Shown: positions 1 through 49,401 of the stretch, one piece after another
Layout of the letters: each line of letters begins with the position of its first letter
Numbering within the stretch: position 1 is the first letter of the stretch
Origin: Spirochaetales bacterium
Lineage (GTDB): Bacteria; Spirochaetota; Spirochaetia; Treponematales; UBA12059
NCBI GenBank assembly: GCA_016926955.1
Contig: JAFGNN010000042.1
Coordinates: 1-49,401 of the forward strand
Direction of reading: 5' to 3'
DNA length: 49,401 nt
Made by a program: the position numbers and the translations under genes
The notes under the pieces: model-generated
The model's input: only the letters and a program-made list of their open reading frames with translations
What the model was told of the DNA's origin: nothing
The model's database searches: none

Positions 1-2
1 GG

Positions 3-3000
3 GGTGGAGGACTCCACGTGCTGGACCCCGAGACGGGCGCCACTCGCTCCTACCGCGCGACCAAGGCCCTCGGCGCCCTTCCCCACGACGTCGTGTATTC
101 CATCCTGGAGGACGCGTCGGGAGAACTGTGGATCGGAACCAACGGCGGAGGCATCGCGCGCATTGACCGCACCCGCCGTTCCTTCAGCGCCTGGGCCGCG
201 AACCCCTCCGATCCGGCCGCCCTGCCCGACGGGAAGGTCCTTTCCATCCATGTCGACTCGCGACGCTGGCTCTGGGTCTCGATCTACGGGAACGGCGTCC
301 ACGCGCTGGCGCCGGGAGCCTCCGCCTGGCGGCACTACCGCCACGACCCCGGGGACCCGGCGAGCCTGGCCGACGACACCTGCAACCTGATTTACGAGGA
401 CGGCGGCGGCAGGATCTGGATCGCGACGAACCAGGGCCTTTCGCGCCTCGTCGACCGCGAGAGCGGGCTCTTCGACAACCTCAAGTCCCCGACGGACGGC
501 TCTGACGGCCTCTCCGACAGCATCGTCTACGCGGTGCTCGAGGACGGGAGCGGCGGCTACTGGATCGGCACCTACCTGCGCGGCCTCGACCGCTGGAACC
601 CGCTGACGGGAACCTTCGAGCACTACGCCTACGATCCCGACGACCCCGGATCGATTCCCGACAACCTGGTGAACGCGCTCGCCTACGACGCGAAGGGCCG
701 GCTCTGGGTCGGTACCAACAACGGCCTGGCTCGCTTCGAGGACGGCCGCTTCATCCGTTACGCGCACTCGGTGGACGATCCCTCGGGCATCTCCAACAAC
801 TCGATCCAGCGCCTGCTGCTCGATTCCCGCGACAGGCTCTGGATCACGACGCGCGGCGGCGGCCTCATGCGCTACGAAGAGGATGAGGACCGCTTCACGC
901 ACTACATGCGCAAGGAAGGCCTGCCGAACAACATCGTCTATTCGGTGCTCGAGGACCGTTCGGGCGACCTCTGGATAGTCACGCAGACCGGCATCGCCCT
1001 TTACGACCGGGAAACCGCCTCGATCAAGCCGGTCACGCTCTACAAGGAACTCGAGAACCAGAACTTCAACGCGGGCGCGGCCGTCGGCCCCGACGGCGAG
1101 CTCTATTTCGGCTCCGTCGGCCTCGTGACCCGCTTCGATCCTTCGCGATACGAGAAGAACACCCACATCCCGCCCGTATACGTGACCGGCCTCGAGGCGG
1201 CCAACCGCCAGCGGCTCGGCGCTCCGTCCTCGTCGGTACCGCGCGACGATCCGATCAGGCTGGCGCACTGGGAGAACTCGGTTTCCTTCACCTTCGCGGC
1301 CTTGGATTTCCGCGACCCCCAGTCCAACCGCTTCGCGTACAAGCTCGAAGGCTTCGACGACGGGTGGGTGCAGGCGGGCGGGCGCCCCTTCGCCACCTAT
1401 ACCAACTTGCGCTCGGGCCGCTATGTCTTCCGTGTCGTCGCGGCGAACAACGACGGCGTCTGGAACGAGACCGGCGCCTCCATCGCGTTCACGGTCGCGG
1501 CCTCGCCCCTCCTCGGCCCCGTCGCCATCCCGCTGTACCTGCTGGCCATCGCCCTCGCCGGCTACGGCGCCGCGACGCTGCGAGCCAACCGCCTGCTGGC
1601 AGCCAAGGTACGCGAATTGACGGAGACGAAGACCGCGCTCGAAGCCGCGAACGCCGAGGCGCTCCGCCTGGCCGCCGAGGCGGAACGCGCCAACCAGGCA
1701 AAGAGCACCTTCGTCGCGATGGTCAGCCACGAGATCCGCTCGCCGATGAACGGCATCGTCGGCATGGCGGAACTGCTGGCACGCACGCGGATCGACGAAC
1801 GGCAAGGCGAATATGTGGAAGCCATACGGTCCTCCGGCGCGACCTTGCTCCGGATCGTGGACGAGATACTCGACCTCTCGCGAGCCGACGCCGACCGCAT
1901 CGTCCTCGAGGCCGCGCCCTACGACCCGCGCGCCCTGATGGAGCGGCTGCGCGCCCTCTACGGAAACCGAGCGCGGAGCAAGGGACTCGAGTTCGGGACG
2001 GCGGTGGGCGAAGACGTGCCGCGGGCCCTTTTGGGCGACCGCCTCAGGATCGAGCAGGTGTTGTCAAACCTGGTGGGCAACTCGGTGAAGTTCACCAGCC
2101 GCGGAAGCGTGCGCGTCGAACTGGAGCTCGATCCGGGCGCCGCGCCGCCGGATGGCTCGGTCGCCCTGCGCTTCCGGGTCGTCGATTCCGGCATCGGCAT
2201 CAAGAGCGACCGCGTCGAGTCGCTCTTCGAGCCGTTTTCGCAGGCGGAACGTTCGACCGCCCGGCTGTTCGGCGGATCGGGGCTCGGGCTGTCCATCTGC
2301 AAACGCTTCGTCGCGCTGATGGGCGGTTCCATCGAGGTCGAGAGCGAGCCGGGCGCCGGCTCCGTTTTCACGGTCCGCGTCGTCCAACCCCTGGCCGATC
2401 CCGACGAGCTCGGGGCGGAGGAGAGCGCAGCGCCCCTCGGCAAGCCGCTCGAGGGCAAGCTGGTGCTGGTGGCCGACGACGACCGCGTCAACCGGCGCGT
2501 CGCCTGCGCCCTGCTCGCCGAGCTCGGCGCGGCCACCGTCGAGGTCGAGTCCGGAGTCGCCGCGCTCGCCGAGCTCTCGCAGACGCGCTTCGACCTGGTG
2601 CTGCTGGACTGCCTGATGCCGGGCATGGGAGGGGGCGAAACCTCGCGCCGCATACGCGATCCCGAGGGCGGCTCGCTCGATCCCGGGGTCCCCGTCATCG
2701 CGATGACCGCCTTCGGCGACGAGGCCGACGCGCGCTCGTGCGCAGGCGAGCAGGTCGACGCGGTGCTGCGGAAGCCGCTCGGGCTGGCCTCGCTGGCCCG
2801 GACGACGGGGGCTTTGCTCGCGCCCGCGGCGGCGGACGGCGACGAAAACGCGGATGAACCGGAGGACACTGACATGCGCGACCAAGCCCAGCCCGCCCCG
2901 GGGGTATTCGAGGCAGAAGAGTTCCGCCGCCGCTACTCGGGCGCGCCGGACGTGGCCAGGGAGATCGCGGCGCTCTACCGCGAGCAGGCGGAACGGGTTC

Positions 3001-3257
3001 CCGTCGAGCTTCAGGCCGCCCTCGAGCGCGGCGACTTCGCCGCCGTGGACGAGACGGCACACCGGATGAAGGGGGCCGCCGGGGCCATCGGAGGACTCTC
3101 CGCGTCGCGCGCGGCCAACGAGCTCATGCTGGCGGCGCGGGCGGCCAAGGGGGGCGGCGACGCGAGCGCCCTGCCCGCGCTGCTCGCCCGGCTACGGACC
3201 GAGCTAGAGGATCTGCGCCGCGCCGTCGACTCGGTGGTGCCGCCGGCAGCGGACTGA
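3..3257 (+). CDS. Propeller-type hybrid sensor histidine kinase with receiver and HPt domains (5' end outside window)
   Basis: The reading frame is open back to base 3 and enters in the middle of a propeller repeat ([11 protein letters not shown]), so the true start lies upstream. Counting from the GTG at 18, residues 1-400 are Reg_prop repeats of the type DGxGxLWIGT. A Y_Y_Y domain follows (about 431-495), then one membrane helix (about 497-520) and a short coiled coil. HisKA carries the phosphorylatable His571 ([12 protein letters not shown]). The HATPase has N box, DSGIGI and GGSGLGLSI motifs. A receiver domain has Asp864 ([11 protein letters not shown]), and a C-terminal HPt has His1015 (HRMKGAAG). 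This is the full phosphorelay of the BvgS/ArcB plan joined to the periplasmic propeller sensor typical of polysaccharide-sensing hybrid systems. The ligand cannot be read. No DNA-binding partner lies next to it on the visible side. Confidence 0.93.
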
Positions 3258-3294
3258 AGCCGGTCCCGGCGCGCCACCCCCGCTGCGGGCGCCC

Positions 3295-3321
3295 TTGCCT
3301 ATGCGGACGGCGGGCTATATC
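3295..3321 (+). promoter_or_regulatory. Probable promoter of the VTT-domain gene
   Basis: TTGCCT and TATATC are separated by 15 bp (16 bp if the -35 is read one base earlier). The -10 ends 10 bp before the ATG at 3332, leaving a leader of only a few bases and no Shine-Dalgarno. Confidence 0.4.
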
Positions 3322-3331
3322 CTTCGCGCTC

Positions 3332-4051
3332 ATGGAAGCAGGAAAGCGTCGCCTCGACCTCGTCCGCCGCCTCGCCTTTCCCCTGGTGCTGGCCGCCATC
3401 GGCGCCGCGTTCCTGGCCTGGCGCGAGCCCTTGCTCGAGCTCTCGCGCAACCCCGCCTCGGCCCGTGCCTTCGTCGAAGGTTCCGGGCTCGCCGCGCCGT
3501 TGGCGTTCATGGCCCTGCAGGCCTTCCAGGTCATCGTGTTCCTCGTGCCCGGGGAGTTCGTGCAGATCGCCGGCGGCTACCTCTTCGGCATGTGGGAGGG
3601 CAGCCTCTGGTCGACCCTCGGAATCCTGGCGGGCTCCGCCGCCAATTTCTGGATAGGCCGGGCCCTCGGCAGGCCCTTCATCGAATGGGTGGCCGGCCGG
3701 GAGCGCTTCGAGCGCATGGAGCACGCCACCGCGAGCGGCAAGGCGGCCGCGGCCTTCCTGATCCTGTACGTGCTGCCCGGCTTCCCGAAGGACGTGCTGA
3801 CCTACTTTGCCGGCGCAAGCGGCCTTCCCTTCGTCCTGTTCCTCTCGACCTCGACCCTCGGCCGCCTGCCGGGCATAGTCGGCTCCTCGTTCATGGGCAG
3901 CGCCGCGTTCGAGGGCGACCTGGCCGCGGCGCTCGTAGTGCTTGCGCTGGCGACCGCGCTCTTCGGCCTCGGGCTCGTCTTCCGTGACCGGATCGGGCGC
4001 GCGCTCGGCGAGGCCTTGCGGAAACGCCGCGAAAAGTCCGCTCGCTCCTGA
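3332..4051 (+). CDS. TVP38/TMEM64 (VTT-domain) membrane protein
   Basis: A 239-residue polytopic membrane protein with the VTT/SNARE-associated core. Visible motifs are the FLVPGEFVQIAGGYLFG segment, GSAANFWIGRALG, and the re-entrant LPGFPKDVLTYFAG segment that is diagnostic of the TVP38/TMEM64 branch of the DedA superfamily. At least five hydrophobic segments can be seen, and the C-terminus is basic (RKRREKSARS). Family members are linked to lipid scrambling or undecaprenyl-phosphate and phospholipid flipping; no specific substrate can be assigned. The gene stands alone between the kinase and carD. Its start has no Shine-Dalgarno and sits about 10 bp from a -10 hexamer. Confidence 0.85.
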   Translation: MEAGKRRLDLVRRLAFPLVLAAIGAAFLAWREPLLELSRNPASARAFVEGSGLAAPLAFMALQAFQVIVFLVPGEFVQIAGGYLFGMWEGSLWSTLGILAGSAANFWIGRALGRPFIEWVAGRERFERMEHATASGKAAAAFLILYVLPGFPKDVLTYFAGASGLPFVLFLSTSTLGRLPGIVGSSFMGSAAFEGDLAAALVVLALATALFGLGLVFRDRIGRALGEALRKRREKSARS

Positions 4052-4135
4052 CCCAGCCTCATCGAGGTCCGCGCGGCTTCCGGGCTGCGGGCGGCGAGCC
4101 CGCCTCCCCCACCGGACTTCGCCGCCCCGTCCGAC

Positions 4136-4164
4136 TTGAAAAATCCCCCGGTTTCATCTAGAAT
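4136..4164 (+). promoter_or_regulatory. Promoter of carD-ispD-ispF
   Basis: TTGAAA (4136-4141), a 17-bp spacer and TAGAAT (4159-4164) form a near-consensus sigma-70 promoter in an AT-rich island. The expected start, around 4170, leaves roughly 5 nt before the carD ATG. Confidence 0.75.
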
Positions 4165-4175
4165 AAACGCACGCC

Positions 4176-4676
4176 ATGAAAACCCCCCCCGCCACCGAGT
4201 TTTCCGTCAAGCAGCGCATCGTCTACCCGAGCCAGGGCGTCGGCCTCATAACCGACATCGTGGAGAAGACCCACAAGGACGTCGCTGGCCTCTACTACAT
4301 CATCTACCTGGACTTCTCGGACATGACCGTCATGGTTCCGGTCCAGAAGGCCGCCGAGCTCGGCATCCGCGCGCTGGTCCCGAAGGACGAGGCCGAGCGG
4401 GCGCTCGCGTTCATCGGCGAGGAATACGCGCCGATCCCTTCGGACTGGAAACTCCGCTACCAGATGAACCTGGACCTGCTCAAGAAGGGCTCCGTACTCG
4501 ACATCGCCAGCGTGGTGCGTTCGCTGTACCACCGCTCGAAGGTCAAGGAACTGCCCATCCTCGAGCGCAAGCTCTACGACTCTGCCCTCAACCTTCTGCA
4601 GGACGAGGTCTCCTACTCCCTCGACAAGCCGAAGGACGAGATCGCGGAACTCATCCGGGCGCGGCTCGAGGCCTGA
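4176..4676 (+). CDS. carD: CarD-family transcriptional regulator
   Basis: A 166-residue CarD_CdnL_TRCF protein. The N-terminal RNA polymerase-interacting domain begins FSVKQRIVYPSQGVGLITDI and includes the YYIIYLDFSDMTVMVPV strand region. The C-terminal half is helical (SVVRSLYHRSKVKELPILE), as in CdnL/CarD. Family members bind the RNAP beta subunit and stabilise open complexes, often at rRNA promoters. The ATG at 4176 is the only sensible start: it lies 11 bp after the -10 hexamer and has no Shine-Dalgarno, so the mRNA is likely leaderless or nearly so. The carD-ispD-ispF order matches what is known from treponemes, where ispD and ispF can be fused. Confidence 0.92.
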   Translation: MKTPPATEFSVKQRIVYPSQGVGLITDIVEKTHKDVAGLYYIIYLDFSDMTVMVPVQKAAELGIRALVPKDEAERALAFIGEEYAPIPSDWKLRYQMNLDLLKKGSVLDIASVVRSLYHRSKVKELPILERKLYDSALNLLQDEVSYSLDKPKDEIAELIRARLEA

Positions 4677-4724
4677 CGCGATGGGCGCGGAACCTGCCCG
4701 GTTCCCGCCGGGAGCCCGATAGCC

Positions 4725-5390
4725 GTGGACGCGGCGGTGCTGGTCGCGGCGGGACGCTCCGCGCGCTTCGGCGGCCTCAAGAAGGAATACCGTCCCCTCG
4801 GCCCGGGCATAGTCCTCGACGCGTCCCTGCGCGCCCTCCTTTCTTTGCCGAGCGTCGGTAAAATCGCCCTCGCGCTGCCCCCCGGCGGCCTCGAAGAGGC
4901 CCGCGGCTGGCTCGATCCCGCGCTGGCCGCCGAGGAAGGCGGCAGGCTCGTCCTCGTCGAAGGCGGAGCCGAGCGCGCCGATTCGGTCAGGCTCGCCCTC
5001 GAGGCGCTCGAACCCTGGTCGCCCTCCACCGTGCTCGTGCACGACGCCGCCCGGCCCTGGGCGACAAGGGAGCTCTGCCTCGCCGTCCTCGAGCTCGCGG
5101 CCGAGAAGGGCGCCGCGCTTCCCGTCGTGCCTCCGGTCGACACCATCAAGCGCGTGGATGCGGAAGGTCGCGTCCTCGAGCACCCGAGCCGCGCCACGCT
5201 CGGCGCCGCCCAGACGCCGCAGGGCTTCCGCTTCGCCCCGTTGCTCGCGGCGCACCGCCGGGCCGCCGCGGAAGGGACTCTATCCACCGACGATTCCGAG
5301 CTCTGGGCCCGCTACGAGGGCCCCGTATTCACCGTCACGGGGGAGCGGGCGAACCGCAAGATCACCTTCCCCGAGGATCTCCTTCCATGA
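4725..5390 (+). CDS. ispD: 2-C-methyl-D-erythritol 4-phosphate cytidylyltransferase
   Basis: A 221-residue IspD, the third step of the non-mevalonate isoprenoid pathway (MEP + CTP to CDP-ME). The nucleotide-binding loop AAGRSARFGGLKKEY, the VLVHDAARPW motif and TLGAAQTPQGFR are all present. Translation starts at GTG 4725, preceded by GGGAG at about 11 bases; upstream ATGs are out of frame. It follows carD by 48 bp, and its stop overlaps the ispF start by 4 bp (ATGA), implying translational coupling. The first and committed enzyme, Dxs, is encoded at 35.6-37.6 kb in the same window. Confidence 0.95.
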   Translation: MDAAVLVAAGRSARFGGLKKEYRPLGPGIVLDASLRALLSLPSVGKIALALPPGGLEEARGWLDPALAAEEGGRLVLVEGGAERADSVRLALEALEPWSPSTVLVHDAARPWATRELCLAVLELAAEKGAALPVVPPVDTIKRVDAEGRVLEHPSRATLGAAQTPQGFRFAPLLAAHRRAAAEGTLSTDDSELWARYEGPVFTVTGERANRKITFPEDLLP

Positions 5391-5878
5391 GCGGGCGAGA
5401 ACTCCGGATCGGCGAAGGGTGGGACGTCCACCGCCTCGTTGAAGGGCGTCGCCTGTTGCTCGGCGGGGTGGATATCCCGTTCGAGCGCGGCGAGCTCGGC
5501 CATTCCGACGGCGACGCGCTGCTGCACGCCATCACCGACGCCCTGCTCGGCGCCGCCGCGCTCGGCGACATCGGATCGCACTTTCCGCCCTCGGACGCCC
5601 GCTGGAAGGACGCGGACTCCCTCGCCCTGCTCGCCGAAGCGGCCGCCCTGGTCTCCGCGTGCGGTTGGCGCATCGTAAACCTCGACTGCACGGTGTGCAT
5701 CGAACGCCCGCGCCTCAGACCCCACGTCGACGCCATCAGGGAACGCGTGTCGGACGCGCTCGGCATCGAGGCGGACCGCGTCTCGGTCAAGGCGAAGACC
5801 TACGAGGGACTCGGACCTGTCGGATCAGGCGAGGCGGTGGAAGCGCGCGCGGTGGTCCTGATCGACCGCACGCGTTAG
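5387..5878 (+). CDS. ispF: 2-C-methyl-D-erythritol 2,4-cyclodiphosphate synthase
   Basis: A 163-residue IspF, which cyclises CDP-ME 2-phosphate to MEcPP. Metal ligands are visible in GEGWDVHRL (Asp and His) and in the conserved HSDGDALLHAITDALLG block. The DIGSHFPPSD and KAKTYEGLGPVGSGEAVEARAV segments complete the family signature, although the usual Asn in KxNEGLG is Tyr here. Two-gene coupling with ispD (4-bp ATGA overlap) replaces the ispDF fusion found in some relatives. The gene ends the operon; the next gene is convergent, and the 91-bp gap has no clear terminator. Confidence 0.95.
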   Translation: MSGRELRIGEGWDVHRLVEGRRLLLGGVDIPFERGELGHSDGDALLHAITDALLGAAALGDIGSHFPPSDARWKDADSLALLAEAAALVSACGWRIVNLDCTVCIERPRLRPHVDAIRERVSDALGIEADRVSVKAKTYEGLGPVGSGEAVEARAVVLIDRTR

Positions 5879-5969
5879 GCACTGTCACGGGGCTTCCGGG
5901 CGGGGTTCGACGCGAGGCGCGGCCCTGGATGCGGCCGATGCGGCCGGCAGCGCACGAAACCGGCGCCGC

Positions 5970-6869
5970 TCAGTCCCGATCTGCGAACAGGGCCGCCACG
6001 GCCGGATCGTGGAAGAGCTTCGCGTACTTGCGCGCGGACAAGCCCAGCTTGTCCTTCAGGTCCGGATCGGCGCCGTAGCGGAGCAGGAGTTCCGCGAGGC
6101 CGGGATCGTTTCGGCCGACGGCGATGACGAGAGCCGTCTGTCCGTCCTTGCTGCGCAGGTTCGGATCGGCGCCGCGCTTCAGAAGGTATTCGGCAAGATC
6201 GGCGTTTCCTGTATGCGCGGCGTCGCAGAGGGCCGTATAACCGCGGTCCTCCGCCTGCAGATCCACCGAGGCTCCCGAATCCACGAGCAGCTCGACCACG
6301 GAGCGATGCCGCGAGCGCGCCGCCAGGCAGAGGACGGGAACCCCGCTCCGGTCGCGCGAATCCGCGGGGAAGCCCGCGTCGAGGAAGAGCCCGACGGCGC
6401 GGACGTCGCCGTCGGAGGCGCAGGCCGCGAAGGCGTCCGCGTGGAAACTCACGCCCCGCTCGAGCAAGGCGCTCCGCGCGAGCCTTCTCCGCTCGCGCAC
6501 GAGGTATTCGGCCTTGCCCGCCTCGAGGTGCATCGCGAGCGCGTCGAGCTCATCGTGACAGCGCTCCTTCCCGATGAAGCCGGGCACGCGCGTCGCGGGA
6601 TCGGGCCGGTAGCAGGCCAGCGGGCGGCCTTTCCCCTGGGCCCATCCCGCTGCGAAGGCGAGCCACGCGGAATCGGCGCTGGCTTGTGTCAGGATCGCGA
6701 CAAAATGCGACGAATGGCCGAGCGCGGTCTCGATGCGTGCGGCGTTCTCATCCCGCCAGGCTGGACTCAGCTTGAGGCCGCGCCCTTCCAGGCCGACGTC
6801 CCTGAGCGCGCCCAGCACGGACACGAGTAAGTGGGCGTCTTCGGGTCCGACCAGCACCGCAACGTTCAA
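5970..6869 (-). CDS. Ankyrin-repeat protein with TIR-like N-terminal domain
   Basis: A roughly 299-residue protein. The first 110 residues (VAVLVGPEDAHLLVSVLGAL, then SSHFVAILTQASADSAWLAF) resemble a TIR/TIR-like flavodoxin fold: the SSHFVAILT strand plus the SAW helix correspond to the vlvllSxxyxxSxWc region. The Glu that TIR NADases carry after the Trp is absent, so enzymatic activity is unlikely. Residues from about 150 onward are four to five ankyrin repeats (GYTALCDAAHTGNADLAEYLLKRG type). I prefer the TTG at 6869 because AAGGA lies 6 bases upstream; another TTG at 6887 extends the frame by six residues without a ribosome site. The function is unknown. It is the downstream neighbour of the DnaE paralogue in the same orientation. 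Confidence 0.8.
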   Translation of the reverse strand: MNVAVLVGPEDAHLLVSVLGALRDVGLEGRGLKLSPAWRDENAARIETALGHSSHFVAILTQASADSAWLAFAAGWAQGKGRPLACYRPDPATRVPGFIGKERCHDELDALAMHLEAGKAEYLVRERRRLARSALLERGVSFHADAFAACASDGDVRAVGLFLDAGFPADSRDRSGVPVLCLAARSRHRSVVELLVDSGASVDLQAEDRGYTALCDAAHTGNADLAEYLLKRGADPNLRSKDGQTALVIAVGRNDPGLAELLLRYGADPDLKDKLGLSARKYAKLFHDPAVAALFADRD

Positions 6870-6980
6870 ACGCCGTTCCTTGAGCAAGCTGTTTGGCGAC
6901 GGGACCCGGCGCGAAGCCGCGTTCCGTACCGCGCGACGCTTCCAGCATAGTCCTTCCGGAAGCGGCGCGCGAGTGTACGC

Positions 6981-9900
6981 TCAGGCGCCGCGACGCGGAC
7001 GGTCCAGCGCGAAAGCATCCTCGACATGCACGGCGACGGCGCCGAGCTCCGCGCGCGGCTCGCCGACCACGAGGACGGCGTCGTGCTCTTCCAGCATCGG
7101 CACGAGGCGAGTCCACGCTTGAGGAAAAAGGACCGCGTCGAAAAGGCCGAAGGAGTCCTCGAAGGTGGCGAAGCACATGGCGTCGCGCCGCTTCGTGACC
7201 ACCTCCTTGCGCGCCGCCGCCACGCCGGCTATCGAAACCCTCCGCCCGAGCGAACCCGCGAGCGCGCGTGAATCCACGAGCGGCGGAAGGGAAAGCCGCG
7301 AGACCGCCGCGCGCGCGCGCGCGGCGAACAGTTCCGCCGGCGCGCTGGACGCCACGAAGCCGAGGGTCTCCGCCTCGGACGCCAGGGCGAGGCGCCGGCC
7401 GTGCTCCGCGAGCCCCGCGGGCGCCTCCCAGGTGGGGAAGAGCGCCTCGCCCGCGCCCTCGCCGAGCGAGCGCCAGCGATGCCAGGCCCAGAGCAGGTGG
7501 GCGCGCGCCGCCCTCGGTCCGCCCGGTTCGAGGGGCAGGCCGTCGAGGCAACCGGAAAGGATCCAGGCGCGCGCGGTCTCGCGGTCGGGCCGGGTCCGAT
7601 CGAAGAAGTCGATGGCTCCGCGGAAGGGTCCGCGCGCCGAGCGCGAGGCGACGACGGCCTCGGCGAAGGCGCGCGGCGCCGAGCGGATCTGCGCGAAGCC
7701 GATGCGGAGCGCCGCTTCCCCCCCGGCCCCGGGCTCGGGACGCTCGACAGTCCACAGCACCTCGCTCCGGTTCGCGTCGGGCGGCAGGAGCGACAGGCCC
7801 ATGCGCCTCGCCTCGCCCGCGTAAACCGAGGTGCCGTAGAAGCCGCCGCCGTTGTTGATGACCGACACGATGAACTCCGCCGGACGGTTCGCCTTGAGCC
7901 AGGCCAGGCGATACGACACGAGGGCATAGGATGCCGAGTGCGCCTTGCAAAACGAATAGCCGTCGAAACTGGCCATCATCTCCCAGAGCTGGCGCGCCTC
8001 GCGTTCGCGCGCACCGCGCGCGGCGCAGCCTGCCATGAAGCGCGTGCGGAAGCGCAGCAGGGACGGCGCCTTGCGCTTCTTGGTCAGGGCCTTGCGCAGC
8101 GCGTCCGCCTCGACCGCGTCGAAACCCGCGGCGGCCATTGCCACGCGCGAGACGTCCTCCTGGTAGACCATGACGCCGTGAGTCTCCGCGAGCGCCTCCT
8201 CGACGGCCGAGGACAGGCGGCGCCACTTCTTGCCGTGCAGGCGCGCGACGTACTCGTCCACGAAGCGGTTGGCCGCGGGCCGTATGATCGAGCTGGCAAC
8301 AACCAGGTGGCGGTAGTCGGCCGTCCCCATCTTGCGGAGCAGCCGCCGCGTGGCCGGACTTTCTATGTAGAAGACGCCCACCGTGTCGCCCCTCTCGACC
8401 AGGGCGCGGGCGGACGCCTCGTCCACCGGGTCGAAACGCTCCCACGAGAGCGGATAACGGGTGCCGTCGTGAGGGGCCGCGTCCGCCGCCCGCGCGCCCG
8501 TTCCGTTCCCTTCCCTTCCCGCACCCCCCGGACCCGAACCCCGGGCAGTCCCTCCCCGCCCCGCCCCGTCCGAGTCCGCGTCGCGGAGCGGACGTTCCGC
8601 CTCCCAGGCCCGGTTCGCGAGCTCCATGCCGTCGCGCAGCACCGCGAGCGAACGGTTCCCGAGCAGGTCTATCTTGACCAGGCCGGCGCGCTCCGCGCCG
8701 TCCTTTTCCCATGCGATGACCGGATAGCCGAGAGGCGACTCCTGCACGTGCACGTAATCTTCCAGGGGACCGCCCGTGATGATCATGCCGCCGGGGTGCG
8801 TTCCGATGTAGCGGGGAGTCCCGCGGACGAGGTCGGCGAGGCGGGCCAGCTCATCGGGCAACGCGCCGGGCCCCTTGAGCCGCGCCTCGCGCGAGAGGCG
8901 CGCGATCTCGTCCGTCGCGATACCGAGGGCCAGTGCCGGCTCGCGGATGGCGCTGCGTCCGGAGAAGCCGCAGTGGTCGGCCACCAGGGCCGAACGCCCG
9001 GGGTTCTCCGCCAGCACGGACCGTATCAGGGCTGGCCGCTCGTCCCAGGGAAAGTCCACGTCGATGTCCGGCGGATCCGTGCGTCCTTCGTTCAGGAAGC
9101 GCTCGAAAAAGAGGTCGTGCTCGAGCGGGTCGACGTGGGTGATGCCGAGCAGGTAGGAGACCAGGCTTGACGCGGCGCTGCCCCGACCGCACGTGCGCGG
9201 GCAGCGCGAGACGATGTCGCGCACCACGAGGAAGTAACCCGCGAAGCCCTTGTCGCCGATGATGCGAAGCTCGCGCCCGAGGCGTGCCACCAGGTCGGGG
9301 CGCGAAGCGCCCTCCGCTCCGTAGCGCCGGGGCACGCCCTCGCGGCACGCCGCGGCGAGGGCCGCGCGGGCCTCCGCCTCCGGTAGGCCGCGCCAGGCCG
9401 GGAAGACCGGCGTCTGCGAGAAGAACGAGCCGGCGGGCGCGGCCGCCTCCGCCAGAGCGCGGGCATTGTCGAGGGCCTCCGGAAAAGCCGAAAGACGTCC
9501 CGTCAGGCCTGCCGCGTCGACGAAGTCGCACTCGGACCCCGGCGCGGCCCTGCCGGTCGCGGCGCGCAGGGCGGCGAGGGTCTGCCGAGCCTCGATGGCC
9601 TCGAGCAGTTCGGCGCGTTCGCGGTCGTCCGGGTCGAAGAAACGGGCGTCGGAGCCCGCGAGCGGCGGCAGGCCGAGCTCCGATCCGAGCCGCGCCAGAG
9701 CCGCCTGCGGACGCCCGGCCTCCAGTAGCACGAAGGGCTGCCGGCCCGGTCCCCGGCCGCCGGCGCCGTCCGAGGCGGCTCGGGCGAGGGCGGCCAGGAC
9801 GCCCGGCTCCGACGAGGCCAGCGCCAGGCCCTCCCAGCCCTCCGAGGCCAGGTCGGCGACCGGGTCCCACGGCGCCGCTCCGAGCCTCGCGCGTCCGGCG

Positions 9901-10310
9901 GAACCCGTATCGGCGGCCCGAGCCTCGGCGCCACCGCGATCGGATCCGCCCTCGTCCTGATCGAAGGCCTCCGGCGGCAGGCGGAAGCGACGGAGGACCG
10001 TATCGACCGAGAGCGCCCGCGAAAGCAGGCGGTTGAGCCGGGAGAAGCCCCGTCGGTCAAGGGCGAGGGCGGCTACGGTCCTCCGGCCGGCCGGTCCGAG
10101 CCAGGCGGCGGCGAGCGGCTTGACGCCCGTGTCGGCGGCCGCGTCCACGAACTCGGGCAGGGCGTAAAGATTGTCCAGATCCGCCAGCGCGACGGCGCCG
10201 TAAGCGCCCGCGGCCGCGCGCGCGCAGAGGGCTGCCGGTTCGGCAGCGCCAGTCATCAACGAGAAGCGGGAGCGCGCGAAGAAGAGCGGAAACCCGGCGG
10301 CGTGGCTCAT
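6981..10310 (-). CDS. DNA polymerase III alpha subunit paralogue (DnaE2/ImuC-like)
   Basis: About 1109 residues. The catalytic core is intact: GRGSAASSLVSYLLGITHVDP, the metal-binding DID of PPDIDVDFPW (about residue 412), and the third Asp in GLVKIDLLGNRSL (about 546). PPDIDVDF and WEKDG resemble the DnaE2 branch more than replicative DnaE1. The N-terminal PHP domain is degenerate (FFARSRFSLMTG and ADLDNLYAL in place of HxHSxxSLLDG and TDH), so it cannot bind the usual metals. An OB fold ends the protein (MCFATFEDSFGLFDAVLFP). Two low-complexity Gly/Arg-rich insertions are seen (about 140-170 and 570-615). Start: the ATG at 10310 sits next to a promoter-like palindrome; the in-frame ATG at 10319 is inside it. 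No imuB or dinB is nearby. Confidence 0.88.
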   Translation of the reverse strand: MSHAAGFPLFFARSRFSLMTGAAEPAALCARAAAGAYGAVALADLDNLYALPEFVDAAADTGVKPLAAAWLGPAGRRTVAALALDRRGFSRLNRLLSRALSVDTVLRRFRLPPEAFDQDEGGSDRGGAEARAADTGSAGRARLGAAPWDPVADLASEGWEGLALASSEPGVLAALARAASDGAGGRGPGRQPFVLLEAGRPQAALARLGSELGLPPLAGSDARFFDPDDRERAELLEAIEARQTLAALRAATGRAAPGSECDFVDAAGLTGRLSAFPEALDNARALAEAAAPAGSFFSQTPVFPAWRGLPEAEARAALAAACREGVPRRYGAEGASRPDLVARLGRELRIIGDKGFAGYFLVVRDIVSRCPRTCGRGSAASSLVSYLLGITHVDPLEHDLFFERFLNEGRTDPPDIDVDFPWDERPALIRSVLAENPGRSALVADHCGFSGRSAIREPALALGIATDEIARLSREARLKGPGALPDELARLADLVRGTPRYIGTHPGGMIITGGPLEDYVHVQESPLGYPVIAWEKDGAERAGLVKIDLLGNRSLAVLRDGMELANRAWEAERPLRDADSDGAGRGGTARGSGPGGAGREGNGTGARAADAAPHDGTRYPLSWERFDPVDEASARALVERGDTVGVFYIESPATRRLLRKMGTADYRHLVVASSIIRPAANRFVDEYVARLHGKKWRRLSSAVEEALAETHGVMVYQEDVSRVAMAAAGFDAVEADALRKALTKKRKAPSLLRFRTRFMAGCAARGAREREARQLWEMMASFDGYSFCKAHSASYALVSYRLAWLKANRPAEFIVSVINNGGGFYGTSVYAGEARRMGLSLLPPDANRSEVLWTVERPEPGAGGEAALRIGFAQIRSAPRAFAEAVVASRSARGPFRGAIDFFDRTRPDRETARAWILSGCLDGLPLEPGGPRAARAHLLWAWHRWRSLGEGAGEALFPTWEAPAGLAEHGRRLALASEAETLGFVASSAPAELFAARARAAVSRLSLPPLVDSRALAGSLGRRVSIAGVAAARKEVVTKRRDAMCFATFEDSFGLFDAVLFPQAWTRLVPMLEEHDAVLVVGEPRAELGAVAVHVEDAFALDRPRRGA

Positions 10311-10330
10311 ACCATACATATGTATAGTAT
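10309..10330. promoter_or_regulatory. 22-bp operator-like palindrome at the dnaE-paralogue start
   Basis: A perfect 12-bp palindrome (ATACATATGTAT, 10314-10325) extends to a 22-bp inverted repeat with one mismatched pair. It overlaps the likely -10 (TATACA on the minus strand, 10325-10320) and the first ATG. A TTGAGG -35 lies 15 bp upstream. The core ACATATGT is shared with Gram-positive LexA boxes (GAACATATGTTC), but the regulator is not known. Confidence 0.6.
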
Positions 10331-10382
10331 CGGCCGCTTTTCCTCAAGTCCGAAAAAATCGGGTTTTTCGAAATGACCGGTA

Positions 10383-10411
10383 TTGACATCTTTGGAGATA
10401 CTGGATATTAT
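10383..10411 (+). promoter_or_regulatory. Strong promoter with no protein gene behind it
   Basis: TTGACA (10383-10388), 17 bp and TATTAT (10406-10411) in an AT-rich stretch. The predicted transcription start is near 10418. It faces away from the DnaE paralogue and towards a terminator at 10507-10550. Confidence 0.75.
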
Positions 10412-10417
10412 AACTTT

Positions 10418-10552
10418 GTCGACGGAAAGACCGACCGCGTTGCGGCGGGCTCGAAGCTCGACGCCTCCTTTTCCGCTATGCCCGCGCCCTGAGCAAGCGT
10501 CGGGTCGAGACCGCCGGGTTCGCCTCCTTTCCCGGCGGTCTCAATTTTTTAA
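10418..10552 (+). ncRNA. Candidate small RNA with two anti-Shine-Dalgarno motifs
   Basis: A promoter and a perfect intrinsic terminator delimit a transcript of about 135 nt that contains no credible reading frame (the only ATG gives four codons). The 10-mer CGCCTCCTTT occurs twice (10462-10471 and 10521-10530). The second copy fills the loop of the terminator hairpin. The first lies in the loop of a possible 6-bp stem (10445-10450 with 10480-10485). CCTCCTTT equals the 3' end of 16S rRNA and would pair with AAAGGAGG ribosome sites, much as C-rich loops act in RsaE/RoxS-type sRNAs. It does not match SRP RNA, tmRNA, 6S RNA or RNase P motifs. Expression and targets are inferred. Confidence 0.6.
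10507..10550 (+). terminator. Intrinsic terminator of the small RNA
   Basis: A perfect 12-bp stem (10507-10518 with 10531-10542), a 12-nt loop carrying CGCCTCCTTT, then AATTTTTT. Only the plus orientation has the T-run. Confidence 0.88.
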
Positions 10553-10588
10553 AACCCCTCGCTCGCGGCGGCCCGGGTTCTACCCGCC

Positions 10589-11530
10589 TCAGCTGCCGGA
10601 ATTCCCTGAAAGCCCCACGAAACGCAGGGCGGACGGCAAGAGCTCCACGCGCAACTCCCTCGCGGCTGTCGCTATCGTTTCGCCGTCGGCGTGCACCGGC
10701 ATGGTCCCCTCGAGCGCCGTTATGGCGAAGCGGGAGCCGCGGGCGGTCCGCGTTCCGGGATCCTCCGCCTGCGTTCCGTCGATGAAGCGCAGAAACATCC
10801 TGAACAGGTGAACCCTGCCGCGCACCTGCACCGCGCAGAGGTCGAGGAGCCCGTCGCCCGGATCGGCGCCGGGAGCCATGCGGAACGAGCCCCCCATGCG
10901 CCGTCCGTTCATGATGGAAACCTGGATCGAACGCAGCTCCAATTCCCCGGACTCCCACGCCACCTTGACCGTCGGCGCCTTCGGGAAGGCCGCCATCCGC
11001 ACCAGGGCGCCCCAGAAGTATGCCATGGAGCCGTGCAGCATGGTCGCGCGCGCTGCCGTGAAACCCACCAGGGTGTCGAAGCCTATGCCGATCCCGTTGC
11101 CGAAGAAATGTCGCGAGGCGGGATTCGCCATATCCTCGACGATGCCGACGTCGAGCGGGGTGAAGCGCCGCCGCGCCAAAAGCTCCGCGAAAACCCGCGG
11201 ATCGTGCGGCGCCAGGGCGCCATGGGCGAAGTCGTTCCCCCGGCCGATGGGAAGGAGCCCGAGCGCGGGCCGGTCGTCGGCTCCGCTCCCGCTTTCCATC
11301 AGGCCGTTTATCACCTCGTTGGCCGTCCCGTCGCCGCCGGCCGCCACCACGACGTCGCGCAGCTCCGCCCGGGCGGCGGCCGCCAGCTCGCGGGCGTGAC
11401 CCGGGCCCGTCGTCACCGCCAGGTCCCAGTGCAGGCCGGCAGTCCTCATGCCCGCCAGCCAGGGCTCGATCCGGTCGCTCGCTGCCCCTTTCCCCGCCGT
11501 CGGGTTCAGAATGACCAGGTTCCTGTGCAC
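10589..11530 (-). CDS. Diacylglycerol kinase-family lipid kinase
   Basis: A 313-residue DAGK_cat/YegS-like protein that phosphorylates diacylglycerol or a related lipid with ATP. The NPTAGKG loop at the N-terminus (LVILNPTAGKG) and the nucleotide-binding AAGGDGTANEVINGL motif are clear, followed by LLPIGRGNDFA and the beta-sandwich domain (MNGRRMGGSFRMAPGADPGDGLLDL). Start is GTG 11530 with a GGGG-rich ribosome site, preceded by TTGACG-16 bp-CATAAT (11589-11562). Products of this family recycle lipid or make phosphatidate; the exact lipid is not readable. It converges with the candidate small RNA. Confidence 0.9.
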   Translation of the reverse strand: MHRNLVILNPTAGKGAASDRIEPWLAGMRTAGLHWDLAVTTGPGHARELAAAARAELRDVVVAAGGDGTANEVINGLMESGSGADDRPALGLLPIGRGNDFAHGALAPHDPRVFAELLARRRFTPLDVGIVEDMANPASRHFFGNGIGIGFDTLVGFTAARATMLHGSMAYFWGALVRMAAFPKAPTVKVAWESGELELRSIQVSIMNGRRMGGSFRMAPGADPGDGLLDLCAVQVRGRVHLFRMFLRFIDGTQAEDPGTRTARGSRFAITALEGTMPVHADGETIATAARELRVELLPSALRFVGLSGNSGS

Positions 11531-11561
11531 GCCGGAGCCCCCTTCGCATCGCTATGCTTCG

Positions 11562-11589
11562 ATTATGTCGATGCGGGGTTGAGCGTCAA
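11562..11589 (-). promoter_or_regulatory. Promoter of the lipid kinase gene
   Basis: On the minus strand TTGACG (11589-11584) and CATAAT (11567-11562) are separated by 16 bp, with about 25 nt of leader before the GTG at 11530. Confidence 0.55.
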
Positions 11590-11611
11590 ACGAGAGGGCG
11601 CGCGCGTCCCC

Positions 11612-12454
11612 TCAGTCGCCTTCGGGAATGGGGCGGAGCGGCAGGCGTTCGCCGGCCGCGTCCCGGCGCTCGTACACCTCGGTGTAGACCACGATGCCGC
11701 CGATAGAGCCGTCGGCCTCGTACCAGGGCCTGCATTCCCAGCGCGTCACGTCGAAGGTGCCGTCCGCGCGCGGATAGACGTCCTCCTCGCCCGACGACAC
11801 CGCGCCCGCGAGGGCGTTCCGGTGCACGACCCGCCATTTCTCCGGCAGGTCCGGAAACACGTCGTAGTGGCGTTCGCCGATGATGTCGCGCTCCGCGACG
11901 CCGTACTGCGCCAGATAGGCGCGGCTGACGTAGAGGTAGCGCAGCTCGCGGTCGTGGATGGCCACCGCGCCGCGATTGTGCTCGATGACGTAGCGCATGA
12001 GGTCGCGCTGGTGGGTCAGCGCCGCGCGCGCCTCCGCCTCGCGCCTTCGGGCCTCGAAAAGGCGGAAAGCCATCTTCATCGAGGCGAGGAGCACGGTCTC
12101 GCCCGTGTTCTTCACGATATACCCGTAGCTGGTGATGCCCTCGGTCCGCTCCACCACGTCCGGCTCGGTATGCGACGAGTGGAACACGAGAGGCACCTCG
12201 TGGGTCGCGAGCACCACGCGCGCGGCCTCCGTGCCGTCCAGCCCCGCGCCCAGATTGATGTCCATGAGGATCAGCGCGATCTCGGGATGCTCGTCTGCCA
12301 TGCGGATGGCGTCCTCGCCCGAGGCGGCCTGTACCACTTCATAGCCGTGCCGGGCCAGGGTAGCCTTCACCGCCAGCGCGATGATCGGCTCGTCCTCGAC
12401 CACCAGCACAGTCCGTCCGCCAGCCATCGCGTCGTCACGCACCGCTTCGCCCAT
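11612..12454 (-). CDS. Response-regulator receiver protein with a C-terminal PAS domain
   Basis: A roughly 280-residue protein. The receiver domain (TVLVVEDEPIIALAVKATL, phospho-acceptor Asp in LILMDINLG) carries the signature VFHSSHTEPDVVERTEGITSYGYIVKNTG, common in spirochaetal REC-PAS proteins. A short coiled coil leads to one PAS domain (RYVIEHNRGAVAIHDRELRYLYVS, then a PAC-like WECRPWYEADGSIGGIVVY). It ends there: no kinase, GGDEF or HTH output. It could act as a phospho-relay adaptor or single-domain signal integrator. The start is the ATG at 12454, six bases after TATAGT, so upstream codons in the same frame cannot be transcribed. Confidence 0.85.
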   Translation of the reverse strand: MGEAVRDDAMAGGRTVLVVEDEPIIALAVKATLARHGYEVVQAASGEDAIRMADEHPEIALILMDINLGAGLDGTEAARVVLATHEVPLVFHSSHTEPDVVERTEGITSYGYIVKNTGETVLLASMKMAFRLFEARRREAEARAALTHQRDLMRYVIEHNRGAVAIHDRELRYLYVSRAYLAQYGVAERDIIGERHYDVFPDLPEKWRVVHRNALAGAVSSGEEDVYPRADGTFDVTRWECRPWYEADGSIGGIVVYTEVYERRDAAGERLPLRPIPEGD

Positions 12455-12460
12455 GCCATG

Positions 12461-12489
12461 ACTATAAGCGCGCGCCGTTTTCAGCGCAA
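12461..12489 (-). promoter_or_regulatory. Promoter of the REC-PAS gene (leaderless type)
   Basis: TTGCGC (12489-12484), 17 bp, TATAGT (12466-12461), then exactly 6 bp to the ATG at 12454, which places the expected start on the A of ATG. Confidence 0.65.
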
Positions 12490-12633
12490 ACGCGCCTATG
12501 CCAATATGCAAGGCTTTCGTTCCTTTTTAGGACGGAGGCGAACGGCCTTCGTCTCCCCTCCGCTCCGCCCTCCCGGAAGGGCCGCCTTCCCCGAAGGCGG
12601 GCGCCCGGCAAGCCCGCACGGCGTCGCGTTTTC

Positions 12634-12700
12634 CTTCGCCGCTTTTCGAAAAACAAAAAGCCCGGCCAAAGGCCGGGCTTCCCGTTTTTCTGCGGCGAAG
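12634..12700. repeat. Palindromic element A containing a tRNA-Leu 3'-end fragment
   Basis: Arms CTTCGCCGC (12634-12642) and GCGGCGAAG (12692-12700) flank a GCCCGGCC/GGCCGGGC hairpin (12660-12677) with A-runs on the left and T-runs on the right. The outer arms equal the acceptor end of the tRNA-Leu at 12946-13027, and the layout matches element B. The rest of 12500-12870 holds only further short inverted repeats (for example GCGCCCAT/ATGGGCGC at 12826-12843) and no gene. Confidence 0.65.
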
Positions 12701-12871
12701 AGGATGAGGCGCGCCGCCGCAGGGCGGCGCCCAAATCCCTTCCTTGCCGAAAGCGCCGCCAGGCGCACTTGCCCTACGGTCCTCGACTTCGTGTCTCGGA
12801 CCTCCGGGCCGCCTCGCTCGCTTCCGCGCCCATCCATGGGCGCTCATCCTCGCTTCGCTCGGCGCTCGCTC

Positions 12872-12967
12872 GGTTCAAGTCCTCTTCGCCGCTTATCGAA
12901 AAAGACAAAAGGCCCGGCCTTGCGGCCGAGCCTTTTGTCTTTTTCTGCGGCGAAGAGGACTTGAACC
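12872..12967. repeat. Palindromic element B: inverted copy of the tRNA-Leu 3' end around its terminator
   Basis: The 21 bp at 12872-12892 are the exact reverse complement of 12947-12967, which is the T-arm and acceptor end of the tRNA gene. Between the arms lies the terminator hairpin 12898-12945. The whole 96-bp block is thus nearly one large palindrome. Element A repeats the design with degenerate sequence. Confidence 0.75.
12898..12945 (-). terminator. Terminator downstream of tRNA-Leu
   Basis: AAAGACAAAAGGC pairs with GCCTTTTGTCTTT around a CGGCC/GGCCG hairpin. On the minus strand the stem ends in TTTTGTCTTTTTC. It is symmetrical and may work in both directions. Confidence 0.75.
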
Positions 12968-13027
12968 TCCATGCCTCTCGGCACTAGCACCTCAAGCTAG
13001 CGTGTCTGCCAATTTCACCATCGCCGC
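12946..13027 (-). tRNA. tRNA-Leu (anticodon GAG)
   Basis: An 82-nt class II tRNA. The 7-bp acceptor stem GCGGCGA/TCGCCGC, D-arm region ATTGGCAGAC, anticodon stem-loop CTAGC-TTGAGGT-GCTAG with anticodon GAG (reads CUU/CUC), long variable arm TGCCGAGAGGCA, and T-loop TTCAAGT are all readable. The discriminator base is A, as expected for leucine. CCA is not encoded. A strong promoter (13067-13039) and terminator (12945-12898) make it a single-gene unit. Confidence 0.95.
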
Positions 13028-13038
13028 AAGACAGGAGT

Positions 13039-13067
13039 TTTATAGCAAACGCCGCGGGGAGTGTCAA
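13039..13067 (-). promoter_or_regulatory. Promoter of tRNA-Leu
   Basis: TTGACA (13067-13062), 17 bp and TATAAA (13044-13039), starting about 10 bp before the mature 5' end of the tRNA. Confidence 0.85.
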
Positions 13068-13185
13068 GCGGGCTGGCGCGGGCGTTTTTCCTGCGCCCCG
13101 GGTATTGTCCGCACCTCGCTCCGCGCGTACGATGGTGGCAATACGAGCATGGCGGACGCCGATCCGCCGGAAAGGACGACATCCG

Positions 13186-14061
13186 ATGGACGAAAAGCTC
13201 CGCTCCCGGCTCCTGGCCTTCCAGCGCGACGAGATCACCAGCGCCCTGCTCTACGCGCGCCTTGCCAAGGTAGTCAAGGAGGGCGACAATGCCCGCGTCC
13301 TCGCGGACATGTCGGCGGCCGAACGCCGCCACTACGCGTTCTGGAAGAACCTGACCGGGCGCGACGTCGCGCCGCGCCGCGTCTTCCTGGTTTTCGCCTA
13401 CGTCTGCGCCAGGATGCTCGGGCTCACTTTCACGCTCAAGCTGCTCGAGCGGGGCGAGGCCGCCGCGTCCGCGGGCTATGCCGAGGTCGAGCGGCTCGTG
13501 CCCGGAGCCGCTGACCTGGGCAAGGAGGAGGACGAGCACGAGGACTCCCTCATGGCCATGATCGAGGAAGAGCGCCTCGAGTACATGGGCTCCATCGTTC
13601 TCGGCCTCAACGACGCGCTCGTGGAGCTCACGGGCACGCTCGCGGGGCTCACCTTCGCGCTCCGGAACGCGCCGCTCGTCGCAGCGTCCGGCGTCATAAC
13701 GGGCATCGCGGCGGCATTCTCCATGGCCGCCTCCGACTACCTGGCCTCGCGCGCCGACGGCGACGCGAAGGCGGGCAAGTCGGCGGTCTATACGGGCGTC
13801 GCCTACCTGCTCACCGTCGTCGTCCTCGTCCTGCCCTACCTGGTCCTGCCCCACGAAGGCTCCTGGATCTTCGTCAGCCTCGCACTGACCCTGTTCGCCG
13901 CCGTAGCCATCATCGCGGGCTTCAATTTCTACATCTCCGTTGCCAAGAGCTACCGCTTCCGCGAGCGCTTCCTCGAGATGGCCGGCATCAGCCTCGGCGT
14001 GGCGGGTTTCTCCTTCCTGGTCGGCTTCGTGGTCCGCTCGGTCTTCGGCATCGAAATCTAG
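13186..14061 (+). CDS. Ferritin-like/VIT1 fusion iron exporter (MbfA type)
   Basis: A 291-residue protein. The N-terminal 130 residues form a rubrerythrin/ferritin-like four-helix domain with carboxylate and His ligands (QRDEITSALLYARLAKV, AAERRHYAFWKNLTG, KEEDEHEDSLMAMIEEERLEY). The C-terminus is a five-helix VIT1/CCC1 domain (GLNDALVELTGTLAGLTFAL, MAASDYLASRADGDAKAG). This architecture matches MbfA of alphaproteobacteria, which exports iron and protects against peroxide and acid stress; here that role is inferred. The start at 13186 is the ATG with GAAAGGA upstream. It is monocistronic. The 197 bp after it (convergent with the GGDEF gene) show no clear gene or terminator. Confidence 0.88.
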   Translation: MDEKLRSRLLAFQRDEITSALLYARLAKVVKEGDNARVLADMSAAERRHYAFWKNLTGRDVAPRRVFLVFAYVCARMLGLTFTLKLLERGEAAASAGYAEVERLVPGAADLGKEEDEHEDSLMAMIEEERLEYMGSIVLGLNDALVELTGTLAGLTFALRNAPLVAASGVITGIAAAFSMAASDYLASRADGDAKAGKSAVYTGVAYLLTVVVLVLPYLVLPHEGSWIFVSLALTLFAAVAIIAGFNFYISVAKSYRFRERFLEMAGISLGVAGFSFLVGFVVRSVFGIEI

Positions 14062-14258
14062 GGAGCGGCGAGCGACCGGGGCGCGGACCTGTCCCGGCGC
14101 CGCGCCTCGCAACGGGACGGGCGCGAGCTGCAAGCGGTTGAGTTCGCCGCCCGGGAGCGCGTCGACGGCCCTGTCCGGATCGTCGTCGGCGAAGCCGAAA
14201 TCCCGGAGCGGCCGGCGCGTTTCGTGCGTTGTCGCGCCGAGCCGCGCGAATCCGTCCG

Positions 14259-15767
14259 CTATGGACCGTCCGCGTTCGGCGCCGCGACCACGCGGTTTTT
14301 CCCGGCGCCCTTCGCCTCGTAGAGCGCCGCGTCCGCTCGCGCCACGAGGGCCTCGAAGCCCTCGCCCTCCGCGCGCTCGGCCACCCCGACGCTGAGGGTG
14401 ACCGCGCGGCGCTCGCACACGTCGCCCGCCTCGACGGCGGCCCGAAGCTTTTCCGCGGCCCGCGCGGCCCCAGCGAGCCGCGTTCCCGGGAACAGGGCGA
14501 TGAACTCCTCGCCGCCCCAGCGCGCTACCAGGTCGGTGGCCCGTATCCCGCCGCCGAGCAGTCCGGCCACAGCCTTCAGCACGCGGTCGCCCGCGTTATG
14601 GCCAAAACTGTCGTTCACCGCCTTGAAATCGTCGATGTCGAACATGGCCACGCAGAACGGCAGGGCGGAGCGCCCGGACCGATCGAACTCGAGACTCGCC
14701 CGCTCGATGAAGCTCGCGCGGTTCGCCAGGCGCGTCAGGCCGTCCGTCCGAGACAGCTCCCGCATGCGCGCCCTGTCGCGGAGGAAAAGCCAGCCGACCA
14801 CGGCCAGCGCGAACCAGCCGAGGGTGGCCGCTACGGTGAGCAGGAAAAAATCCTGCCTGAGCCGCTCGTAGCCCGCTTCCTCGCGCACCGACACCAGGTA
14901 GGCGACCTGCTCTCCGCGGGTGTTCTCGACGGCCTTGAAGAGGATCACGTGCTCGACGCCCGCGATCGTCCAGGGCAGGGCGAAGTCCCCGCGCGTTGCG
15001 AGCCCCCCCGCGATGCGCGCCTTGAAGCCTTTTCCGAAATCGGGCAGGGCCTCTGGCGGCGGCACCGCGGCGTCGAAGAGGTAATCGTCCGATATCGCGC
15101 TCGCCGCGTAATTCGACAGGAGCTCCGCGAATACCGTCGACTCCACCGCCTCGCGCCTGATGACGAAAAGGTTGAAGCATTCCGACAGCCGGCCGAGCAC
15201 GTTCAGGAAGGAAGCCATGGAGAAGGAGACCTCGACCGAACCGACGTGCGAGCCCTCGTGGAAGAGCGGGTAGACGAAGCGGTAGCCGTTGAAGATCCGC
15301 CCCTCCTCGAAACCCACGACGGGCCTGAGCGTCGCGTTCGCGTCGTCCACCGTAGTCCGAACGCCCTTCAAGCTGTCGCCGAAGTTGAGCGGGCTGTGCA
15401 TGCGGAGGAAGCTGGTGGAATCCGGAAAGTGGAAGTGCAGCTGCCTGAAGTCAAAGCGCACGAGCCGCTCGTACACACCGGCCATGACCGAGCGCAGTTC
15501 CGCACGTACGACCGCCCGCCCTGCCTCGTCGGACCGGAGGGCGCGGGCAACCAGCGAAGTCACCTCGGGCAGGTCAACGGAGGCCTCGAGCACGTAGCGC
15601 GAGAAAATCGAGAGGTTCGCCACCGTCGTCTCGACCCGCGAGGCATAGAGCTCGAGCTCGTCGGCGAGAAAGCGTTCCTTCCGCGCGCGGTGGTCGAACG
15701 CGAGGGCCAACATGATCGCGACCCAGAGCAGGGTCGAGGCGGCGGCGAACGCCAAGGTGCGCTTCAT
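14259..15767 (-). CDS. Membrane diguanylate cyclase with periplasmic dCache sensor
   Basis: A 502-residue protein from the ATG at 15767. One N-terminal helix, a periplasmic double-Cache region (about 30-290) with the dCache_3-like block FRQLHFHFPDSTSFLRMHSP, a second helix (about 303-325), then a GGDEF domain. The active site is G418-G-E-E-F (WGGEEFIALFPG), and the product-inhibition I-site RATD sits five residues before it, so the enzyme should make c-di-GMP and be feedback-inhibited. The ATG at 15767 lies 7 bp after GATACT of a TTGCTC-17 bp-GATACT promoter; an upstream TTG at 15803 overlaps the -35. The matching HD-GYP phosphodiesterase is at 42-43.5 kb. Confidence 0.9.
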   Translation of the reverse strand: MKRTLAFAAASTLLWVAIMLALAFDHRARKERFLADELELYASRVETTVANLSIFSRYVLEASVDLPEVTSLVARALRSDEAGRAVVRAELRSVMAGVYERLVRFDFRQLHFHFPDSTSFLRMHSPLNFGDSLKGVRTTVDDANATLRPVVGFEEGRIFNGYRFVYPLFHEGSHVGSVEVSFSMASFLNVLGRLSECFNLFVIRREAVESTVFAELLSNYAASAISDDYLFDAAVPPPEALPDFGKGFKARIAGGLATRGDFALPWTIAGVEHVILFKAVENTRGEQVAYLVSVREEAGYERLRQDFFLLTVAATLGWFALAVVGWLFLRDRARMRELSRTDGLTRLANRASFIERASLEFDRSGRSALPFCVAMFDIDDFKAVNDSFGHNAGDRVLKAVAGLLGGGIRATDLVARWGGEEFIALFPGTRLAGAARAAEKLRAAVEAGDVCERRAVTLSVGVAERAEGEGFEALVARADAALYEAKGAGKNRVVAAPNADGP

Positions 15768-15774
15768 CCCCTCG

Positions 15775-15803
15775 AGTATCGCGGAGCGCACGCCACGGAG
15801 CAA
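15775..15803 (-). promoter_or_regulatory. Promoter of the diguanylate cyclase gene
   Basis: TTGCTC (15803-15798), 17 bp, GATACT (15780-15775), 7 bp before ATG 15767. Confidence 0.5.
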
Positions 15804-15861
15804 GGCGGACCGGCGGACGGATGATCGGGGCCGGTGCCGGAAACCGGATGCGCCGGGTCGC

Positions 15862-16413
15862 TCACTCCGCGGGGGGCAGGCGGCTCGGTCCGAACTCCTC
15901 CGCGATCAGGTCCATGTAGACAACGTCGTGCCAGGCGCCGGCCCAGAAACGCGCCTTCCTGCGGCGGCCGATTTCCTTGAATCCGACCTTCCGGTAGCAG
16001 GCGGCCCCCGCGGCGTTGAAGGCGAAGTACTTGAGCATGAGGTTCCGCACGCCGAGCGCGTTGAACGCGTAGTCCGCGAGGAGCCTCAAGGCCTCGGTGC
16101 CGTAGCCCTTCCCCCGCGCCTCGCTCGGGCCGATGAAGATGCCGAGCTCCGCGCTCGAGTCCGGGTACGAAAGGTCGTGGAGCCCCACGTTCCCGACGAG
16201 CTCTCCCGTCCGGTTCTCGACGATCGCGTAGGTGTGCTCCCCCGCGAGCCGCGCGAGGATTTCCCGCTCCTTCTCGAGCCCGATCTGCTTAGTCGCGAGC
16301 AGGAGGTAGCGGGTCGTGGAGAGGTCGTTGAGCCACGCGGCGTACTTCGGGGCGTCGGCGGGGTCGATGGGCGAAAGGGAGACGAGCTCTCCCGGAAGCT
16401 TGGTGAAGTACAC
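15862..16413 (-). CDS. GNAT-family N-acetyltransferase (RimJ/RimL-like)
   Basis: A 183-residue GNAT protein with the acetyl-CoA pyrophosphate loop ARGKGYGTEALRLLADYAF, the preceding ELGIFIG strand, and the NLMLKYFAFNAAGAACYRKVGFKEIGRRR block of RimJ/RimL-type N-alpha or amine acetyltransferases. The C-terminal WHDVVYMDLIAEEF is typical of the same group. The acceptor substrate is not predictable. Translation begins at GTG 16413, ten bases after the stop of the SulP gene, so the two are probably co-transcribed. Confidence 0.88.
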   Translation of the reverse strand: MYFTKLPGELVSLSPIDPADAPKYAAWLNDLSTTRYLLLATKQIGLEKEREILARLAGEHTYAIVENRTGELVGNVGLHDLSYPDSSAELGIFIGPSEARGKGYGTEALRLLADYAFNALGVRNLMLKYFAFNAAGAACYRKVGFKEIGRRRKARFWAGAWHDVVYMDLIAEEFGPSRLPPAE

Positions 16414-16423
16414 GCGGCGCCTC

Positions 16424-18154
16424 CTAGTCCTTGCCCGGTCTTTCGGCCCGGGTGCCCTGTCCGTTTTCAGCCACCCGTTCCGCCATCAGGGCGCGCGCCC
16501 GCTCGAGGGCGGCGTCGATGTGGTCGAACACGTTCTCCCCGCCCAGCTCGGCTATGAAGCCCGCGCGCTCCATGGCCCGTCGCGGCTGCTCGCGCACACC
16601 CGAGAGCACGAGCGCGGCGCCGTGCTTGCGGCAGTGCCGGAGGAAGGACTCGAGCGCGTTGAGGCCGGTGGCGTCGATCGAAGGTACGCGGCGCAGGCGG
16701 AGTATGAAGGCGTGCGGTTCCTTCGACACCTCGCCGAGCGCGTCCTGGAGGCGGTCCGCGGTCCCGAAGAAGAAGGGGCCGCGCACCTCGAAGACCTCGA
16801 CGCCCTTCGGCACCGCCTTTTTCGATGTTGCGTCCGGGTCGTCCGGCGAGTCCTTCTCCTCCCCGAGCGGCGCGATGCCGAAGGTCTCGTTCACGCGCTT
16901 GACGAAAAGCAATACCGCGAGGAGCAGGCCGAACTGCACCGCCACGGTCAGGTCGACCGCGACCGTCAGGGAGAAAGTCAGCAACATGACCAGGAAGTCC
17001 GATTTCGGCGCGCGACGCATGCCGAGGAAGCGTTCGAGCTCGCTCATGTCCCAGGCCACCACAAGGAGCACGGCCGCGAGGCTCGCGAGCGGGATGGCGG
17101 AGGCGACGGGGGCCAGGAGCAGGGTGAAGGCCAGCAGCACCGCGGCATGCACGAGGCCGGAGACGGGGCTCGTGGCGCCGTTCTTGATGTTCGCCGCCGT
17201 GCGCGCGATGGCGCCGGTGGCGGGGATGCCGCCGAGCAGGGCGCTCGCAAGGTTCCCCAAGCCCTGGGCGACTAGCTCGGTGTCGGAGTCGTGGCGATCG
17301 CCCCTCATGCCGTCGGCCACGACGGCGGACAGCAGCGATTCGATGGAGCCGAGCAGGGCTATGGTCAGGGCGCTCGGCAGCACCTCGCGGACCAGGGACC
17401 AGGAGACCGAGGGCAGGCCGAAGGCCGGGAAGCCGCGGGGCAGCTCGCCGTAGACTGAGCCTACCGTGGGCGCGTCGAGCTTGAGGAAGAAGGCGGCCGC
17501 GGTGACGCTCGCGATGGCGAGCACGGCGGCCGGCACGCGCGGCGCCAGCTTCCGGACCAGGACGATGCCGAGCAGGGTCGCGGCGCCGAGGGCCAGGCTG
17601 GTCGGCGAGAAGCTCGGCGCGTACTCCACCGCCTGCGCGAGGCGCTCGAACACCTCGGAGCCGGGTTCGGGGACGCGGAGGCCGAAGAAGTCGCGGAGCT
17701 GGCCGACGGCAATGACGACGCCGATGCCCGTGGTGAAGCCGGTTGTGACCGGATAGGGGATGTATTTGACCAGCTTGCCGACGCCGGTGACGCCCATGGC
17801 CACCAGGATGAGCCCCGCCAGGAAAGTGGCGACTATCAGGCCCGACATCCCGTGCCGCGCTATGACGTCCGCGATAATGACGACGAAGGCGCCGGTCGGC
17901 CCGGACACCTGGTACTTCGAGCCGCCGAGAGCGGCGATGAGGCCGCCGGCCACGATGGCGGTCCAGAGGCCCTGCGCGGGCGTGGCGCCGGCGCCGATGG
18001 CGAAGGCCATGGCGAGCGGCAGCGCGATGACGCCGACCGTGAGGCCGGAAGCCACGTCCTTGCCGAGGCGTGCGGGGCCGTAGCCCTCGCGGAGCGTGCC
18101 GATGAGGGCAGGCTTCCAGCGCGAGGCGAGCGAGCGGAGAAAACTGGTTTGCAT
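16424..18154 (-). CDS. SulP-family anion transporter with STAS domain
   Basis: A 576-residue SLC26/SulP protein. The signature LPLAMAFAIGAGATPAQGLWTAIVAGG and YQVSGPTGAFVVIIADV in the first helices are diagnostic. About twelve membrane segments precede a cytoplasmic STAS domain (about 440-550: VFEVRGPFFFGTADRLQDAL, RVPSIDATGLNALE). Relatives carry sulfate, bicarbonate or dicarboxylates; the substrate cannot be told from sequence alone. The ATG at 18154 (MQTSFLRS) is preferred over upstream in-frame codons. A TTGACC sequence lies about 30-35 bp upstream, but its -10 is weak. It is followed closely by the GNAT gene. Confidence 0.93.
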   Translation of the reverse strand: MQTSFLRSLASRWKPALIGTLREGYGPARLGKDVASGLTVGVIALPLAMAFAIGAGATPAQGLWTAIVAGGLIAALGGSKYQVSGPTGAFVVIIADVIARHGMSGLIVATFLAGLILVAMGVTGVGKLVKYIPYPVTTGFTTGIGVVIAVGQLRDFFGLRVPEPGSEVFERLAQAVEYAPSFSPTSLALGAATLLGIVLVRKLAPRVPAAVLAIASVTAAAFFLKLDAPTVGSVYGELPRGFPAFGLPSVSWSLVREVLPSALTIALLGSIESLLSAVVADGMRGDRHDSDTELVAQGLGNLASALLGGIPATGAIARTAANIKNGATSPVSGLVHAAVLLAFTLLLAPVASAIPLASLAAVLLVVAWDMSELERFLGMRRAPKSDFLVMLLTFSLTVAVDLTVAVQFGLLLAVLLFVKRVNETFGIAPLGEEKDSPDDPDATSKKAVPKGVEVFEVRGPFFFGTADRLQDALGEVSKEPHAFILRLRRVPSIDATGLNALESFLRHCRKHGAALVLSGVREQPRRAMERAGFIAELGGENVFDHIDAALERARALMAERVAENGQGTRAERPGKD

Positions 18155-18239
18155 GGTTAAACGAGCATGCGCTCGCCCGCGCGCGAGGGTCAATCCCCCG
18201 CGCTTTCACGGCGGGCGCAGAACTCCGCGCCCGGCCCCC

Positions 18240-18800
18240 TCACGGATAGCCTTCCGGATCGGCGCCGGGCAGGCCCGGCGGGAAGAAGACGTAGTCGCGG
18301 AAGGCTTCGCCCGGGTTGCCGTCGGCATAGGGATATTTTTCGTTTGCGTTGGCGTGGCAGCCTATGCAGAAGGCGCTCTCGAATATCTGCTCCGCCCCGC
18401 TCGCGGGGTCGAGCATGCCCCAGACCCAGCCGCCGCGCGCGGAAGGGTCCGCCGGCGACTTGACCATGAAGAAGACCTTGCCGGGCGTTCCCCCGACCGC
18501 GCCGCGCGGCCAGGCTTCCTTGACCACGATCGCGCCGGCGGGGAAGTCCACGTCGCCCGCCGGCACGGGGCGGCGGACGGTCCGGAAAGCCAACTCGTTA
18601 GCCCGTATGATGCGGAAGTCGTCCATATGGCCGGGTATCGGGTAGTCGAGCGAGACAGCGGTCGTGCGCCGCCACGACGCGTAGTCCGGCGGCAGGAGCG
18701 GGGCGCGCGGCGCCGCATTGCCGCAGGAAAGCGCGAAGCAGAGCGCCGGGAAGACCACCGCGACGGACAGGGCCCGGATCGAGCGCGGCCGCCCGCTCAT
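18240..18800 (-). CDS. Cytochrome P460-family lipoprotein
   Basis: A 186-residue exported protein. The N-terminal hydrophobic segment ends in FALSC, a relaxed lipobox of the kind spirochaetes use. The mature part is P460-like (PGHMDDFRIIRANELAFRTV, GKVFFMVKSP, GGWVWGML) with one covalent haem motif C145-IGC-H149 near the C-terminus. P460 proteins oxidise hydroxylamine or handle NO-type species in nitrifiers and methanotrophs; the role here is unknown. Its ATG overlaps the stop of the cyclase gene by 4 bp (ATGA). The 85 bp downstream have no clear terminator. Confidence 0.82.
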   Translation of the reverse strand: MSGRPRSIRALSVAVVFPALCFALSCGNAAPRAPLLPPDYASWRRTTAVSLDYPIPGHMDDFRIIRANELAFRTVRRPVPAGDVDFPAGAIVVKEAWPRGAVGGTPGKVFFMVKSPADPSARGGWVWGMLDPASGAEQIFESAFCIGCHANANEKYPYADGNPGEAFRDYVFFPPGLPGADPEGYP

Positions 18801-20254
18801 CGTGACGCCCCCGGGTCGCCATCGAAGTAGTACACGATCTGCCAATCCTCCTTGCCCTTGAGCCGCGTGCGGAACGGCCCTTTGAAAGGGAGGGACGGGA
18901 CCGCGTCGTGCGTCGCGCGGCAGGCGATCACCTCGCCGCCCTTCGCGAGCGCGCAGAGGCGCGAGGCGACGTTGACCGCGTCGCCTATCACCGTGAAATC
19001 CGCCCGGCGCTCGGAGCCTATCATGCCGTGGATGACCATGCCGGTCGCGAGGCCGGCGCCGACCCTCAGCCCGTCGAAGGCGCCGTCCGCGCGCTCGCCG
19101 TCCACAACGCGCCGGATCTCCGCGGCGGCTTCGAGGGCCCTGCGGGCGGCGTCCCGTCCGGAAAAAACCGCCACCACTTCGTCCCCCACGAATTTGTCCA
19201 CGTCCCCGCCATGCGCGTGCACGATGGCCGACTGTCGCTCGAGCAGCCGGTTCAGCACCTCCACGACGCGCTCGGGCTCGGTGCGCTCCGTGTAGGCCGT
19301 GAAGCCGCGCACGTCGGTGAAAAGCAGGGTCCGCTCGTCCCGCTCCGCGCGCTCCGCGTCTGCGCCCAGCGAGTCGATGGTGCCGCTCGACACGTACTTC
19401 GAGAGCTGGGCGCGCTCGCGCAGGCCCTTCACCATGCCGTTCACCGTAGCGGCCAGGGCCCCGATCTCGTCGGCGCTCCTCGGCACGACCTGACCGTCGA
19501 AACGGCCGTCGGTCACCTGGCGGCAGAGGGCGCCGATCTCCCGTACCGGGCGGACCACCACGGTGCGCATGAAGCGTCCTATGAGCAGGGCCAGCAGCAG
19601 CACGAGGAGGACGAAGCCGCCGCCCGTGCCCGCCACGGTCAGGCCCTGCAGCAGGGCCAGCTCGGTCACGTCGGCGCGAAGGTCTATGACGCCGCGTATG
19701 GTGTGGTCGGCCCCATGGCAGGCGGTGCACTTCGGCAGGTTAATCAGGGGCCGGTATATGCGGTAGAAGCTCTTGCCTCCAGCGACCTCGGTGAAGAAGA
19801 CGTCGGAGGGCGGGACGGCTGTGGCCTCGCTGAAGCGCTCGCTGTCCGGAGGCACGACGAGCTCGGCTGTCCCATCGCGCGGCGCGAAGCGCACGCGGCC
19901 GAGCCGGGCGTTGACCGCGTCGATGGTCGTACCGTCGGAGAAGGCCTGCCGGCCGTCGGCGCGGTACAGCTCGACACGGTAGTCGGGCGAAAGCAGGCGC
20001 ACGTCCTCGAAGAAGGCCACGGCTATCGGCGCCTCGCCCGGTAGCATGAAATTCTCGATGGCCGCGTAGAGGAAATCGGCCTGATCCTCGAGCGAACGCC
20101 GCGTCGTCTCGCGCCGCGCCTCCACGAGCGACCAGGCAAAGACGAAGGCCGCCGCCCCCAGCCCGAGGGCCAGGATGACGGCGACAATGCGGTTGATCTT
20201 GCCGGCCAGGCTCGCGGGGCGCTTGCCCGCGGCTTCCCGTTCGCGTTTACCCAT
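18797..20254 (-). CDS. Class III adenylate cyclase with periplasmic c-type haem sensor domain and HAMP
   Basis: About 485 residues. A membrane helix, a periplasmic DUF3365/Tll0287-like domain with a covalent haem motif C176-TAC-H180 (LPKCTACHGADHTIRGVIDL), a second helix, a HAMP domain (PVREIGALCRQVTDGRFDG) and a class III catalytic domain. Metal aspartates are in LLFTDVRGFTAYTER and KFVGDEVVAVF; the substrate pair is Lys (VDKFVGDE) and Thr (DFTVIGDAVN), which favours ATP; transition-state Asn/Arg are in VNVASRL. It should make cAMP in response to haem redox or a gaseous ligand. The ATG at 20254 is preferred: it is 6 bp after TACGAT. An ATG at 20269 overlaps that promoter. Coupled to the P460 gene. 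Confidence 0.88.
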   Translation of the reverse strand: MGKREREAAGKRPASLAGKINRIVAVILALGLGAAAFVFAWSLVEARRETTRRSLEDQADFLYAAIENFMLPGEAPIAVAFFEDVRLLSPDYRVELYRADGRQAFSDGTTIDAVNARLGRVRFAPRDGTAELVVPPDSERFSEATAVPPSDVFFTEVAGGKSFYRIYRPLINLPKCTACHGADHTIRGVIDLRADVTELALLQGLTVAGTGGGFVLLVLLLALLIGRFMRTVVVRPVREIGALCRQVTDGRFDGQVVPRSADEIGALAATVNGMVKGLRERAQLSKYVSSGTIDSLGADAERAERDERTLLFTDVRGFTAYTERTEPERVVEVLNRLLERQSAIVHAHGGDVDKFVGDEVVAVFSGRDAARRALEAAAEIRRVVDGERADGAFDGLRVGAGLATGMVIHGMIGSERRADFTVIGDAVNVASRLCALAKGGEVIACRATHDAVPSLPFKGPFRTRLKGKEDWQIVYYFDGDPGASR

Positions 20255-20260
20255 GCGTCC

Positions 20261-20288
20261 ATCGTACATCCCGGCAGGCGAAATGCAA
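20261..20288 (-). promoter_or_regulatory. Promoter of the cyclase-P460 operon (leaderless type)
   Basis: TTGCAT (20288-20283), 16 bp, TACGAT (20266-20261), 6 bp, ATG 20254. Confidence 0.5.
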
Positions 20289-20322
20289 GGCGCGAAGCCC
20301 GCCGGGCGTTTATATTGATGAG

Positions 20323-21105
20323 ATGGACATGTACGACGGCCTCGCGGAGGCCTATGACGAGATATTCCCCGTCAATCCCGCCACCCTCGTCCGGCTCGGC
20401 GCACTCGGCGTCGGGCGCGCTTCGCGGGTGCTCGACGTGGGCTGCGCGACAGGCGGCCACGTCCTTGAGCTCGCCCGCCGAGGCGCCGCCGCGCTCGGCG
20501 TCGACCCGGCGGAAACCCTGGTCGTCCGCGCGCGGGAGCTCGCCGCGCAGTCGGCATCCTCTGGCGACTTCCCGCCCGGCACCGCGGTTCCGCGCTTCGG
20601 CGTCGCGGGCATGCTGGACTTCGCGAGTTTCACGGGCGCGGGAACCTTCGACGCCCTGCTCTGTCTCGGCAACACCCTGCCCCACCTCGGGAGCTCCGCG
20701 GAGCTCGCGACGTTTTTGGAGGCGGCGGCCGCCGCGCTCGACGACGGCGGGCTCCTCGTGCTGCAGGTCCTCGACTACGGCACCCTGTCCGCGAGACGAC
20801 CGGAACGCCTGTCTCCGGTGGAAACCGGGCGCTGGCGCTTCGAGCGCGCCCTCCGCTGGCTGGAAGACGGACGAGTCGAGTTCTCGACCCGCCTTTCATC
20901 ACCCGACGGAACGCTCACGCGCGAAGGCTCGACGATCCTGACCCCCTTCACCCCGGCGACCCTCGCGTCGGCGCTCGCGGAGGCGGGCTTCGAAGGCATC
21001 GAGGCACGGGGCGGCTGGAGCGGCAAATCCTTCGAGCCCGGCGTCGATCCTGTCGTGGTCTTTGAGGCGCGCAAACGGACCCGAGGTTCGCCGGCGCGGC
21101 CTTGA
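20323..21105 (+). CDS. Class I SAM-dependent methyltransferase
   Basis: A 260-residue Rossmann-fold methyltransferase. Motif I is VLDVGCATGGHVLELARRG, with an acidic residue after it (LGVDPAE) and motif post-II/IV near DALLCLGNTLPHL. The substrate cannot be predicted; the overall layout resembles small-molecule or glycine/sarcosine-type methyltransferases. It is transcribed divergently from the cyclase operon. TATATT (20311-20316) sits 6 bp before the ATG, again without a Shine-Dalgarno; no good -35 is visible. An ATG two codons later is an alternative start. Confidence 0.85.
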   Translation: MDMYDGLAEAYDEIFPVNPATLVRLGALGVGRASRVLDVGCATGGHVLELARRGAAALGVDPAETLVVRARELAAQSASSGDFPPGTAVPRFGVAGMLDFASFTGAGTFDALLCLGNTLPHLGSSAELATFLEAAAAALDDGGLLVLQVLDYGTLSARRPERLSPVETGRWRFERALRWLEDGRVEFSTRLSSPDGTLTREGSTILTPFTPATLASALAEAGFEGIEARGGWSGKSFEPGVDPVVVFEARKRTRGSPARP

Positions 21106-21116
21106 CGGAAAACGGC

Positions 21117-21142
21117 CGCCGCGCCCCGACGGGGGCGCGGCG
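21117..21142. terminator. Hairpin between the converging methyltransferase and chemoreceptor genes
   Basis: CGCCGCGCCCC pairs with GGGGCGCGGCG. On the minus strand it is followed by GCCGTTTT, so it most likely ends the chemoreceptor transcript. Confidence 0.5.
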
Positions 21143-21170
21143 ACCGCGCTTCGCTCGTCACGAACCGGCT

Positions 21171-23321
21171 TCAGAATTCCTCGAAATCCTCGTCCAGCTT
21201 GTCCGCGCCGCCCTTCCGCGGGGCTATGCCGCGGGGCGGCTCCTTCGCCGGAGCGAGTCGCGCTTCCGGAGCACCCGACGGCGCGGTCTTGGGAGCGCCT
21301 TGCGAGGGTCCGGGTTTCCGCGCGGGCTCCGGCCTCGGCTCGGGCCGGGCGGCCTTCGGCTCCGACTCCGGATCCGGCCGCGTCGGCTTTGCTTCGAAGC
21401 GCGGCTCGGGCCTGGCCGCTCCCTTCGGCGCGATCGACGGTTTCCGTTTCAGGCCCGCATGTCCTTTCCCCATGGCCTTCGATTCCGCCGTTCCCGGGGC
21501 GCCGGCTCCCTTCGCCAGCTTGAAGAAGCCCACCAGCTCGACGAGCAGCTCGGCCTGCGCCGCCAGCTCCTCGGCGGTGCTCGCCAGCTCCTCGCTCGAC
21601 GCGGCATTCCGCTGAACCACCTGGTCCATCTGCTGTATGCCCTTGGAAATCTGGTCGGTGCCGTTCGACTGTTCGCCGGACGCGGCCGCGATCTCCTGGA
21701 TCAGATCCGCCGTCTTCTTGATGTCCGGCACCAGCTCGTCGAGGCTCCTTCCCGCCTCGGCGGCAACCTCCACCGAGTTCTTCGACAGCTCCACGATCTC
21801 GCCCGCGGCCCGCTGGCTGTTCTCGGCAAGCTTGCGAACCTCGCTCGCCACCACCGCGAAACCCTTGCCGGCCTCGCCCGCGCGCGCGGCCTCGATGGCC
21901 GCGTTCAGCGCCAGCAGGTTGGTCTGCCGCGCGATCTCCTCGATGATGCCGATCTTCTGGGCGATCTTGCCCATGGTCTCGACAGTGCGCGACACCGCGG
22001 TCCCGGACACGTCCGCGTTCGCGGCCACCCGGCGCGCCAGGGCGTCGGCCTGGGCCGTGTTGTCCGCGGTCTGCTTGACGGTTGAAGCCAGTTCCTCCGT
22101 CGACGCGGAGATCTCCTCGACGCTGGCCGCCTGCTCGTTGGCCCCCTGCGAAAGCGACTGCGCCGTCGAGGAGAGGTCCTGGCTGCCGTTGGCGACCTGG
22201 GAGCTGGCGGCGTGGATGCCGGTCGCCGTCTCCGTGAGCTTTTCCACCATGCGGTCGAGCGAGCGCCCCATGACGCCAAGCTCGTCGCTCCGCGCGACGA
22301 TCTTGCGCGAGTACGCGTAGTCGAGCCCGGTCAGCGCCAGATCGCCCGAGGCGAGCAGGTCGATGCCGTCCCTGATGGTCGCCACGGGCTTGACGATGCT
22401 GCGCGCGATCAGGATCGAGGCCAGGAGTACCACCAGGACCGAGAGCGCGGAGATGAGCAGCATGACGCGCATGACGGCATTCGCGGTGTCGTCGAGCTCG
22501 GTGGTCGGCAGCGTGGCGATCATGTTCCAGTTCGGGGTGCCGGGTATGCTGGCCCAGAACAGCTGCATCGGCTCGCCGTCGGAGTGCAGATAGCTCCCCG
22601 TTCCCTTCTCCTCATCGATGATCTTCCGGCCGAGCGCCTGCATGCCGACGTAGCCGTCCTTGTCGGACTCGAGGACGTTGAAGGTCAGGATGTACTTCGG
22701 GTCCGGATGGGCGATGGCCACTCCGTTCGAGTCGATGACCCAGAAATAGCCGGTGTGGCCCACCTTGACCGAGTCCACGATCTCGCCGACTTGGTCGAAG
22801 AGCACCTGGTAGCCGATGAAGCCGCGGGTCCGCCCGTCCTCGCCCTTGACCGCGTGGACCACGTTGGTCACCGGGAGGTTGGTGTCGCGCGAGAGCACCG
22901 GCTCGCCGACGACGAAGTCCTTGGCACCGGAGAAGATCTCCTTGACGTAGGCGCGGTCCGCGATATTGCCGCCGCCGCCCTTCGAGGTGAAGAAGTCGCC
23001 GTTCGGCCAGCACCAGAACACCAGGTTGACGTAGTCGGGCTTGACCGCGTGGAGCTCCGCCATGGCGTCCTTGATGACGTCCTCGTCGCCGACGACCAGC
23101 TGGTTCTTGACGGCGTGGAAGGTCAGCTGCGCTTCCATCGAGTCGAAGAGCTGGCCTATCGTCTCGTTGTGCGAGGCGACGATCTCCTCGGTCAACGAGC
23201 TCACCTCGTCGAAGACGTGGGAGTCCACGGTCACGTTGACCGCGATTACGAGGAAGACGACCATGCCGACCACCACGGCGCCGAACATGAGCGCGATCCG
23301 TGCCATCAATCCGAGTTTCAT
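21171..23321 (-). CDS. Methyl-accepting chemotaxis protein with CheR-type tether
   Basis: A 716-residue transmembrane chemoreceptor. Helix 1 is at 8-30. A periplasmic dCache_1 region spans about 35-275 ([38 protein letters not shown]). Helix 2 is near 285-305, followed by HAMP and a long cytoplasmic bundle with the hairpin tip [22 protein letters not shown]. Methylation-type Glu/Gln pairs flank it ([19 protein letters not shown]). After residue 600 comes a Pro/Lys/Glu-rich disordered tail of about 110 residues ending in DFEEF, which fits the CheR/CheB-docking pentapeptide pattern x-F-x-x-F. The ligand is unknown. The ATG at 23321 follows a GGGGGA ribosome site. Confidence 0.95.
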
Positions 23322-23449
23322 GGGTCCCCCAGACGCGCGCCAAGACAGCGGATTCGCCGAGGCCGGCGTTCTTGCCCGTCGCGTGGATTCAGTCTTGGAG
23401 TATGGTGCCCGGGCCGCCGGAAATCAAACCCCGAGGCATCCGCGGGTCG

Positions 23450-24232
23450 CTAGTCCTTCACGGTCTCGATCGAGACCGCCAGCCGGGTCTCGGGATCGAT
23501 CTCGACCAGGGCGCCGCGGATGGTCGCCGCGCCTTCGGCCACTTCCATCTTGAGCGGCATCTGTGAAACCGAGCGCCGGACGCAGGTGTCAACCCTCATG
23601 CCGATGACGGAGTCGACGGGGCCGCACATGCCGAGGTCCGTCAGGCAGGCCGTGCCCTTCGCGCTGACTCGCGCGTCCGCGGTCTGCACATGGGTGTGGG
23701 TGCCGACCACCGCGGCCACGGTTCCGTCCAGATGGAAGCAGAGCGCTTCCTTCTCGTCGCTCGACTCGGCGTGGAAATCCACAAGAACCACGGCGCCGGC
23801 CTCGGCCCCGTCCGACGCGAGCCGCTCTCCCGCGCGGAAGGGACAGTCGATGGCCCGCATGCGCTCGCGGCCCTGCAGGTTGCAGACGAACCAGCGTACG
23901 CCGGCCTTCTCCACGAGTACCGAACCGCGGCCGGGCGCGCCTTCCGGATAGTTCGCCGGCCGGACCAGGCGCTCCTCGGACTCCAGGAGCTCGGCATAGC
24001 CCTTCTTTTCCCAGACGTGGTTGCCGCTCGTGACGACGTCGACGCCGGCATCCAGGATGCGCTCGAGCTCGGGCGCGGCGATGCCGAAACCGCCCGTGGC
24101 GTTCTCGCCGTTGGCCACGACGAAATCGGCACCCGTGGCGCGGATCAGGGCGGGCAGCCGCTTCTCGAGGGCGGCGATCCCCGCCTCGCCCACCACGTCC
24201 CCCAGCATCAGAACCCGCTTCGTCCCGCCCAT
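23450..24232 (-). CDS. ymdB: YmdB-family metallophosphoesterase (2',3'-cyclic nucleotide phosphodiesterase)
   Basis: A 260-residue TIGR00282 protein. The metal-binding motifs GDVVGEAG, VANGENATGG, SGNHVWEKK and GTHTHVQTADAR are in the expected order. In Bacillus subtilis YmdB controls biofilm and motility switching and affects RNase Y-dependent RNA decay; here it lies directly downstream of rny in the same orientation, supporting that link. The ATG at 24232 has AAAGGAG with 7 bases of spacing; the frame continues upstream but without a ribosome site. A palindromic repeat fills the 157 bp between rny and this gene. Confidence 0.93.
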   Translation of the reverse strand: MGGTKRVLMLGDVVGEAGIAALEKRLPALIRATGADFVVANGENATGGFGIAAPELERILDAGVDVVTSGNHVWEKKGYAELLESEERLVRPANYPEGAPGRGSVLVEKAGVRWFVCNLQGRERMRAIDCPFRAGERLASDGAEAGAVVLVDFHAESSDEKEALCFHLDGTVAAVVGTHTHVQTADARVSAKGTACLTDLGMCGPVDSVIGMRVDTCVRRSVSQMPLKMEVAEGAATIRGALVEIDPETRLAVSIETVKD

Positions 24233-24253
24233 AAGGTCTCCTTTAAAAAATAA

Positions 24254-24373
24254 GACCACGGAGGCACGGAGGCACGGAGCCGAAGAGGGAGGAAGAATAC
24301 GGCAAGAGGACCGATCCCGATCCCGCTTCGCTTCTCCTCTTCTCTTCCTCCGTGTCTCCGTGCCTCCGTGGTC
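24254..24373. repeat. Dispersed palindromic repeat, copy 1 (rny-ymdB gap)
   Basis: The arms 24254-24279 and 24348-24373 are inverted copies with 25 of 26 positions matching (core ACCACGGAGGCACGGAG). They are themselves built of an 8-bp direct period (GGAGGCAC). The 68-bp centre is purine-rich on the left and pyrimidine-rich on the right. A related copy is at 30046-30157. Confidence 0.8.
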
Positions 24374-24389
24374 AGTCTTCGTCGCGCGG

Positions 24390-25919
24390 CTATCGCGCGT
24401 ACTCCACGATGCGGGTCTCGCGGATGATGGTCACCTTGATGCGGCCCGGGTAGCGCAGCTCGCTCTCGATCTTCTTGGCTATCTGCCGGCACAGGTCGCG
24501 GGCGCCTTCGTCCGATACCTGGTCGGTGTTGACGAGGATGCGGAGCTCGCGGCCGGCCTGGATGGCGTAGGCCTTGTCGACCCCGCCGAAACCCTCGGCG
24601 ATGGCCTCCAGGTTCTCGAGGCGCTTGACGTAGTTGTCGAGCGTCTCGCGCCGCGCGCCGGGACGGGCCGCGCTGATGGCGTCCGCCATCTGCACGATGA
24701 CCGACTCGATGCAGCTCGGCTCGACGTCGGCGTGGTGGCTGCCGATGGCGTTCACCACGCGCGGGTCCTCGCCCATCTTGCGCGCCAGCTCCATGCCGAC
24801 CTCGGCGTGGTTCTGGTCGGAGTCGGTCTCGATGCCCTTGCCGATATCGTGCAGCAGGGCGCCGCGTTTGGCGATCTCGCGGTTGGCGCCGACCTCGGCG
24901 GCCAGCATGCCCGCTATGACGGCGACTTCCTTCGAGTGCGCCAGCACGTTCTGGCCGTAGCTGGTGCGGAAGTGCAGGCGCCCGAGCGACTTGATCAGCT
25001 CCTGGCCCAGGTTGTGGAGCCCCAGGTCGAAGACGACCTTCTCGCCTTCCTCGTAGATCTTCTGGCTGATCTCGCGCGTGACCTTCTGCACCACTTCCTC
25101 GATGCGGGCGGGGTGGATGCGGCCGTCCGCGATGAGGCGCTCGAGCGACACGCGCGCGATCTCGCGGCGCACCGGGTCGAAGCACGAGATGACGACCGCC
25201 TCGGGCGTGTCGTCGATGATGACGTCGACGCCGGTCAGGGTCTCGAGGGTGCGGATGTTGCGGCCCTCGCGGCCGATGATGCGGCCCTTCATCTCGTCGC
25301 TCGGCAACGACACGCTCGTGACGGTCAGCTCCGCGGTGACATCGGTAGCCAGCCGTTGCATGGTGGTTACCAGGATGTCGCGCGAGCGCTTCTCGGCGGC
25401 GAGCGTCGCCTCCTGCTCGATCTTGTTGATGATGACCTGGGCGTCGTGCTTCGCCTCGTTCTCGAGGCCCTGGATGATCAGCTTGGTCGCTTCCTCGGCC
25501 GAGAGGCCAGAGATGCGCTCGAGTTCCTGACGGTAGCGCTCCTCCTGACCTGAAAGGAAGGCCTCGCGCTCGGCGATGCCCTTCTCGCGTTCCTCGAAAG
25601 CCAGCTCCTGGTCCTCGACGGCCTTGGTCTTGCGGTCGAGGGTCTCTTCCTTCAGCTCGATGCGCCGTTCGAGCCGCTGCAGCTCCGTCCGGCGCTCCCG
25701 ATTCTCCCGTTCCTGCTGGTTCCGTTCCCGAATGAGCGTTTCTTTGGCTTCGAGGAGTATTTCCTTGCTCTTCGCCTCGGCCTCTTTAACCGCTTCCTGA
25801 CGAACTCGCTCCGCCATCTGCTCTGCGGAGGTAAGCTGGAATCTGGCGTAAAGCCAGCGTATCGTCCATCCAAGGATCAGACCGACCAGCGGGAGGGACA
25901 CGTACAACGCAGTAGCCAT
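24390..25919 (-). CDS. rny: Ribonuclease Y
   Basis: A 509-residue membrane-anchored endoribonuclease that starts mRNA decay. An N-terminal helix (LYVSLPLVGLILGWTIRWLY) is followed by a long charged coiled coil (about 30-190), a KH domain (MKGRIIGREGRNIRTLETLTG) and an HD domain (LLHDIGKGIETDSDQNHAEVG, GSHHADVEPSCIESVIVQMAD). It ends with the family's characteristic RIKVTIIRETRIVEYAR. The length is normal for the family. Start is ATG 25919 after a GGGGGA site, with a consensus promoter (TTGACA-16 bp-TATAAT) about 32 bp upstream. ymdB follows. Confidence 0.97.
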   Translation of the reverse strand: MATALYVSLPLVGLILGWTIRWLYARFQLTSAEQMAERVRQEAVKEAEAKSKEILLEAKETLIRERNQQERENRERRTELQRLERRIELKEETLDRKTKAVEDQELAFEEREKGIAEREAFLSGQEERYRQELERISGLSAEEATKLIIQGLENEAKHDAQVIINKIEQEATLAAEKRSRDILVTTMQRLATDVTAELTVTSVSLPSDEMKGRIIGREGRNIRTLETLTGVDVIIDDTPEAVVISCFDPVRREIARVSLERLIADGRIHPARIEEVVQKVTREISQKIYEEGEKVVFDLGLHNLGQELIKSLGRLHFRTSYGQNVLAHSKEVAVIAGMLAAEVGANREIAKRGALLHDIGKGIETDSDQNHAEVGMELARKMGEDPRVVNAIGSHHADVEPSCIESVIVQMADAISAARPGARRETLDNYVKRLENLEAIAEGFGGVDKAYAIQAGRELRILVNTDQVSDEGARDLCRQIAKKIESELRYPGRIKVTIIRETRIVEYAR

Positions 25920-25950
25920 GGTTCCCCCTGCTCTCGAACTATTTTTGACG

Positions 25951-25978
25951 ATTATAGCGATAGGCGGCCGATTGTCAA
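25951..25978 (-). promoter_or_regulatory. Promoter of rny
   Basis: Perfect hexamers TTGACA (25978-25973) and TATAAT (25956-25951) with 16 bp between them; leader of about 25 nt with a Shine-Dalgarno. Confidence 0.85.
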
Positions 25979-26040
25979 GGAACGAGGTTTCCGCGACCGG
26001 CTCCCATTCCCCGGTCCAGGAAGGAAATCCGGAGCGCACG

Positions 26041-26069
26041 TTGACGTCAGGGCGGGCGTGGCGTACACT
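26041..26069 (+). promoter_or_regulatory. Promoter upstream of the RRM protein gene
   Basis: TTGACG (26041-26046), 17 bp, TACACT (26064-26069). The predicted start near 26076 leaves a leader of about 290 nt. Confidence 0.55.
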
Positions 26070-26075
26070 TTTTCG

Positions 26076-26366
26076 CAAGCCGGACCCCTTGACGGGGCGG
26101 CCAGCGGTCTTTCACAGAGGACGGTTCTTCGCTTCGAACGGACTCCTGGAAACGGGTCTTCAGCGTTCGCGCGGCGGGGGCGGCCCGACGGCGGCCGAGC
26201 TCGCCATTTCTCCCAAGTCCAGCGCCGGGGGCGCCACGCCCCGGCCTTCCTGTTTCGCCGATAAGTACGGGCATTCGAACCGCCCCGAGCGTCGATCGCC
26301 GATCCGCCTCAGCGCGGATCGAGCAACCCGCCCTACCGGGGCGGGGCGAGTCGAGGATTTCCCCGA
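26076..26366 (+). other. Long 5' leader of the RRM-protein mRNA
   Basis: A gene-free stretch of about 290 nt between the promoter and the RRM ATG. A GC-rich hairpin (CCCGCCC/GGGGCGGG, about 26328-26345) sits just before the GAGGA ribosome site. No known riboswitch class is recognised. Long structured leaders are common for cold-inducible RNA-binding proteins, so post-transcriptional control is plausible. Confidence 0.4.
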
Positions 26367-26651
26367 ATGGCCAAGAAGGTATACGTCGGAAACATGAACT
26401 ACGGCACGACCGAGACGAGCCTCAGGAACCTCTTCAGCCAGTACGGCGAGGTCGGTTCCGTGAACATCATCGTCGATCGCGTCACCGGCAGGGCCAAGGG
26501 CTTCGGTTTCGTGGAGATGCCCGACGACGCCGCCGCCATGGCGGCGATCGAGGCACTCGACGGCCAGGAGTTCGAAGGCCGCCAGCTCCGCGTCAACGAG
26601 GCGCAGGAACGGCCCAAGAACGACCACCCGTACCGGCCGCGCTCGTACTGA
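26367..26651 (+). CDS. Single-RRM RNA-binding protein
   Basis: A 94-residue protein made of one RNA recognition motif. RNP-2 is VYVGNMNYG (residues 5-13) and RNP-1 is KGFGFVEM (about 44-51), with the aromatic residues needed for RNA stacking. A short basic tail (RPKNDHPYRPRSY) follows. Such proteins resemble the cold-inducible Rbp family of cyanobacteria and are found in several bacterial phyla including spirochaetes. The start is the ATG at 26367, with GAGGA nine bases upstream. Two hairpins follow the stop codon. RNA-chaperone function is inferred from the family. Confidence 0.92.
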   Translation: MAKKVYVGNMNYGTTETSLRNLFSQYGEVGSVNIIVDRVTGRAKGFGFVEMPDDAAAMAAIEALDGQEFEGRQLRVNEAQERPKNDHPYRPRSY

Positions 26652-26664
26652 AGCGCCCGTTTCC

Positions 26665-26721
26665 GGTCCGTCCCCGAGGGGACGGACCCTTGGAGCCCCC
26701 GGAAGCCGTCGCCCGGGGGCT
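26665..26721 (+). terminator. Tandem hairpins between converging RRM and RluA-family genes
   Basis: A perfect 11-bp stem GGTCCGTCCCC/GGGGACGGACC (26665-26688), then AGCCCCCGG/CCGGGGGCT (26694-26721). T-runs are poor, so termination is likely but may be weak. Confidence 0.5.
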
Positions 26722-26738
26722 TCATCTCGTCCGGAGGC

Positions 26739-27692
26739 TCAGAACCCCCGCTCGTCCTCGCGGGGAAGCGCCAGGCCGAGCCCGCCCAGCACCTCGACGA
26801 AGCGCGCGGGCAGCATGGAGACGATGGTCCGCGGCTCCTCGCCGGGCGCGAACGAGAGCCTGAGCCGACGCGCGTGGAGCATCAGGGTCGCCTTCGGAAA
26901 GCGCGCGGACGGCTTGCCGTAGATCGGATCGCCGAGTATGGGACAGCCGAGGTGTCGCATGTGGACCCGGAGCTGGTGGGTGCGCCCCGTCCGCAGCCTG
27001 AGCGCGACCAGCGTGAAGGTCTCGCCCCCGGCTCGGCGCTCCGCCAGGACCTTCCAGCGCGTCGACGAGAATCGCCCCGCCTCGCCGTCGGCCGGCGCCA
27101 CCACCGCGAAGCGCTTGCGGTTCCTCGGGTCGCGGCCCAGGCGGTTCTCGACCAGGCCCTCCGCCGCGGGAAGGCGTCCCTGGAGCACGGCCAGGTAGTC
27201 CTTGCGCGCCGTGCGCTCGCGGAACTGGGCTGCCAGGTACTCGAGGGCCCGCTCGTCCTTGGCCGCGACGACGAGTCCCGAGGTGTCCTTGTCGAGACGA
27301 TGCACGATGCCGGCGCGCGGCGGAACGGGCAGGCCGGCCCTGGCCAGGCGGCCCAGCAGGGCGTTCGCGAGGGTGCCCGACCAGTTTCCCGCCGCGGGAT
27401 GCACCACCATGCCCTGGGCCTTGTCGACGACGAGGGCGGAGCCGTTTTCGAAAACGACGTCGAGCGGTATGTCCTCGGGCTCGAAGGAGCGGTCCGATTC
27501 GTCCGTCCAGGCCAGCTCCAGCGTCTCGCCACCCGAAAGGAGGGCCGAGGGCTTGGCGGCCTTGCCGTCGACCAGGGCGGATTCGAGCCGGGACTTGAAC
27601 TGCGAACGCGTGAGGATCCCGAGGCGCTCGGCCACGTAACGGTCGAGGCGTAGCGGGGAGTCGAGCTCGACGCGACCCGAATAGCGTCCCAC
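26739..27692 (-). CDS. RluA-family 23S rRNA pseudouridine synthase (RluD-like)
   Basis: A 317-residue protein with an N-terminal S4 domain (LRLDRYVAERLGILTRSQFKSRLE) and the RluA catalytic domain. The catalytic Asp is in GIVHRLDKDTSGLVVAAKD. The conserved LRTGRTHQLRVHMRHLGCPILGDPIYG block is intact. The S4-plus-RluA layout and length fit RluD (large-subunit helix 69) or RluC; the two cannot be separated by eye. Start is GTG 27692 after a GGAGG site. It converges with the RRM gene and is divergent from DUF432. Confidence 0.93.
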   Translation of the reverse strand: MGRYSGRVELDSPLRLDRYVAERLGILTRSQFKSRLESALVDGKAAKPSALLSGGETLELAWTDESDRSFEPEDIPLDVVFENGSALVVDKAQGMVVHPAAGNWSGTLANALLGRLARAGLPVPPRAGIVHRLDKDTSGLVVAAKDERALEYLAAQFRERTARKDYLAVLQGRLPAAEGLVENRLGRDPRNRKRFAVVAPADGEAGRFSSTRWKVLAERRAGGETFTLVALRLRTGRTHQLRVHMRHLGCPILGDPIYGKPSARFPKATLMLHARRLRLSFAPGEEPRTIVSMLPARFVEVLGGLGLALPREDERGF

Positions 27693-27810
27693 GGGGCCTC
27701 CGGACGCGTCGCCTTGCGCCGCAAGGCCGCATCGTATAGGGTGAAACGACGGTCCGGCGGGCAGTATAGGCGCGCGCGGACCGACGCATCAAGCACAGGA
27801 GGCTTATCCG

Positions 27811-28575
27811 ATGTGGGAAGAGCGCGCCATCCCCGAACGCGGGACGCTCGCCTGGCGCTTCTCGGAGCGGACCGTGTTCCTCCGCGCCTCGGGCTCGGGC
27901 GTCGAGGTGGCCGAGGATGCGTCGGCCGGAGCCGGAGCGGGAACGGTCGCCGTCACGCGAGCGTCGCCCGCGGGCCTGTCATGGCGCCGGATCGCGCTCG
28001 GCCGGAAGCCGGAGCTCGCGCGCCTTTCTCCACGCGTCCCGGAAAAACCCTGGCTGGTCCTGTTCAGCCCCGCCCTGGAACTGGCCCCGCGCACGGCCAC
28101 CGCGGGCTGGATACGCGCGCCGCTCTCCGCGGACCTGGTGGTGGACGGGCTTCCCCTGCTCCGCGAGCTCGGCCTCTGCGCCCGGAAGACAGCCTGGTTC
28201 GGCTCGCCCCAGAACGGCCTGCTCTGCCTCGCCGCCGGAAGCGCCTTCACGGAGTCGCCATCGGCCGCGCCGGGCGCCATCGCCCTTCCGCTCGCGGTCC
28301 GCAACGATACCGCCGAGCGCGTCGAACTCGCGCGGCTCTGCGTCTACGGCGACTCCGTCGGCGCCTGGGGGCGGGAGGACGGTCCGCTCGTGATCGGCGA
28401 CTCGCTCGAGTGCACCGTCAGCGATGCCGGCACCCGAGTTTCCACGCGGCACGGACGCCCGAGGCCGGAGCTCGCGGGGCCTGACACGGTCGAGCTGGCG
28501 GCGCCGCGCCAGAACGCCCAGGACCGCTTCTTCGCCCGGAGCGTGGAGCTGCTCAAGGTCATCGCCGGCATGTAA
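27811..28575 (+). CDS. DUF432-like protein encoded before MscS
   Basis: A 254-residue soluble protein with no membrane segment or signal peptide. It reads as a beta-rich protein with the segments WRRIALGRKPELARLSPRVP, APLSADLVVDGLPLLRELGL, and KTAWFGSPQNGLLCL, then a C-terminal RFFARSVELLKVIAGM. The pattern and the position directly before an MscS gene fit DUF432, a family known to neighbour mechanosensitive channels in archaea and bacteria. The biochemical role is unknown. A good AGGAGG site precedes the ATG at 27811; 15 bp separate it from mscS, so they are one operon. Confidence 0.72.
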   Translation: MWEERAIPERGTLAWRFSERTVFLRASGSGVEVAEDASAGAGAGTVAVTRASPAGLSWRRIALGRKPELARLSPRVPEKPWLVLFSPALELAPRTATAGWIRAPLSADLVVDGLPLLRELGLCARKTAWFGSPQNGLLCLAAGSAFTESPSAAPGAIALPLAVRNDTAERVELARLCVYGDSVGAWGREDGPLVIGDSLECTVSDAGTRVSTRHGRPRPELAGPDTVELAAPRQNAQDRFFARSVELLKVIAGM

Positions 28576-28590
28576 GGAGGAGCGACGCGC

Positions 28591-29529
28591 ATGAACGGAA
28601 CCGACATCGCCGCCGAGGCGGCGGAGACCGCCGCCGGGGCTCCCGCCGAGAGTGCCGCGAGCCTGCTCGAGGCCCTGCGGGGCTTCGTGTCCGCGGAAGC
28701 CCTGACGACCGCCCTGAAAGCAGCGGCCATCCTGGTCATCGGCCTGGCCCTGGTCCGCCTCGCGGCCCTCGTCACCGGAAAGCTGACGCGCGGCAGGCTC
28801 CAGGGCCGCGGCTCCGACCTGGCGGTCCGCGCCGTCCGCTACGCGGGCTTCGTCCTGGTGCTCGTCAACCTCTTCGACGTGCTCGGCATCAACCTCTCCG
28901 CCCTGCTCGGCGCGGCGGGCATCGCGGGCGTGGCCATCGGCTTCGCGGCGCAGACCTCGATGTCGAACCTGATCTCGGGCGTCTTCCTGCTCTCGGAAAA
29001 GGCCTTCGACAAGGGAGACGTCATCCAGGTCGACGCGACCGTCGGCGTGGTCGAGACGGTCGACCTGCTCTCGGTCAAGCTCCGCACCTTCGACAACCGC
29101 CTGATCCGCATCCCCAACGAGACCATGGTCAAGTCGAACATCATCAACGCGACGCGCTACCCGATACGCCGCGTGGACTTTCCCGTCGGCGTCGCCTACG
29201 GCACGGACCTGGCCCGCGCCAGGGAAGTCCTCATGGAACTCGCCGCCGCGAGCCCCTGGGTGCTTGCGGAGCCCGAGCCGCTCTTCATCGCGGACGGCTT
29301 CGGCGCGAGCGCCATCAACCTCCTCTTCGGCCCCTGGGTGCGGAAGGAGGACTACCTGGCGGTGAAGAACGAACTCGTGCCCGCCATCGCGAAGCGCTTC
29401 GACGAGGAAGGCATCGTCATAGCCTTCCAGACCCTGACCCTGAACGGCTCGGTGGAAGCCCGGGTCGCCCCGAAGCCGAAGGCCGCGCCTCCGCGCGCCG
29501 GCGTCGGCAAGCCCGCGCGAAGATCCTGA
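28591..29529 (+). CDS. MscS-family mechanosensitive ion channel
   Basis: A 312-residue small-conductance channel. Three hydrophobic segments precede the pore-lining helix (LSALLGAAGIAGVAIGFAAQ), then the VFLLSEKAFDKGDVIQVDATVGVVETVDLLSVKLRTFDN beta domain of MscS and the alpha/beta C-terminal cage. The Ala/Gly knob pattern and downstream RIPNE motif are standard. It protects against osmotic downshock by releasing ions. TAAGGAGG overlaps the DUF432 stop and positions the ATG at 28591. A basic Pro/Ala-rich tail ends the protein. Confidence 0.93.
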   Translation: MNGTDIAAEAAETAAGAPAESAASLLEALRGFVSAEALTTALKAAAILVIGLALVRLAALVTGKLTRGRLQGRGSDLAVRAVRYAGFVLVLVNLFDVLGINLSALLGAAGIAGVAIGFAAQTSMSNLISGVFLLSEKAFDKGDVIQVDATVGVVETVDLLSVKLRTFDNRLIRIPNETMVKSNIINATRYPIRRVDFPVGVAYGTDLARAREVLMELAAASPWVLAEPEPLFIADGFGASAINLLFGPWVRKEDYLAVKNELVPAIAKRFDEEGIVIAFQTLTLNGSVEARVAPKPKAAPPRAGVGKPARRS

Positions 29530-29581
29530 AACTTGACGCTGTGCCGCCGATGCCGTATCGTGGCGCGGAAGGAGATCAAAC

Positions 29582-30028
29582 ATGGACAAGGAGCAGGCCC
29601 TCACCAAGGTGAGCCTTTTCGAGAAGCTTACGGAACGCCACATCAAGGGCATAGCACAGATCTGTACGGAGCGCGTGTTCGAGGCGGGCGACTACCTCAT
29701 GAAGCAGGGCGAGAGCGGCATCGGCCTTTTCATCATCCTGTCGGGCAAGGTCAAGATCGAGAAAACCGGCCTCTCGGGCGACAAGGTCGAGATTGCCGAG
29801 AACGGCCCCGGGGACATCATGGGCGAGATGGCCGTATTCGACGGCGCCCCCCGTTCCGCGAGCGTGGTCGCCGCCGAACGGACCAAGTGCCTGGTGCTGG
29901 CCTCGTGGGAGTTCAACTCATTCCTGAAGTCGCACCCCGAGGTGGCCATCGACATCCTGCCGATCGTGGTGAAGCGCTTCCGGGAGACCAACGAGGCCCT
30001 GACCGGCCTCCGCGCCGTCCGCCACTAG
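29582..30028 (+). CDS. Stand-alone cyclic nucleotide-binding domain protein
   Basis: A 148-residue single CNB/cNMP domain (LFEKLTERHIKGIAQICTERVFEAG at the start, then GDIMGEMAVFDGAPRSASVVA). The phosphate-binding cassette keeps the Gly-Glu pair and the Arg that contacts the cyclic phosphate (APRSAS). There is no HTH or kinase domain, so it is not a Crp regulator by itself. It starts at ATG 29582 with AAGGAG upstream, 52 bp after mscS. Context suggests a link with the DUF432-MscS pair, with cAMP from the haem cyclase as a possible ligand; both are inferences. Confidence 0.88.
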   Translation: MDKEQALTKVSLFEKLTERHIKGIAQICTERVFEAGDYLMKQGESGIGLFIILSGKVKIEKTGLSGDKVEIAENGPGDIMGEMAVFDGAPRSASVVAAERTKCLVLASWEFNSFLKSHPEVAIDILPIVVKRFRETNEALTGLRAVRH

Positions 30029-30045
30029 CCTCACCGACCAAAGGC

Positions 30046-30157
30046 AACCACGGAGCCACGGAGGCAGGGAGGCAAGAGGGAGGAAGAAGGGATGGGGTAT
30101 TTCTACAGTCCCTATTCCTGCTCCCTCCTAGCTCCGAAACTCCGTGCCTCTGTGGTT
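30046..30157. repeat. Dispersed palindromic repeat, copy 2
   Basis: The left arm (from 30046, AACCACGGAGCCACGGAG) and right arm (30140-30157, ending CTCTGTGGTT) form the same palindrome family as 24254-24373, with an equally purine-rich/pyrimidine-rich centre. It fills the convergent gap between the CNB and HAD genes. Confidence 0.75.
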
Positions 30158-30159
30158 TC

Positions 30160-30849
30160 TTATTTGAAGAAGGTTTGCATGACCAGGGAGGGGTCGAGGG
30201 TCTCGGGGCCTTCGGCGAAGACCATGTCGGCCCGGTCGAATTCCGGCGCGGCCGGGCCGTGGCGCGGATCCGGCACCCCGACGCAGGCCATGCCGGCCGC
30301 CTTGGCCGCCAGCACCCCGTAGCGCGAATCCTCGAACACGAGGCAGTCCGCGGGAGCGACACCGAGGCGGCGGGCGGCCTCGAGGAAGACGTCCGGCTCG
30401 GGCTTGCCGCGCGGCACCTCGCTCGCGGACACCACGATGCCGAAGCGTTCCCTCAGGCCCGCGTGTCGGAGCGTCTCGTCGATGACGTCGGGCGAGGAGC
30501 CTGAAGCCACCGCCACCGGCACGCCCCGCGCCTCCAGGGCATCGAGCAGGCGAACCACCGCAGGAAAGGCCCGGGTCCGGTCCCTCGCGTGGTCGAGGTA
30601 GTGACGGTCCTTGAGCCTGACCCGTTCGTGCCAGGGCACCTCGTTGAGCGGACTCTCCGGCCAGCGTTCCTCGATGACCCGGAACATCTCGCCGACGCCG
30701 CGGCCCACCATGCGGCGGTTGAACTCGTCGTCGTAGTCGATGCCGAAACGGGCGAGAAAGGCGCGGTCGCTCTCGAAGTAGACGGGCTCGGAGTCGAGCA
30801 CGGTGCCGTCCAGGTCGAAAAGGCAGGCCTTGAGGTTCTTCCGGTTCAT
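30160..30849 (-). CDS. HAD-superfamily phosphatase (beta-phosphoglucomutase/phosphoglycolate phosphatase type)
   Basis: A 229-residue HAD hydrolase: motif I LFDLDGTVLDSEPVYFES, motif II VAVASGSS, motif III Lys in RGKPEPDVFLEAARRLG, and motif IV CLVFEDSRYGVLAAKAAGM. The cap is of the C1 helical type, with MVGRGVGEMFRV, as in beta-phosphoglucomutase and sugar or glycolate phosphatases. The exact substrate is unknown. GAGG lies well spaced before ATG 30849; the ATG at 30855, which overlaps the truA stop (ATGA), is an alternative. It is the last gene of the dxs operon. Confidence 0.9.
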   Translation of the reverse strand: MNRKNLKACLFDLDGTVLDSEPVYFESDRAFLARFGIDYDDEFNRRMVGRGVGEMFRVIEERWPESPLNEVPWHERVRLKDRHYLDHARDRTRAFPAVVRLLDALEARGVPVAVASGSSPDVIDETLRHAGLRERFGIVVSASEVPRGKPEPDVFLEAARRLGVAPADCLVFEDSRYGVLAAKAAGMACVGVPDPRHGPAAPEFDRADMVFAEGPETLDPSLVMQTFFK

Positions 30850-30851
30850 GG

Positions 30852-31718
30852 TCATTCCTCGATGTAGCCGATGCCCGGGACCAGGCGCGATCCGCCCTCC
30901 GTCCCGTCGCACCCGTCCGGACCTTCAGCGCCGTCCTCGAGGACCGCGCGGCCGCGCCGGGTCGGCGTGGGATAGTAGTCGACGTTCCACAGGAAGAGGC
31001 CCCGCGCCGGGGCGGTGGCGCCGGCGCGCGCGCGGTCCCGAGCGTCCAGGGCCGCACGGAATTCGTCCCCGCCGCCGCCCGCCGCCTCGAGCTCGATCAT
31101 GCTGCCGACGAGCGAGCGGACCATGCGCCAGAGGAAGGCGTTGGCCTCGACCTCGAACACGAGCAGGCCGTCGCCCTCGGCCCGCCACGAGGCGCGGTGC
31201 ACATAGCGCGAGCGGTTCTCCGCCGGGTCCTTGGCGCTCGAGTACGTGGTGAAGTCGAGCTCTCCCCTGAGCGCGCGGGCCATGGACTGCAGGCGGCCCG
31301 TGTCGGGGACACGGCGCAGGTGCCAGGCGTAGCGGGCCCTCCACGGCGGGCAGTACGGGGAGGTGTCGACGAAATACCGGTAACTCCGCGATCGCGCGTC
31401 GTAGCGGGCGTGGAAGTCGGGATCGGCCTCCGAGGCGGAAAGGACGCGTACGTCGCGGGGCAGGAGCCGGTCGAGGGCCGGCCGGAAGCGCTCCGCGGGA
31501 ATCGACGCGATGTCGCTGCGGAAATGCGCGACCTGGCGCGCGGCATGGACGCCGGCGTCGGTCCGGCCTGCGCCGGTGACCGGCACGGGGTGTCCGTGCA
31601 TCTTCGCGAGCGCCGACTCGAGGGCTTCCTGCACGGACCTGACGCCGTGCTGCCTCTGCCAGCCGGAAAAATCCGTGCCGTCGTACGAGAGGTCGAGACG
31701 TATGCTGCGCTTAATCAT
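30852..31718 (-). CDS. truA: tRNA pseudouridine(38-40) synthase
   Basis: A 288-residue TruA. The catalytic Asp is in GAGRTDAGVHAARQVAHF. The N-terminal RLDLSYDGTDFSGWQRQ, RSYRYFV, and the FEVEANAFLWRMVRSLVGSMIE block near the C-terminus are the family landmarks. The last 40 residues are an unusual Asp/Gly/Glu-rich extension. It modifies the anticodon stem-loop of many tRNAs. The ATG at 31718 overlaps the DUF2225 gene by 8 bp. Confidence 0.95.
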   Translation of the reverse strand: MIKRSIRLDLSYDGTDFSGWQRQHGVRSVQEALESALAKMHGHPVPVTGAGRTDAGVHAARQVAHFRSDIASIPAERFRPALDRLLPRDVRVLSASEADPDFHARYDARSRSYRYFVDTSPYCPPWRARYAWHLRRVPDTGRLQSMARALRGELDFTTYSSAKDPAENRSRYVHRASWRAEGDGLLVFEVEANAFLWRMVRSLVGSMIELEAAGGGGDEFRAALDARDRARAGATAPARGLFLWNVDYYPTPTRRGRAVLEDGAEGPDGCDGTEGGSRLVPGIGYIEE

Positions 31719-32589
31719 CGTCTGAATCGTCGTCCTGGTTCAGTTCGGCCTTGAGGCGGTCGTAGAGATCGCGGGCCTTGTCGAGCAGGGGGCCGGGTTT
31801 CGATTTTGAGCGCTTGCCGAGCCCGAACATGCGGGCGATGGTCCGCTTCGAGGCGTCGAGCGCGGACCGTCGCGCCGCCTCGTCCTCGCTCGGCCCGCAC
31901 TTGAGCTCGAGGATTCCGGCGACGTAGAGCACGCCCTCGTACCCGTAGTTCTTGTCGGTGTCCGGGCCGAGCCAGCGCAGCGCCGAGACCTGCTCCCTTC
32001 CGTGCTGCTCGTACTCGATGGCCGCGCGGTAGAGCACCCGCGCCTTGTTCCGGAATATGGCCGCGGCCCAGGCGTAGTCCCGGCCCGGCTCCTCGGCCTC
32101 CAGTTCGTCGCAGAGCCAGGCCGCGCGGAGGGCGGCGTTCCCCTGCTTGAAGGTCGGCGCCGCGTCCTTGCCGAAACGCTCATAGGTCAGCATGGCCAGG
32201 TAGTAGCTGGCCGCGCCCTCCACGAGGCGCCTCGGATCCTGGAAATCCAGGGGGCCGAACACGCGCTGCACCGACTCGATGCGGTTGGCGGTGTCCTGCA
32301 CGATCGCCTCGGCTACCTTGGGCGTCATGGCGACGAAGTCGTGCTTCCAGGCGGCCGCGAAACAGGAGGGACAGACGGTGAGCTCGTAGACGAGCGGGCG
32401 GACCGTGCCCCAGGCCTGAGTGGGAATGTAGAGCCGGTGGAGCTCGTCGGTCAGGTCGCCCGCGTTGACCCGGCCGGAGAAGAGCTCCTCGCGGCGGAAG
32501 TTGGCGTCGCAGGCGGGACAGCGGATGGAATCTTTTGCGGTGAAAGTGACCTTGCGGTCCTTCGCCGCCGCCTTGCCGAGCATGCCCAT
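31711..32589 (-). CDS. DUF2225 family protein
   Basis: A 292-residue protein with two Cys pairs near the N-terminus (IRCPACDANFRREEL and ELTVCPSCFAAAW) that can form a zinc site, followed by an all-helical TPR-like region with repeated Tyr/Ala patterns (GAASYYLAMLTYERFG, IFRNKARVLYRAAIEYEQHG). The C-terminus is strongly acidic (NQDDDSDDD). These features match DUF2225, a family of unknown function found in firmicutes and spirochaetes. It lies one base after acpS and overlaps truA. Confidence 0.85.
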   Translation of the reverse strand: MGMLGKAAAKDRKVTFTAKDSIRCPACDANFRREELFSGRVNAGDLTDELHRLYIPTQAWGTVRPLVYELTVCPSCFAAAWKHDFVAMTPKVAEAIVQDTANRIESVQRVFGPLDFQDPRRLVEGAASYYLAMLTYERFGKDAAPTFKQGNAALRAAWLCDELEAEEPGRDYAWAAAIFRNKARVLYRAAIEYEQHGREQVSALRWLGPDTDKNYGYEGVLYVAGILELKCGPSEDEAARRSALDASKRTIARMFGLGKRSKSKPGPLLDKARDLYDRLKAELNQDDDSDDD

Positions 32590-32590
32590 G

Positions 32591-32962
32591 CTATCCCTCC
32601 ACGACGGCGAGCGCCATCGCGTTGTCGCGCTCGTGGGTCAGGCTGAGGTGCACGGTCCGTCCCCCCGCACGCGCGAAGGCGGCGAGGGCCGAACCGTAGA
32701 GGAAGATGTGGGGCTTGCCGGCTTCGTCGTTGTCCACGCGGATGTCGCGGAGCGCGATGCCGCGCAGGCCGGTGCCGATGGCCTTCCCGAAAGCTTCCTT
32801 GGCGGCGAAGCGGGCCGCGAGGGACAGCGCCGCGGATTCGCCCCGGGAGCGGACCGCCGCGATCTCGTCCGGGTGGAAGAAGCGGTCGAGCAGGCCGCTG
32901 ACGCCGAGCCAGTGCCGGAGGCGCTCGACGTGCACGACGTCGAGTCCGACGCCCAGGATCAC
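32591..32962 (-). CDS. acpS: Holo-[acyl-carrier-protein] synthase
   Basis: A 123-residue AcpS that moves the phosphopantetheine arm of CoA to apo-ACP. The Mg-binding GVGLDVVHVERL and the LAARFAAKEAFGKAIGTG helix are intact, and the C-terminus HLSLTHERDNAMALAVVEG is typical. The start is the GTG at 32962, which overlaps the cdaR stop by 4 bp (GTGA); the longer open frame upstream is antisense-like sequence inside cdaR and is not used. Confidence 0.95.
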   Translation of the reverse strand: MILGVGLDVVHVERLRHWLGVSGLLDRFFHPDEIAAVRSRGESAALSLAARFAAKEAFGKAIGTGLRGIALRDIRVDNDEAGKPHIFLYGSALAAFARAGGRTVHLSLTHERDNAMALAVVEG

Positions 32963-33945
32963 GGCGCGTCCTCCCCCGGTTCCGCCGCCGGCTGGACCGC
33001 TTCCGCGGAGGCCACGACGACGAGCTCCACGCTCTCGGGAGACCAGGCTTCTGCCTGGATGCCTTCGGGCAGCTGGACCAATACGGGCACCGTGTAGGCG
33101 CCGGGGGCTTCCACCTCGGACAGGTCGATGAAGAGGCTCGCCGGCCCCGGCGTCCACGCGTCGACGAGATCGCGCGATCCGGCCACGCGCAGGGTGGCGG
33201 AGGGAAGCGGCGAAGCGAGCGCGAATATCGGGTCGAGCGCCGATGCCGCGACCGTGACGCCCTCGAAGGATCGGGAAGCGGTGGCGCGCCGCACCGCCGC
33301 GGAGAACTGCACGGTGTCGGGACCGATGATCTCGAGCAGGGAATCGCGGTGCGAAAGCCGGACGGCCGCCGTGAAGTCCTGAGAGCGACCGGTGAGCTCG
33401 ACATACTCGGTGCCGACGTCGACGGCCTTGGCCACGAGCGACTCCGGGCCGGAAACCTCGACCGTGCGCGGTTCGATGGACCAGCTCGCGAGCTCGTAGC
33501 CCGGATCGAGGAAGCCGCGGAACACCGGGACCACGGGGACGGCCTTGGCGTCCTTGCGCTCCAGCCGGACCTCCACGTCGGGCGGCTCGACCCGTATCTC
33601 GAGCGGGTCGATGTCGAGCGCCGAGCCCTTCTTGGTCACGAGCACGGAAACCCGGTAAACGCCGGCCGAGTCGAAGCCGGAGAAGTCCGCGCTCGCTTCG
33701 AGGTCGTTCTCGAGTATGGCCTGCACGGCGTTGGACTCGCCGCGGAGTATGAGCCGGACCGTGCGCGGATAGGCGCTGGCCGGGACGAAGTCGCGGGCGG
33801 CCACTACGGTGAGCGGCACCGAGAGGGGGCGCTCCTCGAGCCGGTTGACGGTCTGGAAGAAGAAAAGCAGCAGCGCGGCCATGAGCGAAAGCGACTTGGC
33901 CGGCCAGTCGGCCAGCAGGCGCTCGAGGAGCTTCTCCTTAGCCAA
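32959..33945 (-). CDS. cdaR: YbbR-domain regulator of diadenylate cyclase (CdaR)
   Basis: A 328-residue protein with one N-terminal membrane helix (LSLMAALLLFFFQTVNRLEE) and an extracytoplasmic part made of about three to four YbbR repeats (for example PLTVVAARDFVPASAYPRTV and VPVFRGFLDPGYELASWSIE). In firmicutes CdaR binds CdaA and tunes c-di-AMP synthesis. The gene starts at TTG 33945, overlapping the end of cdaA by 8 bp, so the partners are translated together. The Pro/Glu-rich C-terminus ends exactly at the acpS start. Confidence 0.9.
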   Translation of the reverse strand: MAKEKLLERLLADWPAKSLSLMAALLLFFFQTVNRLEERPLSVPLTVVAARDFVPASAYPRTVRLILRGESNAVQAILENDLEASADFSGFDSAGVYRVSVLVTKKGSALDIDPLEIRVEPPDVEVRLERKDAKAVPVVPVFRGFLDPGYELASWSIEPRTVEVSGPESLVAKAVDVGTEYVELTGRSQDFTAAVRLSHRDSLLEIIGPDTVQFSAAVRRATASRSFEGVTVAASALDPIFALASPLPSATLRVAGSRDLVDAWTPGPASLFIDLSEVEAPGAYTVPVLVQLPEGIQAEAWSPESVELVVVASAEAVQPAAEPGEDAP

Positions 33946-34738
33946 GGCTTTCCTCCTCGAGGACCGCCTCGGCTCCCGAAAGGTCGAGCTGTTCGGAAAG
34001 CCGCCGCTGCACGAGCGCGGGCGAGAGGTTGTAGTAGAGCTTGGCGTCGTAGGCGAGGCTGAGCGCCCCGGTTTCCTCGGAGACCACCAGCACCACGGCG
34101 TCGGTCTGCTCGGTCATGCCCAGCGCGGCGCGGTGCCGGGTGCCGAAGGATCGGGCTATGTCCTGCCGCTCAGAGAGCGGCAGAAGGCAACCGGCGGCCA
34201 TGACGCGCCCGCCCTGCACGATGACGGCACCGTCGTGCAAGGGTCCGTCGTATTCGAAGACGGTGCGGAGCAACGACGACGAGAGCAGGGCGTCGAGGGC
34301 GGTGCCCGTGTCCGCTATGTTCTTGAGTCCGACATTGCGGGCGAAGACCACGAGCCCGCCGCGCCTGCGCGTGGAGAGAGCCTCCGCCGCGTTGAGCACG
34401 GCCTCGACCTGGGTGGAGCGCGGCCGCTTGCCTGCCCGGAAGAAGGAGCCCTGCCCGAGGCGCACGAAGATCTTGCGCAGCTCCGGCTGGAAGACGATGG
34501 CCAGCGCGATGACGAGTCCGGGCGCCATGACGTTGAGCACCCAGGCCAGGGTCTCGAGCTCGAGCAGGTAGGCCGCCGCGTAGACGATGGCCATGAGGAT
34601 GGCGCCCTTGACGAGCTGGACGGCCTGCGTCCGCACCAGGATCTGCCAGGTCTTGTAGATGAGGAAGGCGAGGATCGCTATGTCCGCGGCCGGCCTGAGG
34701 GAGGCGCCGAGGAAACGGGTCAGGTCGCTCCAGGTCAT
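33938..34738 (-). CDS. cdaA: Membrane diadenylate cyclase
   Basis: A 266-residue CdaA: three N-terminal membrane helices (DIAILAFLIYKTWQILV, LVKGAILMAIVYAAAYLL and MAPGLVIALAIVF) and a DAC domain. The catalytic motifs are PLHDGAVIVQGGRV and GTRHRAALGMTEQTDAVVLVVSEETG (DGA and RHR). It condenses two ATP to c-di-AMP, an essential signal for potassium and osmotic balance in many bacteria. glmM, its usual neighbour in firmicutes, is absent; folP and cdaR flank it with 4-bp and 8-bp overlaps. Confidence 0.96.
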   Translation of the reverse strand: MTWSDLTRFLGASLRPAADIAILAFLIYKTWQILVRTQAVQLVKGAILMAIVYAAAYLLELETLAWVLNVMAPGLVIALAIVFQPELRKIFVRLGQGSFFRAGKRPRSTQVEAVLNAAEALSTRRRGGLVVFARNVGLKNIADTGTALDALLSSSLLRTVFEYDGPLHDGAVIVQGGRVMAAGCLLPLSERQDIARSFGTRHRAALGMTEQTDAVVLVVSEETGALSLAYDAKLYYNLSPALVQRRLSEQLDLSGAEAVLEEESLG

Positions 34739-35637
34739 CGTTCGGCGCCGTATCCTTCCGTCGGCCTGCCCGCCCTGCAGGCGGCGAGCACGCGCAGCGC
34801 GTCCGCTGTTTCCCGCACGTCGTGGACGCGGAAAACGTCCGCTCCGCCGAGCCAGGCCGCGCAGGTCGCCCCGAGGCTCCCCGGCAGCCGTTCCTCGGCC
34901 GGCCGCCCGGTCAGGAGGCCGATGAAGGATTTCCGCGAGAGACCGACCAGGAGAGGATAGCCGCAGGCGGCCAGTTCATCAAGGCGGGCGAGCAGTTCGA
35001 GGTTGTCCTCGAGGCGTTTTCCGAAGCCGATGCCCGGATCGAGCACGATGGATCCCGGCGCGATGCCCGCGGCTTCGGCCCTGCGCGCGGCGTCGATCAG
35101 GAAGTCCCTCACCTCCGACACGACGTCGTCGTACCAGGGGGCGTCCTGCATGGACGCGGGAACGCCCTTCTTGTGCATGAGGACGACGGGAGCTCCGCGC
35201 TCCGCGCAAAGCCGCGCCAGGTCCGGATCCTCGAGCAGGGCGGCCACGTCGTTGACCAGGTCCGCCCCCGCGTCGAGGGCGGCCTCGGCCACGGCGGCCT
35301 TCCGCGTGTCGACGCTGAGGGCGGCGTCGAGGCCCTCGAACTCGAGGGCGCGGCGGATCGCCTCGACGACGGGCACGACCCGGCGTATCTCCTCGTCAGC
35401 CTCGACGTAGGCGGAGCCGGGACGGGTCGATTCGCCGCCCACGTCGACGATCGTCGCGCCCGAGCGGACCATGGCGACGGCGCGGCTCGCCGCCAGGCCC
35501 GGGTCCGACGCGCGCGAGGCGCCGTAGAAGCTGTCGGGCGTGGCGTTGAGGATGCCCATGACGTGGCGGCGGCCGCCCAGCTCGAGCGTGCGACCTCGCG
35601 CGAGGGGCAGGAACCCAGGCTTGCTGCGGCCGCTCAC
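34735..35637 (-). CDS. folP: Dihydropteroate synthase
   Basis: A 300-residue FolP, the sulfonamide target that joins p-aminobenzoate to the pterin diphosphate. The motifs MGILNATPDSFYG, GATIVDVGGESTRPGS, SVDTRKAAVAEAALDAGADLVNDV, and IVLDPGIGFGKRLEDNLELL are intact. The start is the GTG at 35637, overlapping the dxs stop (GTGA); its own stop overlaps cdaA (ATGA). FolP is often placed with pterin genes, but here it is between isoprenoid and c-di-AMP genes. Confidence 0.95.
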   Translation of the reverse strand: MSGRSKPGFLPLARGRTLELGGRRHVMGILNATPDSFYGASRASDPGLAASRAVAMVRSGATIVDVGGESTRPGSAYVEADEEIRRVVPVVEAIRRALEFEGLDAALSVDTRKAAVAEAALDAGADLVNDVAALLEDPDLARLCAERGAPVVLMHKKGVPASMQDAPWYDDVVSEVRDFLIDAARRAEAAGIAPGSIVLDPGIGFGKRLEDNLELLARLDELAACGYPLLVGLSRKSFIGLLTGRPAEERLPGSLGATCAAWLGGADVFRVHDVRETADALRVLAACRAGRPTEGYGAER

Positions 35638-37565
35638 GGGGCGGTCCCGGCGCGCGCGGCGCGCGGCCGGCGGCGGTCGAGGACGTCCACGGCCCCCACC
35701 CCGGCGGCGGACGGACGGGACGGCTGGCCGAGCGCGAGCGCGGCGACCGAGCCTGAGTCCAGGCCCGCCAGGGCCAGGAGCTCGTCGCGGCGGCCGTGGG
35801 CGAAGGGCTCGTCCGGGAAGCCGCGGCGCAGGACCTCCACGCCGGGCGCGCGTTCGCGCAGGGCGAGCGCCAGGCTCTCGGAGGCCCCTCCCCGCTCGAC
35901 GCCCTCCTCGAGAATGAGCACCCTCCGGTAGCCGGCGCAGTCGGCGGCGAAGGCGTCGCCGTCCAGGGGCGCGAGGAAGCGCAGGCAGAGCACGTCGAGC
36001 GCCAAGCCGCGTTCCCGGGCCAGAAGCGAGGCCCCGAGCGCCGCGGGCACCAGCCCGCCCCAGGCAACCACGAGGGTCGGGGCGCCGGAACGCTCGAGGA
36101 AAACCCCGCGGCCCGGCTCCCAGGGCGCGGCGAACTCGGGGCGCTCCGCCATGCACGCCGCCTTCGGGTAACGGATGGCGCAGGGGCCCCCGCGGGCGAA
36201 GGCCCAATCGAGGGCCGCGGCCAGCTCGGCCGCCGTGGACGGCGCGAGGATGGGCAGGCGCGGGAAGGCGCGGAAGATGGCCACGTCGTACGCGCCCTGG
36301 TGGCTCTGCCCGTCCTCCGGGACAGCGCCGGCGCGGTCCATCGCGAGGACCACCGGCAGGTCCTGGAGCACGACGTCGTGGAAAACCTGGTCGACCGCGC
36401 GCTGCATGAAGGTGGAATAGATGGCGACGACGGGTTTCAGCCCCCCGCGCGCGAGCCCGCCCGCGAAGGCCACCGCGTGCTCCTCGGCGATGCCCACGTC
36501 GTGGAAGCGTTCCGGGAAGCGTTCCTGGAAGGCCGAGAGCCCCGTGCCGGCCGCCATGGCCGCGGTGACCGCGACCACGCGCGGATCGCGCCCGCCGGCC
36601 GCGAGCATGGCGGCGGAGAAAGCCTTCGTGAAGCTCGGCCCCTCGTCGGGCAGTCCGCGGGAGGAGGGCGCCACGCCGTGCCAGCTCGAAGGATCCTCCT
36701 CCGCCTCCGCGTGCCCGCGTCCCTTGCGGGTCAGGGCATGCACCACCACGGGGCGTCCGAGGGCCTTCGCCTCCGCGAGCACCGCGCAGAGCAGCTCGAG
36801 GTCGTGGCCGTCGACCGGTCCGACGTACTCGAAGCCGAAGTCCGAGAAGAGCGTCTCGCGGAACACGAGTTCCTTGACCGCGCGCTTGGCGCGGACCACC
36901 AGGGCGTGGACCCGTCGGCCGTAGCGCGGCACGGAGAGGATGGCCCGGTCGACCCGGCGGCGGAAATCCTGGTAGAGGGGCGTGGCCGCGAGCCGCGAGA
37001 GGTAGCGGCTGATCGAGCCCACGTTCGGCGAGATGCTCATGGCGTTGTCGTTGAGCACGATGACCAGGGGCAGCTGGAGCTGTCCCGCGTGCTGGAGGGC
37101 TTCCCAGGCGAGCCCGCCGGTCAGGGCTCCGTCGCCGATGAACGCCACCACCGAACCCGGCAGCCCGAGCGTCCGGCGCGCGGCGAGCAGGCCGAGCGCC
37201 CGCGAGATGGAGACCGAGGCGTGCCCCTCGTCGAAGACGTCGTGGGGACTCTCGGAGCGGCGCGGAAAGCCGGAAAGTCCGCCGAGGGCGCGGAGGCCGT
37301 CGAAGCGGGCGGCGCGGCCGGTTAGCATCTTGTGCGCGTAGCACTGGTGGCCGACATCCCAGACGATGGCGTCCGCGGGGCTCTCGAAGACGCGGTGGAG
37401 CGCGATGGCGAGCTCAACGACTCCGAGGTTGGAAGCCAGGTGCCCGCCGCGGCGCTCGACGGCGGCGACGATGTTCGAGCGCAGCTCCCGGGCCAGGGCG
37501 CGGAGTTCCGCGAAGCCCAGATCGCGCAAATCCGCCGGTCCGGCGATCGTGTCGAGGATAGGCAT
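35634..37565 (-). CDS. dxs: 1-deoxy-D-xylulose-5-phosphate synthase
   Basis: A 643-residue thiamine-diphosphate enzyme, the first step of the MEP pathway feeding IspD/IspF at 4.7-5.9 kb. The TPP motif GDGALTGGLAWEAL...LNDNAMSIS, the N-terminal SNLGVVELAIALHRVF and VWDVGHQCYAHKMLTG, and the transketolase central domain (RFHDVGIAEEHAVAFAGGLA) are clear. The start MPILDTI at 37565 lies ten bases after TATAGT, giving a leader of only a few nucleotides. It heads an eight-gene chain with overlaps of 4-8 bp or gaps of 1-2 bp. Confidence 0.95.
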   Translation of the reverse strand: MPILDTIAGPADLRDLGFAELRALARELRSNIVAAVERRGGHLASNLGVVELAIALHRVFESPADAIVWDVGHQCYAHKMLTGRAARFDGLRALGGLSGFPRRSESPHDVFDEGHASVSISRALGLLAARRTLGLPGSVVAFIGDGALTGGLAWEALQHAGQLQLPLVIVLNDNAMSISPNVGSISRYLSRLAATPLYQDFRRRVDRAILSVPRYGRRVHALVVRAKRAVKELVFRETLFSDFGFEYVGPVDGHDLELLCAVLAEAKALGRPVVVHALTRKGRGHAEAEEDPSSWHGVAPSSRGLPDEGPSFTKAFSAAMLAAGGRDPRVVAVTAAMAAGTGLSAFQERFPERFHDVGIAEEHAVAFAGGLARGGLKPVVAIYSTFMQRAVDQVFHDVVLQDLPVVLAMDRAGAVPEDGQSHQGAYDVAIFRAFPRLPILAPSTAAELAAALDWAFARGGPCAIRYPKAACMAERPEFAAPWEPGRGVFLERSGAPTLVVAWGGLVPAALGASLLARERGLALDVLCLRFLAPLDGDAFAADCAGYRRVLILEEGVERGGASESLALALRERAPGVEVLRRGFPDEPFAHGRRDELLALAGLDSGSVAALALGQPSRPSAAGVGAVDVLDRRRPRAARAGTAP

Positions 37566-37575
37566 ATCGGTGAGC

Positions 37576-37604
37576 ACTATACACCGCGCGCGGCGCTCGC
37601 GCCA
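37576..37604 (-). promoter_or_regulatory. Promoter of the dxs-to-HAD operon
   Basis: TGGCGC (37604-37599), 17 bp, TATAGT (37581-37576), 10 bp before ATG 37565. Confidence 0.45.
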
Positions 37605-37650
37605 TGCCCGCCGCTTGCCTCGCGTCGGCCGGTCCCGGCATGATGGGACC

Positions 37651-38172
37651 ATGGAAACCAGGGAACCCCTCACGCTCCGCCTCCGCGCCCCGCTCTCGTG
37701 GAGGGCCGTCGATGTCCCCGAACCGGCCGCGAGCGAAGGCGGGGAGGATCTCGCCGCCTTCGATTGGGACGCGCTCTTCGTCGTCGACGGGGACGGCCCG
37801 CGGCTCCGCGAAGGTCCGCAAGTCCGCGAAGGTCCGCAAGTCCGCGAAAGTCCGCAAGTCCGCGAAGGTCCGCAAGTCCGCGAGGGTCCGCAAGTCCGCG
37901 GAACCCTTCCGCCCCCAAGCTTCACCGGAGTCGCGGCGTTGCCGGGAGCGGCGGCGGACCTGGTCCTCGAGGCGGGCGACTGGGCCTTCGCGCAGCCGCC
38001 GCGCGCGCCCCGCGACGAGACTGGGCTCGCTGACGCCATCGAGGCCTTCGCGCGCGACCTCTGGTGGGAAGGAACCGCCTGCGAAGGCCCCCTCTACGTC
38101 CGCGGCGTTTTCGAGGACGGCCGCCGGGCGGTCCAGCTGTGGAGGCGCATCAGGGATCAGGCCGGAGCGTGA
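37651..38172 (+). CDS. Uncharacterised protein with an in-frame hexapeptide repeat
   Basis: A 173-residue cytosolic protein I do not recognise. A beta-like N-terminal part (LRLRAPLSWRAVDVPEPAAS) is followed by five tandem REGPQV hexapeptides (about residues 52-82), then LVLEAGDWAFAQPP and a helical C-terminus (IEAFARDLWWEGTACEGPLYVRG, RAVQLWRRIRDQ). GC-rich third positions support coding. The ATG at 37651 lies six bases after CATGAT (TTGCCT-18 bp-CATGAT, 37615-37644) with no Shine-Dalgarno. It is divergent from dxs and convergent with alaS. Confidence 0.68.
   Translation: METREPLTLRLRAPLSWRAVDVPEPAASEGGEDLAAFDWDALFVVDGDGPRLREGPQVREGPQVRESPQVREGPQVREGPQVRGTLPPPSFTGVAALPGAAADLVLEAGDWAFAQPPRAPRDETGLADAIEAFARDLWWEGTACEGPLYVRGVFEDGRRAVQLWRRIRDQAGA
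37805..37894 (+). repeat. 18-bp tandem repeat (minisatellite), five copies
   Basis: Five head-to-tail copies of TCCGCGAAGGTCCGCAAG, plus a 6-bp partial copy; copies three and five differ by one base each. The length is a multiple of three, so copy-number changes keep the host gene in frame. Confidence 0.95.
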
Positions 38173-38207
38173 AAAAAGCGGCGAGCCGGGAAATTCCGGC
38201 GCGCCGC
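38172..38207 (-). terminator. Terminator of alaS
   Basis: A 12-pair stem with one A-G mismatch (38178-38189 with 38196-38207) followed on the minus strand by TTTTTT (38177-38172). About 75 bp beyond the alaS stop. Confidence 0.8.
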
Positions 38208-38284
38208 GCTTTCAGGGGAGCGTCTTTTGGGGGGAAAAGGGGGGCCGGGGGGAAAACCGCAGGTTTGCCTCCCGGACAGTTCCC

Positions 38285-40072
38285 CTATTCGAGGACCGCC
38301 CGGATGCGCCGCACGCCCGCGCTCGATGACTGCTCCTTCTGGATGACGAAGCGGCCCATGGTCCCGGTGCGCTCGACGTGGGGGCCGCCGCAGACTTCCT
38401 TGGAGAAGTCGCCGACCGTGTAGACCTTGACCCTGGCCTCGTACTTCTCGCCGAAGAGGGCGGTGGCGCCGGAGGCTTTCGCGGCCTCGAGGTCCATGAC
38501 TTCCATGGTGACGGGGAGGTCGCGCGCGATCTGCTCGTTGACGAGGCGCTCGACTTCCTTGACCTGCTCCGGCGTCATGGGCGCGTCGTGGGCGAAGTCG
38601 AAGCGGAGCCGCTCGGCGGTGATGTTCGAGCCTTTCTGGGCCACGTGGTCGCCGAGGACGCGCTTGAGCGCCGCCTGCAGCAGGTGCGTGGCCGTGTGGT
38701 ACTTCGTGGTGATCTCGGACTGCTCGGCGAGGCCGCCCTTGAAGGTGCCCTCGCTGCCGGCGCGGGAGAGCTCCTGGTGCTTGCGGTAGGCCTCGTCGAA
38801 CTCCTCGCGGTTGACCGTCATGCCGTTTTCGGCCGCGAGCTCGAGCGTGAGCTCGATGGGGAAGCCGTAGGTGTCGTAGAGCTTGAACGCCAGGCGGCCG
38901 GACATGACCTTCTGGGGGTTCTTGAGGAGGTTGGGGAGCATCTTCTCGAACTCGCGCTCGCCCTTCTCGAGGGTCTCGAGGAACTTGCGCTCCTCGGCCT
39001 CGAGGCCGTCGAGGATCTTCGCGCGGTTCTCGTCGAGCTCGGGGTACGGGCCCCTGAAGTTGTCGACGACGACCTCGGCGGGCTTGCGGAGGAAGAGGCC
39101 CTCGATGCCGAGCTTGCGGCCGTGGCGCACCGCGCGGCGGATCAGGCGGCGGAGCACGTAGCCGGCGCCGACGTTGGAGGGCAGCACGCCCTTGGGGTCG
39201 CCGATGATGAAGGTGGCCGAGCGGACGTGGTCGGCGACGATGCGGACCGAGCGGTCCTTCTCGGCGTCGGCGCCGTACGCGTATCCGGAAGCCGCGCAGA
39301 TGGCCGCGATGACGGGCGCGAAGACCTCGGTCTGGTAGACGCTCGTCTTGCCCTGCAGGACCGTGACGGTGCGCTCGAGGCCCATGCCCGTGTCGACGTT
39401 CTGCGCCGGCAGCTTTACGAGGGTCTTCTCGTCGACGCGGTTGAACTGCATGAAGACGTTGTTCCAGATCTCCATCCAGTTGGCGGAATCGGTGCCCTTG
39501 TTCGAGCCCGCCGGCGGCAGGCCCTCGCCCACCCAGTAGAAGATCTCGGTGTCGGGGCCGCAGGGGCCGGTCGGGCCGGCGGCCCACCAGTTGTCCGAGG
39601 CGGGCAGGTAGGCGATGCGGTCCGCGGGCATGCCGACGGACTTCCAGATCTCGGCGGATTCCTCGTCGCGCGGGGCGTTGTCGTCGCCCGCGAACACCGT
39701 GACCGAGAGCTTGCGCGGGTCGAGCGCGAGCCATTTCGGATCGGTGAGGAACTCGTAGGACCAGGCGATCGAGTCCCGCTTGAAGTAGTCGCCGAGCGAC
39801 CAGTTGCCGAGCATCTCGAAGCAGGTCAGGTGCGAAGGGTCGCCCACCTCGTCGATGTCGCCGGTTCGGACGCACTTCTGGTAGTCCACCAGGCGCTTGC
39901 CCGCCGGGTGCGGCTCGCCGAGCAGGTAGGGGACGAGGGGGTGCATGCCTGCCGTGGTAAAGAGGACCGTCGGGTCGTTCTCGGGAATGAGCGACTTGCC
40001 CGAGATCTCGGCGTGGGCCTTGGTCTTGAAGAACTCGATGTATTTGGAGCGGAGCTCATGCGTGGTGATCAT
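38285..40072 (-). CDS. alaS: Alanyl-tRNA synthetase, short form without C-Ala domain
   Basis: A 595-residue AlaRS. The class II core (FTTAGMHPLVPYLLGEPHP, CFEMLGNWSLGDYFKRDSI, the AAGPTGPCGPDTEIFY segment, and GAGYVLRRLIRRAVRHGRKLG) and the editing domain with its zinc ligands (TATHLLQAALKRVLG preceded by His, and CGGPHVERTG) are complete. The oligomerising C-Ala domain of the roughly 875-residue enzymes is missing. This truncation is a known feature of spirochaetal AlaRS (Borrelia, Treponema), so it is natural rather than a frameshift. The ATG at 40072 is six bases after TATCTT and has no Shine-Dalgarno. Confidence 0.96.
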   Translation of the reverse strand: MITTHELRSKYIEFFKTKAHAEISGKSLIPENDPTVLFTTAGMHPLVPYLLGEPHPAGKRLVDYQKCVRTGDIDEVGDPSHLTCFEMLGNWSLGDYFKRDSIAWSYEFLTDPKWLALDPRKLSVTVFAGDDNAPRDEESAEIWKSVGMPADRIAYLPASDNWWAAGPTGPCGPDTEIFYWVGEGLPPAGSNKGTDSANWMEIWNNVFMQFNRVDEKTLVKLPAQNVDTGMGLERTVTVLQGKTSVYQTEVFAPVIAAICAASGYAYGADAEKDRSVRIVADHVRSATFIIGDPKGVLPSNVGAGYVLRRLIRRAVRHGRKLGIEGLFLRKPAEVVVDNFRGPYPELDENRAKILDGLEAEERKFLETLEKGEREFEKMLPNLLKNPQKVMSGRLAFKLYDTYGFPIELTLELAAENGMTVNREEFDEAYRKHQELSRAGSEGTFKGGLAEQSEITTKYHTATHLLQAALKRVLGDHVAQKGSNITAERLRFDFAHDAPMTPEQVKEVERLVNEQIARDLPVTMEVMDLEAAKASGATALFGEKYEARVKVYTVGDFSKEVCGGPHVERTGTMGRFVIQKEQSSSAGVRRIRAVLE

Positions 40073-40078
40073 GGATGG

Positions 40079-40108
40079 AAGATACCCGCCCGCCCGAGTC
40101 CCGGTCAA
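40079..40108 (-). promoter_or_regulatory. Promoter of alaS (leaderless type)
   Basis: TTGACC (40108-40103), 18 bp, TATCTT (40084-40079), 6 bp, ATG 40072. Confidence 0.55.
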
Positions 40109-40228
40109 TCGGCGCCCGATTGGACACGAGCACAAGACATCCGCTAGGCTTTTTGTCACGTCAAGACACGAGAATCCGCGGACGTCCGTCCGGGCTCAGG
40201 ACGCCACGCTCCGCGACAGGGAGGCACC

Positions 40229-42076
40229 ATGGGCATCAGGGCGAAAATACTCGTTCCCGCCACCCTGCTGCTCGCGGCCACGGTAGCGGTGGTCGCGGTG
40301 CAGTCCGGTCTTTCGCAGTCGGCCGTTCTCGAGGACCTCATGTCGGCGACCGCGAACTCGGGGCTCCGCGAGCTGAACGACCGAATCGCGAGCCTGGACC
40401 AGACGGTCGGCATCCTCAAGGACTCGCTGAACGCCAACTACCTGCGCGTCGCGCGCGCCCTCGCGGTGGCCATCGCCGGCGATCCGGGCCTGCTGGCTCC
40501 CGAGCGCATGGCGGAGGCCGCCCGCGCCATAGGCGTCGACGAGGTGCACGTAACCGACGAAAACGGCGTCCTGCTCTGGGGCAACGTGCCGGACTTCTAC
40601 GGCTTCGACTTCGCGACGAGCGACCAGACCAGGCCCTTCATCCCCATCCTTTCGAACCCGCGCTTCGAGCTGGCCCAGGACCCGCAGGAGCGCGGCGTCG
40701 ACAAGGTACTGTTCCAATACATCTCGGTGAGCCGCGCGGACCAGGCCGGCATCGTCCAGATCGGCGTGCAGCCTCGCGAGCTCCAGACCCTGCTGGCCGA
40801 GGCGAGCGTCGCGAAGCTGGCCGAGGGCGCCAAGGTCGGGGAAGGCGGCTACGTGTACGCAGCCGAAGCCGACGGCGTCCTGGTGGCGCACACCTACCTG
40901 GACCGGCTCGGAAACGACATCTCCGCCGAGCCGTTCTTCAAGGACATGCTCTCGCGCCGCTCCGGCGAGATCGAGTACGAGTACCTGGGCACGCGCGTGC
41001 ACGCCGCCTTCGTCCCCTACGGTACCGGAGTCCTGGCCGCCGCGGTGCCGGTGGAGGAGTTCCGCGGCCGTATCCGGCTCCTGGTCAACACGCTGGCCCT
41101 CACCGCGGCAGTCTCGCTCGTGGTCGCCATCGTCATTTTCGCCATACTGGCCTCGCGCATCGTCAAGCCGCTCTCGCTCGGCGTGGCCTTCGCCGACGAG
41201 CTCGGCCGCGGCCGCCTGGACGCGGAGCTCGAGGTGCGCAGCCGCGACGAGACCGGACGCCTGGCCTCCGCCCTCGGCGCCATGGTCGGCAACCTGCGCG
41301 ACGCGGTAGGCGCGGTGCTGGACGGCACCGGCACCATAGTGGACCACTCCGAGTCGCTCTCCGACTCGAGCCGCGAGCTAGCCGAAGGCGCCTCGGAGCA
41401 GGCTTCCTCGATGGAGGAGGTGAGCGCCAGCCTGGAAGAGATGAGCGCGAACATCCGCCAGAACGCCGAGGGAGCGGGGCGCGCCCGGGAACTGGCCGGA
41501 GACATCTCGCGGGAGGCGAAGGCCTCCGGCGAGAAAGTGACCGCAATGGTCGAAGCCATGCGCTCCATCGTCGAGCGCACCGCCATCATCGAGGAGATCT
41601 CGCGGCAGACCAACCTGCTCGCCCTGAACGCCGCCATCGAGGCCGCGCGCGCCGGCGAGGCGGGCAAGGGCTTCGCGGTGGTCGCGAGCGAGGTGCGGAA
41701 GCTGGCGGAACGGAGCCAGAAAGCCGCGGCGGAGATCAACGAGGTTTCGGGCAGCTCGCTCGAGGCGGCCGTCACCGCGGGCGCGGGCATCGAGAAGCTG
41801 GTGCCGGATATCGGCGTCACCGCCGACCTGATCCAGGAGATCGCCGCGGCGACGGCGGAGCAGGACGTCGGCGTCCGCCAGATCAGCACCGCGGTGCAGC
41901 AACTCGACCAGGTGGTCCAGCGGAACGCGGCCAGCGCCGACGCCCTGGTCAAGATGGCGGACGAGCTCTCGGGGATAGCCGGCGGCCTCTCGGAGGCCGT
42001 GGGCTTCTTCTCGCTCGGCGACTCCGGCGGCTCGCGGTCGGAGCGGCCCCTGAGCCTCCCGGCATCTCGGGACTGA
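40229..42076 (+). CDS. Methyl-accepting chemotaxis protein
   Basis: A 615-residue transmembrane chemoreceptor. Helix 1 ([20 protein letters not shown]) and helix 2 ([20 protein letters not shown]) bound a periplasmic Cache-type sensor ([40 protein letters not shown]). HAMP and the signalling bundle follow, with tip [20 protein letters not shown] and methylation-type pairs ([18 protein letters not shown]). It ends shortly after the bundle (PLSLPASRD) and has no CheR-docking pentapeptide, unlike the receptor at 21-23 kb. A GGGAGG site precedes the ATG; a strong terminator follows. Confidence 0.95.
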
Positions 42077-42095
42077 ACGAAGCCCGGCAAACGCG

Positions 42096-42141
42096 AAGGC
42101 CGTGCGAGGAAGCCCCCGGGCTTCCTCGCACGGCCTTTTTA
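42096..42141 (+). terminator. Terminator of the second chemoreceptor gene
   Basis: A perfect 20-bp stem (42096-42115 with 42118-42137) with a 2-nt loop, then TTTTTAT. Confidence 0.9.
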
Positions 42142-42211
42142 TCGCCCCGCCCCGAATGCCGCGCGCCCGCACAGGGCGAGCCTCCCGGCGTCGTGCCGCC
42201 GCCCTTCCCGC

Positions 42212-43549
42212 TCAGTCCGGCGCGTCCGCTTCCGGCGCGTCGGGGAAGCGCTCGCGGATCCGCTCGATCTCCGGGCGTATCTCGAGGAAGCGCTCCACAA
42301 GTTCCGGATCGAACTTGGTGCCGGAGAGCTTCTCGATCTCGGCCCATACCGCGTCGCAGTCCCAGCGCTCCTTGTAGACGCGTTTCGAGCTCAGGGCGTC
42401 GAACACGTCCGCGATGGCGACTATCCTGCCCGAAAGGGGGATCTCCTCGCCCTTGAGCCGACGCGGCCGACCGTCGGCCCCCGCCTCCAGGGGCGGGCCG
42501 TACCAGATCTCGCCCGTGCGCTCGACGCCCTCGACCTCGATCCGGTGCACCTCATAGTAGACCCGCGAAAGGTCCACCTTCCCGGGATAGCCCGTGCCGT
42601 CCCAGTTCTCGTGGTGGGTCAGGGCGATCTCCGCGGCCATGGCGTCGAACTCCGACTCGGCGTCTGAGAAGAGCCTCGCCCCGCAGAACGTGTGCGACTG
42701 CATGATCATGTATTCGGCGTCGGTGAAGCGCGCTGGCTTCTTGAGTATCAGGTCGGAGATGGCGACCTTGCCCACGTCGTGGAGCATGGCCGCCAGCTTG
42801 AGCGTGTCCTTGACCCGCTCGCGCTCGTGCTCCGGCAGGCCCCGCCGGAACGCCCAGCGCTCGTAGAGCTCCGCCGCGATGCTCGCGACGCGGTTGACGT
42901 GGGCCCCGGTCTCGTGGGTATCGCGCAGCTCCGCCAGACGGTTCATGCCGAGGATCATGCGCCGCGTCATGTAGGCGCGCTGCAGCGCGACCGTGGCGTT
43001 CGCCGCGAAATGCGTGATGAAGGTTTCCGCGGACGGCGGGAAGGGCACCGTGTGCCCCTCATCGTCCTTGGCGTTGATCACCTGGATGACGCCGAGCAGG
43101 CCGCCCGCGCTCGTCTTGAGCGGGACGGTGAGCATCGAAACGGTGTGGTAGCCCGAGGTCCGGTCATAGTAGGACGAATACGAATAGGGGGCATCGGCCG
43201 GCAGGTCGTATACGTCGTTTATGTTGAGGATCTCGCCCGTCATCGCGACGTAGCCGGAGATGGTGCCTTCGCCGACGGGCACGGAGAAATTGGAATAGGG
43301 CAGTTTCCGGCCCGGAGGCAGGTTCTTCTCGAGCACCGCGTTCTGGGTGTAACGGAAAAGCAGCTTCTCGCCGTCGCGGACGTAGATGGTGCCCGCCTCG
43401 GCCGACACCATCTTGCGGGCCTCCGTCAGGATGCGCTCGAGAAGCAGGTCGGCGTCCTGTATCTTGTTGAGTTCCGTGTCGATGGCGACTATCCGCTGGA
43501 GCCCGAGAAGCTCGCTCGAGAATTTCCGCCTGCCGCCCTTCGCCGCCAT
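42212..43549 (-). CDS. GAF/HD-GYP cyclic-di-GMP phosphodiesterase
   Basis: A 445-residue cytosolic protein. A GAF domain (about 35-190: AEAGTIYVRDGEKLLFRYTQ, SMLTVPLKTSAGGLLGVIQV) precedes an HD-GYP domain with the metal motifs LKLAAMLHDVGKVAISD and LTHHENWDGTGYPGK. Between GYP and the EEIPLSGRIVAIADVFDALSS helix there are about 40 extra residues (YEVHRIEVEGVERTG and WYGPPLEAGADG) that standard HD-GYP domains lack. It likely hydrolyses c-di-GMP, opposing the GGDEF protein at 14.3 kb, with GAF sensing a small ligand. The ribosome site GGAGG is 12 bases from the ATG, longer than usual. Confidence 0.9.
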   Translation of the reverse strand: MAAKGGRRKFSSELLGLQRIVAIDTELNKIQDADLLLERILTEARKMVSAEAGTIYVRDGEKLLFRYTQNAVLEKNLPPGRKLPYSNFSVPVGEGTISGYVAMTGEILNINDVYDLPADAPYSYSSYYDRTSGYHTVSMLTVPLKTSAGGLLGVIQVINAKDDEGHTVPFPPSAETFITHFAANATVALQRAYMTRRMILGMNRLAELRDTHETGAHVNRVASIAAELYERWAFRRGLPEHERERVKDTLKLAAMLHDVGKVAISDLILKKPARFTDAEYMIMQSHTFCGARLFSDAESEFDAMAAEIALTHHENWDGTGYPGKVDLSRVYYEVHRIEVEGVERTGEIWYGPPLEAGADGRPRRLKGEEIPLSGRIVAIADVFDALSSKRVYKERWDCDAVWAEIEKLSGTKFDPELVERFLEIRPEIERIRERFPDAPEADAPD

Positions 43550-43640
43550 GCGAGCCGATCGCCTCCAAACGTACTTATGACTGTAGGTCCGGAAAGCCCC
43601 GAATGCAAACGGAAACGCCGCGCCCGCCCTCGGCGGTTTA

Positions 43641-43848
43641 ATCGAGGAGTACGTGTTCTCCCAGACCAGGAACCGCTACCGAGACTCCTCACTCGATGCG
43701 CGACCACGATTCCGGAGGGGTGCATCCAGGAATGGAGCACAGGGGGCCAGGGTGATTCCCCGTGGTCGTGCTTTGGGGAACAGGGGTCTCGCAAGCGTAC
43801 TTGCGGGGAAGAATCCCTTTCGCTCGAAACGAAGGGGGCTCTTCCCCG
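43641..43848. other. Densely folded intergenic region between the sigma-factor and HD-GYP genes
   Basis: About 300 bp without a gene. Four stems can be drawn: GAGGAGT/ACTCCTC (43644-43650 with 43684-43690), CGACCACG/CGTGGTCG (43701-43708 with 43761-43768), CGCAAG/CTTGCG with a four-base loop (43790-43805), and CGGGGAAGA/TCTTCCCCG (43804-43812 with 43840-43848) enclosing a second 8-bp stem. No tRNA, riboswitch or T-run is recognised. It could be a 3' UTR of the sigma gene, a leader of the HD-GYP gene, or an RNA gene. Confidence 0.45.
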
Positions 43849-43853
43849 GGTAC

Positions 43854-44693
43854 TCAGGCGCCGGCGAAGGTCGCGAGCTCCTCGGCTTCCTCGCGGAGCT
43901 TGCGGATGGCGCGCTTCTCGATCTGCCGCACCGTCTCCGGCGACAGGCCCAGCTCGGCGCCGATGCGCTTCAGGGTGTATTTCTCCCCTCCGAAGAACTC
44001 GAAGCGGTACATCAGGATCTTCTTCTCGCGCTCGAGCAGGGCTTCGAGCATCTCGACCGTCTTCTCGCGGATCGAAGCCTTCATGAGCTCCGCGTCCGGG
44101 CTGTAGGTCGAGTCCTCGTAGACGTCTATGACGCCGCCGGAATCCTCGTCCCCGTCCGACTCGAGCGGCACGAGGGCGCCGGCCATGCCGAGCACCGATT
44201 CGACCGCGCGGGCCTCGACGCCGAGTTCCGCCGCCACCTCGACCAGGGAAGGCTCGCGGGCAAGCACCTGGGAGAGCGTGGCCTGGGTGCGCTGTATCCG
44301 CTTGAGGAGCTCTTCCTTGCGATGGGGCAGGCGGATCGCCCGCCGGCTGTTGACCAGGCTCCGGGTGATGGCCTGCTTGATCCACCACGACGCGTAGGTC
44401 GAGAAGCGGACCTGGCGACGGTCGTCGAACTTCTCCGCGGCCCGGATGAGGCCGAGGTTGCCCTCCTGGATGAGGTCGATGAGGGGCACGTCGATGGTGC
44501 TGAACGCCCGGGCTATCTTGACCACCAGGCGAAGGTTCGCCTCGACCAGGGCGCGCCGGGCCTCGGTATCGCCGGAACGGATCCGGCGGGCGAGCGCCTG
44601 CTCCTCGGCCGCGTCGAGCAACGCGATGGTCTTGATTTTCGCGAAGTACGCCTTGAGCGAGTCTTCGTTCCTGTCCTGTCCGCTGGTACTCAT
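43854..44693 (-). CDS. Alternative sigma-70-family RNA polymerase sigma factor (RpoS-sized)
   Basis: A 279-residue group 2-like sigma factor. Region 1.2 (DSLKAYFAKIKTIALLDAAE), region 2 (NLRLVVKIARAF, DLIQEGNLGLIRAAEKFD, FSTYASWWIKQAITRSLV), region 3 (LPHRKEELLKRIQRTQATL) and region 4 with its HTH (LKRIGAELGLSPETVRQIEK) are all present; region 1.1 is absent. The length is close to Borrelia RpoS (about 267) and far below a primary RpoD. The ATG at 44693 follows AGAGG. A sigma-54 promoter 25-40 bp upstream is the only clear promoter, so expression should depend on RpoN and an enhancer-binding protein. Confidence 0.92.
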   Translation of the reverse strand: MSTSGQDRNEDSLKAYFAKIKTIALLDAAEEQALARRIRSGDTEARRALVEANLRLVVKIARAFSTIDVPLIDLIQEGNLGLIRAAEKFDDRRQVRFSTYASWWIKQAITRSLVNSRRAIRLPHRKEELLKRIQRTQATLSQVLAREPSLVEVAAELGVEARAVESVLGMAGALVPLESDGDEDSGGVIDVYEDSTYSPDAELMKASIREKTVEMLEALLEREKKILMYRFEFFGGEKYTLKRIGAELGLSPETVRQIEKRAIRKLREEAEELATFAGA

Positions 44694-44716
44694 GCTTGCC
44701 TCTCTGCCACTAATAA

Positions 44717-44733
44717 AGCAAGAAGCGTGCCAA
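44717..44733 (-). promoter_or_regulatory. Sigma-54 (-24/-12) promoter of the alternative sigma factor gene
   Basis: TTGGCACGCTTCTTGCT on the minus strand matches the consensus YTGGCACGRNNNTTGCW at every defined base but R, with exactly 10 bp between GG and GC. The expected start, near 44706, gives a 13-nt leader holding AGAGG. A perfect CCATGA/TCATGG inverted repeat (44735-44747) abuts the upstream side. Confidence 0.85.
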
Positions 44734-44906
44734 CCCATGAGTCATGGCGTAATAAGGCAGGATATCCATCCATGGAAAGGATTTAGACATGTTCGACCGA
44801 GAGGCCGAGCCGTGCGGAGAGTCACATTGTCTGATTAAGTAGAATAGAGGGTCCCGGGGGCTGTATGAATTTTAACACGCTTTTCGAGGAAAACACCGGA
44901 GCGGAC

Positions 44907-44934
44907 GAAAAACGCCCGGCACTATGGCCGGGCG
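44907..44934 (-). terminator. Terminator of the 43-residue protein gene
   Basis: CGCCCGGC pairs with GCCGGGCG (44913-44920 with 44927-44934); on the minus strand the stem is followed by TTTTT. Confidence 0.85.
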
Positions 44935-44962
44935 CATCGATTGCGGCTCGGGGCGCATTAAA

Positions 44963-45094
44963 TCACTCGAGGCTGATCAGGCCGGAGGGCAACTCGGCTT
45001 TCCGGGTTTCCGCGCCGGCCGCGTCCGCATCGTATTCGCGGATGAAGGTGAAAATGGCGAGTATGGCTACGACGGCGATGACGAGTTTCCGCAC
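44963..45094 (-). CDS. 43-residue single-pass membrane protein
   Basis: A short frame from GTG 45094 to TGA 44963. Residues 4-18 form one hydrophobic helix (LVIAVVAILAIFTFI) after a basic Met-Arg-Lys start, followed by an acidic, Ala-rich tail (REYDADAAGAETRKAELPSG). GGAGG lies exactly 6 bases before the GTG. A promoter (45146-45119) and an intrinsic terminator (44934-44907) frame it as a complete transcription unit. No family is recognised. N-in topology and regulatory or envelope function are inferences. Its neighbours are the LysM-M23 endopeptidase upstream and the sigma-54-controlled sigma factor downstream, both on the same strand. Confidence 0.72.
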   Translation of the reverse strand: MRKLVIAVVAILAIFTFIREYDADAAGAETRKAELPSGLISLE

Positions 45095-45118
45095 GGTGAT
45101 CCTCCGGAACCGGTTTAC

Positions 45119-45146
45119 CTTATCTGAACGACTCAAGGTCGGTCAA
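45119..45146 (-). promoter_or_regulatory. Promoter of the 43-residue protein gene
   Basis: TTGACC (45146-45141), 16 bp, GATAAG (45124-45119); leader of about 20 nt containing GGAGG. Confidence 0.5.
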
Positions 45147-45196
45147 GCGCGAAGGGGCGCGGCCAGGCGGCGCGGACGGGCGCCGCGTCGATCCGC

Positions 45197-46429
45197 CTAC
45201 TTTTTCAGGACCCCCAGGGGATCTATGGCCTTTCCGTAGCGGAAGACCGAGAAATGCAGGTGCGTACCCGTGCTGACGCCCGTGTTGCCCACAAGCCCGA
45301 CTGGATTTCCCTGGTACAGGTACTGCCCCTTGGCCACCAGGATGCGGTCGAGATGGGCGTACCAGGTCTGGTAGCCGTCGGCATGGCTCAGGATGACGTA
45401 ATTCCCGTAGACGGTGTTGAAGCCCGTGTCGGCGACCCGCCCGTCCATGGCGGCCTTGGCCTTCGTCCCCTTGGCGGCGACGATGTCGATGCCGTTGTGG
45501 AACTGGCGCACGCCGGTGAAGGGGCTCGGGCGGTAGCCGAAGCGGCTCGAGATGCGGCCGGAGACCGGCCAGAGCACCAGTTCACCGAGCACGCGCTTGA
45601 GCTCGGTCGAGGAGAGCTTCGCGCCGGGGACGAAAAGGCTCTGGCCGACCGCGAGGGTCTCGGACGCCAGGTCGTTGGCGTCGAGAAGGGCAGTGACTGT
45701 GGTGCCGTGGCGTTTGGCTATCGAGGCGAGGTTCTCGCCCTTGCTTACCTTGTGGACGACGCCCGACATGTTCGGGACGCGGAGCTCGGCGCCGGCCTTG
45801 AGCGCCTTGGCGCTCGAGATGCCGTTCAGGCTTATCAGGCTGTCCATGCTTACGCCATAGCGCTTGGCGATGGTGGACAGGGCGTCGCCCGACTTGACGC
45901 GGTACCTGTAGATCTCGAGCGACACGGGGGGCGGAGGCACGTCGAAACCTTCCTCCGGCGGAACGGACTCGGTGCCGTGGAGGAACGAGAGCAGCAAGGA
46001 CTCGAAGGCGGGATCCTCCGGAAAGGCGAGGGCCGGTTCGGGCTCGGGCGGCAAGGTCGGGATGACAGAGGCCGAGACGAGGAAGACGCCCAGCACCATG
46101 ACGGGCACGGCGAGGGCGGCGAGCGCCAGCGCCCTCGGCGCGGCCAGGAAACGGGCCGGGACAGACGCGGCGAGAGGGACGAGGGCGCGCAACGCGGCCC
46201 CGGGTCCGCGGCGGGTTTTCGCCACGGACCGTTTTGACGGCCGGGTCCTTCCCGGGATCGGAGCCTTGGCTTCGCTTCCGAAACCCAGTATGGAGGATCC
46301 GCGGGCATAGAGCCCCTCCACGGGGACGGGACGCGCGGCGGACACGCCTCCGGAGGGGAAACCCCTGCGGCGGGGACCCGAAGGATCGCGACGACGTGCT
46401 ACGCTCTGGCGGCCGATAACGCTTTGCAT
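45197..46429 (-). CDS. LysM-domain M23-family murein endopeptidase
   Basis: About 410 residues. An Arg-rich cytoplasmic N-terminus of some 80 residues, one membrane helix (LAALAVPVMVLGVFLVSAS), two LysM domains (YRVKSGDALSTIAKRYGVSM and HKVSKGENLASIAKRHGTTV), then a peptidase M23 domain with zinc ligands in QFHNGIDIVA and GTHLHFSVFRYG. The catalytic His pair is present, so it should cut peptide cross-links in the periplasm. I chose the ATG at 46429: AAGG is well spaced, and earlier ATGs (46435, 46471) are too close to it or lie within the -10 (TATAAT, 46475-46470). Divergent from lepB. Confidence 0.9.
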   Translation of the reverse strand: MQSVIGRQSVARRRDPSGPRRRGFPSGGVSAARPVPVEGLYARGSSILGFGSEAKAPIPGRTRPSKRSVAKTRRGPGAALRALVPLAASVPARFLAAPRALALAALAVPVMVLGVFLVSASVIPTLPPEPEPALAFPEDPAFESLLLSFLHGTESVPPEEGFDVPPPPVSLEIYRYRVKSGDALSTIAKRYGVSMDSLISLNGISSAKALKAGAELRVPNMSGVVHKVSKGENLASIAKRHGTTVTALLDANDLASETLAVGQSLFVPGAKLSSTELKRVLGELVLWPVSGRISSRFGYRPSPFTGVRQFHNGIDIVAAKGTKAKAAMDGRVADTGFNTVYGNYVILSHADGYQTWYAHLDRILVAKGQYLYQGNPVGLVGNTGVSTGTHLHFSVFRYGKAIDPLGVLKK

Positions 46430-46448
46430 CTCCATGGCCTTCCGTTTA

Positions 46449-46477
46449 TCGACAAATACCCGGTCGGCCATTATAGT
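46449..46477 (+). promoter_or_regulatory. Promoter of lepB-PBP-DUF115, overlapping the divergent M23 -10
   Basis: TCGACA (46449-46454), 17 bp, TATAGT (46472-46477). The same bases read in reverse give TATAAT (46475-46470) for the M23 gene, so two polymerases cannot occupy both at once. Confidence 0.55.
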
Positions 46478-46539
46478 GGCCCTGCGTCGAGTCAGGCCCA
46501 AAAGGCCGGCGGACGAGGACCCGAGGGGACGGAGGCGGC

Positions 46540-47040
46540 ATGGCGGCGACGAAGGATGGTTCAAGCGGGCCCGGGTCCGCGCGCGCGGGCGTCGCCCGCG
46601 CGGACCTTTCGCGACTCGCCGTTCCCGTGCTCGCGGCCCTCGCTGCCGCCGTCCTGGTCAAGGTTTTCGTGGCGGATTTTTCCGTGGTCGAGGGAGTCTC
46701 CATGTCGCCGAGCCATCCGCGAGGTTCCGTGGTCCTGATATGGAAGCTTGCGTACGGGCTCAGGACGCCTTCGGGCTACCTGGCGCGCTGGGGGGAACCC
46801 GAACCCGGCCACGCCGTCTCGGCCTTCCACGACGGCCGCCGCGTGCTCAAGCGGGTAGCCGCCGCGGGACCGGCCTCGCTGGAGCGCGAGGGCGGCGGCC
46901 GCCTCGCGGTGCCCGCGGGGACGGTGTTCCTGGTCGGCGACGCTCCGGAACATTCCAACGATTCCCGCGACTACGGTCCCGTTCCCCTGGACGCCGTCGA
47001 AGGCAGGGTGTTCCGCATCGTCCCGGGGACGCGGCGATGA
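46540..47040 (+). CDS. lepB: Signal peptidase I
   Basis: A 166-residue S26A peptidase, at the short end of the family. An N-terminal membrane helix (LAVPVLAALAAAVLVKVFVA) precedes the catalytic Ser54 (VEGVSMSPSHPRGS) and Lys104 (GRRVLKRVAAAG). Box E-like GDAPEHSNDSRDYGPVPLDAVEGRV closes the domain. The usual MxPT is MSPS here. It removes signal peptides on the outer face of the inner membrane. GGAGG precedes the ATG, and its stop overlaps the next gene (ATGA). Confidence 0.93.
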   Translation: MAATKDGSSGPGSARAGVARADLSRLAVPVLAALAAAVLVKVFVADFSVVEGVSMSPSHPRGSVVLIWKLAYGLRTPSGYLARWGEPEPGHAVSAFHDGRRVLKRVAAAGPASLEREGGGRLAVPAGTVFLVGDAPEHSNDSRDYGPVPLDAVEGRVFRIVPGTRR

Positions 47041-48908
47041 AACGCGAGGTCCGCTATTGGACGGTGATCGGCCTCATCGTCGCCGGCGCCCTGGCCGTGC
47101 TCTGGCGCTACGGCGAACTGGCCGCCCGCGGCCCGGTCGAACCGAGGATCGTCGCGCCGGAGGTGGTCCGGGGGGCGATCCTTGATGCCGAGGGCAGACC
47201 GCTGGCCGTCGACGTCTCGCTCTACAACATAGCCGTGTGGCGCCCGAGCCTCGACCGCGACGAGCTCGCCGCCACCGGGAAGCTCATCGAGAGCGAACTC
47301 GGCCTTTCCGAAGGCGAGTTCCTGAGGCGCGTCGAGACGAGCCCGACCGATTTCCTATACCTCGCCAAACGTCTCCAGGCTTCAGCCGTCGCCGGCGTCA
47401 GGGAAGCGAAGACCGAGGGCCGGCTCGCGGGCGTGGTGGTCGAGAAGACCGCGGGACGGCTGTACCCGGAAGAACGGCTCGCAAGCCACGTGGTCGGCTT
47501 CGTGGGCGACGAGAACCGCGGACTCTCGGGCCTGGAAGGTCGCTACGACGCGGAACTCAGTCCCGCCGCCGAACCCGGACGCGCCGGAGCCATCGTCTAC
47601 GGTCCGGACCTGAGGCTCACCATCGACGCCGACCTTCAGCACGCGTTCGAGGAAATCGCGCTCGAGGTCCACGAAGGGAACTCGGCCGAGGCGACCATGC
47701 TGCTGGCCCTCGAAGCGAAGACCGGGGCCATCAAGGCCTACGTCTCGCTTCCCGACTACAACCCGAACGATTACCGCGACTACCCGCGCGACGCCTGGTA
47801 CGACCGCCCGTCGCAGTACGCTTACGAGCCGGGCTCGGTCTTCAAGGTGTTCTCGATCGCCGGCCTTCTCGAGCTCGGCGGCATCGATCCATCGTCCACC
47901 TTCGTCTGTGACGGGGCCTACGAGCGCGAAGTGCCCGGCGAGGAGCCGGACATCCGCATCAAGTGCCTCGGCACCCACGGCACGGTCGACTTCGAGGACA
48001 TCCTGACCCTCTCCTGCAACGCGGGCACCGGCTACGCCTCGGACACGGTGTCGACGGTCGACTTCCACGACGCGCTCAGGCAGTTCGGCTTCGGCAGCCG
48101 CTCGGGGATCACCCTGCCCGGAGAGACGGCCGGACTGCTCCGCGAGCCGCAGACCTGGTCCTTGAGGTCGAAGCCCACCATCGCCATCGGGCAGGAAGTG
48201 CTCGTCTCGGCCGTGCAGGTGGCAGCGGCGGCCGGCGCCCTCGCCAATGGCGGGGTGTTGATGAAGCCGCGCCTTGTGGAGGAGCTCCGCGGCCGGGACG
48301 GGTCGGTCGTCGCGAGGGAAGAACCGACGCCCGTGCGGCGCGTCGTGTCGGAAGCGACGGCCCGACTCGTGCTCGACGCGATGCGCCGGACCGCGGGGGA
48401 AGGCGGCACCGGCCGGCGGGCCGGCACCGGCGACATCGACCTGGGCGTCAAGACCGGCACGGCCCAGATGATCGACCCCGCGACGGGCGCCTACTCGGAC
48501 ACCGACTTCCTGGCCAGCACCCTGGGCATCTTTCCCATAGCCGACCCCCGCTGGGTGGTCTACATGGTCGTGGTCAAACCCCGCGGAAGCTCCTACTTCG
48601 GCGAGCGCATCGCCGCCCCGGCGGTACGGGAGGCGGCGGAAATCCTCGCGACCCTCGAAGGCCTCGGCCGCCCGGGGATGACGGTCGCGTCCCACCCGGG
48701 ACGCATCGAACTCGAGACGCCGGCTGCGCCATCGATCGGGGACACCATGCCAGACCTGCGCGGTTTGCCGAAACGAAGCCTCCTGCCGCTCCTCTCGCGG
48801 ACGGACATCAGCGTGGAGATTTCCGGAGAAGGCCGCGTGACGAGCCAGGAACCGGCGCCGGGCGAACCGGTGCCGCCGGGCACCGCAGTCAGGCTCATGC
48901 TCGAATGA
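47037..48908 (+). CDS. Penicillin-binding protein transpeptidase with PASTA domain (FtsI/PBP2 class)
   Basis: A 623-residue class B PBP. One N-terminal helix (WTVIGLIVAGALAVLW), a dimerisation domain (VVRGAILDAEGRPLAVDVSL, LYPEERLASHVVGFVG) and a transpeptidase domain with S267VFK, S326CN and K472TG in order. A single PASTA domain ends the protein (MPDLRGLPKRSLLPLLSRTD, PAPGEPVPPGTAVRLMLE). It cross-links septal or lateral peptidoglycan; septal FtsI is the more likely role given the PASTA domain, but no other division gene is visible. ATGA overlaps couple it to lepB before and to the DUF115 gene after. Confidence 0.94.
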   Translation: MKREVRYWTVIGLIVAGALAVLWRYGELAARGPVEPRIVAPEVVRGAILDAEGRPLAVDVSLYNIAVWRPSLDRDELAATGKLIESELGLSEGEFLRRVETSPTDFLYLAKRLQASAVAGVREAKTEGRLAGVVVEKTAGRLYPEERLASHVVGFVGDENRGLSGLEGRYDAELSPAAEPGRAGAIVYGPDLRLTIDADLQHAFEEIALEVHEGNSAEATMLLALEAKTGAIKAYVSLPDYNPNDYRDYPRDAWYDRPSQYAYEPGSVFKVFSIAGLLELGGIDPSSTFVCDGAYEREVPGEEPDIRIKCLGTHGTVDFEDILTLSCNAGTGYASDTVSTVDFHDALRQFGFGSRSGITLPGETAGLLREPQTWSLRSKPTIAIGQEVLVSAVQVAAAAGALANGGVLMKPRLVEELRGRDGSVVAREEPTPVRRVVSEATARLVLDAMRRTAGEGGTGRRAGTGDIDLGVKTGTAQMIDPATGAYSDTDFLASTLGIFPIADPRWVVYMVVVKPRGSSYFGERIAAPAVREAAEILATLEGLGRPGMTVASHPGRIELETPAAPSIGDTMPDLRGLPKRSLLPLLSRTDISVEISGEGRVTSQEPAPGEPVPPGTAVRLMLE

Positions 48909-49401
48909 GCGTTTACGAGCTCAACCGGTCGGCGCTGGCCGCCCGTTGGCCGGCTCTCGCGTCGTCGCTGCCGAATCCGGTAGGGATCAACCCCGTCAGC
49001 TCCGCGTCCGGCGCCCCGACCGCGCGCCTTCCGGCCTCCGACGGCGCGTCCGGCGCCTGGCTCGCCTCCCGCTTCGACCCCCGATCGGAAGCCGCCCGCG
49101 CCGCGGCGGCCTGCCTCTCCACCCGCGCGGATACCGTGGTCCTGCTCGGCCTCGGCCTCGGCTACCTGGCGGAAGCCCTGCTGGCCGCCGATCCCGAATT
49201 GCGCGTGCTCGCCTGCGAAGCCGATTCGAGCATCTTCGCCGCCTGCCTGGGCGTCAGGGACCTGTCGAACCTGCTCGCGGACGAACGGCTTTCGCTCGTC
49301 GTGGAAGGCGAACCCGGCGCCGTCGCCCTGGCGCTCGAAAGCCTCGGCACCCGCGAGGTCGCGGTGGCCTCGACCCCAGCCCTGGCGGACCGCTATCGGG
49401 A
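48905..49401 (+). CDS. DUF115/MptE-like protein, N-terminal part (3' end outside window)
   Basis: 165 codons are visible, with no stop. The start ATG 48905 overlaps the PBP stop (ATGA). After an N-terminal helical segment (NRSALAARWPALASSL) comes the Rossmann-like core VVLLGLGLGYLAEALLAADP with ELRVLACEAD, which matches the DUF115/6-hydroxymethylpterin pyrophosphokinase MptE-like family. In Campylobacter and spirochaetes such proteins are described as motility-associated factors involved in flagellin glycosylation. Function here is inferred from that similarity. Confidence 0.75.
   Translation, partial: MSVYELNRSALAARWPALASSLPNPVGINPVSSASGAPTARLPASDGASGAWLASRFDPRSEAARAAAACLSTRADTVVLLGLGLGYLAEALLAADPELRVLACEADSSIFAACLGVRDLSNLLADERLSLVVEGEPGAVALALESLGTREVAVASTPALADRYR

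Follow-up and report, generated by a model that had tools for sequence, protein, structure and literature searches.

The RNA predicted here, a transcript of ~135 nt encoded on the plus strand of a spirochaetal genome, probably acts in trans by blocking strong Shine-Dalgarno (SD) sequences with the loop of its own terminator, without Hfq, and would represent one branch of a spirochaetal set of RNAs that share this loop. The unit lies in a 49,401-nucleotide stretch of DNA, called the window hereafter, from a 3.38-Mb spirochaete MAG. Its promoter, terminator stem and loop are conserved at one locus across three families, and the loop is identical to the anti-SD tail of 16S rRNA.

Anatomy of the unit and its neighbourhood

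Direct reading of the window identified a promoter, TTGACA-17-TATTAT, at 10383-10411 on the plus strand, consisting of the −35 element TTGACA (10383-10388), a 17-bp spacer with a conserved GGAG element (10394-10397), and the −10 element TATTAT (10406-10411); the promoter also carries TGGATAT. The promoter scored 11 of 12 in a promoter scan, and only 2 promoter-like sites occurred in 3 kb, compared with 0.1 expected from shuffles. With its 5′ end inferred 7 nt after the −10 element, the predicted sRNA spans 10418-10552 and ends at an intrinsic terminator (10507-10552, plus strand), in which GAGACCGCCGGG (10507-10518) pairs with CCCGGCGGTCTC (10531-10542) at 12 of 12 positions to enclose a 12-nt loop, TTCGCCTCCTTT, followed by AATTTTTT with a U-run at 10545-10550. 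The terminator scanner, whose loop limit was 8, missed this hairpin for the sole reason that its loop is 12 nt long. The anti-SD motif CGCCTCCTTT occurs twice on the plus strand, at 10462-10471 (copy 1) and within the terminator loop at 10521-10530 (copy 2), and its core 9-mer GCCTCCTTT was found at no further position on either strand of the window. The preliminary description had given the promoter, both motif copies, the perfect 12-bp terminator and the ~135-nt extent with correct coordinates throughout.

The unit folds with −58.5 kcal/mol (z −2.0), and in the predicted ensemble the terminator-loop motif is unpaired with a probability of 0.85-1.0. The values for copy 1, which is partly paired, are mixed (0.03-0.92), with CUCC mainly open and GC and UUU mainly paired. 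That the unit encodes a small protein is hardly credible: a mechanical 142-aa frame with a TTG start does cross it, but this frame begins within the promoter, runs on through the terminator and has no conserved counterpart in relatives, and the sole in-frame ATG read within the unit yields 4 residues with no SD.

The sRNA is flanked by a divergent dnaE2 gene (error-prone DNA polymerase III alpha; 6981-10307, minus strand), which is 86-87% identical in the nearest named relatives ('Spirochaetes bacterium' MAGs), and by a convergent diacylglycerol kinase family gene (10589-11530, minus strand), whose adjacency to the sRNA is not conserved outside the genus. After dnaE2 follows an ankyrin-repeat gene (5970-6887, minus strand), whose product has an N-terminal domain that is weakly TIR-like (PF13676, E 0.084). 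Outside the sRNA and upstream of dnaE2, a palindrome around CATACATATGTATAG (10312-10329) resembles one (ACTATACAWWTGTATAGT) upstream of dnaE2 in G000, G001, G002, G007, G011, G065 and G041 and was not seen in relatives without dnaE2; given this restriction to dnaE2-bearing relatives, the palindrome probably serves as the clade's LexA box, a LexA-type operator of the divergent dnaE2.

Conservation of the unit across three families

The unit had been described as an orphan, a label that its positional orthologues in three families and its paralogues in the window genome contradict. Its conservation greatly exceeds what chance would give, both in close relatives and in the recurrence of promoter and hairpin in 17 genomes described below. 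In two sister species it is 90-92% identical over 236 nt, the whole promoter and hairpin included, and copy 1 of the motif is identical in G001 and G002. A DNA similarity search across the order gave mostly noise beyond the genus and was informative only for G007 and G053. A promoter pattern of 31 bits, TTGACN{6,7}RGAGNNNYTDGATATW, written from distant examples with the use of 9 genomes, matched 19 of 244 genomes of the order, once in each, while the reversed pattern matched none of these 244. An intrinsic-terminator hairpin with a CCTCC loop follows the promoter in 17 of these 19 genomes, including 6 of the 8 new matches outside the genus, none of which had been used in writing the pattern. 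We term units with this promoter and a subsequent CCTCC-loop terminator class A. The window unit and those of 16 other genomes fit this definition, and covariance and pattern searches together placed class A in three families, with a single copy in each of 17 genomes, a near-unique promoter consensus of TTGAC-N6/7-RGAG-N3-YTDGATATW and a distance from the −35 element to the hairpin of usually 107-126 nt (222 nt in G011).

The two promoter matches lacking a hairpin are in G013, which looks like a chance match, and in G015. The latter (L247; G015:C14:105239-105265) is the only non-sRNA match that looks real; an Rrf2-like regulator frame follows closely downstream of it, which may point to the regulator that acts on class A promoters. 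All class A promoters (10383-10411 in the window; L240-L258) carry RGAG in the spacer at a fixed distance before GATATWAT, an arrangement suggestive of an operator or of a site for an activator.

In the class A terminator stem, 98.5% of cells are paired and 8 of 10 pairs show two-sided changes, with a covariation score of 0.771 compared with 0.196 for shuffled alignments and 0 of 500 shuffles attaining the observed score, in an alignment that was fitted to the model and includes four weak extra hits. The loop keeps CCUCCU while the stem covaries. The interiors of the RNAs vary between genera in both sequence and length, which argues against a coding function. Conservation in relatives thus falls on promoter, stem and loop instead of on a reading frame, in keeping with the core of the earlier interpretation as a free-standing sRNA, for which a conserved reading frame in place of loops and stems had been named as the counter-evidence.

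The same description had featured two CCTCCTTT motifs and suggested a covariance search for both loops in relatives. Covariance and pattern searches recovered the terminator loop in 17 genomes, but a pair of motifs is not the conserved feature, and the description gave the motif outside the terminator too much weight: this other C-rich motif is present in the window genus and in most members of family f4, where CCCCTCCC or CCTCCC stands in a corresponding position, and absent from the members of genus g5 and from G007. The constant part is the terminator-loop motif, and the other motif (copy 1 in the window) is lineage-specific. The class A RNAs of family f4 (L240-L246; alignment A9, columns 4-28) also share a 5′ hairpin whose loop, AGGACGA, is invariant and whose stem covaries, GAG-AGGACGA-CTC (GAGAGGACGACTC), and the GGA in this loop suggests a protein site.

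The class A RNA is divergent from dnaE2 in 9 of the 17 genomes, in two families, and in seven other genomes, where dnaE2 is missing, from an ankyrin-repeat gene that is orthologous to, and 45-50% identical with, the one that follows dnaE2 in the window. Synteny with dnaE2, the ankyrin-repeat gene or both therefore extends to 16 of the 17 genomes, the window included and G023 being the exception, and these 16 RNAs share one locus whether dnaE2 is present or absent. By contrast, the genes downstream differ (kinase, polysaccharide deacetylase, azlC, cyclic-nucleotide-binding regulator), so that the class A hairpin is not the terminator or leader of a neighbour. This bears on the alternative that the hairpin does no more than terminate the transcription of a leader or of one of the two flanking genes (dnaE2 or the diacylglycerol kinase gene), with an incidental CCTCC loop, which we regard as quite unlikely. 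Some terminators after ordinary genes of the window genome do have C-rich loops (C92, C80, C47), and in genus g5 azlC lies downstream on the same strand as the sRNA, where an attenuator is conceivable. However, in the window dnaE2 is divergent, the kinase gene is convergent and the U-run is on the sRNA strand only, and across lineages promoter, hairpin and loop persist while the downstream genes change, with the loop kept as the stem changes.

Units with the same loop under other promoters

Intergenic terminators under other promoters carry the class A loop as well, and the window genome has at least three loop-bearing units. One of these, at C69, belongs to class B, which has a GTAACC promoter with a GTTRTTT-like −10 element and is also found in families f1, f4, f5 and f3; the third unit is at C52. 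Class D, with the promoter TTGCATA...GTATATTTAT, occurs in several f1 genera and in G056. In G372, two hairpins follow in succession, each with CACCTCCTTT or ACCTCCTTT in its loop (z −6.2). Many class B RNAs contain a GGACGAC-like element (GACGAC or GCGACG) that resembles the 5′ loop of family f4. In several genera (L062, minus strand near 1142; L005, L064, L069), a class B RNA with two C-rich motifs adjoins a short gene beginning MAQVSKNARTSSSTQRFYCPCGGEVK, which likely encodes a small zinc-ribbon protein.

Because a plain terminator-loop pattern gave a high background, we built a covariance model of stem, loop and U-run (R1) and a control with the same stems and a permuted C/T loop (R2). R1 matched 200 of 244 genomes at E up to 0.05, many of the weaker matches being ordinary terminators. 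The best control score was 40 bits compared with 55 for R1, and at 41 bits or more R1 had ~55 matches and R2 had 0. The training hairpins of R1 had initially been picked by their CCTCCTT motif, so that part of its preference for the loop stems from the training set and the R2 control lacks full independence. This bias is reduced but not removed by R2, the promoter test and synteny, of which the latter two supply the independent evidence for class A. A control alignment with a reversed loop was dropped, as reversed CCTCCTT still contains CCTCC, and some hairpins of family f5 (G039:C12 and similar, 46 nt) were not counted among the anti-SD members, as the control model outscores R1 on them. Strong R1 matches with the loop extend to further orders of this class and to two families that do not belong to it, and related loops occur across the phylum. 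The window RNA belongs to a separate spirochaetal set of predicted sRNAs that share the loop and differ in their promoters.

A candidate mechanism and its relation to known anti-SD RNAs

Since the 3′ end of the window genome's own 16S rRNA was not recovered (one match turned out not to be 16S), the tail was read from relatives, where it is CACCTCCTTT. The 16S genes of these relatives contain GGCTGGATCACCTCCTTT, so the terminator loop is a copy of the ribosomal anti-SD tail, and the equivalence of motif and 16S tail asserted in the preliminary description is borne out. A search for Hfq gave no match over the cut-off in the genomes of 39 relatives, with control genomes positive. The computed energy of the CCUCCUUU:AAAGGAGG pairing is −10.4 kcal/mol.

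For transcription, pairing to mRNA, repression and targets, we infer the following course. A dedicated promoter of the sigma-70 type would drive a transcript of ~135 nt ending at the intrinsic terminator, whose loop, UUCGCCUCCUUU, would expose a sequence identical to the 16S anti-SD tail and pair with strong SD sequences (AAAGGAGG, AAGGAGG). Such pairing would block 30S binding and thereby repress, and probably destabilise, the mRNA. In the window genus, copy 1 in its weaker helix would serve as an additional, redundant seed, and Hfq would not be needed.

A seed of 7-8 nt that equals the SD complement has in itself little target specificity. In 449 kb of the window genome (282 crude gene calls), an SD of at least 5 nt precedes 47% of genes, compared with 20% of random positions; complementarity to the loop over at least 7 nt is found at 6.4% of genes, compared with 1.4% of random positions. 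As few genes have an SD of at least 7 nt, a requirement for 7-8 pairs would direct the loop towards a small group of strong-SD genes, making selective action on them plausible. Members of this group in the sample are, among others, flgE, fapA, three flaA genes and three genes for solute-binding proteins. Signal peptides were not significantly enriched among the strong-SD genes (8 of 18 versus 75 of 264, p = 0.18), and we therefore claim no target theme.

Another reading, which we consider unlikely, takes the RNA for a decoy whose partner is the ribosome or a protein, for example an RNA-binding protein such as CsrA, instead of individual mRNAs. CsrA uses sites of the type GGA in a loop, and the invariant AGGACGA loop of family f4 on its covarying stem, the similar element in many class B members and the match of the terminator-loop motif to the 16S tail are all consistent with a decoy. 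However, only some class A members have the f4 element; what all of them share is the anti-SD loop, which in its orientation is not a CsrA site. Decoy and mRNA pairing are compatible with each other.

Taking these observations together, we propose that uncatalogued spirochaetal RNAs, of which the window RNA is one, probably switch off the translation of mRNAs with strong ribosome-binding sites. More tentatively, and as a possibility still open to considerable doubt, Spirochaetota might possess an Hfq-free layer of translational control, in which several sRNAs per genome, each with its own promoter and all with a copy of the 16S anti-SD in the terminator loop, jointly act as stress-selectable switches on a few strong-SD mRNAs (here those of flagellar sheath and hook genes and of solute-binding proteins), with the class of the window linked to an SOS-type dnaE2-ankyrin locus by its position. 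If phylum-wide, the set would mean that a design known from rhizobia (NfeR1, CcsR) and Firmicutes (LhrC, csRNAs) had evolved independently here, and it would point to concrete candidate regulators acting after transcription in bacteria in which Hfq was not found. Because promoter and loop are conserved, any cultured relative would be suitable for testing it, and the classes could found new Rfam families.

An Rfam scan of the window at gathering thresholds returned tRNA only (tRNA-Leu(GAG) at 12945-13028 is its sole tRNA) and no family for the sRNA, in line with the earlier statement that it fits no known class; a spirochaetal anti-SD sRNA was found neither in Rfam nor in the literature searched. 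In a relaxed scan, alpha-r14 (RF02344) was the second match, at 15.0 bits and E = 1 against a gathering score of 58.8 bits, and this sub-threshold alignment sets both C-rich motifs on two displayed anti-SD motifs of alpha-r14, which is a lead on mechanism, not on membership. In alphaproteobacteria, NfeR1/alpha-r14 and cuckoo/CcsR carry anti-SD motifs in loops including the terminator loop, keep the motif while stems vary and occur in copies such as CcsR1-4 (PMC10746234, PMC10253847); alpha-r14 has an ultraconserved CCUCCUCCC in each of three hairpins, and NfeR1, independently of Hfq, silences ntrB via redundant anti-SD loops (PMC10746234). The window RNA shares with NfeR1 a probable independence of Hfq and with the group as a whole a length of about 120-135 nt, the anti-SD motif in the terminator loop, variable stems and the presence of several copies per genome, a likeness in the way of working and not in homology. 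By contrast, it carries the CCUCCUUU motif (CGCCUCCUUU twice) and no CCUCCUCCC, spirochaetal RNAs usually have one or two sites where alpha-r14 has three, and the low score, the different phylum, the promoter of its own and the dnaE2/ankyrin synteny further set it apart.

The terminator loop and loop A of LhrC bind the lapB SD (PMC4132741), and LhrC of Listeria and other sRNAs with UCCC loops (RsaE, FsrA) resemble the window RNA in their redundant C/U-rich motifs in loop, linker and terminator loop. Their core, however, is CUCCC(N)UUUU and they are Gram-positive, whereas the loop core of the window RNA is CCUCCUU, and the latter matched no such Rfam family at gathering or relaxed thresholds. 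The streptococcal csRNAs of the CiaR regulon, found by a search for promoters and terminators, likewise form a multi-copy set complementary to the SD (PMC3091779), but their anti-SD and anti-AUG sequences sit in the linker between two hairpins, and the CiaR repeat of their promoters, TTTAAG-N5-TTTAAG, is absent from the window promoter as read directly. By analogy with these systems, the window RNA most likely works like alpha-r14, LhrC and the csRNAs while being a member of none of them.

Follow-up and report, generated by a model that had tools for sequence, protein, structure and literature searches.

The closest described system is the Hk2-Rrp2-RpoN-RpoS cascade of Borrelia burgdorferi. 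The hk2 gene lies immediately upstream of rrp2, and activation of Borrelia rpoS by Rrp2 is reported to need no enhancer (PMC1976401). There is one enhancer-binding protein (EBP) in B. burgdorferi (PMC11109971), and rpoS is described as its only known sigma-54 promoter, within an RpoN-RpoS cascade that has been called unique (PMC12472547). The status of Borrelia RpoS is disputed; Borrelia RpoN has been described as “appropriated” for rpoS transcription, and a separate duplication was postulated by Chiang and Schellhorn (PMC6719511). The Rrp2 of Treponema denticola is described as unstudied and as a predicted sigma-54 EBP (PMC12070737). Across bacterial classes, sigma-70/32 genes (COG0568) have been associated with sigma-54 promoters, the spirochaetes being unnamed in the section concerned (PMC12316311).

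The locus described here resembles the B. burgdorferi cascade in having an orthologous sigma gene with a -24/-12 element at the same place, an rpoN gene, and an Rrp2 orthologue behind a PAS kinase; the combination of PAS kinase and NtrC-type regulator is also that of T. denticola Hpk2-Rrp2. It differs in possessing a tandem enhancer where Borrelia activation is enhancer-independent, eight strong EBPs instead of one, eight exact sigma-54 sites where only the rpoS promoter is known, and a second sigma relay. The enhancer and the second relay make this system a variant, not a copy, of the Borrelia cascade. The present finding was not found in print in a search limited to open-licence PMC papers, and part of it may be contained in the supplementary data of PMC12316311.

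The sigma A gene and its -24/-12 element

The window, meaning the whole stretch of DNA that was analysed, comprises 49,401 nt from a Spirochaetales bacterium (GCA_016926955.1, contig JAFGNN010000042.1, positions 1-49,401). Its minus strand carries a gene (43854-44693, including the stop codon) for a sigma-70-family group 2 sigma factor of 279 aa, here called sigma A, identified by its regions 1.2, 2, 3 and 4 and by its place in the tree. Sigma A resembles proteobacterial RpoS in its group 2 domain layout without region 1.1 and in having TIGR02394 as its best NCBIfam match, but this match reaches only 232 bits against a cut-off of 378.7, and E. coli RpoS, the one proteobacterial RpoS in the tree, clusters with Nitrospirota sigmas outside sigma A. 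On the basis of this score, the lack of a common clade and the AU tests given below, sigma A was rejected as an orthologue of proteobacterial RpoS.

The gene is preceded by a sigma-54 -24/-12 element, TTGGCACGCTTCTTGCT (44717-44733, minus strand), which matches the consensus at 13/13 positions with exact GG-N10-GC spacing, and whose -12 C lies 24 nt from the ATG at 44693. The spacing of the element predicts a transcription start, as yet unmapped, at 44706 on the minus strand, about 12 nt past the -12 element. It is followed by a Shine-Dalgarno-like AGAGAGG (44699-44705, minus strand), spelled with the same letters in two congeners (L003 and L004). A simple scan of 43700-45200 found no sigma-70-like site. 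A preliminary description of this DNA, which had pointed to a near-perfect element with exact 10-bp spacing ahead of a 279-residue group 2 sigma gene, to an AGAGG in the leader and to the absence of a visible sigma-70 promoter, is thus borne out. It had also proposed that a CCATGA/TCATGG repeat beside the element might bind an activator or repressor. The repeat exists, as the palindrome CCATGAGTCATGG (44735-44747, not assigned to a strand), but it is missing from both congeners, in which the -24/-12 element is retained; the regulatory role was rejected, the repeat is probably not functional, and the likelier activator sites are two others further upstream. An intrinsic-terminator-like hairpin (44912-44935, minus strand), 3' of the upstream LysM/M23-type ORF that ends at 45197, sets the promoter region apart; with 2 hairpins observed against 1.3 expected in shuffles, the evidence for a terminator is weak.

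A single -24/-12 site is by itself weak evidence, since 0.87 sites are expected by chance in the window when 2 mismatches are allowed. Throughout the genome there are 8 exact TTGGCAYRN4TTGCW matches; when one mismatch is allowed the number is 17, where the reversed control pattern gives 8. Conservation among relatives settles the element as real despite this weakness. Within the same order, an exact GG-N10-GC element scoring 10-13/13 precedes 29/29 orthologues, consisting of the window's own and 28 others at 50-96% identity (L027, which ends at a contig edge, was dropped). The sample was widened with records from GTDB genomes and genomes of the phylum, and a FastTree of the sigma proteins was built from 187 distinct rows, omitting L082 (too short), L027, L043 and L138 (cut) and repeat loci. 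In this tree sigma A forms a split of 121 rows with support 99, of which 85 come from Spirochaetota genomes and 36 are named records, all with spirochaete or treponeme titles except L033 (“bacterium”). The phylum search involved 247 genomes among the matches listed, and the 121 rows are not a phylum-wide count.

A GG-N10-GC element scoring at least 10/13 was found within 200 nt upstream of 114 of the 121 sigma A rows, with distances counted from the start of the tblastn match and not from annotated starts. Five of the seven misses have a close variant: TTGGCACG-N5-TTGT in L051 and L053, a 12/13 element about 220 nt upstream in L067, the variant TTAGCACGCTTTTTGCT in L198, and a score of 9 in L156. 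The upstreams of the remaining two, L141 (a second copy in its own genome) and L142, have no element. Dinucleotide-shuffled upstreams reach a score of at least 10 in 163 of 24200 cases (0.7%), the opposite strand in 1/121 and the reversed sequence in 0/121. Outside sigma A and the second sigma discussed below, none of 45 rows (38 non-spirochaete records, six spirochaete paralogues including RpoD, and E. coli RpoS) reaches 10, the top score being 9. The flanks of the element diverge even among congeners, while the element itself persists. These sequences share kinship, and the counts are consequently not counts of independent events. The window genome also contains a single rpoN gene (G000:C67:5349-5819, E 2.2e-54). 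The preliminary description had proposed an RpoN-to-sigma cascade outside Borrelia, and had suggested looking for rpoN and NtrC-type activators in the genome and for the GG/GC elements in close relatives; all of these are present, and the cascade is well supported by conservation. That sigma A is transcribed by this sigma-54 route is an inference made without transcription data, about which we nevertheless have little doubt.

A tandem upstream site and its candidate activator

Two palindromic sites lie further upstream on the minus strand: a predicted EBP site, CGTGTTAAAATTCATACA (44862-44879; 13.8 bits), 146 nt upstream of the -24 element, and a second predicted activator site, ATTCTACTTAATCAGACA (44828-44845; 11.5 bits), 112 nt upstream of it. 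Their scores are reached by 0.01% and 0.03% of 20000 shuffles, respectively, using a position weight matrix (PWM) whose training set included the window itself, and the next-best score in this upstream is -5.6. The sites are 34 nt apart, and both are conserved in the two congeners.

The same arrangement recurs in the family. In an upstream alignment, blocks at fixed distance are retained, and a scan for TGTATAC-N4-GTATACA with at least 11/14 matches found 50/130 upstreams where about 2 would be expected. A palindromic PWM built by EM (TGTATAAAATTTTATACA) was scored on held-out sixths of the 111 sigma A upstreams that lie outside family f7, which we take to comprise the Borrelia-type genomes (about 0.9-1.8 Mb); it exceeds 12 bits in 76/111 (0.6% of shuffles) and 10 bits in 87/111 (2.4% of shuffles). 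Measured upstream from the -24 element, the sites concentrate at about 110 and 145 nt, and 80/111 upstreams have a site inside these bands compared with 0.7% of shuffles, although the bands were set after the positions had been seen and the PWM for this count was trained on the same 111 upstreams. The spacing is 33 or 34 nt in 24 of 42 site pairs. No site of 8 bits is present in 18/111 upstreams, mostly of distant families, although in 17 of these 18 the -24/-12 element reaches a score of 10 or more. Paired sites of this kind are familiar from the E. coli glnA enhancer, in which two palindromic NtrC sites, about three helix turns apart, precede a sigma-54 promoter by roughly 100-150 bp. Spacing and distance are similar here, whereas the site sequence, TGTATA-N6-TATACA, and the target differ. 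Such a tandem palindromic enhancer of sigma A promoters is new here, and we infer that the two sites of the window very probably constitute one.

None of the eight f7 upstreams reaches 8 bits (highest 6.5), in agreement with the published enhancer-independent activation of rpoS in Borrelia (PMC1976401). The paired activator-binding site appears to have been lost in Lyme-type bacteria and retained by most of their relatives. Borrelia-type Rrp2 has a Fis recognition helix closely resembling that of other Rrp2 orthologues, so a lost helix does not account for the loss of the enhancer. Among the EBP loci and other sigma-54 sites, the motif exceeds 9.5 bits only in L205, L242 and L246, besides the window promoter (L206). 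At L205:1501-1616, an enhancer-like site scoring 10.1 bits lies 99 nt ahead of a sigma-54-type site, and the next ORF has no Pfam match.

The best explanation of the locus as a whole is a sigma-54 relay to sigma A, to which we assign a probability of roughly 0.87. The element, the gene, rpoN, the EBPs, the conservation, the enhancer motif and the orthology of Borrelia-type RpoS are computed observations; the steps between them are proposed. An activated NtrC-type EBP would bind the pair of palindromes located some 110 and 145 bp upstream and, once bound, would contact RNA polymerase carrying sigma-54 (RpoN) at the -24/-12 element. Sigma A, thus switched on, would redirect polymerase to the sigma A regulon. 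The relay would have been present in early Spirochaetota, with Borrelia keeping a version without the enhancer.

EBP matches above the cut-off number 13 in the window genome, and 8 of these are strong (E 3.2e-50 or better). One, L219 on G000:C69, has the receiver, AAA+ and Fis domains of an Rrp2 orthologue, and the gene directly before it encodes a PAS-HisKA-HATPase kinase. L219 groups with the single EBP of two f7 genomes in a clade with support 99 that has one row in each of 8/8 genomes; the orthologue was found in 15/17 genomes of a wider tree and in 9/9 genomes of a third set (clade support 95). These trees lack unparsed loci (L224 and L260 in the first, L260, L294 and L309 in the wider, L337 in the third) and the unfetched EBPs of G126, G073, G186, G024 and G027, and further loci were not put into the third; absence of an Rrp2 orthologue from G073 and G126 is consequently not shown. 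Two genomes, G192 and G277, have one EBP each, which belongs to the Rrp2 clade, together with a sigma B gene that carries a 13/13 element and no better sigma among the matches listed. Any sigma-54 relay in these genomes, as in Borrelia, would need to pass through the Rrp2 orthologue.

The likeliest activator is this RR-AAA+-Fis protein with its adjoining PAS histidine kinase, an inference wherever a genome has several EBPs. That it binds the two sites of the window is also inferred, in the absence of binding data, and is probable without being firmly established. The enhancer cannot be assigned to a single EBP, as a GAF-type EBP is common too. It remains possible, though unlikely, that the relay is real and is driven by another EBP, for example this GAF-type one (L218 family), the Rrp2 orthologue having taken over only where other EBPs were lost. 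The GAF-type protein forms a clade with support 100 and one row in 10/17 genomes, including the window's own (L294 of G257 was unparsed), and the window genome has eight strong EBPs. However, in G120, where the sigma A promoter (L122) has the enhancer site CGTATTAAAAAGTATACA, no orthologue of the GAF-type protein was seen, and none was seen in the Borrelia-type genomes with their one EBP each. The lone EBP of G192 and G277 is of the Rrp2 type, and their sigma B element scores 13/13.

Borrelia-type RpoS and the age of the relay

The best match of f7 RpoS falls in sigma A, and all eight f7 rpoS upstreams that were fetched have a -24/-12 element (scores 11-12). In an IQ-TREE analysis of 54 rows, f7 RpoS lies within the sigma A side of a branch supported by UFBoot 100 and SH-aLRT 99, on the other side of which are E. 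coli RpoS, the Nitrospirota sigmas, RpoD and sigma B. AU tests rejected four alternative groupings of f7: p was 0.0015 for f7 with E. coli RpoS alone, 0.0024 for f7 with E. coli RpoS and the Nitrospirota sigmas, and 0.008 both for f7 with sigma B and for f7 with all outgroup rows.

The preliminary description had left undecided whether the cascade is older than Borrelia or arose twice, and this placement, with the element in 8/8 rpoS genes, favours the older origin. Independent origins of the relay in Borrelia and in the other spirochaetes might be argued from the length of the branch to Borrelia-type RpoS (1.36), for which long-branch effects are not fully excluded, and from the absence of the enhancer from Borrelia-type promoters. 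Such a double origin is improbable in view of the 100/99 branch, the rejection of all four alternative groupings and the Rrp2 orthologues common to both. With Borrelia-type RpoS inside sigma A and the parts of the relay shared, the Borrelia cascade looks inherited, not invented there. Sigma A would then be the lineage of the duplication postulated by Chiang and Schellhorn.

Some f7 genomes show irregularities in rpoN, as judged by the match to the sigma-54 DNA-binding domain. The matching stretch contains stops in G128 and is split in two in G155, and the rpoS elements persist in both; in G276, rpoN was not found by this domain, and the rpoS -24/-12 element is still there.

Sigma B, other sigma-54 sites and RpoN in genus g12

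The second group 2 sigma of the window genome, sigma B (G000:C45:1141-1935; L183, L204), has 34% identity to sigma A, and its promoter has a perfect -24/-12 element, TTGGCACGAGGTTTGCA. Counting L179 as sigma B, the element precedes 11/21 sigma B rows: 9/10 in the window's class, the tenth (L197) having TTAGCATAGTTTTTGCT, and 2/11 outside it. A single enhancer serving both sigma A and sigma B is not supported; sigma B upstreams are mostly low-scoring (that of L195 reaches 10.2 bits at -210), and 8-mers common to the upstreams of both genes were uninformative. Visual inspection of the sigma B upstreams of L173, L194 and L195 showed repeated TGTCATTTTGATACA-like palindromes, which resemble the sigma A motif but are shorter and are perhaps a sigma B enhancer.

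Elsewhere in the window genome, exact sites lie ahead of genes for a 1-Cys peroxiredoxin, an Hsp20 and a bacterial Ig-domain protein and two ORFs without a Pfam match; one further exact site (on C67) has no clear target. In G240, the only 3 exact TTRGCAYRN4TTGCW sites precede sigma A, sigma B and an Hsp20 gene. The sites of the window genome and of family f3, in few genomes, suggest a stress-type sigma-54 regulon.

As separate observations, several genomes have sigma-54-type sites ahead of genes for peroxiredoxin, Hsp20 and ferritin-like Dps-type proteins (L202, L203, L274-L277); among these sites is the sole exact TTRGCAYRN4TTGCW match of a Treponema-type genome of 1.14 Mb (G032).

The RpoN box reads AVRTVNKYR in 4/4 genomes of genus g12, family f3 (L266-L269), and ARRTVAKYR in 6/6 other genomes read; the box of the window genome is ARRTVAKYR. 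The sigma A and sigma B promoters of g12 start with TTAGCA instead of TTGGCA in 3/3 genomes checked (L197, L198, L278-L281). Single further TTAGCA sites precede a peroxiredoxin gene (G024) and a ferritin-like Dps-type gene (G027), and some TTGGCA sites also occur in these g12 genomes. The RpoN box and both sigma promoters are changed together in this one genus. In G208, which we take to be T. denticola ATCC 35405, the sigma A and sigma B promoters have the form TTAGCA-N6-TTGC.

One could also suppose that the window's element arose by chance in a leader rich in GC and that an unseen sigma-70 promoter drives the gene. This reading can appeal to the 0.87 sites expected in the window at 2 mismatches and to the 17 against 8 control sites genome-wide at one mismatch. 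It is refuted by comparison and hardly credible: 114 of 121 family members have the element, which only 0.7% of shuffles match, the flanks diverge within a genus, and in g12 the RpoN box and the promoters have changed jointly. An additional sigma-70 promoter remains possible.

Taken jointly, the observations lean slightly towards a picture in which early Spirochaetota had a sigma-54-centred stress response, with RpoN and an Rrp2-type activator driving one or both of sigma A (with the tandem enhancer) and sigma B, as well as peroxiredoxin, Hsp20 and Dps-like genes. What survives in Borrelia as RpoS would then be a pared-down sigma A that was put to a new use in host switching. In a single Treponema-like genus, RpoN would have drifted jointly with its promoters to a new -24 sequence.

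The sigma-54 relay to sigma A offers a testable answer on the origin of RpoS: the Borrelia-type protein is a member of a sigma family of spirochaetes, and the sigma-54 promoter of this family predates Borrelia. It also provides a candidate enhancer sequence for Rrp2-type activators and candidate targets for T. denticola Rrp2, and g12 supplies an example from nature of RpoN changing jointly with its promoters. On comparative evidence from DNA and protein alone, the RpoN-to-sigma switch looks old and widespread among the spirochaetes, and the sigma-54 element of sigma A looks to predate Borrelia.
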